This document shows, piece by piece, positions 1 to 33,543 of a stretch of DNA of 33,543 nucleotides (position 1 is its first letter; the number at the start of each line of letters is the position of its first letter). The notes below the pieces were generated by a model that did not search any database, was not told where the DNA came from, and saw nothing but the letters and a program-made list of their open reading frames with translations. Made by a program: the position numbers and the translations under genes. Source of the DNA: a bacterium (GTDB taxonomy: Bacteria > Patescibacteriota > Minisyncoccia > JAUYLV01); assembly GCA_030649025.1 (NCBI GenBank), contig JAUSGO010000014.1, positions 1-33,543 on the forward strand, given 5' to 3'.

Positions 1-186
1 GATGAAGACTGCGCCGATAATGATGCCGAATACCACCAGCCACCTCGCGGCGACCTGGATAATGTCGTAGAAATCAGCAATGCTTGCGATCCCGGAAGCC
101 GACGGGGCCGTGGTCTCCTCTACCGCAAGTGCAGAAAGAGGGAAAATGGAGCCGAACGATAATGCCGAATAAATTATTTTTTTCAT
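1..186 (-). CDS. Small VirB2/TrbC-like membrane protein, partial (C-terminus off window)
   Basis: Reading the minus strand from the ATG at 186 gives 62 codons without a stop, running off the window edge. The first about 22 residues (MKKIIYSALSFGSIFPLSALA) look like a Sec signal peptide with an A-x-A type cleavage site. A short Ser/Ala/Thr linker follows, and then the start of a hydrophobic helix (RWLVVFGIIIGAVFI). Signal peptide plus a membrane hairpin in a short protein is the architecture of VirB2/TrbC pilin-like subunits, which are frequent in Patescibacteria. The family call is inference because the second helix is not visible. A good promoter (367-396) lies upstream and leaves a leader of roughly 175 nt. 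Two large neighbours carry similar two-helix units, so a shared envelope or pilus-like role is plausible. Confidence 0.6.
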   Translation of the reverse strand, partial: MKKIIYSALSFGSIFPLSALAVEETTAPSASGIASIADFYDIIQVAARWLVVFGIIIGAVFI

Positions 187-366
187 ATGCATATGAGTTT
201 ACTATATATTCACTGAACTTTTCCACACTTATAGTCGACCTTTTTAATATGTTATTACATCAGGGTCTCTTTGTAGACCTTATCACATTATAAGGCAACT
301 GCCGCAAAGCGCCTATGGATAACTCTAGCTCTTAGATGCGTCCATGGTCATATCATCCAGATTCTC

Positions 367-396
367 ATTGTACCATTTTTTTCGATAGAAAGTCAA
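367..396 (-). promoter_or_regulatory. Sigma70-type promoter for the pilin-like gene
   Basis: On the minus strand TTGACT (391-396) is followed by an 18-nt spacer and TACAAT (367-372), each one mismatch from consensus. Transcription would start near 360. The -35 box overlaps the stop codon of the upstream gene (393-395). The leader (about 187-360) contains two small hairpins, CCTTAT/ATAAGG (near 282-299) and GGTCT/AGACC (near 264-280). No gene was seen in the leader. Confidence 0.6.
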
Positions 397-989
397 GCAA
401 CCGATCTGCGACGGGGGAAAAGAAATACAATCAAGGAAAATATAAGATAATCTGCTAATAAAAATATAGACGAAAGGGAATAATTATTTACAATACTATT
501 TTTGGCACCATCGTTGCTGCCGATCCAGTAATATAAATATGGAAAAGGGAAACCATGTTTGTATTGTAGAATATGGGTTTCTCTTAAATTATTTTGGCCT
601 AATGTTAAAGGGATTTTTAAACAAAACTTATAATCCAGGCCCATACCACCCTCGCGACAATATCCGAGCGGACTAAGTAATATAACAATTACTGGGGCTG
701 CCACTACGAGGCTCCAAAGTAAACTGGTACCCCTTTTGTGTTTAAATGCCCAAGTGGCCAAGAAGATGGGAATAAAGATAAGAGAAAACCAAAAACCTAA
801 ATTTGCGAACAAATATAACGGGTAATTACCTTCGAAAAATGGATTGTTGCATTCACCGCCATCCCAAGGAATTGGATAACCTCGCCCGTAAAAGTCACCA
901 CAGCCTATTTTTTTTAGGGAAAAAATTCCAAAAACAATTAACGGAAGGACGATCGCTAGGATATAAATTATTTTAGTTTTATAAATCAT
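393..989 (-). CDS. Hypothetical four-helix membrane protein, AT-rich
   Basis: A 198-residue protein with hydrophobic segments at about residues 5-24, 57-82, 88-107 and 171-191, so probably four membrane helices. A Cys/Gly/Pro-rich loop (about 30-55) lies between helices 1 and 2, and an aromatic loop (about 110-170) between helices 3 and 4. The C-terminus is basic (FPRRRSVA), consistent with a cytoplasmic end. I do not recognise the family. The DNA is visibly more AT-rich than the flanking genes, with many AAT, TTA and ATA codons, which suggests a different history from its neighbours. No Shine-Dalgarno is visible before the ATG. It is likely a real gene because the helix pattern is regular and the frame is open over its full length. 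Confidence 0.6.
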   Translation of the reverse strand: MIYKTKIIYILAIVLPLIVFGIFSLKKIGCGDFYGRGYPIPWDGGECNNPFFEGNYPLYLFANLGFWFSLIFIPIFLATWAFKHKRGTSLLWSLVVAAPVIVILLSPLGYCREGGMGLDYKFCLKIPLTLGQNNLRETHILQYKHGFPFPYLYYWIGSNDGAKNSIVNNYSLSSIFLLADYLIFSLIVFLFPRRRSVA

Positions 990-1080
990 GGACAGACACG
1001 AGGGGTTAGATCGGTACTTCTTGCTGAAGCATTACTTGATCTTTGTGTTTAAATTTTTTGGTATTGGTCAGCGCCAAGCT

Positions 1081-2436
1081 CTAGGAAAATAAGCTACACG
1101 TAAACGTTACTGAACCGCTGCCGAAGAATGAGAGTATTGCCATTAAAATTCCTTTTGAAAGCAAAACGACGATAAACCCGATAAGACCCCACAAAAGAAT
1201 CTTTTTCCCCGTCTCCGTTTTTCCCGGATCCCCCCGCGAGGTCAAAAGCATCATCCCCGCAAGAGCAAAAATGATCACCGCGATGGGAATAGCAAAGTAC
1301 ACAAGATAGCTGAAAACGCAGGAGAGAAGACCGAGAAAATCGGTGAAGTTCCCTGGTATGAGCGCATCGAGCGATAGCGAGCCGCTTCCCGTCCCTCCCT
1401 TGACCAATGGCGGACAACTCTCCGGCGGGCAGGGCTTTGTGGGAGGCACCTCTTCGCCCTGAACGTGGAATTCCAGGCCCGAGCCAGCGTCGTATTCATC
1501 CGTGTTATACGTTGTGCAGGGAGTACCTCCACCTGATGAAGATTGGCAAATGCAAGGGTAGCCGCTATTTCCCGTATTTTGAAAGCATCCGAGCCCCGTA
1601 TCACACGAGGCATCTACAGTGCATTGCGAGCCTTCGGGTTTGGGAGCTACGCATATAGCTCCCTGGGCCGGGTCGCATACGTCGACCGGATTAGTGCATT
1701 GCAGACAGTCTGTACCAGAATCCGTCTTGCAATCGGCCGCATTTTGGTAGCATTTGGTGCTGCAAAGACCGGTACCCATATAGCCGCCGGCCACTGGATT
1801 TGAAGAAACTCCATTGGGACAAATTTGGCTATCTATGGTCCCGCACTTATTGCAGACAGTGATGGTGCAAAAATCGGTTCCTGTACTACCTGCGCTGTCT
1901 GTTACTTTGACGGTTACGGTATAATCTCTGGATTGTCCCACCCCGGGATCTTCCGTAAAAGCATATGATACCTGGCAGGTACTGTTTATGCTAAAGGGTC
2001 CCGACCATTCGCATGTCTCATTTTCCTGTGCTCTCCCGTTTATTGTTACATCAAAAGCCACCCCTGTCCCTGGATCAATCGTAAGCCTATTTCCCGTATT
2101 CGGATCCTGGGATGCAACACATTCAACGTTAAGCGATCCGGCTGTCGGACATCCGCAACCATTGCTCACTCCCGTTGCATCCATACAACACGCACTGCAT
2201 GTCGAATTGTCTCCGAGACATGAACTACAACCGCTGGCACAAGACTGAATACAATTTCCTGTTTCATTACAATATGACCATTGCGCCGATACGCCTGGAG
2301 CAAGCGCAAAACCAAAGAACACGAAAAACAATCCGCTCAAAAGCACGCTGAGGAAAATCTCTTTTCGTAAAACTTTTAGATTCTTACCGATTATTCCCGT
2401 CATGTTTGTCCTGTTTGTTTTGTAATGTTTTTCCAC
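1081..2436 (-). CDS. Cys-rich secreted protein with C-terminal VirB2/TrbC-like membrane hairpin
   Basis: 451 residues from a GTG at 2436, one base after the stop of the upstream gene. The alternative ATG at 2403 (440 residues) has AGGA five bases upstream and may be the true start. A signal anchor lies near residues 27-50 and ends in a possible cleavage site (GVSA). The ectodomain has many cysteines, several in CxxC spacing, and an Ig/PKD-like stretch at about 140-195 (SYAFTEDPG, YTVTVKVTD). Residues about 365-440 hold two hydrophobic helices split by a polar basic turn (TSRGDPGKTETGKK), the signature layout of VirB2/TrbC pilin-like proteins. It forms an apparent operon with the 1022-residue gene. 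A surface or pilus-like component is inferred; no specific partner or substrate can be named. Confidence 0.75.
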   Translation of the reverse strand: MEKHYKTNRTNMTGIIGKNLKVLRKEIFLSVLLSGLFFVFFGFALAPGVSAQWSYCNETGNCIQSCASGCSSCLGDNSTCSACCMDATGVSNGCGCPTAGSLNVECVASQDPNTGNRLTIDPGTGVAFDVTINGRAQENETCEWSGPFSINSTCQVSYAFTEDPGVGQSRDYTVTVKVTDSAGSTGTDFCTITVCNKCGTIDSQICPNGVSSNPVAGGYMGTGLCSTKCYQNAADCKTDSGTDCLQCTNPVDVCDPAQGAICVAPKPEGSQCTVDASCDTGLGCFQNTGNSGYPCICQSSSGGGTPCTTYNTDEYDAGSGLEFHVQGEEVPPTKPCPPESCPPLVKGGTGSGSLSLDALIPGNFTDFLGLLSCVFSYLVYFAIPIAVIIFALAGMMLLTSRGDPGKTETGKKILLWGLIGFIVVLLSKGILMAILSFFGSGSVTFTCSLFS

Positions 2437-2437
2437 T

Positions 2438-5400
2438 TTACGGGCACGCTTGAGCCGGAACCGTCCAATCGGGTGAAGCGGGACAGGCCGCCGACGTATC
2501 CACGCTCACGTGAAGGGTGTCCGGAGTATCAAGGTCGTAGCTGATGAAGTTGTATCCCGGCGTGCAAATGGTGTCGGACCAGTTGGCAAGCATGGTGCAT
2601 GTCTCGGAGTTCGGTATGCGGAAATCCACCGCAACGGACTGTTCCGCGCCGCATGCGCTGCTGCCGCCATAGTGCGCGGAGTCGCAGTTATACTGACATG
2701 CAAGAGAACTTGAGCACGCGGTCGGGGAACAGATGTTATCCGAACAGGCATCGGGAGCGCAAAGACCCGATGCAATGTTCGCGTCGGAGATGTTCGCAAT
2801 GGTAGGACACGGTCCGCAATCGGCGGGATTATTCAAGCAAGACTCTGTCGGAAATCCGCCGCATCCGCCGGTGTTAAAGTGCTGGTTGCATATACCGTCA
2901 ACAACGGAAGGCGCCGAACCGAGATCTTGAATATCGCGTGTGGGATCGGCATATTTCACGGAAAGAAAGTCGAGGAAGTTAATCAGCGTCGTGTTGGCGT
3001 TATTGCGGCATTGGTCATACGTGGGGCCCGGCTTGCCGCCTTCAAACTCAAAGCGATTACACACGGTGGCCGCGGTCATGCAATATGGATTTCCCGCGCA
3101 TTCCGGGCATACCGAGCAGGTATCTCCCAGCCAGGGTTCGCAGGAAGAACTTCCATTGCCGCATGGCGCTTGAGTCACCGCCACGCTTGCGGAACAGGTT
3201 GAGGAGCCGTTTGCATTCCCTACGGTCAGGGTATAGATGGTGTTTGTCGCAGGAGATGTTTGAGTGCTGCCGCCCGCAGGAGGCGCCACCGCCCCGACCC
3301 CTTGGTCAATGAAGGCGCTTGTGGCGTTGCCGGTCGAGGTCCAGGTGAGCGTTGAGGAAAGGCCAGAACTGATTATTTGGGGAGTTGCGGTAAGCGAACA
3401 GGAAGGCACCGCGCATGAGCCGAGGCAATCGGGAGCGGTGTATGCGCCTCCCGAGGCAAGTTGGCAGGAAGCATTTCTGCATTCATACCGATTAACGCAC
3501 GAACCCTGCACACAGGTTTGACTTGCGCCGCATGCGCCGCCATCCGGAGAGGTAGTGCACACGAGCGATCCTCCGGGGGTGCAGACGAAATTCCCCGTTT
3601 GGCACGCTCCGGTGCATGTAGGATTTGACTGGCAGGCTCCTGCGCAAAGCGTTTCGGTTGAAGAACAGGCACACTGGCCGGAAGTGTTACAGGTGCCAAT
3701 GCTGCAGCTTCCGCAATCCGGAACAGCCCGCGCATTTCCGCAATTATCCGTTCCCGAAGCACTCCCGCATGCGCGGCTAAATCGCGCACAGAACGCCGCA
3801 TCGGTTTCAGGAATGCAGGCGGATATACACTGCCCCGACGCATTACACGTATCTGTCGCATTGGGACAATTTCCGCAGGAGACGCCGCAGGCGGGGTCGG
3901 AGCCGCAGGCGCGGCCGGAGCAGTTCGGGGTGCAGGCAGTGCCGGTGCAGTTGCCGCCGCAATTTGATACGCTGTATGGCCCATCAACCGCAAGCTGGCA
4001 AGTTGTGCCGCTACAATCATATTTATTGATACAAGTGCCGGTGCCGCTATCGCAGGTCTGATTACCCGAACAATCCCCGCTTGTCACGCACCCGGGTGCC
4101 GAAGCAGGGGGAGCTCCCGCGCCACCGCTGCACGAGAACGTGTACCATGTCGTGCCCGAGCCGCCCGCAAGATTTACCGCGAAGGTCTTAATGACCGTGT
4201 TGATGATTATCCAGGACGTGAAGATAACGATGATGCCGATAATGGTGGTGCGTAAAACGGCCTTGCCCTGGCTTCTCCTCGATTCGTTCCCCGCGGAGAG
4301 CAGGATAAGAAGACCCCCAAGCGCAATAAAGAAAATAGCTATCGGAGGAATAAGCTCAAAAACTGTAAACAAGAGAATATTCTGGACGAGTCTGAAAAGG
4401 TCGCAGAACTGGCACTCGTCGCATGGACTTCCATCCGTATCTAGCATGCCGCACTGGTCAGATCTGCCGCAGGGCACCAAGGGAAGCCATCCGCCTTTCG
4501 GATTGTTGCACGCGTCAGGATCTGAAACGGTAAGCGTGGTTTTGGTGCATTGGTACGTTACCGGCTTGCCTCCTGGCTTTGGGGCGCACGAGTCTCCGTT
4601 TGAACTTCCTAGGCAGGATGTTGTGTCGCCTACTTCGCTGCCCACCTTAGGCCTGCATGTTTTACTGTCCTGGTCACAGATAAGAGGAACACAAGATGTG
4701 TTTTCAGTTTTTCCCACACAGCTAGGACTATTAGGTTCCCCACCCACTCCTTTCCTGCAGATTCCGAGTCCCGGGTCACAATATATTGTACTTGAAAATC
4801 CTCCGGTGGGACCGCATGCAGTTCTCGTGCTATTACAAGTGAAAGATGAGTCATTTGTACTATTGCCTAAGATTTGGTTACACGGCTGACAAGTTGCCCC
4901 TGCACCAGCAACGTTCACACAGCCGGCGCTACAAAGATCTTTAGAAATATAACAAACAGGATAGGGTGTTCCGTCGGCTTTTACGCACCCGTACTCCGGC
5001 GGCTTGAGGGTTAGAAGGCCGGATTTTGCAAATCCACATCCTGCCGCCTGCGGGTCATTGGGATCAGAGCATCCTATGGAGGCCGCAAAATACATCTCCA
5101 GGTTATCGCCTTCCAAACCACCCGGGCCTCCGGCTGAATAGTCGGCTTGGGTGAATGCGGAGGTCTGATAGAAACCGACAACGCCCGAAGAGCCCCCGGT
5201 GATACTAATTCGGATATTTTTGATATAGCTGTCGCCTGTCGAATCATCCTCGAATATAGCGAAATCAACGCCCCCGGTGCAGTCGGTGTAGCCAACATTA
5301 ACTCCGACTTGCTGTCCCACATACGCTTCCGCGTCAGACCACCCGGCATTGGAAAGAGCGCATACGGCCGATGCGGAATGTCCTACTGTGGCGCAAAAAA

Positions 5401-5506
5401 ACACAAAAACGCCCGCGAACAAAAACGCGAGCGTCTTTTTTGTATTAAAACGTTTCTGAGGACGACGGAATGTTATTGGCTCTTCCATATTTTCTATAAT
5501 ATCCAC
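2438..5506 (-). CDS. Large Cys-rich surface protein with internal VirB2-like membrane hairpin and Ig-like domain
   Basis: 1022 residues from a GTG at 5506. That GTG lies inside AGAGGTGG, which may instead be the ribosome binding site for the in-frame ATG at 5488 (1016 residues). A signal or anchor helix is at about 25-46. The N-terminal ectodomain is Cys-rich. Residues about 368-440 form two membrane helices around a polar turn (AGNESRRSQGK), as in VirB2/TrbC. The long C-terminal part is a chain of Cys-rich modules with two related copies (YDCSGTTCQLAVDGPYS and YECRNASCQLASGGAYT). A bacterial Ig-like domain follows (SSTLTWTSTGNATS, about 690-765). The many cysteines imply folding outside the cytoplasm with disulfides. 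The role is probably adhesion, or envelope assembly together with the two other hairpin proteins; this is inference. Confidence 0.75.
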   Translation of the reverse strand: MDIIENMEEPITFRRPQKRFNTKKTLAFLFAGVFVFFCATVGHSASAVCALSNAGWSDAEAYVGQQVGVNVGYTDCTGGVDFAIFEDDSTGDSYIKNIRISITGGSSGVVGFYQTSAFTQADYSAGGPGGLEGDNLEMYFAASIGCSDPNDPQAAGCGFAKSGLLTLKPPEYGCVKADGTPYPVCYISKDLCSAGCVNVAGAGATCQPCNQILGNSTNDSSFTCNSTRTACGPTGGFSSTIYCDPGLGICRKGVGGEPNSPSCVGKTENTSCVPLICDQDSKTCRPKVGSEVGDTTSCLGSSNGDSCAPKPGGKPVTYQCTKTTLTVSDPDACNNPKGGWLPLVPCGRSDQCGMLDTDGSPCDECQFCDLFRLVQNILLFTVFELIPPIAIFFIALGGLLILLSAGNESRRSQGKAVLRTTIIGIIVIFTSWIIINTVIKTFAVNLAGGSGTTWYTFSCSGGAGAPPASAPGCVTSGDCSGNQTCDSGTGTCINKYDCSGTTCQLAVDGPYSVSNCGGNCTGTACTPNCSGRACGSDPACGVSCGNCPNATDTCNASGQCISACIPETDAAFCARFSRACGSASGTDNCGNARAVPDCGSCSIGTCNTSGQCACSSTETLCAGACQSNPTCTGACQTGNFVCTPGGSLVCTTSPDGGACGASQTCVQGSCVNRYECRNASCQLASGGAYTAPDCLGSCAVPSCSLTATPQIISSGLSSTLTWTSTGNATSAFIDQGVGAVAPPAGGSTQTSPATNTIYTLTVGNANGSSTCSASVAVTQAPCGNGSSSCEPWLGDTCSVCPECAGNPYCMTAATVCNRFEFEGGKPGPTYDQCRNNANTTLINFLDFLSVKYADPTRDIQDLGSAPSVVDGICNQHFNTGGCGGFPTESCLNNPADCGPCPTIANISDANIASGLCAPDACSDNICSPTACSSSLACQYNCDSAHYGGSSACGAEQSVAVDFRIPNSETCTMLANWSDTICTPGYNFISYDLDTPDTLHVSVDTSAACPASPDWTVPAQACP

Positions 5507-5666
5507 CTCTCGCCAAAGCAGAAAACAATTTCTACTTCAAGATATTTTTTATTGTTACGTGAACTGATCTGATTTTTCGAAACTCAAGGAAGGGATCCCC
5601 CTTTAACTTTGGGAGGGCTGAAAAGTGCTCCTCCCTTGGTGGAGAAAAATCTGGGCAGCGAACAAG

Positions 5667-5696
5667 AACAATAAAAATACCCACCCTTTTATTGTT
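5667..5696 (-). terminator. Weak AT-rich stem-loop at the end of the solute-binding protein gene
   Basis: On the minus strand AACAATAAAA (5687-5696) pairs with TTTTATTGTT (5667-5676) around a G-rich loop. The stop codon TAA (5689-5691) lies inside the stem. The 3' arm is T-rich, but the stem has few GC pairs, so terminator function is uncertain. The rest of the gap 5507-5688 shows one GGGAGG/CCTCCC hairpin (about 5621-5645) and nothing else. Confidence 0.35.
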
Positions 5697-7008
5697 TTCT
5701 CATCAACACCCCCACTTGGCGCGCGGCTTTCACGATAGCGTCTTTCGCGCTGTCGGACCCCTTCACTACCGATTCTATCATATCGGCAAACAGTTCCTCA
5801 ATGGCGCGGTTATCCGCCTGGTACCAGCTACGCGCGGTAAGCGATTGCACCGCGAAGACCCCGAGCTTTTCGTCTGCCTTTTGCACATCCACCAAATCCC
5901 GCCGGGCTACGGGGCGGCGCGCGTTGTCGGCATAGCGTTTGGCGTTATCCCGCTCGGTCATGAATTTCAGGAATTGCCATGATTGTTCCGGATATTTGGA
6001 AGTTGAGGACACGACAAGCGCCCAATAGTTCCCGAAGTTGATGTCCGTATCCCGGGAAGCGATCTGCGGCATTGGAGCGATGTTCCATTTCAGATACGGC
6101 GCGCGCGATTCAATGAGCGGGATGACGCGGGAATAATTCACCATCATTGCCGCTTTTCCCTGAAAAAACGCATCCAGGGAAAAATCCTGCAGAGCATTCC
6201 AGCTGTATACCTGTTTTCGGGGATTGGCAAAGTCGGTGTAAAAGGTTAGCGCCCTCTCGCCCGGAAAAAACGATTCATTTCCGATAGCAAGCGGCGCGTC
6301 GAACGTCGCGCGCGTCAGGTCATCGCTCACCATATGCGCCCCCTGCTGCATCATAAGAAGCGAAAGAATATCGAAAGACCGGTTGATGTTCTTTGCCGTC
6401 CCTAGTGCGGCGCCCGCACGCTGAATGTTCCCCTTCTCGTCTCTGCGCGTTAAAAGCTTTGTGGCAGCTAAAAATTCTTCCCAGGTTGAAGGGGGAAGCG
6501 CAATGCCTGCGGAGGCGAGGTAATCTTTGTTGTAAAAAAGCGCAAGCGTGTCGACGTGCAGGGGCACCCCATAAATTTTTTGGTTCGCCACCAAATCTTC
6601 ATAGGCAATGTCCACGAATGCGTCGCGAAATGTTTTTATGTCTAGCGCCAAAGGAGAGGCGGGCTTTAATCGTTCAATATACCGCGGGAGCCAGGTATTG
6701 TTCACCATGTACACATCGGGTCCCTTGCCCGAAGCCAGGGCATTGAGCAGGACATTCTCATACTCTTCAATAGTGTACAGGTGGTAAGAGGCGTCCAGAT
6801 GTTTATACCGTTCGTGGAACGCGCGGGTAAGAGGAGCTATCATGTCCGACGTGTCAAAAACCCCCCAAACCTGTAACATCGCCGGGGGCGTAGAGCCTTG
6901 GGTTGTCGGCTTTTTTGAAGAACCAAAAAAGGCAACAAGTGCCCCGATAAGCACCGTCACCAACAGGCCAATGAGCGCTATAATGAGTTTTTGTTTGCTA
7001 AAAAGCAT
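5689..7008 (-). CDS. Extracellular solute-binding protein, membrane-anchored (ABC sugar-type)
   Basis: 439 residues. An N-terminal helix at about 8-30 (LIIALIGLLVTVLIGALVAFF) has no lipobox cysteine, so the protein is probably tethered as an uncleaved signal anchor. The body matches the family-1 periplasmic binding fold by eye: LQVWGVFD start strand, GKGPDVYMVNNTWLPRYIERL near 100-120, YGVPLHVDTLALFYNKDYL in the hinge, PPSTWEEFLAATKLL, and FFQGKAAMMVNYS later. Length fits MalE/UgpB-like proteins. No permease or ATPase gene is in the window, so it looks like an orphan receptor; the ligand cannot be read from sequence. The gene starts right beside a palindromic repeat copy and has no Shine-Dalgarno sequence. 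Confidence 0.85.
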   Translation of the reverse strand: MLFSKQKLIIALIGLLVTVLIGALVAFFGSSKKPTTQGSTPPAMLQVWGVFDTSDMIAPLTRAFHERYKHLDASYHLYTIEEYENVLLNALASGKGPDVYMVNNTWLPRYIERLKPASPLALDIKTFRDAFVDIAYEDLVANQKIYGVPLHVDTLALFYNKDYLASAGIALPPSTWEEFLAATKLLTRRDEKGNIQRAGAALGTAKNINRSFDILSLLMMQQGAHMVSDDLTRATFDAPLAIGNESFFPGERALTFYTDFANPRKQVYSWNALQDFSLDAFFQGKAAMMVNYSRVIPLIESRAPYLKWNIAPMPQIASRDTDINFGNYWALVVSSTSKYPEQSWQFLKFMTERDNAKRYADNARRPVARRDLVDVQKADEKLGVFAVQSLTARSWYQADNRAIEELFADMIESVVKGSDSAKDAIVKAARQVGVLMRKQ

Positions 7009-7015
7009 TCTTGAG

Positions 7016-7123
7016 AATCACGAATGATGCGAATAACACGCGAATAACACGAATTCACGAATAGTTCCTAAAGAATACATTCGTGAATCTGTATATTCGT
7101 GTAGTATCTGTAAATTCGTGATT
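7016..7123 (-). repeat. CACGAAT palindromic repeat, copy a
   Basis: Begins AATCACGAAT and ends ATTCGTGATT. Inner arms ATTCACGAAT (7053-7062) and ATTCGTGAAT (7079-7088) flank a unique 16-nt spacer. Each arm is made of degenerate CACGAAT/GCGAAT units about 17-20 nt apart. It has the same orientation as copy b, opposite to copies c and d. It fills the gap between the solute-binding gene start and the methyltransferase stop. Confidence 0.9.
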
Positions 7124-7134
7124 ATCGTGTACTG

Positions 7135-7671
7135 CTACTTGCGAAACAATAATCCGTAATGGTACGCCGAACCCGTCTGTAGTACATCGACGAACGTAAG
7201 ACCTATGCCTTCAGCAATACCTTGCATTTTTTCGGGAGTTTCCAGCCACCCCATGGATGCACCAAAAATGGCCTTTTTGGGAAGCCAGTCAATGACAACA
7301 ACAGTGCCTCCGGGTTTGGTTATGCGATGGGCTTCTTTAAGGATTTCTGCTTTCTTCTGGGACTGGAAAAGAACGTTTGGCAGAAACACCATATCCAGCG
7401 CCTCGTCCGGTATCTTCGTTGACCCTTCTCTTTCCAAGTCCGCCCAAACGATTTCTATATTAAAGACACCCTCCGCGCGGGCTTTGGCGCGAAGCGCTTC
7501 AAGCGTCTCCTTCTGCACATCCAAAGCATATACCTTGCCCTCTGCACCGAGCTTCTCGGCAATGGCAAGTGAAAACATTCCCGTGCCGCTCCCGAATTCG
7601 GCAACTTTCATGCCTTCTTCAAGATGAAGGGATTCTACAATGCGGGATGGATTTAAGAAAGAAGATTCCAT
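7135..7671 (-). CDS. Class I SAM-dependent methyltransferase
   Basis: 178 residues with a compact Rossmann methyltransferase core. Motif I is VAEFGSGTGMFSLAIAEKLG (about 24-43), the acidic end of strand 2 is VYALDVQKE, motif II is IVWADLERE, and motif IV/post-I is DMVFLPNVLFQSQ, followed by LKEAHRITKPGGTVVVIDW. This is the UbiE/Methyltransf_25-like pattern of small-molecule methyltransferases; the substrate is unknown. It has no extra domain and is shorter than most UbiE enzymes. The gene is sandwiched between two same-orientation copies of the CACGAAT repeat, with about 10 nt or less on each side, which raises the possibility that the gene and its repeats once moved or were duplicated as a unit. 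No Shine-Dalgarno is visible before the ATG. Confidence 0.85.
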   Translation of the reverse strand: MESSFLNPSRIVESLHLEEGMKVAEFGSGTGMFSLAIAEKLGAEGKVYALDVQKETLEALRAKARAEGVFNIEIVWADLEREGSTKIPDEALDMVFLPNVLFQSQKKAEILKEAHRITKPGGTVVVIDWLPKKAIFGASMGWLETPEKMQGIAEGIGLTFVDVLQTGSAYHYGLLFRK

Positions 7672-7677
7672 TGGGAG

Positions 7678-7769
7678 AATCGCGAATGATGCGAATATTA
7701 CGCGAATAACGCGAATTCACGAATATTCGTGAATCTGTAAATTCGTGTAACATCTGTAAATTCGTGATT
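7678..7769 (-). repeat. CACGAAT palindromic repeat, copy b
   Basis: Same element and orientation as copy a. Here the central spacer is absent, so ATTCACGAAT runs directly into ATTCGTGAAT, a perfect 20-bp palindrome. It starts six bases before the methyltransferase ATG and ends one base short of the gyrA stop codon. Confidence 0.9.
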
Positions 7770-7770
7770 A

Positions 7771-10227
7771 TCAAAGAGTTGTAATCGACGCGACCGTGTC
7801 GCTTCCGTCCATTTTCATAATACGCACGCCCTGGGTGGCTCTGCCAAGCACGCTTACCGCGCCAAGCCCCGTGCGAATGACCTGTCCTTTCTTGGAAATT
7901 GCAACAAGGTCCTGGTGCTCGGGGTCAACGATTTCCGCTCCGATGAGTTTTCCGATCTTTGAGGTCACGTTAGCCGTCTTCATGCCAGACCCTCCCCGGC
8001 CTTGCACTTTGTATTGTTTGATATCCGTCCGTTTCCCATACCCGTTCTCCGAAACCACCAATAACATGGTTTCCGCTACATTTTGATTTTTGATTTTTGA
8101 TTTTTGATTTTCTATGATTCCCATTCCCACCACCTCGTCACCGGTTTTCTTAAGCCGTATGCCGCGGACCCCGCCGGCGGTTCTTCCCATTCCCCGCACG
8201 TCTTTTTCCCCAAAACGGATCGCCTGGCCCAGCGCACTCACCAATATAATATCGTCTGTTCCGCTTGAGCCTTTCACCCAGCGAAGCGAATCTGTGTCGT
8301 CGAGCTTAATGGCCGCGATTCCCGACCTTCGTACATGAGAAAAATCATCGAGAACGGTTTTCTTGATTGTACCATGTTTGGTCACCATCACCAAGAAAGC
8401 CGGGAGGTTTTTTTTGCGGATGGGAACGATGGCACTGACCGTCTCTTTCGGCGGCAGATCGAGGAAATTCACGATCGCCTGCCCTTTTGCGGTACGGGAA
8501 AATTCAGGAATTTCGTAGACCTTTGTCTGAAAAACCCTTCCGCGATTCGTGAAGAACAGCAGTCCGTCGTGGCTTGATGCGGAAAGAAAGTTCTTCACCA
8601 CATCCTCCTCCTTCACTTCCATGCCGATCACTCCCTTTCCGCCCCTGCGCTGAACGCGATATGCGTCGGGTTTCAGGCGTTTGATATACCCGGATTCGGT
8701 AAGGGTGATGATGACCTCCTCTTCAACAATAAGGTCTTCCTCCTTGAATTCTTTGATGTCGTGGGCTACAACCTTTGTCCTGCGCTCGTCGCCGTATTTC
8801 TTTTTGACTTCCAAAAGCTCGTCGATCACAACGCTAAGTATGCGTGCCGAATTCTCCAGAAGCTCCTCAAGGGACTTGATAAGCGCGCGCTTTTCTTTCA
8901 GTTCGTCGGTAATTTTCTTATGTTCCAGCCCCGCAAGCGTCTGCAGGCGCATTTCCAGAATTGAGGCGGCCTGCGGATCCGAAAACCCGAATTTTTTCTT
9001 TAGGGCTTCGTGCGCCGCTTCTTTCGATTCGGATTTTTTGATGACAGATATGACCGCATCAATATGGTCTAGGGCTTTTGAAAGACCTTCCAGAATATGG
9101 GCGCGCTCGCGGGCACGCGCCAGATCGAATTTAGCCCTGCGCTCCACCACAACTTTCCGAAAATCAATGAAATGCTGTAGAACGCTTTTCAGCGACATCA
9201 CCTGCGGCTGGATGCCCCCGGCCAGGGCCAACATATTCATATAAAACGTCTTTTGCAGGTCCGAATGCTTATAAAGCTGGTTCAGCACTTTTTGCGCATG
9301 CGCGTCATGTTTCAGCTCGAACACCACCCGAATACCGTCCTTGTCAGACTCATCGCGGATATCCCGGATGCCTTCTATTTTTTTCTCTTTCACCAGATCC
9401 GCAATATGCACCAGCATCTCCGATTTATTCACCTGATATGGGATCTGGGTCACTACAATACGATAATTCCCCTTTTTAGCCTCTTCTATTTCCGCAACCG
9501 CGCGCATAAGAATAGGCCCTCTCCCCTGCGCATATGTTTCCTGGATGCCTTTTCTGTTGTAAATGATGGCGCCGGTAGGAAAATCGGGACCCTGGATGAA
9601 CTGCAGAAGATCCTCAACGGTAGATTTTGGATGGCGCGCAAGATGCACGCAAGCGTCCACCACCTCCGAAAGATTGTGCGGCGGAATGCTTGTCGCCATG
9701 CCGACCGCGATGCCGACCGTGCCGTTAAGCAAGAGCTGGGGAATGCGTGCCGGAAGCACCTGCGGTTCTTTTTTCGACCCATCGTAGTTGTCGAGGAACG
9801 TAACGGTATCTTTTTCAATGTCCGCCAGCTCTTCCTCGGCGATCGAAGCAAGGCGGCATTCGGTGTAGCGCATCGCCGCGGGATTATCGCCGTCAATGCT
9901 GCCGAAGTTTCCCTGCCCGTCGATGAGCGGATAACGCAATGAAAAACTCTGCGCCATGCGCGCAAGCGTGTCATATACCGCCACGTCTCCGTGGGGATGG
10001 TATTTGCCAAGGACCTCGCCGACGACCTGCGCGGACTTGCGGTATTTAGCCGCGTGCCTTAGACCTATGTCATGCATGGCATACAGGATCCGGCGATGCA
10101 CGGGCTTTAAGCCGTCTCGAACGTCCGGCAAGGCGCGGGAAACAATCACCGACATCGCATAGTCAATGTAAGACTCCTGCATTTCGTCGATAATTTCCCT
10201 CTTTTTGATTTTTCCGATATCGGCCAT
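7771..10227 (-). CDS. gyrA: DNA gyrase subunit A
   Basis: 818 residues, full length. GyrA breaks and rejoins DNA in the gyrase A2B2 complex to introduce negative supercoils. The catalytic tyrosine is Y121 in [10 protein letters not shown]. The QRDR reads [17 protein letters not shown], with V82 where E. coli has Ser83 and D86 at the Asp87 position. The GyrA box QRRGGKG (526-532) identifies GyrA rather than ParC. The C-terminal beta-pinwheel repeats run to the end ([39 protein letters not shown]). Residues about 706-716 ([10 protein letters not shown]) come from a 7-bp tandem repeat and sit in a pinwheel loop. No Shine-Dalgarno precedes the ATG. The small membrane gene upstream is 39 nt away and may be cotranscribed. 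gyrB is not in the window. Confidence 0.98.
8081..8112. repeat. Heptamer tandem repeat (GATTTTT x4) inside gyrA
   Basis: Four consecutive GATTTTT-type units (8085-8112, the last one GATTTTC) preceded by TTTT. It lies within the gyrA reading frame and encodes the low-complexity peptide [10 protein letters not shown]. Seven is not a multiple of three, so gain or loss of a unit would shift the frame. Confidence 0.9.
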
Positions 10228-10266
10228 TTGTGTTTTAGAAGATTCTTTAAAACGGTTTGCCGCTAT

Positions 10267-10533
10267 TTATGGTTCTATACTTGTTGCGCTCGGCGGAACC
10301 GATGGAATGTTTTGCGATTGAACTCGCAATGAATCTTTTAAGAGACCTAGAGATTCTGCGCCTTGGGATTTAAAATTCTCATACGCATTTTTTACTTCTC
10401 CCTTTAGCGGGTTTTGTGGCGCGGCATTCTTCGCGAGCGAAGCAAGATGGCCTCGTATGCTGTAGGCGCCGAACAAAAAAACAGCGCAAACCGAAAGCCC
10501 TACACATAAGCGAAAAGAGGTATTGCGAGACAT
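10267..10533 (-). CDS. Small membrane-anchored hypothetical protein
   Basis: 88 residues from the ATG at 10533. A TTG further upstream in frame (10548) lies at the edge of a repeat and is less likely. One hydrophobic helix is at about residues 8-26 (LCVGLSVCAVFLFGAYS). It is followed by a polar, probably helical tail (NPLKGEVKNAYENFKSQGAESLGLLKDSLRVQ) and a Pro/Ser-rich end. I do not recognise a family. It lies 39 nt before gyrA on the same strand, so cotranscription is likely, but nothing in the sequence links it to gyrase. Confidence 0.5.
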   Translation of the reverse strand: MSRNTSFRLCVGLSVCAVFLFGAYSIRGHLASLAKNAAPQNPLKGEVKNAYENFKSQGAESLGLLKDSLRVQSQNIPSVPPSATSIEP

Positions 10534-10546
10534 GACGTGCAATGAC

Positions 10547-10653
10547 AATCACGAATTTACTGATATCACACGAATTTACAGATTCACGAATGCTTGACAG
10601 AACCCTATTCGTGAATTCGCGTTATTCGCGTACTATTCGCATTATTCGTGATT
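10547..10653 (+). repeat. CACGAAT palindromic repeat, copy c
   Basis: Outer ends AATCACGAAT (10547-10556) and ATTCGTGATT (10644-10653), inner arms ATTCACGAAT and ATTCGTGAAT around a unique 15-nt spacer. Orientation matches copy d and is inverted relative to a and b. It ends two bases before the stop codon of the MBL hydrolase gene. Confidence 0.9.
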
Positions 10654-10655
10654 CT

Positions 10656-11306
10656 TTATTCTCCCGTCGCCAATTCCAAAACAACCACCTCGGTGCCTTC
10701 CGGAGGAAGATCTTTCTTTTTCACCATATACTTGGGAAGCGCCTCTTTTTTTGCAGCACCCATTTCCCGCAAAAATTTATCAACACCATCAAGCTTAATT
10801 TTGAGGCGCGGCAGTGCATAGTGCATGGGAATAACCACGTGCGGCTCGATATTCCGCACCAATTTTTCCGCATCTTCCGCATCAAGCGTGTAGGTTCCAC
10901 CTATAGGAACGAGCATGATGTCAACATCGCCGAGCTCTTCTATTTGTTCGCTGGAAAGATTCTTCGCTCCGAGGTCCCCAAGATGCAAAATTCTCAAGTC
11001 ATCGGCTTCAATAAGAAAGGCCGCCGTGAACCCAAGACGCTTCCCCCCCACGTCATCATGGGAGACGGGAAACCCATAAAAGTGCACGCCCCTCACTTCA
11101 TACTCCCCGGGTCCCGAAATAGTGAATTCGGCATTTTTATATTCACCCGAAGTGTGGTCGGCATGCTTATGGGTAAAAACCACAACATCCGCCTTGCTTC
11201 TGGGCGGTTCAAGACCCGTTGCGGCGCGGTCAAACGGATCCACAACGATGGTGGCATTTTTTGTCTGTATTTTGAAGCAGGATTGCCCGTACCACGATAA
11301 ATGCAT
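10656..11306 (-). CDS. MBL-fold metal-dependent hydrolase (UPF0173/UlaG-like)
   Basis: 216 residues from the ATG at 11306. The longer in-frame start at 11354 would lie within the promoter. The metallo-beta-lactamase fold is shown by the opening MHLSWYGQSCFKI, the metal-binding motif FTHKHADHTSG (HxHxDH), the conserved SGPGEYEVRGV, the metal ligand region LHLGDLGA, and the late histidine in VVIPMHYALPR. This matches the UPF0173/YtkL-type branch of hydrolases that act on lactone- or phosphodiester-like substrates. The actual substrate is unknown, and the enzyme is probably cytoplasmic because there is no signal peptide. It is bracketed, together with the next gene, by repeat copies c and d. Confidence 0.88.
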   Translation of the reverse strand: MHLSWYGQSCFKIQTKNATIVVDPFDRAATGLEPPRSKADVVVFTHKHADHTSGEYKNAEFTISGPGEYEVRGVHFYGFPVSHDDVGGKRLGFTAAFLIEADDLRILHLGDLGAKNLSSEQIEELGDVDIMLVPIGGTYTLDAEDAEKLVRNIEPHVVIPMHYALPRLKIKLDGVDKFLREMGAAKKEALPKYMVKKKDLPPEGTEVVVLELATGE

Positions 11307-11340
11307 AATATTGCAAATTCTAAACAATATCGGTGTAAGC

Positions 11341-11369
11341 ATCCTATCAAACAAACCCTAGAATTTCAA
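11341..11369 (-). promoter_or_regulatory. Promoter for the MBL hydrolase gene
   Basis: Minus strand TTGAAA (11364-11369), a 17-nt spacer and TAGGAT (11341-11346). The start of transcription falls near 11334, giving a leader of about 28 nt to the ATG at 11306. The same TAGGAT -10 sequence is used upstream of rpsF. Confidence 0.5.
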
Positions 11370-11403
11370 CGTAAAAATGGGGACAAATTTACGGGGCTTC
11401 TTA

Positions 11404-11431
11404 AAATGAAAAAGGGTGCTTTTATGCACCC
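11404..11431 (-). terminator. Intrinsic terminator containing the stop codon of the HTH gene
   Basis: On the minus strand GGGTGC (11426-11431) pairs with GCACCC (11414-11419) around ATAAAA, followed by TTTTTCATTTT. The loop carries the stop codon TAA (11422-11424) of the gene it terminates. Confidence 0.8.
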
Positions 11432-11928
11432 ACGTTGTCCTGAACCGCTACGGTTATTGCTGGCATCCGTGGTGTGTCCGGCTTTGTATCGCGAAATGTT
11501 ATCCCACCAAACCTTAGAGCGTGCGCTATGGCTTTATACGTCCGCCCAAGATACAATGCGTGCTCTCTTCTTGTTTTCGTAGGACCGTGCTGCTGAAGAT
11601 ATTCGATCTCCCGAATCGTCCACCTCTGATAATGATTGCGCGCCACAGAGCGCGTCAATTTTTGATTCTTCTCCAGCGCAACTTGCTTTTTCTTGGCTTC
11701 CTTCGCTGGATTACGCTTTCTCCATTCAGAACTGGATATTTTTCTTGAGGCCATTCCCTTCTCTGAACTGTTCCACGCCTTCATTTGGGCTTTCGCTTTC
11801 TCTGGATTCCGCAACATGTAGAGATACGCACCTACGGTATTGTAGGAAAAGCCGGTCCGCTCAACAATTTCCTTCCGACCAAGCCCCTGCTGTTCAAGAA
11901 GTTCTTTTACGATTGCCATTTTTGTCAA
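11422..11928 (-). CDS. DNA-binding protein with N-terminal HTH and C-terminal Myb/SANT-like domain
   Basis: 168 residues from a TTG at 11928. The TTG is favoured because GGAGGTG ends four bases upstream, giving ideal spacing, while the in-frame ATG at 11919 is 13 bases away. Residues about 15-40 (GLGRKEIVERTGFSYNTVGA) form a helix-turn-helix. A Lys-rich linker (about 50-85) follows. Residues about 99-138 (YQRWTIREIEYLQQHG, LGRTYKAIAHALR) resemble the Myb/SANT-like helical motif seen in phage and HNH-associated proteins. No nuclease motif is visible. A palindrome overlaps its promoter, so autoregulation is plausible. The strong ribosome binding site and its own promoter and terminator set it apart from neighbouring housekeeping genes, in keeping with a mobile or phage origin (inference). 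Confidence 0.7.
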   Translation of the reverse strand: MTKMAIVKELLEQQGLGRKEIVERTGFSYNTVGAYLYMLRNPEKAKAQMKAWNSSEKGMASRKISSSEWRKRNPAKEAKKKQVALEKNQKLTRSVARNHYQRWTIREIEYLQQHGPTKTRREHALYLGRTYKAIAHALRFGGITFRDTKPDTPRMPAITVAVQDNVGA

Positions 11929-11940
11929 AAAGCACCTCCG

Positions 11941-11977
11941 TTTTCAACAAGATAGCATTTCTGTTGAAAAATGTCAA
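11941..11977 (-). promoter_or_regulatory. Promoter with palindromic operator for the HTH gene
   Basis: Minus strand TTGACA (11972-11977), 17-nt spacer, TATCTT (11949-11954). An inverted repeat TTTTCAACA (11941-11949) and TGTTGAAAA (11962-11970), separated by 12 bp, overlaps the spacer and -10 box, as a repressor site would. Confidence 0.6.
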
Positions 11978-11986
11978 ATTAGGAGC

Positions 11987-12015
11987 TTGCATAAAATCGG
12001 CGCATACGGTACACT
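11987..12015 (+). promoter_or_regulatory. Candidate rpsA promoter
   Basis: TTGCAT (11987-11992), 17-nt spacer, TACACT (12010-12015), each four of six to consensus. Transcription would start near 12022, so repeat copy d would lie in the rpsA leader. It is divergent to the HTH gene promoter 10 bp away. Confidence 0.4.
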
Positions 12016-12048
12016 CTTTTGGCGGGAGAAATCCCAGAAGTCAGACGG

Positions 12049-12152
12049 TCACGAATTTACAGATATCACACGAATATACAGATTCGCGAATGTATCCCCT
12101 GGATTATTCGTGAATTCGCGTTATTCGCGTAATATTCGCATTATTCGTGATT
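12049..12152 (+). repeat. CACGAAT palindromic repeat, copy d
   Basis: Same orientation as copy c. The inner arms are ATTCGCGAAT and ATTCGTGAAT around an 11-nt unique spacer, and the right end is ATTCGTGATT (12143-12152). It ends eight bases before the rpsA start codon and leaves no room for a Shine-Dalgarno sequence. Confidence 0.9.
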
Positions 12153-12160
12153 GGTATGTT

Positions 12161-13285
12161 ATGCAAAAAGTTACCAAATCGGCAGTTATGGAGAAATTGC
12201 TGGAAGATGCCTCTTCCCCCTCTCCGCAATTGCTTAAGGAAGGCAAGACCATTGAAGGGAGGGTTGTTGTTATTTCCCGTAACGTGTTGTACGTGGATTT
12301 CGGCGGCTTCAAAACCGGCGTGGTCTCGGGCAAAGAATACCGTGATGCGGTCTCAACCATAAAAGGCCTCAAGCCGGGAGACAACGTGCAGGCAACGGTA
12401 GTGGAGATCGAAAACGACGAGGGCTACGTGGAGCTCTCCATGCGCGAAGCATCCCGCGAGCGTGCGTGGGACATCTTGCGCCGCAAGATGGACGAGGGAG
12501 AAGTTATACGTCTGCACGTCAAGGAAGTTAACCGCGGAGGGCTTATTGCGGAATGCGAGGGCATCGCGGGCTTCATGCCGGTGTCCCAGCTATCTTTCGC
12601 GCACTATCCCCGGGTTGAAGGGGGCGACAAGCAAAAAATATTCCAGGAACTTCAAAAATTCATAGGACAGGAAATGGCGGTGCGTATTATTGGCGTGGAA
12701 CAGAACGAGAACAAACTTATTTTTTCCGAGAAGGCTGCCGAGAACAAGGAACTGAAGGACACTCTTGCAAAGTACGCGATCGGCAATGCCGTTGAGGGCA
12801 CCGTAAGCGGCGTGGTTAATTTCGGCGCATTCGTGAAATTCAGCGATAACCTGGAAGGATTGGTGCACATCTCGGAGCTTGACTGGCAGCTCATTGAAGA
12901 TCCGCATGATATCGTGAACGTCGGAGATCCGGTTCGGGCGGAAATCATAGGCATTGATAATGACCGCGTATCGTTATCCATGAAGCGCCTGAAGCCGAAC
13001 CCCTGGGATAGCGTTTCGGAACGTTTCAAGATCGGCGACGTGATAAAAGCAAAAGTCACAAAGATCAATCCCTTCGGCGCTTTCGCAAAACTTGATAAAG
13101 ACATTCACGGATTGGCGCATGTCTCGGAATTCGGGTCTGAAGAAAAAATGAAGCAATCTTTGGAACTTGGCAAAGAATATGAATTCACTATTCTCTCTCT
13201 CGATCCCAGAGACTACAAAATGGCTCTAGGATTCGGGAAAAAGAAAATAAAAGAAGAAGAAAGGCCGGAAGAAAAGAAAGACTAA
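12161..13285 (+). CDS. rpsA: 30S ribosomal protein S1 (four-domain form)
   Basis: 374 residues from the ATG at 12161. The frame is open further upstream, but that part is repeat copy d and is unlikely to be translated. Four S1/OB-fold domains are visible at about 27-98 (GKTIEGRVVVISRNVLYVDF), 112-180, 200-270 (GNAVEGTVSGVVNFGAFVKF) and 287-358 (GDVIKAKVTKINPFGAFAKL). A Lys/Glu-rich tail closes the protein. S1 binds mRNA and helps the 30S subunit load structured messages. E. coli S1 has six domains; four is common in smaller genomes. S1 may matter more here because most genes lack a Shine-Dalgarno sequence (inference). A long hairpin begins three bases after the stop. Confidence 0.95.
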   Translation: MQKVTKSAVMEKLLEDASSPSPQLLKEGKTIEGRVVVISRNVLYVDFGGFKTGVVSGKEYRDAVSTIKGLKPGDNVQATVVEIENDEGYVELSMREASRERAWDILRRKMDEGEVIRLHVKEVNRGGLIAECEGIAGFMPVSQLSFAHYPRVEGGDKQKIFQELQKFIGQEMAVRIIGVEQNENKLIFSEKAAENKELKDTLAKYAIGNAVEGTVSGVVNFGAFVKFSDNLEGLVHISELDWQLIEDPHDIVNVGDPVRAEIIGIDNDRVSLSMKRLKPNPWDSVSERFKIGDVIKAKVTKINPFGAFAKLDKDIHGLAHVSEFGSEEKMKQSLELGKEYEFTILSLDPRDYKMALGFGKKKIKEEERPEEKKD

Positions 13286-13287
13286 CC

Positions 13288-13477
13288 GGTTGCGCTCTCT
13301 TCACTTTAACGCTCCGGGCCAGACAACTCCTAAGCGTTTCGCAACGAGAAATTTCAAACTCGTCACAAAAACACCGCAGCAGATGCGGTGTTTTGGTTCC
13401 TCGAACAAGTGAAATTTCTCGGCTCGACGCTTGGAGTTGTATCTGGCCCTGCACTAACCCGCTCAGAGAGCGCAACC
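13288..13477 (+). ncRNA. 190-nt long imperfect hairpin downstream of rpsA (candidate structured RNA or MITE)
   Basis: Nested arms pair from outside to inside. GGTTGCGCTCTCT (13288-13300) pairs with 13465-13477. GGGCCAGA+CAACTCC (13316-13330) pairs with 13433-13449 through a 2-nt bulge. AAGCGT (13332-13337) pairs with 13427-13432. CGAGAAATTTCA (13345-13356) pairs with 13410-13421. AAAACACCGC (13368-13377) pairs with 13385-13394. A symmetric internal loop of about 15 nt per side sits above the closing stem. The layout recalls 6S-type RNAs or a miniature inverted-repeat element; no family was recognised. Confidence 0.5.
13368..13394 (+). terminator. Intrinsic terminator at the tip of the rpsA-downstream hairpin
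   Basis: AAAACACCGC / GCGGTGTTTT around a 7-nt loop, ending in TTTT. It could terminate rpsA transcripts on its own or form the apex of the longer hairpin. Confidence 0.55.
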
Positions 13478-13530
13478 AGTCAGTCGAAAGAATTTTTTCT
13501 TCTTTGGAGAAAAAGTATGTAAAAAGTTTG

Positions 13531-13560
13531 CGCGCCCGGAAGGTTTTCCCTCCGGGCGCG
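13531..13560 (-). terminator. Terminator of the 249-aa gene
   Basis: Perfect 10-bp stem CGCGCCCGGA (13531-13540) / TCCGGGCGCG (13551-13560) with a 10-nt loop. On the minus strand it is followed by CAAACTTTTT. It lies 25 bp past the stop of the minus-strand gene and faces rpsA, so it may act in both directions. Confidence 0.7.
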
Positions 13561-13585
13561 TGTTGTTCGTTGTTGGCGTACTGGC

Positions 13586-14335
13586 TTACGCGGCAGGTGC
13601 GGCATGTGGCATGGTAACCCAATTGCCGCTGTTGAACTTCAGAGCGGCTGTTGCCGGCTCTTGGGTGGTGGAGAAGACCTGCACGCTGTGCGTGCAGCGC
13701 ATCCCACCCTCCACATGCTCGTAGGAGACGTTCTGGGTCGCCCGAACCTTGCCCGTTGAGACGAACATCTGTTCAATCAAACCTTCCGCCTCATGAAGCA
13801 CAGCGGGCTTCCGGTAGAACCCCGGCTCGCCGAAGCGAACTTCGAAGATCTTCCGGGGACCCTTCTTGGTTTGCCATGTCGAGATCCGGGTCTGGTAGAT
13901 GTAGTACCCGGCCGCCTTCAGTTCCGCCAGAACGCCGGAGAGCGAGATGCCGTCCCCGTCAACCACGGTGGTCGACTGCTGGAGAAGCGGACTCTCCCGC
14001 CGCTCCTGATTCCGGTCCTGAAAGTCCTTTTTCGTGCGATACTCTCCTGCGACAACGTGCTTGGAGAGGCTTGCGGCATCCTCGTCCGTGACCGTGAACT
14101 GCACGAGTAGGCGATGCGGGCGATGCGCAAGTTTTACGTTCTTGCCGTTATGCTCCCGGCAGAATTCGCTCTCGGAGAGAGCGTCTTTGGGGCACCGGTG
14201 GTGAAGCCGGAAACGCGTCATGCCTCCCCGGAAGCTCTCACCGACAACTAGATCTGCTAAATCCTTTTCCTCAATGCCGCCGATGAGACATTCCAACACC
14301 TTTTCGACATCCGCCAAACACTTTCGATTCAACAT
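13586..14335 (-). CDS. Hypothetical protein of the accessory cassette (249 aa)
   Basis: The ATG at 14335 is five bases after GGGAGG, a strong ribosome binding site. A consensus-like promoter (14477-14505) and a structured leader precede it, and a strong terminator follows, so it is very probably an expressed gene. It is soluble, with no signal peptide or membrane helix. The N-terminal third contains a His/Cys patch (LHHRCPKDALSESEFCREHN) that could hold a metal. The middle is charged, and the C-terminal part is beta-rich (FEVRFGEPGFYRKPAVLHEAE, VSYEHVEGGMRCTHSVQVF). I do not recognise the family. Codon use is GC-rich, unlike the surrounding ribosomal genes but like the 555-residue gene at the other end of the cassette, which has the same promoter hexamers. 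A joint role is inferred only from this. Confidence 0.65.
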   Translation of the reverse strand: MLNRKCLADVEKVLECLIGGIEEKDLADLVVGESFRGGMTRFRLHHRCPKDALSESEFCREHNGKNVKLAHRPHRLLVQFTVTDEDAASLSKHVVAGEYRTKKDFQDRNQERRESPLLQQSTTVVDGDGISLSGVLAELKAAGYYIYQTRISTWQTKKGPRKIFEVRFGEPGFYRKPAVLHEAEGLIEQMFVSTGKVRATQNVSYEHVEGGMRCTHSVQVFSTTQEPATAALKFNSGNWVTMPHAAPAA

Positions 14336-14375
14336 GCTTGCCTCCCGTTTCAGAATTTCTTTGAATTTTGAGTTC

Positions 14376-14421
14376 AGATACAGCGCCTTAGCTCCAGAAA
14401 GTTAGAGACAAGGTGCTGTAT
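14376..14421 (-). promoter_or_regulatory. Stem-loop in the leader of the 249-aa gene
   Basis: GATACAGCGCCTT (14376-14388) pairs with AAGGTGCTGTATC (14409-14421): 13 bp with one G-T wobble and a 20-nt loop. It lies between the transcription start (about 14470) and the ribosome binding site at 14341-14346. It has no T-run after it, so it is more likely a leader structure than a terminator. Confidence 0.55.
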
Positions 14422-14476
14422 CCGACCAGATAAACCATCTTTTTATTTGAAAAGAGCAGTTCTTATTGAAATTATA

Positions 14477-14505
14477 GTATACACCCTATAATTTATTTTG
14501 TCAAC
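14477..14505 (-). promoter_or_regulatory. Strong sigma70-type promoter for the 249-aa gene
   Basis: Minus strand TTGACA (14500-14505), 17-nt spacer, TATACT (14477-14482). Hexamers and spacing are identical to the promoter of the 555-aa gene at 16382-16410. The leader is about 135 nt. The -35 box abuts a CCCGTTA palindrome. Confidence 0.75.
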
Positions 14506-14556
14506 CCCGTTAGAAGTAGGACGCAGACGCGAGCGTCCGCGACTTCTAACGGGGTC
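14505..14556. repeat. CCCCGTTA palindromic (REP-like) element 1
   Basis: Perfect 14-bp arms ACCCCGTTAGAAGT (14505-14518) and ACTTCTAACGGGGT (14543-14556), with an inner 6-bp stem GGACGC/GCGTCC (14520-14525, 14534-14539). No terminator-type T-run follows. It shares its end sequence with element 2. Apart from elements 1 and 2, the cassette promoter and the leader stem-loop, nothing else was seen in 14336-14688. Confidence 0.85.
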
Positions 14557-14594
14557 AGTACCTGTGCAATATTTACACGGAATTTCGCTTATTT

Positions 14595-14714
14595 ATCCCG
14601 TTAAAGGCAGGTCGCGGTCTTTTGCAACCGTGATGCCTGATAAACATAGCGAGAATTCATCAAAAAGTTTACTTCACTTAAATCCTCGCTAGCGACCGCG
14701 GCCTCTAACGGGAT
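14595..14714. repeat. CCCGTTA palindromic (REP-like) element 2, overlaps the end of a gene
   Basis: Arms ATCCCGTTAAAGGC (14595-14608) and GCCTCTAACGGGAT (14701-14714) match apart from one base, and GTCGCGGTC-type sequence continues both arms inward. A nested pair TAGCGAG (14647-14653) / CTCGCTA (14685-14691) lies inside. The right arm encodes the last residues and stop codon of the DHH/2H gene. Confidence 0.8.
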
Positions 14715-16320
14715 TTATGGAGTTTTCCTGCTCTCCAAGAATAAAGTTATGACACGCGCGATATACGGTCCGTCCGTCGGGCAGTTTATCTACGGCGGTG
14801 AGCCGTATTTTTTTTATTAATACCTCCGCATTTTTTTCCGGTTCAAGGATAACTATGGCATCCCGGGAGACTTCGGGTATAACCTCGGTGCCTACGCTTG
14901 CAACCGTAAGATGTGGCGTAAACCTTTCGGACGCCTTATGGGGAAATTTCTCTTCCAATGCTTTTCGCATGTTTTTGAGCGGGTTGCCGCCACGTTCGTC
15001 ACCAATACCAAAATAAAACGCCTTACCCTCCTCATAACCCGGAACATTTCCCGCGGCAAAATCTTCCGGAGCAAAAGATAGCGTAAGAGGAAGATGGTTT
15101 TTCAGCGCATCCTGTATATCGGCAATGAGATTCCCCACTGCATCCTGCCCAAGTTTTCCAAAGTGCATCAGAGTTACATGGTAATTATCCGGCCGATGCA
15201 ATCTGACGCCGGGCGATGCGTCTTGGATAAGATCGGATATTTCTTTTGCAGCGTCTTGGGGAAGTTTCATCTCAAGATAATATGTCTTAAGAGCACTCCC
15301 TTGGCTCTCTGCTAAAGGAGGCGCCGGAGGCACTCCTATCATATCTTCTCCTTGAGTTTGAAAAGCCTGCTCGCCAAATCCCGATGTCAAAATTTCTTTC
15401 AGTTCTGCCTTGGAGATGCGCGTCGAGGGAGTGTTGCCAGGATTTATGCCGCCGTTCTGCAGAGAATTGGTGGCCCGGTCATAATACCATTCCGGCGCTT
15501 CATCAATGCGTCCGGAGCGCATGAGATACGACAAGGGCAGTTCCAAATCCTCCCCTCTTGAAGCTATTTCTTGGGCGCGCAGAAGACCGGCCGGTATGCG
15601 CAAATCTATACGCTTGGTTGGTCTTGTAAGAATATTAAGATGTCCGCTCGGCAGATACTGCGCCACCACATCTGCCTTTAGGCCTTCTTGTGAACGAAGC
15701 CAGCCTGCAAGCGAAGGATTTTGCGAGGTAATGATGACGATCTTCAGCTTTTTGCTTTTTCCCTTCACTTCAAAAACCTCCGCATTGCCTTCCTGAAGGC
15801 TTTTTTCAAACTCCGCGGGTATTTCTTCGGTCCTGCGCCTTTCTTCCTTGTAATGCGCAAGTAGAAGCGGCAGAGTCAGTTCCACAACTTTTTGGGAATC
15901 TCCGGGAAGGCTTTTATTGAGCGCGGCCGTAAGGCCAGAAAATCCGAACGCGCGATCAAGCGGATCTGCGGAGATGGTGCCCTTGCCATATTTATCATCG
16001 CGCTCTGCATATTGCAAAAGCTTGGCAATGGCGGGATGTGCCGTGATTCCCAGATCATCCGCAATAAGTTGGGACGCAGTTACTTTTTGGCGCGATACAT
16101 GATGGTCAAAGGGACCTCCGCCCACATCAAGTAAAAAATATCCTTTTTGAGTAAGAGCGGCGATAGTTTCTCCTTCGGGAAGAGTTCCCATAGATTCGAT
16201 CTTCGCCTCCACGACTCCGGGATATTTTTCTTTGCCGAACAGCCTCAGCAATAAAATCGCAACCAGCGTGTCCGGCTGGGGCCTTGTGGGAAGCATAATA
16301 GTATGAAAGCGCTGCTGCAT
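14689..16320 (-). CDS. Fusion of a DHH/MYG1-like domain with a 2H phosphoesterase domain
   Basis: 543 residues. The N-terminal region (about 1-290) resembles DHH-type phosphoesterases or the related MYG1 family: PTRPQPDTLVAILLLRLF near the start and LLDVGGGPFDHH with FDHH at 71-74, which would bind metal. A linker region (about 290-345, PEWYYDRATNSLQNGG) follows. The C-terminal region (about 346-530) has the two HxT motifs of 2H phosphoesterases, HVT at 381-383 and HLT at 470-472, as in LigT/ThpR and CPDase enzymes that open 2',3'-cyclic phosphates or ligate RNA ends. The combination suggests processing of nucleic-acid ends or cyclic nucleotides in the cytoplasm (inference). It is transcribed from a promoter that shares a palindrome with the divergent 555-aa gene. 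The last residues (NPVRGRGR) and stop come from a palindromic repeat. Confidence 0.75.
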   Translation of the reverse strand: MQQRFHTIMLPTRPQPDTLVAILLLRLFGKEKYPGVVEAKIESMGTLPEGETIAALTQKGYFLLDVGGGPFDHHVSRQKVTASQLIADDLGITAHPAIAKLLQYAERDDKYGKGTISADPLDRAFGFSGLTAALNKSLPGDSQKVVELTLPLLLAHYKEERRRTEEIPAEFEKSLQEGNAEVFEVKGKSKKLKIVIITSQNPSLAGWLRSQEGLKADVVAQYLPSGHLNILTRPTKRIDLRIPAGLLRAQEIASRGEDLELPLSYLMRSGRIDEAPEWYYDRATNSLQNGGINPGNTPSTRISKAELKEILTSGFGEQAFQTQGEDMIGVPPAPPLAESQGSALKTYYLEMKLPQDAAKEISDLIQDASPGVRLHRPDNYHVTLMHFGKLGQDAVGNLIADIQDALKNHLPLTLSFAPEDFAAGNVPGYEEGKAFYFGIGDERGGNPLKNMRKALEEKFPHKASERFTPHLTVASVGTEVIPEVSRDAIVILEPEKNAEVLIKKIRLTAVDKLPDGRTVYRACHNFILGEQENSINPVRGRGR

Positions 16321-16344
16321 TGGATTATTTCTTATGATAAGATA

Positions 16345-16410
16345 AATATAATGTAAAACTCTGCTTTTGTCAAGTATATACTTGACAATATAGAAGTGAT
16401 AGATTATACT
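16345..16410. promoter_or_regulatory. Divergent promoters sharing a 22-bp perfect palindrome
   Basis: The palindrome 16367-16388 (half-site TTGTCAAGTAT) supplies a TTGACA -35 box to each strand. Plus strand: TTGACA (16382-16387), 17 nt, TATACT (16405-16410), start near 16417. Minus strand: TTGACA (16368-16373), 17 nt, TATATT (16345-16350), start near 16338. A dimeric regulator bound here would cover both -35 boxes. Confidence 0.8.
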
Positions 16411-16416
16411 AAAATT

Positions 16417-16608
16417 TCAGGTCGGTACTGTTTTTGACCTGATGCACGCTCCTTGACATCGGGAAAATACATGATTTCCGATGCTTGAGTTACAAGCCCA
16501 TATTGACCCCTCTAGCTGTACGATGCAGGGGGTCATTCCTACACATCCGAGCCGATCCATCGCGAACGCGAGTCGGCGCGCAACTACACCGAGGAAACGA
16601 GGAACACC
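16417..16608 (+). promoter_or_regulatory. Structured 5' leader of the 555-aa gene
   Basis: Four successive hairpins follow the predicted transcription start: TCAGGTC/GACCTGA (16417-16423, 16436-16442), CATCGG/CCGATG (16457-16462, 16478-16483, with extra AAA/TTT pairs), TGACCCC/GGGGTCA (16504-16510, 16529-16535), and CGCGAACGCG (16561-16570). The ribosome binding site CGAGGAA (16598-16604) is left single-stranded. No coding frame or known riboswitch was recognised. Confidence 0.5.
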
Positions 16609-18276
16609 ATGAATACGAAGAGAAAAGAATTCTCGATTGTTGAGTTGTTTGAAGTGGTCCGGGGCATCGATGCGGAAAAGTTTCTTCAGGCTTTCAAGGA
16701 TGCCGATTTTCGGGTATTCTCCCGCGGAAGCGAAGTGCGTTCCGTGGAACTGAAACTCAATCAGAGCAACGGTAGGTTCCGTCGGGCCGAAGTCGCCCCA
16801 AGCCTTCCGCAACCAACCCTGACCATCGAAGCAACAGGAAAAGCAGTTCGGAGCACTCGCCACGAAGGTTTCTGGTTGGCGCAGGTTGCTGCCGACGTCC
16901 GCGGAAATCCGCTGAACTATGTGCGGACGACTGAAGACGGACGGGAACTGTTCCGTACCGCAGCCAGTGCCGTAGTTGTCGTCACGGCGCAGATCACCGA
17001 GACGGACGACATCACGGTCACGCTCAACACGGTAACTGTGCTGCCAGACGGCCGGGAATTCTTCCGGTTGGACGAGAATCCCAGGACTCGGCTGTTCTCG
17101 CAGGAGATGTTGGATTCGGCAAAAAACCGCGTCCATCTTGAGAAGGTTCTCTCCGCCAAGTTTGACGGAAAGGACTTCGAAAAGTACGGGAACGCGCTGG
17201 TTGCGGCAGTCCAAAAGCTCGCCGGGATCGATGTGAATTCCCGCTCCGAGCAAAAGGATGCGCCCGCCACCAAGCCCGCTCCCATCTCCGACGCCAACGC
17301 TAACGCCAACTCCAACACCGACACCCCCGGAGCCACCCCCCTCAAACCGCCACAAAAGAAGGCGTTCATTCCTCCGGCAAGCTTGGTTCCCAAGCTTCTG
17401 GAAGAACTTTATGGCCTTTCCAGAGGCGGACTCAAGCCGCTCAGGTTGGATCAGGCGACGGTAATCGCCGACCTGCAGGCACGTGCTCTGCGGCTTGGCG
17501 ATTACAACCTCGGACTCAAGGAACTCTTCGCGGAGTATCCCACCACCGAGGCTCTCGGAGCAAAATACGGAAACCCCGGAACCCAAGCCGAAACGCCAGA
17601 GACGGGAAGGGAGAATCGGTCGGCGTCTTCAGATGACGAGTTTCGTCGTATCAAGACGAAGCTTGTAGATCATTACGGAAAGCCTTATCCCGGGATCGGC
17701 ACGCATGCCAATTCCATCGCAAAGGAAATCCGAAATGGCGGGAACGAAGAGGAAATCTTCAAGAGCCTGAACTCCAGTCCCCAAAAGGATATGGAGAGCA
17801 GGGACTTGAAACCGCCGTCCGCCAAAACCAACAACAACTCCTCAACCGGTAGCAATCACGAGGAGCCTCACGGCACGGCAATGGCCGATGCTCTCCAGGA
17901 AGCCGGTCTCGTAGTCGAAGGTCCCCTGGAAAACGCTCTTCCCGCTGCCGAACCCACGGACCAGACCTCCTCGACCGAGGAGGATCCGGAGATTGCCAGG
18001 AAAAAGGAGCTCAACCTCAGAAAGAAGATGAAGCTCCACGACTGGCAGGAACCGCTCCGTCTCGATCTCGACATTCCCCGTGCGACCCTAAGCCGCATGT
18101 TCAAGAATGTCGGGAAAGGCGTCCCGAGCAGGGAGACTTTGGTCTCAAAGGGAATTGCCGAGGGGGTCGCGGAGTATGTGCTGAGTGTCCTCCGGGCAAA
18201 CAGCATCATCCAAGACGCCCCGGTCCCGGTCACTCCGGAAACTCCCGGAAACGCGGAAACCGCTTCCGCCAATTGA
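16609..18276 (+). CDS. Hypothetical multidomain protein of the accessory cassette (555 aa)
   Basis: The start at 16609 is supported by CGAGGAA four bases upstream, a near-consensus promoter and a strong terminator after the stop; the large opposite-strand frame is therefore a shadow. No signal peptide or membrane helix. Residues 1-205 form a mixed alpha/beta domain (VELFEVVRGIDAEKFLQAF; VVVVTAQITETDDITVTLNTV). A Pro/Ala/Asn linker (about 220-245) leads to helical segments at about 250-320 and 345-385. Residues about 465-535 (KMKLHDWQEPLRLDLDIP, RATLSRMFKNVGKGVPS) look like a Cro/CI-type helix-turn-helix, so DNA binding is possible. I do not recognise the family. GC-rich codon use and promoter match the 249-aa gene, suggesting they belong to one module. 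The divergent palindrome would be a natural target for its HTH (inference). Confidence 0.7.
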   Translation: MNTKRKEFSIVELFEVVRGIDAEKFLQAFKDADFRVFSRGSEVRSVELKLNQSNGRFRRAEVAPSLPQPTLTIEATGKAVRSTRHEGFWLAQVAADVRGNPLNYVRTTEDGRELFRTAASAVVVVTAQITETDDITVTLNTVTVLPDGREFFRLDENPRTRLFSQEMLDSAKNRVHLEKVLSAKFDGKDFEKYGNALVAAVQKLAGIDVNSRSEQKDAPATKPAPISDANANANSNTDTPGATPLKPPQKKAFIPPASLVPKLLEELYGLSRGGLKPLRLDQATVIADLQARALRLGDYNLGLKELFAEYPTTEALGAKYGNPGTQAETPETGRENRSASSDDEFRRIKTKLVDHYGKPYPGIGTHANSIAKEIRNGGNEEEIFKSLNSSPQKDMESRDLKPPSAKTNNNSSTGSNHEEPHGTAMADALQEAGLVVEGPLENALPAAEPTDQTSSTEEDPEIARKKELNLRKKMKLHDWQEPLRLDLDIPRATLSRMFKNVGKGVPSRETLVSKGIAEGVAEYVLSVLRANSIIQDAPVPVTPETPGNAETASAN

Positions 18277-18301
18277 CCATTTGCCACGCAAGTGGCTTAA
18301 C

Positions 18302-18338
18302 TGCCCCGACATGCAACACGTCGGGGCAGAGCTTTTTT
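18302..18338 (+). terminator. Strong intrinsic terminator after the 555-aa gene
   Basis: TGCCCCGAC (18302-18310) pairs with GTCGGGGCA (18320-18328) around a 9-nt loop, followed by GAGC and six T. It closes the accessory cassette and insulates the rpsF promoter seven bases further on. Confidence 0.9.
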
Positions 18339-18344
18339 CATTGC

Positions 18345-18373
18345 TTGACATCAAAAAAATCCGATGATAGGAT
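18345..18373 (+). promoter_or_regulatory. Promoter of the rpsF-ssb-rpsR operon
   Basis: TTGACA (18345-18350), 17-nt spacer, TAGGAT (18368-18373). The predicted start near 18380 lies just before the first base of the long leader hairpin at 18384. Confidence 0.75.
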
Positions 18374-18383
18374 GTTCTGGACT

Positions 18384-18549
18384 AGAACCCATCTTAAAAA
18401 TACTTTTTAGGCGAAATTATGGATTTTTAAGCGAGAGCCGTGCCGCAGAAGCGAGGCGTATTACAGAGTAATACGGTGAGTCTTCGAGAAACGGCTCGTA
18501 GCCAAAAATCCATAATTGCAGACCAAGAAGGATTTTTAAGATGGGTTCT
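18384..18549 (+). ncRNA. Long-hairpin 5' leader of rpsF (candidate ribosomal-protein leader)
   Basis: From outside in: AGAACCCATCTTAAAAAT (18384-18401) pairs perfectly over 18 bp with 18532-18549. AATTATGGATTTTT (18415-18428) pairs over 14 bp with 18504-18517. GAGCCGT (18435-18441) pairs with ACGGCTC (18491-18497). GAAG (18448-18451) pairs with CTTC (18482-18485). The tip is CGTATTAC/GTAATACG (18457-18464, 18468-18475). The hairpin begins at the predicted transcription start and closes seven bases before the rpsF ATG. An S6:S18 autoregulatory leader is the obvious hypothesis; a MITE insertion is the alternative. The frame is open through it but is unlikely to be translated. Confidence 0.6.
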
Positions 18550-18556
18550 GGATGAT

Positions 18557-19042
18557 ATGGCAAAATCAACAGAAAAACTTTATGAATTTTCGTATCTGGC
18601 CTCGCCCGATCTTGATGATGCGGGCCTTGAAGCTTTGAAGAACGAAATAGATACGATGGCCGTTAAGCTTGGCGGGTCGGTCCGCGAACACCTCCAAACA
18701 GAGCGGCGGCGCCTTGCCTACCCTGTTAAAAAAGCCCAAAGCGCCTACCTCGTTTCGGAACAACTTGTGTTCACTGCTTCCGCAAAAGAAGCCTTTGCCA
18801 AAGAATTAGGAATCCGCAAAGATATTCTGCGGCATATATTCGTAGTCCTAACAGAAAAATTCCTGAAACGCCTGCGCGAACGTCGCGTCGTAGAGTTGCA
18901 GACGCCAAAACATGAGATTGCAAAGGAAAAATCGGCGATCCTTAAGCGCCCGACGCATGTCGTGCCGCCCCGAGAAGAAAAAACGGCAGACATCGCGGAA
19001 ATCGAGAGGAAACTGGATGAGATACTCGGGAGGGAATTTTAA
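18557..19042 (+). CDS. rpsF: 30S ribosomal protein S6
   Basis: 161 residues from the ATG at 18557; an upstream in-frame ATG at 18440 lies inside the leader hairpin and is rejected. The S6 fold is seen in KLYEFSYLASPDLDDAGLEALKNEID, the GGSVREHLQTERRRLAYPVKKAQSAYLVSEQLVF central strands and LGIRKDILRHIFVVLTEK. A basic and then acidic C-terminal extension (about 105-161) is longer than in E. coli, where variable tails are normal. S6 pairs with S18 in the 30S platform. Gene order rpsF-ssb-rpsR is the classical one. No clear Shine-Dalgarno; the stem of the leader ends seven bases before the ATG. Confidence 0.95.
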   Translation: MAKSTEKLYEFSYLASPDLDDAGLEALKNEIDTMAVKLGGSVREHLQTERRRLAYPVKKAQSAYLVSEQLVFTASAKEAFAKELGIRKDILRHIFVVLTEKFLKRLRERRVVELQTPKHEIAKEKSAILKRPTHVVPPREEKTADIAEIERKLDEILGREF

Positions 19043-19044
19043 CG

Positions 19045-19118
19045 AATATCCAATATCCAATTTCTAATCTCCAATAGGCGAAGCCTTGATTGGGCATTAG
19101 ATATTAGGTATTAGGTAT
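19045..19118. repeat. ATATCTAAT-type inverted repeat upstream of ssb
   Basis: The left part is built from ATATCCAAT/CTAAT units and the right part from their complement (ATTAGATATTAGG). The centre is CCAATAGGC-gaa-GCCTTGATTGG. It fills almost the whole gap between rpsF and ssb and has a counterpart after ssb. Confidence 0.75.
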
Positions 19119-19130
19119 TTGAAGATTCTT

Positions 19131-19619
19131 ATGAATCTCAATAAAGTCTTATTGATCGGCAATCTTACGCGCGATCCGGAAGTGCGCACCACGCCTTCGG
19201 GACAGACCGTCACTACTCTAGGCATTGCGACCAACCGCGTCTGGAACAATCAGCAAACGGGACAAAAAGAACAGCACGTTGAATTCCATAACGTGGTATG
19301 CTGGGCAAAATTAGGAGAGGTGGTCGGGCAATATCTCGTCAAAGGGCAGAGCGTGTACGTGGAAGGAAGATTGCAAACCAGATCATGGCAGGATCAGAAA
19401 AGCGGGGAGAAGCGGTATCGCACCGAAATTGTGGCAGAGAACGTGCAATTCGGGCCAAAGCCAGGTGGTACTGCAGGCCCCTATCGACAGCCGGCTGGAT
19501 CGGAAACGCAATCCTCTGGCGATGGGGCGAATGAACGGCCGGAAGCAGTGCAAGAAACGGATCTTCCCGTCATCCAAGAAGACGAGCCGGAGATCGAAGT
19601 AAAAGATATACCTTTTTAA
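19131..19619 (+). CDS. ssb: Single-stranded DNA-binding protein
   Basis: 162 residues from the ATG at 19131; an upstream TTG (19119) lies in repeat sequence. The OB fold covers about 1-105: MNLNKVLLIGNLTRDPEVR, GQTVTTLGIATNRVW, EFHNVVCWAKLGEVVGQYL, GQSVYVEGRLQTRSW, YRTEIVAENVQF. A Gly/Pro/Gln-rich linker follows and then the acidic tip EIEVKDIPF, which recruits partner proteins of replication and repair in bacterial SSBs. The protein acts as a homotetramer on single-stranded DNA. It sits between rpsF and rpsR as in many bacteria, bordered on both sides by the same type of AT-rich inverted repeat. Confidence 0.96.
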   Translation: MNLNKVLLIGNLTRDPEVRTTPSGQTVTTLGIATNRVWNNQQTGQKEQHVEFHNVVCWAKLGEVVGQYLVKGQSVYVEGRLQTRSWQDQKSGEKRYRTEIVAENVQFGPKPGGTAGPYRQPAGSETQSSGDGANERPEAVQETDLPVIQEDEPEIEVKDIPF

Positions 19620-19690
19620 TATCTAATTCCAAATACCTAATATCTAATATCAGAATTTTGATTGGATATTAGAGATTGGATATTAGAGAT
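19620..19690. repeat. ATATCTAAT-type inverted repeat between ssb and rpsR
   Basis: The left part carries TAATATCTAAT and AATACCTAAT units, the right part GGATATTAGAGATT twice in tandem. The halves are complementary and would fold into a hairpin that ends just before the rpsR start. Confidence 0.75.
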
Positions 19691-19693
19691 TCT

Positions 19694-19894
19694 GTGAGAG
19701 AGTGTTTCTTCTGTAAATCGAATATTAAAGAAGCGGACTGGAAAGAAACGGAATTGCTGAAACGCTATACCAGCGCTTCGGCTAAAATCGTTCCGAAAAA
19801 CCGACGGGGCATTTGCACCAAACATCAACGCAAGGTTGCCCGAGCCATCAGACGCGCCCGCGTCATGGCGCTTTTGCCGTACGTAACCAAATAA
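19694..19894 (+). CDS. rpsR: 30S ribosomal protein S18
   Basis: 66 residues from a GTG at 19694. An in-frame TTG at 19676 lies in the repeat, and starting there would add an untypical N-terminus, whereas MRECFFCKSNIKEADWKE matches the usual S18 opening. CFFC near the start and GICTKHQRK later give a Cys4-like or Cys3His zinc-site pattern, the zinc-retaining form of S18. The core LLKRYTSASAKIVPKNRRG and ARAIRRARVMALLPYV are diagnostic. It binds S6 in the 30S platform. Last gene of the rpsF operon. Confidence 0.95.
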   Translation: MRECFFCKSNIKEADWKETELLKRYTSASAKIVPKNRRGICTKHQRKVARAIRRARVMALLPYVTK

Positions 19895-20102
19895 AGGGTA
19901 TTAAACCCCAGGGCAAGCCCTGGACCCTCTGACCCCGCCTTGGCGGGGTCAGAAATTCCGCAGCAAGCTGCGGGGGCAGAATGCAAATGTCTTTGCATTC
20001 TGCGGGCGATTACCTTGTTTCCCATGTATGAGAATCGCCCAGGAATTAAACCCTTTGTTTTCAGCGCTCGCTCGGAAGTGCAAAAGTACTCTTTTGCACT
20101 TC
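19893..20102 (+). repeat. Array of six hairpins between rpsR and recA
   Basis: In order: CCAGGGC/GCCCTGG (19908-19923), TGACCCCGCC/GGCGGGGTCA (19930-19951), CCGCAGC/GCTGCGG (19958-19973), GCAGAATGCAAA/TTTGCATTCTGC (19976-20003), GGGCGAT/ATCGCCC (20004-20040), and GAAGTGCAAAAG/CTTTTGCACTTC (20075-20102). An outer pair AAAGGGT (19893-19899) / ACCCTTT (20050-20056) encloses the first five, so a branched fold is possible. No gene was seen in this 305-bp gap. Confidence 0.75.
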
Positions 20103-20134
20103 GCTCGACTCGCTAGAAAATAATCACTTCTTAG

Positions 20135-20168
20135 AAAAAACACCCATGGAACGTCCATCGGTGTTTTT
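20135..20168. terminator. Bidirectional terminator between rpsR and recA
   Basis: AAAAACACC (20136-20144) pairs with GGTGTTTTT (20160-20168), with an inner ATGGA/TCCAT stem. The minus strand reads GGTGTTTTTTCTAAG after the stem, which suits recA; the plus strand ends GGTGTTTTTATTTA, which suits rpsR. Confidence 0.85.
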
Positions 20169-20199
20169 ATTTATAGAGAGAACGAAGGGTTTCCGAAAA

Positions 20200-21252
20200 C
20201 TACGCAAGCGGAGTCCCCTCGGCTACAACAGTTGACGTGGCGGCGGCCTTCTTCACCTCCGCGGCAATCTTCTTTGTAACATCGGGATTCTCTTTAAGAT
20301 ACTTGCGAGACCCCTCCGCTCCCTGCGCGAGCTTTTCCCCGCCGTAAACATACCAGGAGCCCGATTTGGTCAGAACCCCGTACAATACGCCAACGTTCAA
20401 CAGATCCCCTTCATAAGAAATACCTTCGTTGTAAAAAATATCAAACTCCGTTTTACGGAACGGCGGGGCAACTTTGTTTTTCACAATGTTTGCCTTAACG
20501 CGATTCCCCACGATATTCTCGCCCTGTTTTATCTGCGCCAATTTTCGCACCTCAATGCGCACGGATGCATAAAATTTCAAAGCTTTGCCTCCGGGCGTTG
20601 TTTCCGGATTTCCAAACATGACGCCGATCTTCATGCGGATCTGGTTTATAAAAATGACTGCCGTCTTTGATTTGGCGATGACCGAAGTGAGTTTCCGCAA
20701 GGCATGAGACATGAGGCGCGCCTGCAGACCCATATGCTGTTGACCCATCTCCCCTTCAATTTCGGCCAGAGGCGTGAGTGCGGCAACCGAGTCGATCACG
20801 ATGACATCCATCACGTTCGATTTTACCAGGGTCTCAACGATATCGAGGGCCTGCTCTCCCGTATCCGGCTGGGAAATAAGCAAATCATCGATCTTTACGC
20901 CTATTTTTTTTGAATAATCCGGGTCAAGCGCGTGCTCTGCGTCAATATATGCCGCAAGTCCTCCGCGTTTTTGGGCTTCTGCCACAATGTGCAGCGCAAG
21001 GGTCGTTTTTCCGGCGGACTCGGGACCGTAAATTTCGATGATGCGGCCCTTGGGGATGCCGCCGATGCCAAGCGCCAGATCAAGCGACAGGGCGCCGGTA
21101 GGAATAGCATCCGTGTCGACTTTCGCGGCTTCGCGCAATTTCATGATGCTGCCCTCGCCGAATTTCTCCTGTATTTCCTGAACAACATTGCCCAGCGTCT
21201 TTAAGCGGCCATCTTTCTTATTCATATCCTGGTCTTTTTTATCTTTGGTCAT
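20200..21252 (-). CDS. recA: Recombinase A
   Basis: 350 residues, normal length. RecA forms ATP-dependent filaments on single-stranded DNA, catalyses strand exchange and supports SOS and repair. The Walker A motif is GPESAGKTT (about 75-83). The catalytic Glu region is [17 protein letters not shown]. Walker B is [24 protein letters not shown]-binding loop L1 follows ([21 protein letters not shown]), and the L2 region starts after [31 protein letters not shown]. The C-terminus is Lys/Ala-rich rather than strongly acidic. There is no Shine-Dalgarno before the ATG. It lies 19 nt after the stop of the Ig-like gene, so it is probably cotranscribed with it. Confidence 0.98.
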
Positions 21253-21271
21253 AATCTAAAAAACTAATAGC

Positions 21272-21640
21272 TTATAAGCTGTTGTACATAACGTATCTCG
21301 TAACCTTCGTTCTCCTCCCAAACCTCCCCTCGGCAGTAATATCGATAACATTCACGCCCGAGGCAAGAAGCATGGGTTGGCTGAAATTTCCACTTTCCTC
21401 AACGTACACCTGCTGGCGGTTCACCGTCAAGCGCGCACCCTGCTCAGTGCTTCCCCGAAGCACGATATGCGCGTTGGAGACGGTCGAAAAACTATCGGGT
21501 TCGAAAATCACAAGGAGCGGCGCGCGAAAAATTGGATACAACTGCCAGGCAAAATAAGCCAAGACGAGAAATATTGCGGCGCTGAAAAAAACCTTTACCG
21601 TCCTGTTCGGGGTAATGGCAAATCTGGAGAAACTCCTCAT
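21272..21640 (-). CDS. Membrane-anchored protein with a bacterial Ig-like domain
   Basis: 122 residues. A basic N-terminus leads to one membrane helix at about 17-36 (VFFSAAIFLVLAYFAWQLYP). The remaining 80 residues form a small beta-sandwich: FSTVSNAHIVLRGSTEQGARLTVN followed by VYVEESGNFSQPMLLASGVNVIDITAEGRFGR. The pattern (turn-rich strand, N-x-x-x-V, E-x-G-x-F, L-x-x-G-x-N-x-I) is the glucodextranase-B-like Ig domain common in Patescibacteria surface proteins. It probably faces outward. It lies between ftsK and recA; the neighbourhood gives no functional clue. The stop codon is inside a 12-bp palindrome AGCTTATAAGCT (21269-21280). Confidence 0.75.
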   Translation of the reverse strand: MRSFSRFAITPNRTVKVFFSAAIFLVLAYFAWQLYPIFRAPLLVIFEPDSFSTVSNAHIVLRGSTEQGARLTVNRQQVYVEESGNFSQPMLLASGVNVIDITAEGRFGRRTKVTRYVMYNSL

Positions 21641-21749
21641 GTATACAAATTAAAATTTATCCTCATCTCCATTTTCTATAACACCCACACCGGTCAGGTC
21701 TTCCATGTCCTCTCCCGTAGGCCTATCGGATAAATCCGTCTTTGCGCCA

Positions 21750-21900
21750 TACACCCCTACACTAATGGAGCACTGTGACGCTCCACGTCACAAAACAGGG
21801 TTACTCTCTTCATCGGCAGTATCATCTACTGCGTCTTCGCCCATATCTTCATTTATTTGTTGCATGGATTGAAGTTGTGCTCCATTAGTGTGGGGGTACA
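21750..21900. repeat. Inverted repeat spanning the 3' end of ftsK
   Basis: Arms 21750-21773 and 21877-21900 match at 21 of 24 positions when one is reversed, with a perfect 15-bp core ACACTAATGGAGCAC. About 100 bp separate them. The right arm is inside the ftsK frame (YPHTNGAQ), the left arm lies after the stop. A small hairpin TGTGACG/CGTCACA (21774-21792) holds the ftsK stop codon. Confidence 0.8.
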
Positions 21901-24058
21901 CTTCTCTTGGTTTTGCGCCCTCTCCGGGTCCCACCACTCCTCGCGCCTCCAGAATATCAAGAATCCGCGCCGCACGGGCATATCCGATGCGCAGGTGCCT
22001 TTGCAAGAACGTTGCGGAGGCCTTCCCTGTTTCTTGTACAAGTTTTTGCGCCTGGTCCACCATCGGGTCATCCTCATCGATATCGTCGGCATCGGAAACA
22101 CCAATGCCCAACGGCTGGGGCTTCGTGATCGTTTCCTCAATTTCCATCCCTGCATTATGTTTGCGAATAAACGCCGTTACGCGCTCTACTTCTTTTTCGG
22201 AAACGAACGCGCTCTGGATTCTCTTGGGTTTCTGCGCGTCTCCCGCAAGATACAGCATGTCGCCCCTCCCAAGAAGCTTCTCTGCCCCGGCCATATCGAG
22301 AATCGTACGCGAATCAACCTGCGAAGCAACCTGGAACGCGATGCGGCTTGTGATGTTTGCCTTAATGAGGCCCGTGATCACCTCCACGCTGGGCCGCTGG
22401 GTGGAAACAATAAGGTGAATGCCCGTGGCCCTGGCCATCTGCGCAAGCCGCACGATCATGCCCTCCACGTCTCTGCCGAAGGCCGCCATAATGTCCGCAA
22501 GTTCATCTATAACGATCACGATGTACGGCAGACGCTCTTCCGAATTTATCCGCTTGTTGTATGACGTGATATCCCGGGCACCGGCTTTCGAGAGCCGCTC
22601 ATACCGCGTTTCCATTTCCCGTACGGCCCAGCGCAACGCATGTACCATTTTCAAGGGTTCGGTAATGACCGGGGTCAGAAGATGTGGAATGTCATTGTAA
22701 TGCGTCAGCTCCACGCGCTTGGGATCTATGAGAATGAAGCGCAGGTTTTCCGGAGCATTTTGGTAGAGAAGCGCTACAAGCACCGAATGTATGCCTATGG
22801 ATTTCCCGCTTCCGGTTGCCCCCGCGATAAGGAGATGCGGCATCCGCTCCAGGTCTCCGAACGTCGGGTTTCCCGCAACATCGCGCCCCAGCACCAGTGA
22901 GAGTCCCACGGAACTTTGCTTGCGGAATGCCTCTTCGGAGACAAGATTGCGCATGCGCACAAGCATGATGGCGTGATTCGGAATTTCTATGCCTACCAGC
23001 GATCTTCCGGGAATTGGAGCTTCTATGCGGATAGGGTGCGCGGCAAGCGCCAAAGAAAGGTCGCTCTGGAGAGCCGTAATTTTCGAAAGTTTTATGCCCG
23101 ATGCCGGACGCAGGGTGTATTGCGTCACCGTAGGTCCAATATTGACCTCGCCCATTTCCACTTCTATTCCGAAAGTGGCAAGAGCTCTCTTAATGACCGT
23201 AGCGGTGGTCTTGATGTCGCCGCTTGATGGCTCTCCCGAGTCTTCTTCAAGCAGGTCCAGGGGAGGAAATACGTAGTTGCTTTTTTCTTTTCGCGCGTTT
23301 TTTTGTGATTCGGCGATCCTTGGGGAAACCCGGGAAACGGGCCTCTCTTCCTCGCCTCGCTGACTCGTCGAAGCGGGGGCAATCCCTACACCCTTAATCT
23401 CAAATAGCGGAGCCGAATTTGTGGCCGCTTCTGCTTTTCCTGGGTCTTCCATAGAAGCATCATCGTCCGGCAAGGCGGGAGACGCATCGGGCTTTTTACG
23501 CTCTTCCAGATATGCGGGGATAGCTTTTTCCTGCTTTCTCGCCTCGCTGGAGCCTTGGCGAAGCGGGTCTTTTTTTGCAAAGAGAATGAGGCGCAAAGGA
23601 ATATTAAACGCGATAATAAGCGATATAACAATGAGGCCCGTCAGTATCACCAGTGTCGGCCAGAAGCTAAGAAGCCGCATGAGCGGCACGGCAATGGCAT
23701 AACCGACAAAACCCCCGCCTCGCACGTCAGGAAAGAAAAGATGCAGCAAGCCCTCGAAGCTCACCAAAAAAAGACCGGAGCCAAGGAACGTCGGAGCATA
23801 GAAACGCTCGTGCAAAGATGTGAATATGGAAAGCGCGGCAAGGATCAGGCTCATCGGCACCAGCAAAAATCCTCTGCCCAGAATTCTGTGAAATGCCGAG
23901 GATGCAAATTCTCCTCCGGCGCCGCCAAGGCCTCCGAAGGCAAGTAGCATCACGATTGCGCCCAAAAAAAGAAGCAGGGCAATAACGCCACGCATCGTTT
24001 CCGGGTGCAGGAAGGGCAGGGAGGACTTTTCTTTTTTCCGATCTTTCTTCCTCGACAT
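21788..24058 (-). CDS. ftsK: DNA translocase FtsK/SpoIIIE
   Basis: 756 residues from the ATG at 24058; a GTG six codons earlier is less likely. Four or five membrane helices lie in about the first 170 residues. A polar linker (about 170-270) follows, then the translocase motor: alpha/beta domain (VEMGEVNIGPTVTQYTLRPASG), Walker A GATGSGKS, PKRVELTHYNDIPHLL and Walker B YIVIVIDELADIM. STQRPSVEVITGLIKANI precedes the gamma winged-helix (LVQETGKASATFLQRHLRIGYARAARILDIL), which reads polar DNA sequences in known FtsK. The motor pumps chromosomal DNA during division. Homologues usually end soon after the KPREV motif. Here about 37 extra acidic residues follow, beginning where an inverted repeat starts. 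Two copies of a small DNA repeat sit in the linker. Confidence 0.96.
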   Translation of the reverse strand: MSRKKDRKKEKSSLPFLHPETMRGVIALLLFLGAIVMLLAFGGLGGAGGEFASSAFHRILGRGFLLVPMSLILAALSIFTSLHERFYAPTFLGSGLFLVSFEGLLHLFFPDVRGGGFVGYAIAVPLMRLLSFWPTLVILTGLIVISLIIAFNIPLRLILFAKKDPLRQGSSEARKQEKAIPAYLEERKKPDASPALPDDDASMEDPGKAEAATNSAPLFEIKGVGIAPASTSQRGEEERPVSRVSPRIAESQKNARKEKSNYVFPPLDLLEEDSGEPSSGDIKTTATVIKRALATFGIEVEMGEVNIGPTVTQYTLRPASGIKLSKITALQSDLSLALAAHPIRIEAPIPGRSLVGIEIPNHAIMLVRMRNLVSEEAFRKQSSVGLSLVLGRDVAGNPTFGDLERMPHLLIAGATGSGKSIGIHSVLVALLYQNAPENLRFILIDPKRVELTHYNDIPHLLTPVITEPLKMVHALRWAVREMETRYERLSKAGARDITSYNKRINSEERLPYIVIVIDELADIMAAFGRDVEGMIVRLAQMARATGIHLIVSTQRPSVEVITGLIKANITSRIAFQVASQVDSRTILDMAGAEKLLGRGDMLYLAGDAQKPKRIQSAFVSEKEVERVTAFIRKHNAGMEIEETITKPQPLGIGVSDADDIDEDDPMVDQAQKLVQETGKASATFLQRHLRIGYARAARILDILEARGVVGPGEGAKPREVYPHTNGAQLQSMQQINEDMGEDAVDDTADEESNPVL
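23351..23567. repeat. Two copies of a small palindromic repeat in the ftsK linker
   Basis: Copies at 23351-23379 and 23538-23567 share CTCGCCTCGCTG and CGAAGCGGG with a variable, length-polymorphic middle. They are read in different frames (ASTSQRGEEE and LRQGSSEARK), so this is a DNA repeat, not a protein repeat. Confidence 0.7.
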
Positions 24059-24090
24059 ACAACCATAGTGTACCACACTCTACATAAAAC

Positions 24091-24303
24091 TTAGTAAGAC
24101 CTATGTGACTTATAGGCGCTCCCTTTCCTTCCAGCCATCTCCAGAAGCTCCGGTCCCGCGTCTCCATACCACTTCCGGTAGAGCTTTTCCCAATCCGGGT
24201 CCAGCTCCCCGGTCCAAAGGATGTACCACGCCCTCCGAAGCCGCCTCCGTATCACGTACCCGCCTACCACAAGGACGGCGACCACAATGGAAAATATCAA
24301 CAT
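24091..24303 (-). CDS. Small single-helix membrane protein
   Basis: 70 residues. A membrane helix at about 2-18 (LIFSIVVAVLVVGGYVI) is followed by an Arg-rich stretch (RRRLRRAW) and a charged, Trp/Tyr-containing tail (ILWTGELDPDWEKLYRKWYGDAGPELLEMAGRK). Positive charges after the helix indicate a cytoplasmic C-terminus. I do not recognise the family. It ends 32 nt before the ftsK ATG on the same strand, so cotranscription is possible. Its plausibility rests on the helix and on composition; homology is not demonstrated. Confidence 0.5.
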   Translation of the reverse strand: MLIFSIVVAVLVVGGYVIRRRLRRAWYILWTGELDPDWEKLYRKWYGDAGPELLEMAGRKGSAYKSHRSY

Positions 24304-24372
24304 AGGTGAAAATGTTAGTAATTATTCCTCTCCTGGGCAGCCAGTCATCTTCGAGAAACATAGAAGCTTCCT

Positions 24373-24470
24373 GGGCGAGTTCTCATCTTCCAGAAACATG
24401 GCACTCGCCCGTCAAATTCTTCACTGGAGAATTTGACCCCGTGAAATGCTCCACTGGAGCATTTCACCCC
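24373..24470. repeat. Hairpin plus two tandem 30-bp hairpin units at the end of the anchored Ig-like gene
   Basis: GGGCGAGT/ACTCGCCC (24373-24380, 24403-24410) is followed by two exact-length units, 24411-24440 and 24441-24470. Each is a 12-bp stem with loop ACT plus CCC. They differ at five positions, and all differences preserve pairing (C-G to G-C, T-A to G-C, T-G to C-G). The stop codon of the 318-aa gene (24464-24466) is in unit 2. Confidence 0.9.
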
Positions 24471-25420
24471 GTTCGCAGCACCCGGAACGCCTCCCGAAAG
24501 TTCCTTCGCTTCCAAACAATAAAGGCCAGAACCCCCAAAAGAATGAGCACCGGCAAGCCAACCCTGCGCATATCCAAAAACCAAAAACTCCGCACCGCCG
24601 AAATCGGAATCTGCTGCGCTCTTCCGTACGTCGCGACGAGCGTCGCCGTATACCGCCCGGCCAAAAGCCCCTCGGTCACCGCCCCGTCAATCCGCCGCGT
24701 ATACCCCGGAAGCACGTTTCTCTCGGGAAGGGGAACGGTGGAGACCACCTTCCCGAAGATATTCCGAATGATAATGTTGCCACGGGGCTCGACCCGCGTG
24801 TTTCCGAGGTTCTCGAAACGAAGCGCAAACGGCGCGGGCAGTTCTCGACTGAAGCGCGACACATCAAAGCCCGCGACGGAAAGCTCCTCCCGCACTTCCC
24901 CGTACACATCCACCAGCACCAACGCCCCGACTTTGGCAACAACCACGGGGCCGGATTCCCCGGAAGGCTCTTGAGTGGTACGCGCAAGGATCGTCCCGAA
25001 TCGGGTCCCCGGCTCGGCGTCCCTCGGAATGTCCAGCGTGAATTCCACCGCCATATCCTGCTTGGGGAATATCGTGAATTGTTCCAGGTCAAAATGAACC
25101 CAGTCCTTGATCGAGGAGGTTTCATCTTCGCGCGACTCTACGACGACGCGCCCCTCTTCCCCCTGCGGCGTGAAGTCCTCAACCTCCATCACCACTGGAA
25201 GCGCCTCATCCGTCACATTGATGACGCGCAAAAGCCCTTGCAGGCGCTCTCCCGGATAAGCCGCAAATTCAAAACGCACGGGCGTGATCGAGAGCGCGAG
25301 CGGCTGCCCTTGCGCTGTGGCGCCAGTGGCAATGGCTAGCAGGAAAGCCGCTGGCAAAATTCGAAATCCGAATCCCGAAATCCGAAATAATGTCCAAAAT
25401 CCTAATGAACGAAGCCTCAT
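24464..25420 (-). CDS. Secreted, membrane-anchored Ig-like (DUF916-like) protein
   Basis: 318 residues. The ATG at 25420 overlaps the TGA of the S23-type gene (ATGA), supporting this start by translational coupling. The signal peptide has a long n-region (FRISGFGFRI) encoded by a CGAAATCC-type repeat, then the core LPAAFLLAIATGATAQG with cleavage after ATA or ATAQ. The body has two beta-sandwich domains: about 38-150 (LSITPVRFEFAAYPGERLQG, LRVINVTDEALPVVMEVEDF) and about 165-270 (FALRFENLGNTRVEPRGNI). One C-terminal membrane helix (about 288-305, VGLPVLILLGVLAFIVWKRR) ends in a basic tail. This is the layout of WxL-associated/DUF916-like cell-surface binding proteins. It may help display the 1291-aa protein encoded upstream (inference from proximity). 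Confidence 0.75.
   Translation of the reverse strand: MRLRSLGFWTLFRISGFGFRILPAAFLLAIATGATAQGQPLALSITPVRFEFAAYPGERLQGLLRVINVTDEALPVVMEVEDFTPQGEEGRVVVESREDETSSIKDWVHFDLEQFTIFPKQDMAVEFTLDIPRDAEPGTRFGTILARTTQEPSGESGPVVVAKVGALVLVDVYGEVREELSVAGFDVSRFSRELPAPFALRFENLGNTRVEPRGNIIIRNIFGKVVSTVPLPERNVLPGYTRRIDGAVTEGLLAGRYTATLVATYGRAQQIPISAVRSFWFLDMRRVGLPVLILLGVLAFIVWKRRNFREAFRVLRTG
25356..25405. repeat. CGAAATCC-type repeat inside the start of the 318-aa gene
   Basis: A run of TCGAAATCCG/AATCCCGAAATCC units plus TCCAAAATCC. It is inside the reading frame and encodes the n-region of the signal peptide. A complementary copy lies at 25824-25866, so the two flank the S23-type gene as inverted repeats. Confidence 0.75.
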
Positions 25421-25782
25421 GTTGTTTTTCTCATTATGGAACCGAAAATCATCATGAGTTCGGTTGCCTCTTGGAGCAGACTCTCTCGCTCCTCTGCCAT
25501 ACTTTGGTCTTTGCCGGCATCGAGAAGCTTAAGCCAAAAGGTGCTTTCCTTGGCTTCTTTGCGGCAGATTTTGATCCGCAGTAGAAAATCCTTTTTACTG
25601 AGCGCCTCATTTGCTTCGATATAGTTGGCTCCGACCGATCCTGAAGATCGGATGAGTTGTTTGCTATCCTCAAAATTCGCTGTTATTTTGGGCAGCTTCG
25701 GCACAAAAAGCCGCACGCGCCGAGCGAATGTTAGCGTGCGTTCCTCTAGGTCATATCGCTTTATACTTTGTATTTCGGCCAT
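25417..25782 (-). CDS. Four-helix-bundle protein of the S23 (23S rRNA intervening-sequence) family
   Basis: 121 residues. The family signature LIRSSGSVGANYIEANEALS (about 44-63) is clear, followed by FLLRIKICRKEAKESTFWLKLL and a last helix MAEERESLLQEATELMMIFGSIM. Four amphipathic helices fit the length of the family, which forms pentameric rings in structures I know of. Its biological role is unknown. Some relatives are encoded inside 23S rRNA genes, but this one is free-standing between two envelope genes and flanked by inverted CGAAATCC-type repeats. Its stop overlaps the start of the next gene by four bases. No Shine-Dalgarno precedes the ATG. Confidence 0.92.
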   Translation of the reverse strand: MAEIQSIKRYDLEERTLTFARRVRLFVPKLPKITANFEDSKQLIRSSGSVGANYIEANEALSKKDFLLRIKICRKEAKESTFWLKLLDAGKDQSMAEERESLLQEATELMMIFGSIMRKTT

Positions 25783-25823
25783 CTGAGCTTTTGTCGAATT
25801 ACCCCGATATTTTTTCTTATATC

Positions 25824-25866
25824 GTTTTGGATTTCGAGTTTCGATATTCGAATTTCGAGCTTCTAA
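25824..25866. repeat. CGAAATCC-type repeat, second copy
   Basis: TTTTGGATTTCGAG, TTTCGATATTCG and AATTTCGAGC units, complementary in type to 25356-25405. It fills most of the gap between the S23-type gene and the 1291-aa gene, and its end overlaps the latter's stop codon (25863-25865). Confidence 0.7.
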
Positions 25867-28800
25867 TACGTCGGCGTGATGATGTAGGTCACCACCGTGC
25901 GGTAGGCGCCTGCCGCCTGCGTTGATCCCCGGCTCAAGCGAAACTTCACCCGCCCGGTAGCAGAAGCCGTGGTGGAGCTTGCCATGAAGGCTTGGGCCGC
26001 CTCGCCGCCGGAGATATTTGCAAACTGACGGAAGCTCACACCGTTGGAATATGCCGAAGCACAGTCGTTATTCACCTGATTACGACAGGTGTGCCCGAAG
26101 CCGTTGTTGGAAGCGTTCGTCCAGCTAGCGCCCGCGCTCTCGGTACATCCTCCCGCATCACAGACGGTGTCGGGGATGATGGTGCCGCCCGATGTCTTGA
26201 GCGGACTTTCCTCCTGGCACGTTGCCGAGTAACCGCCGCCCGCATTTGTGGCGATCGCAACATCCTGGCAGGCGATGTAGAAGGTATTGGGGGATATATT
26301 CCCGAAGGGAATAGCCGTGTCTGTGGCGTCCACCGGTGTTACAGACGCCCCGTCATCCGCCGAACAACTTGCTCCCGCAATGCCCGTGACCGTAACAGTG
26401 AGGCTCTCGGCTATCGTCACCTCAACCGTCTGTCCCTCAATAATGGCAACAAGCATCCGTCCCATGCCCACGGGGCCCCCGACATCGAGCGTATAAGTTC
26501 CTACCGTTGAGGGATTTACGATCTGCGTCGTGCCCGTCTGCTGCGCCGAGGCATTAAGGCCTATGGTAAAGGTCATTATGGTGCCGGTTGCAATGTACGT
26601 ACCCGGGTCCGAGGGGGCGGTGAGCCGGAAGATACGAGTGTCGGATATGAAGATCGCCCCCCAGTTGGTTGCGGTTGCAAGGCAGTCGGTGGAGGTGGTG
26701 GCAAGATAAAACTGGGTGCCTGTGGCAACATCCGCATCCCCGCAGTCGAGGTCGCTGGGGAACGCAAAGTCGCTCGGCCAATCGAGTTCCAGGAGCTCGG
26801 AGGCGTCAAAGCCGGAATTGATGGCAAAAGAGATGGTATGGTTTGCGCCCACACCCGGCCGTGAATCAGAGATAATGTCCTGCCGGTCCACCCCTGGCCC
26901 CGAGAGACGCCATGTGAGGGAGATGAAATCGGTCCGCAATGCCTCTGCTCCTGCCGCCTGCCGCACGCGGACATACGTAAAGAAGCTGGCATCAAAGAGC
27001 GCGGAGCCCGATGTCACCGTATCAAACGAGAAATCGGTGTTTGCATCCGCAGAATTGTTCGAGGCCAGCTCAAGCCAGGCGTTGGAGTCGTTGTTCCATA
27101 TCTCCAGGAAGACAGCTCGCGGCGTGGAGGGCGCCACGTTCGATTGCCCGTCCCAGTGGACAGTGAATGATTCGGTAGCGTTGGCGTATGGATTGCGAAA
27201 CTTGAAAAGCGAGACGGGGACATTCGACCCCGAGGAAGTTGCCGTATCATACACGCCGTCATTTGCCGCAACCGCCGCATATCCGGTGTCGTCGAGGTAG
27301 TACGAAAGGTCATCCGAAACGGTGGGGACGGCGGCAAGTTCTGCCCCGGCACCAGTTTTGGAATGTTTCCTCTCCGAAAACGTAACCAGCACAATCGAAG
27401 GCGTTGCTACCGAAGCGAAGGGGACATAGGAAGTCGCGGTGACGAGTCGGAAGCGGTAGGTGGTCCGGGGAACTGCGGTCGCGGTGGAGAAGATGAACGC
27501 AAGCTCGGTGCATTCGCTGGTATTAAGCACCACGCCCAGAGACGTGGCGGTGTTCTCATGCCACTTGCCGTTCACAAAAGATGAACCCGCAACGCACTGG
27601 CTCGTCTCTGCGGTAAGTGCATCACCATTTGACCCCGAGATGCCCAGGGACAAAGCGATCTCGCCAGACGTGACGGATTTCCATACGCCGTCATTGTGGT
27701 CGTATTGGACATGGAACTGCGTGGTCGTGGCCCCATCCCCGGTGTTATCCACCTGGAAGCGGACGGCAAAGCGCTCGCCCTTCTGGACGGGATAGGCGAT
27801 GCCAGTGTTGCGGTTCGTGTTGGTGTCGGGAGTGTTCCCGCTGTCGTTTTGGAAGACATACGCGCGCTGGGTGAGGGTGGCATCGCCCCCTCCGCCGCCC
27901 GCAGGCGCCAGCCCGGATACTTTGATAATCAGCCGAGAGGTCGCAGAATAAGTTAAAGCGGGTCCGGTATTTTTTATCTGAACATCTATGTCTGTTGCAG
28001 ACGCTGGAAGACTACTCCAGAGATCTGCGCTTATTTTTCTTGTATATGAAGTATCTGCTCCGGTCTGTTCTCCTAACGTTTGATCTAATTGGGCATAATA
28101 GGTCGCGCCATCAAATATCCCTGTTTTGATGGTGGTCTCAAAATAAGCCGCAAAAGTGCCACCGGCAAAATTAGATTTATTAAAGCTGTTATCATAATCT
28201 TTAGACGTATAAGTCGTACCGCTCTGGGTTGCCGCTGTATTATTATATTGCTGAACTGTTTCAATGGCATCGATTCCTCCTGCGGCCGTCTGGTCCAAAA
28301 TGATTTTGGCATTGGCAATGGAGGCGGTGCCGCCGCTGGACGCTTTGATTCTTAGGACATAATCCGTTGCATCGGCTAACGTAATCGGCGAGGCGGTTCG
28401 CACCCGTGTCCAGACGACGCTTGATAGAGAAACCTCGCTTCCGTCAACCAACGTTCCGCCGGTCGTATACAAAGCCGCGTAAGCGGTGGAGGCGACCGCC
28501 GGCGCATACGTGACAGTAATTCTGATATGGTCAATAAAGGCGGTATAAATAACGCTTAGTCCTGTTTTATTGTTTATGAACGCAAAAGCCACCCCAAAAC
28601 CGGAGTTTGCGTTAATATCGCTTGGTAACCACGTGGTCCCCCAAAGGCTGGTTGCGCCGCCGTAACTTCTGTAGGTGCCGTCATCAGTGGTCGGCCAATC
28701 CGTGGCGCTGGCCTGGTCGGTGCCCGCAACCGTTCCGCCTTTCACGATCTTTACCGAATAGTCATCCATGAATGTGTTTGACACATACCCGTTCACTTCC

Positions 28801-29738
28801 ACTTTGATGCCTTTGATCGTGGCGTCGGCGGGAATGCCGGAGAAGCTGAAATTCGTCGCTTTGTTGTAGTAACTTATTTCTCCTTTGTCTAAGTCCAGTG
28901 AATCATACGTTGCGTTGTCTGAAAATGAATTCGTGTAGCTTCCCCAGACTATAGCTCCTACGGTAGTGTCCTGGGCTCCGGTTGCCGGATTATTCGGTCC
29001 GGTGTCCGTCGGCGTGCCCTCGCCGGTAGACGCTTTTAAGGACGCCTCGAAATTGACGGTCGGCGCCGAGTCCCAGTTTGCCGACGTGTAGCGGTAGATT
29101 TTTTTGTCGGTCAGATCGGCATAGGTGGTACCTGCGGTGCTTTGATTGTTGCCAACCTCGATTTGCGTTTGGGTGTCGGTGATGCTCGGGTCGGCGGATT
29201 GGACAACAATCAGACGGGCGGCCCTGATGTGTGCGGAAGTGCCCCAGATATCAGAACATCTTACCCTGACCGTATAATCAATCCCGCTCTCAAGGTTTGG
29301 AAGCGTTCCGAGGGTCAGGGCCGCGCTTCTTACCCTCGTGTAGCCCAAACCGCCTTCACTTACCTCGCTTCCCGACACTTGTGTTCCATTGCTTGCAAAA
29401 AAAGCGGCATAAGTATTACTACATTCACCCGTAGGACCCGGGTCGCTTTCAAGTACAGCCTCAAAATAAACTGTATCTCCGTTGTATTTGGCGCTGTCCC
29501 AGCGAATCAGTCCCAAAGAATTGTCAGTCGGGTTATATACTGCGGAACCGTTCGTATACGTCTGGTCAATAATGTTTATCTGCTGTTCTATGGTTCTTGT
29601 TACGGCGTGCGCTTCTTTTGCCCCGGCCAGAAAACCGCCAAATACGCAGGCAAAAATCAAAAGGAGAAACCAAACTCCCCGCGTGCAATAGCGCCCGTTT
29701 TTCCATGTCTCAATAGTTTTTCGGACTATGGGGACCAC
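25863..29738 (-). CDS. Very large secreted beta-sandwich surface protein
   Basis: 1291 residues from a GTG at 29738, the first in-frame start after a stop. A signal peptide with core VWFLLLIFACVFGGFLAGA ends near AHA (about 46). At least three related beta-sandwich modules follow: about 50-180, 195-490 and 495-630 (shared pattern YTNGSAVY/TTYAD/TTYTS, then YAAFF/YAALY/AAYFE, SEVS, YTRVR/WTRVR, DYTVRV/DYVLRI). The second is interrupted by an inserted jelly-roll-like module (about 255-415, FSGIPADATIKGIKVEVNGY). Further Thr/Ser/Gly-rich beta domains and a Cys-rich C-terminal domain (GASCSADDGASV to YRTVVTYIITPTY) complete it. No C-terminal anchor is seen. Adhesion or S-layer-like coating is inferred. 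The large number of Thr/Ser residues is typical of secreted bacterial surface proteins. Confidence 0.8.
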   Translation of the reverse strand: MVPIVRKTIETWKNGRYCTRGVWFLLLIFACVFGGFLAGAKEAHAVTRTIEQQINIIDQTYTNGSAVYNPTDNSLGLIRWDSAKYNGDTVYFEAVLESDPGPTGECSNTYAAFFASNGTQVSGSEVSEGGLGYTRVRSAALTLGTLPNLESGIDYTVRVRCSDIWGTSAHIRAARLIVVQSADPSITDTQTQIEVGNNQSTAGTTYADLTDKKIYRYTSANWDSAPTVNFEASLKASTGEGTPTDTGPNNPATGAQDTTVGAIVWGSYTNSFSDNATYDSLDLDKGEISYYNKATNFSFSGIPADATIKGIKVEVNGYVSNTFMDDYSVKIVKGGTVAGTDQASATDWPTTDDGTYRSYGGATSLWGTTWLPSDINANSGFGVAFAFINNKTGLSVIYTAFIDHIRITVTYAPAVASTAYAALYTTGGTLVDGSEVSLSSVVWTRVRTASPITLADATDYVLRIKASSGGTASIANAKIILDQTAAGGIDAIETVQQYNNTAATQSGTTYTSKDYDNSFNKSNFAGGTFAAYFETTIKTGIFDGATYYAQLDQTLGEQTGADTSYTRKISADLWSSLPASATDIDVQIKNTGPALTYSATSRLIIKVSGLAPAGGGGGDATLTQRAYVFQNDSGNTPDTNTNRNTGIAYPVQKGERFAVRFQVDNTGDGATTTQFHVQYDHNDGVWKSVTSGEIALSLGISGSNGDALTAETSQCVAGSSFVNGKWHENTATSLGVVLNTSECTELAFIFSTATAVPRTTYRFRLVTATSYVPFASVATPSIVLVTFSERKHSKTGAGAELAAVPTVSDDLSYYLDDTGYAAVAANDGVYDTATSSGSNVPVSLFKFRNPYANATESFTVHWDGQSNVAPSTPRAVFLEIWNNDSNAWLELASNNSADANTDFSFDTVTSGSALFDASFFTYVRVRQAAGAEALRTDFISLTWRLSGPGVDRQDIISDSRPGVGANHTISFAINSGFDASELLELDWPSDFAFPSDLDCGDADVATGTQFYLATTSTDCLATATNWGAIFISDTRIFRLTAPSDPGTYIATGTIMTFTIGLNASAQQTGTTQIVNPSTVGTYTLDVGGPVGMGRMLVAIIEGQTVEVTIAESLTVTVTGIAGASCSADDGASVTPVDATDTAIPFGNISPNTFYIACQDVAIATNAGGGYSATCQEESPLKTSGGTIIPDTVCDAGGCTESAGASWTNASNNGFGHTCRNQVNNDCASAYSNGVSFRQFANISGGEAAQAFMASSTTASATGRVKFRLSRGSTQAAGAYRTVVTYIITPTY

Positions 29739-29908
29739 CGAATGGACAACTTAATGAGGGTATTCAAAAGGCAGACTTACATATCTAATATGCAAAAAAT
29801 CCGCCTCCTCGTCGAGGCACAACCGACCTCCAAAACCCGCCGATATCCGTGACCCGCTTCCACACCAAGGCATCACCCTCCCAATCGAACTACCTGCAAT
29901 CAACAAGA

Positions 29909-29944
29909 CCGCCGTGAGGCGGTCTTGTTATTGATATTTTTAAA
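29909..29944. terminator. Hairpin terminator downstream of rpoC
   Basis: AACAAGACCGCC/GGCGGTCTTGTT (12 bp, loop GTGA) at 29909-29936. The plus strand continues ATTGATATTTTT. On the minus strand it is about 30 nt after the rpoC stop but without a strong T-run. No other gene was seen between 29739 and 29963. Confidence 0.6.
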
Positions 29945-29963
29945 AAAGCGCTCGTATGTATAC

Positions 29964-32900
29964 TCACCCGCGCAATCCCGTGCCGGCGGGAATCAGTTTT
30001 CCGATAATCACGTTTTCTTTGAGACCCCGCATGCTGTCTACTCTTCCCTCCGCAGCCGCGGCAATAAGAACTCTGGCCGTTTCCTGGAAGGATGCGGCGG
30101 CAAGGAAAGAATCCGAAGTGAGCGCGGTTTTGGTGATACCCATAAGAAGACGCACGGCGGTGGCCGGTTTTTTTCCTTCTTTTTTCATCAACTCGTTCTC
30201 CCTCCGGAACACTTCGTATTCCAAAATCATACCCGCGAGCATCTGCGTATCGCCGCCATCCTTAATGCGGACGCGCGAGAACAGCTTCCGGATAATGAGC
30301 TCAATGTGCTTGTCGTTAATGCCGGTTCCCTGGGAATTATAGATGCTTTGCACTTCGCGGACGATATAGCGCCGAACCTGCTCCCTACCGGAAATTTTAT
30401 ACAGCTCCTTCAGATCCAGATGTCCCTCCGACAATTGCTCGCCGCGGCTCACGTGCTGCCCCTTCTTGACCCACAGCACCGTGCCCTTGCTTATCACGTA
30501 CTCTTTTACTGGATTCTCATCTCCGGACGCTGTTTTCTTTTTAGAGGCGGATTTGGCGGTTTCATCTTCATGGTCGTGCTTATACATTTGCGTATCATGG
30601 TGCTCATGCTCGCGAGCAGAATCCTCGGTCTTCGGCGCCTGAACATCCGGCAGGACCTTGACGGTCCAATCCTTCTCGCTTTCCACGATATCCATGATGA
30701 CCCCGTCATATTCCGAAAGCGCGGCCTTACCCTTTGGCGGACGTATCTCGAAAATTTCCTCGACGCGCGGAAGACCCGTGGTGATATCGGCCACCGCTGC
30801 AACGCCGCCGGTGTGAAAAGTACGCATGGTAAGCTGTGTGCCGGGTTCCCCGATGGCTTGGGCCGTAACGATACCCACCGCTTCGCCGATATTAACCAGC
30901 CGGTTATGCCCCAGATCGTATCCGTAACATGCCTGGCACAAACCGAAAAGCGCGCGGCAACGGATTACGGAACGCACTCTGACTTTTTCAACTCCGGCCT
31001 GCTCAATGCGCCGCGCCGCATCCCAGCTCAATAATTCCCCTTTCGTTGCGACGATATCCCCTCCCTGCGGATCAGAGACGTCATCAAGCAGCACCCGCCC
31101 GAATATACGGGACGCGATAGCAGATTCTCCGCCAACCGTATCCGAGCGGTATATGGTAATACCGGTGGCGTCCATGCAATCCGCTTCCCTGATAACCAGA
31201 TCCTGCGCCACGTCTACAAGCCGCCGCGTTAAGTATCCCGCGGTCGCGGTACGAAGCGCGGTGTCGGAAGCGCCCTTTCGCGCTCCATGCGTGGAGATGA
31301 AGTATTCCAAAACGTTAATGCCTTCTTTGTATGACGACTTGACCGGCAACTCGATGATCTCGGAAGCGGGGTTTACCACCAAACCCTTCATACCGCACAT
31401 CTGCGATGTTTGTTCCCAGGAGCCGCGCGATTTGGAATCGAAGATCGCAAAAACCGGACCGTTGACCTCAAGAGATTTAGGCACGTTTTTGGCGATCTCT
31501 TTCCGGGTCTCGGTCCATATTTCGATGATACGGCTCCTGCGTTCCTGATTGGTAAGAAGGCCTGCCTCATACTGCTCGCGGATCTCTGAGACCTGTTCTT
31601 CCGCTTTTTTCATCAAGAATGGTTTTTCCGAGGGTATGCGGAGATCGTCCATGCCCCAGGTAATACCGGATTTTGTCGCGTACCAAAAACCAAGGTCCTT
31701 GATACGATCGAATATCTCGGCGCTTCGTTCTACGCCGCAATGCTTCAATAATTCTTCCGAGAGCTTCCGTAATTCGCCGCGATGCAAATCTTTATTAATG
31801 AAAAGAATCTCGGGGGGAAGGACTTCGTTAAAAAGTATCCGCCCGACCGATGTCTCGACAATTTCAACCGATGGCTCGCGATCTACAACTTCCAGCACCT
31901 CCTTCTTCTTTGTTCTTTTTTTTGTTTTTTGCTGTTTATCGTCCGTCAGGGGCTGTTGATCGGCTGCCGGTTGTCGCATAAGCCGTACCCTGATACGCGC
32001 GCGAAGCGAAAGGTGCCCGGTATCATACGCGTACACGGCTTCTTGGGAAGAGCCAAAAATTTTTCCTTCTCCCTTCTCGCCATCAATAATGCGGCTCATC
32101 CAGTAACTCCCCAGCACGATATCCTGCACCGGCGTAACGATGGGTTCTCCGGTCGCCGGCTTCAGCAAATTTTTTGCCGAAAGCATAATGTCCCGCGCTT
32201 CTTGCTGGGCCTTACTCGAAAGAGGCAAGTGCACCGCCATTTGATCGCCGTCGAAATCTGCGTTGAATGCCGTGCAAACAAGCGGATGCAATTCTATGGC
32301 GAGTCCCTCAATAAGCACCGGCTGGAATGCCTGGATGCCGAGGCGATGAAGGGTAGGGGCGCGATTCAAAAGCACATGTTTGTCTTGAATGACCTCTTCC
32401 AGGATCGCCCAAACTTCGGTAACCTCCTGCTCGATAAGACGCGAGGCGGCCCGAATATTATGGACAATCTCGCGCTCAATGAGCTTATTGATGACGAAGG
32501 GCTTAAAAAGCTCAAGAGCCATTTTTTTGGGAAGGCCGCACTGGTGAAGCTTCAGCTGGGGTCCCACGACGATAACGGACCTTCCGGAATAGTCAACGCG
32601 CTTGCCGAGTAAATTCTGCCGGAACCGCCCCTGTTTGCCCTTGAGCATATCGGCCAGACTTTTTAAGGGTCTGCGCTGTCCGGCGGCTTGCGCCTGGCTG
32701 CTCTGTCCCCGACCCATGGAATTATCAATAAGTGCGTCTACCGCTTCCTGCAACATCCGCTTTTCATTGCGCGTAATGACTTCCGGAGCTTTTAGCTCGA
32801 CGAGTTTTTTCAGCCGATTATTGCGATTGATGACGCGCCTATACAGATCATTCACGTCGCTGGTTGCATACCGTCCCCCGTCAAGCGGCACCATGGGGCG

Positions 32901-33543
32901 CAGATCCGGCGGCATAACCGGAATCACCGTCCAAAACATCCACTCGGGACGAATGCCGGCCCGAATGAAACTTTTAACCAGACGCAAGCGCTTCAGCGCT
33001 TTTTTGCGCTGGGCTACGGATTGGGTTTCTGCGATGTCCACAATAAGCTTTTTTGCGAGCGGCTCCAGTTCCACGCGCGAGGCGATCTTCCGTAGCGTTT
33101 CGGCTCCCGTGCCTGCTTCAAAAACCTGGCCATATTTGAGCGAGAGCTCTCGGAAAGCCATCTCCGAAAGGATGACCATCGGACGCAGACGCTTCAATTG
33201 TTCGCGATGCTCGTCGCGCATCTGCTTCAGCTGCAAAAACGTTTCTTCATCACCTCCCTCGCCTTTCAATGTCTTAACTTTCGCCTGGTATTCATTTTCC
33301 ATTTCCTTGAGAAGTCCGTCTCTGGCCTCGGTATGTACGGAACTTATGACATAGCCGGCAAAATAAATGACCCGCTCTATATCCTGAACGGAAATGTCCA
33401 GCAGCGTGCCTATCTTTGAAGGAACCCCCCGCACAAACCACAAATGCGCAACGGGAGTGGCAAGCGCGATATGGCCCATCCGCTCTCTTCGAACGATGGA
33501 TCGTGTTACTTCAACGCCGCACTTGTCGCAGGTAATCCCTTTG
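29964..33543 (-). CDS. rpoC: DNA-directed RNA polymerase subunit beta', N-terminus off window
   Basis: The frame runs past the ATG at 33479 to the window edge, and the extra codons (KGITCDKCGVEVTRSIVRRER) are standard beta' sequence with the second half of the N-terminal zinc site. About 1192 residues are present. The catalytic NADFDGDQMAVH, binding the active-site magnesium, is near 32230-32265. The bridge-helix and trigger-loop region (GARKGASDTALRTATAGYLTRR) is near 31200-31290. The second zinc site includes CRALFGLCQACYG near 30926-30965. Two low-complexity insertions stand out: Lys-rich (31880-31980, QQKTKKRTKKKEVLEV) and His/Asp-rich (30500-30640, EHEHHDTQMYKHDHEDE). The C-terminus is complete. 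rpoB would be expected upstream, outside the window. Confidence 0.97.
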   Translation of the reverse strand, partial: KGITCDKCGVEVTRSIVRRERMGHIALATPVAHLWFVRGVPSKIGTLLDISVQDIERVIYFAGYVISSVHTEARDGLLKEMENEYQAKVKTLKGEGGDEETFLQLKQMRDEHREQLKRLRPMVILSEMAFRELSLKYGQVFEAGTGAETLRKIASRVELEPLAKKLIVDIAETQSVAQRKKALKRLRLVKSFIRAGIRPEWMFWTVIPVMPPDLRPMVPLDGGRYATSDVNDLYRRVINRNNRLKKLVELKAPEVITRNEKRMLQEAVDALIDNSMGRGQSSQAQAAGQRRPLKSLADMLKGKQGRFRQNLLGKRVDYSGRSVIVVGPQLKLHQCGLPKKMALELFKPFVINKLIEREIVHNIRAASRLIEQEVTEVWAILEEVIQDKHVLLNRAPTLHRLGIQAFQPVLIEGLAIELHPLVCTAFNADFDGDQMAVHLPLSSKAQQEARDIMLSAKNLLKPATGEPIVTPVQDIVLGSYWMSRIIDGEKGEGKIFGSSQEAVYAYDTGHLSLRARIRVRLMRQPAADQQPLTDDKQQKTKKRTKKKEVLEVVDREPSVEIVETSVGRILFNEVLPPEILFINKDLHRGELRKLSEELLKHCGVERSAEIFDRIKDLGFWYATKSGITWGMDDLRIPSEKPFLMKKAEEQVSEIREQYEAGLLTNQERRSRIIEIWTETRKEIAKNVPKSLEVNGPVFAIFDSKSRGSWEQTSQMCGMKGLVVNPASEIIELPVKSSYKEGINVLEYFISTHGARKGASDTALRTATAGYLTRRLVDVAQDLVIREADCMDATGITIYRSDTVGGESAIASRIFGRVLLDDVSDPQGGDIVATKGELLSWDAARRIEQAGVEKVRVRSVIRCRALFGLCQACYGYDLGHNRLVNIGEAVGIVTAQAIGEPGTQLTMRTFHTGGVAAVADITTGLPRVEEIFEIRPPKGKAALSEYDGVIMDIVESEKDWTVKVLPDVQAPKTEDSAREHEHHDTQMYKHDHEDETAKSASKKKTASGDENPVKEYVISKGTVLWVKKGQHVSRGEQLSEGHLDLKELYKISGREQVRRYIVREVQSIYNSQGTGINDKHIELIIRKLFSRVRIKDGGDTQMLAGMILEYEVFRRENELMKKEGKKPATAVRLLMGITKTALTSDSFLAAASFQETARVLIAAAAEGRVDSMRGLKENVIIGKLIPAGTGLRG

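Follow-up and report, generated by a model that had tools for sequence, protein, structure and literature searches.

A hairpin filling the rpsF leader of a Patescibacterium is probably a MITE-like palindrome with IS5-family termini

The long hairpin that precedes rpsF in this genome is very probably a non-autonomous, MITE-like palindrome with IS5-family (IS427-like) termini and a TA target, inserted between the rpsF promoter and start codon. The window, the whole stretch of 33,543 nt that was analysed, carries the element on its forward strand at 18385-18548, an assignment drawn from its fold, recurrence, termini, flanks and a covariance model.

The hairpin measures 166 nt (18384-18549) and occupies the space from a promoter-like pair to the rpsF ATG. 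That pair, TTGACA (18345-18350) and TAGGAT (18368-18373) on the forward strand with 17 nt between them, matches the consensus at 10 of 12 positions, compared with 0.4 such pairs expected per shuffle, and judged from this promoter alone the start of transcription would lie near 18380. The closing stem of 18 bp, AGAACCCATCTTAAAAAT (18384-18401) against ATTTTTAAGATGGGTTCT (18532-18549), is free of mismatches, and the ATG at 18557 follows seven bases 3' of it. We folded 18380-18559 as RNA and obtained a predicted structure of -83 kcal/mol that includes inner stems of 14 bp, 7 bp and 8 bp; 200 shuffles gave -36.4 +/- 3.3 kcal/mol (z = -13.95) and none equalled it. No Shine-Dalgarno sequence was found upstream of rpsF except GGA at 18550-18552, whose first two bases (18550-18551) are mostly base-paired in the predicted structure. 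The first-pass annotation had described the promoter-like pair, the perfect stem with its coordinates, the inner stems and the missing Shine-Dalgarno sequence, and all four were reproduced here.

The gene itself (18557-19042, forward strand; PF01250, E 1.9e-12) belongs to the operon rpsF-ssb-rpsR, each member of which was confirmed by Pfam. Its frame is open upstream into part of the hairpin, from a GTG at 18440 (window 18440-19042), so automatic annotation could pick the wrong start and report a 200-aa product. Other repeats were seen nearby. An AT-rich inverted repeat with 27-nt arms, 78% complementary, spans the ssb-rpsR gap (window 19625-19691), and the rpsF-ssb gap holds a comparable repeat-like stretch near 19045-19120. 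A hairpin cluster 3' of rpsR (window 19841-20170) has perfect 12-nt arms at 19928/19942, 19976/19992 and 20075/20091 and includes the most stable 180-nt tile of the window.

The termini follow the consensus Y-TA/GAACCYATCTYAAAAAT.../TA-R, in which the slashes mark the element boundaries. In the window copy, the left terminal inverted repeat GAACCCATCTTAAAAAT (18385-18401, forward strand) is perfectly complementary to the right one (18532-18548, reverse strand). The flanks of this copy are TA on the left (18383-18384) and TG on the right (18549-18550), the latter presumably a mutated TA. In our survey of 49 distinct elements, the flanking dinucleotides were identical in 33, with TA on both sides in 30 and identical pairs other than TA in three (p 0.011). 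When one genome per species was scanned for the palindromic terminal pattern, 34 loci were recovered, spread over Patescibacteria, Desulfobacterota/'Deltaproteobacteria', Bacteroidota, Ignavibacteriales, Hydrogenimonas and a betaproteobacterium. Twenty follow-up genomes held up to 85 terminal-repeat matches each, and the reversed control gave 0. The 85 matches were seen in the 3.1-Mb genome of a member of the Desulfobacterales (G400, via L082), where many arms deviate from the consensus alike on both sides.

A Leptospira weilii plasmid carries a complete IS5-family insertion sequence (L129) with both of these ends and TA on each side, reading ggtTA/GAACCCATCTCAAAAA ... TTTTTGAGATGGGTTC/TAatc around the transposase. 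In a Desulfobacterales genome rich in palindromes, a left end lies 5' of an IS5-type ORF (L128). The left repeat of the window copy equals the L129 repeat and the L128 left end, bar C/T at one position. On two viral contigs, GAACCYATCTYAAAAAT-type termini immediately flank an IS5-family transposase gene, resolved by Pfam as DUF4096 and DDE_Tnp_1 split over two frames; elements of the IS427 group are described with 2-bp duplications, two overlapping ORFs and a frameshift (PMC3281130). The genome that holds the window, searched with PF13340 for an autonomous element, yielded no DUF4096-type transposase, so mobilisation there would be past or in trans; in its class, DUF4096 occurs in 8 of 384 genomes, accompanied by related or different ends. 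Several candidate parents were set aside: the ends of patescibacterial IS5 elements are related but not the same (G209 was closest), and candidate pairs of long terminal repeats from Hydrogenimonas and Deltaproteobacteria enclosed no transposase. A plasmid search by DNA gave no match, and viral contigs carrying the GGACTGTTGCCGAAT end yielded no bounded element. Terminal repeats in common with a complete IS5-family insertion sequence and the prevalence of identical flanks argue that a MITE-like element was captured to form the 5' UTR. The first-pass annotation had named a MITE captured as a leader as one option, and the terminal repeats, TA duplications, dispersed copies and autonomous IS5-family element bear it out.

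A DNA search of the same genome revealed a second copy, which is 85% identical and is flanked by a glycosyltransferase gene and holB. The terminal pattern AGARCCYATCTYAA has exactly six exact matches in this genome, forming three pairs, the third of which encloses an element of 219 bp upstream of the gene for a GNAT acetyltransferase. A fourth copy, with the ends AGGACTGTTGCCGAATA, lies between the genes for nicotinate phosphoribosyltransferase and NAD-synthetase (nadE). The interior-only model, run over nearly the whole genome (0.95 Mb), found these four loci (rpsF, holB, GNAT and the NAD-synthetase site) and one additional match at chance level. About 20 further sites in other Patescibacteria adjoin khpA, rplX, rodA, csp, rsmE and other genes. 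The element is thus small, non-coding and dispersed at unrelated sites, both at the four loci here and across many genomes. In the single genome of the same family that we compared (G001), the element lies between argS and another ORF, and the region upstream of rpsF combines a TTGACA...TATACT pair with a short leader and lacks the element. At two sites (L014:1956-1982 and L015:1971-1997), the coding sequence of the upstream gene, for a glycosyltransferase and a DegT-like protein, runs into the left terminal repeat and stops there, the frame being the same in both (RAYLKNTF* and RTHLNNNG*), so the element provides the stop codon.

These copies bear directly on a second proposal of the first-pass annotation, that the hairpin might be a new type of ribosomal-protein leader, autoregulated through binding of S6:S18. 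Placement in the rpsF 5' UTR and a CCG at 18443-18445, partly unpaired in the model, are consistent with such a leader, as is a second genome (G071) with a copy upstream of rpsF. However, the element recurs at holB, nadE, khpA, rplX, rodA and other genes, and the same-family rpsF lacks it; the CCG is also present in copies at unrelated genes and missing from other copies. Recurrence at unrelated genes indicates that the hairpin is no dedicated rpsF switch, and the first-pass annotation had itself named recurrence away from rpsF, or absence from close relatives, as grounds for rejecting the leader. The element resembles the S6:S18 rpsF leader motif in lying in the rpsF 5' UTR, but such a leader would be specific to rpsF and conserved upstream of it, and the element is neither. 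Rfam also gave the proposal no support: in the window no family reached the gathering threshold, with only chance-level matches outside the hairpin at E<=5, and the window together with 12 loci gave nothing useful at gathering or relaxed thresholds, a result reported irrespective of whether Rfam 15 includes an S6:S18 leader model. We consider autoregulation through S6:S18 very improbable.

The copy in G071 (Sungiibacteriota) lies between rpsF and a gene that we named ychF from its sequence, with no search behind the name. This copy directly adjoins the ychF stop codon, its far end is 105 nt short of the rpsF ATG, and the promoter-like pair TTGCAG-17-TATCCT occupies part of that interval. Because this separate pair is downstream of it, the copy is probably outside that rpsF mRNA, which tells against the S6:S18 reading in turn. 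By our estimate, the chance of a second copy upstream of rpsF is roughly 3% over the ~24 other copies; the coincidence speaks against the MITE reading, but weakly.

MITE interiors are usually viewed as decayed remnants of one insertion sequence. The interior of the present element is structured and conserved. Among seven close copies, 28 of 56 pairs were changed on both sides, and 91.8% of cells were paired, compared with at most 49.6% when the partner was slid. A covariance model built from ten copies scores 156 bits on 18384-18549, the window copy itself being part of the model, and detects the interior under other ends, namely TA/GAGCATGTCCAAAAA (L067) and TA/GACCTACTGCGTAAA (L147). One interior is found with four unrelated outer stems, GAACCYATCTYAAAAAT, GAGCATGTCCAAAAA (L067), GACCTACTGCGTAAA (L147) and GGACTGTTGCCGAAT (L181). 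When 12 copies were compared over the interior only, 28 of 36 pairs were changed on both sides, and 86% were paired versus at most 49% slid. The invariant columns are mainly loops, made up of CGAR (5') and YGYAG (3') and present once or twice in most copies. In the window copy, the conserved core spans 18402-18529 on the forward strand (interior model R2, 109.6 bits, E 9.5e-27, again with this copy in the model) and has two such internal loops: loop A has CGAA (18412-18415) as its 5' part and TGCAG (18517-18521) as its 3' part, and loop B has CGAG (18432-18435) and CGTAG (18497-18501). Good scores with the interior model were confined to Patescibacteria; in other phyla, we found the ends alone or a weak match. 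These patterns suggest, as far as sequence comparison reaches, a structured RNA core borne by MITEs with different ends, and the keeping of one interior under four end sets in a streamlined lineage suggests that the hairpin itself is retained. Two further arrangements were noted. A palindrome at L064:2516-2690 (G218) has the ends of the nadE copy, GGACTGTTGCCGAATR, around an unrelated interior, and at L147 two elements (1494-1656 and 1735-1895) with a common interior and different terminal repeats sit 78 bp apart between convergent genes.

We considered two accounts of this core, each of them compatible with a MITE origin. The core may be a functional structured RNA, a cis-acting leader or a processed small RNA spreading between different terminal repeats, which at rpsF would regulate translation or mRNA stability and so add a function to the element. 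The sharing of one interior among unrelated outer stems, its covariation with the loops fixed, and the specificity of the interior model in its own genome are in keeping with this account. Moreover, in all 25 copies compared, the strand bearing the CGAR/YGYAG loops gives a better predicted fold than its complement, an asymmetry that owes partly to shared ancestry. A strict single-position count gave 13 G-U against 4 A-C (p 0.049), but a looser wobble count gave 29 against 23 and no clear strand bias. Of the nine copies whose end is no more than 30 nt from a following start codon, eight have the sense orientation (p 0.039), which we assigned by hand after seeing the data: those at rpsF, khpA and rodA (7 nt each), rsmE (2 nt), a glycosyltransferase gene (3 nt), the GNAT gene (13 nt), an ORF in G001 (20 nt) and csp (28 nt). 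The single antisense copy (L079) precedes a 117-aa ORF without a Pfam match. Over all co-directional sites, however, about 11 of 15 are sense (p 0.12), and although the subfamily at first seemed to be invariably sense-oriented, further copies weakened this view. The lack of an Rfam relative also weighs against an RNA role. The strand and orientation evidence is suggestive, not decisive, and we regard a functional RNA as possible while leaning against it.

In the other account, the palindrome acts purely at the DNA level, its arms held complementary by hairpin-templated repair or transposition without any RNA role. The arms are nearly all Watson-Crick, the excess of G-U is unclear in the looser count, and elements also lie between convergent genes, as a DNA palindrome might. 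However, this account would predict that asymmetric purine loops erode or become homogenised, yet they persist under different ends. We give the DNA-level account a little less than an even chance. Tentatively, and with the probability on the low side, the copies may represent an undescribed RNA family of Patescibacteria, in which CGAR/YGYAG loops sit in a long covarying hairpin that travels as cargo of MITEs with several unrelated ends and serves as a transposable 5'-UTR module on genes such as rpsF, khpA, rodA and nadE.

Returning to the MITE-like element at rpsF, insertion between the promoter and the ATG would make it nearly the whole 5' UTR of the rpsF-ssb-rpsR mRNA. The element would then be transcribed with rpsF and fold as predicted. 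By analogy with Correia elements, for which RNase III cleavage is reported in gonococcal mRNAs when they lie between a promoter and its gene (PMC2649163; reviewed in PMC10969869), RNase III could trim the hairpin and leave an mRNA with a very short leader; the enzyme is encoded in this genome. Such trimming would lift the block expected when a stem of this kind ends only seven bases ahead of the ATG. It is more likely that the element is tolerated, or has been co-opted, as a leader than that it senses S6:S18.

The core common to elements with different ends is what merits further attention. If it is active as RNA, it would constitute a mobile leader module able to rewire the expression of essential genes in bacteria that lend themselves poorly to genetics. 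The case also advises caution, as a strongly covarying rpsF leader need not be a ribosomal-protein switch. Like MITEs of the IS5 family (IS427-like), the element is short, non-coding, dispersed and intergenic, has terminal repeats in common with an insertion sequence and shows a 2-bp TA duplication; unlike them, it has a conserved structured interior common to different terminal repeats, and its own genome holds no matching transposase of the tested family. Correia elements of Neisseria (CREE/NEMIS) are likewise about 150 bp long, target TA, have inverted repeats and occur in 5' UTRs, where they are transcribed with the gene and RNase III cleavage has been reported (PMC2649163). By that published description, Correia elements are set apart by other terminal repeats and another core, and RNase III processing, reported for them, is for the present element a presumption.
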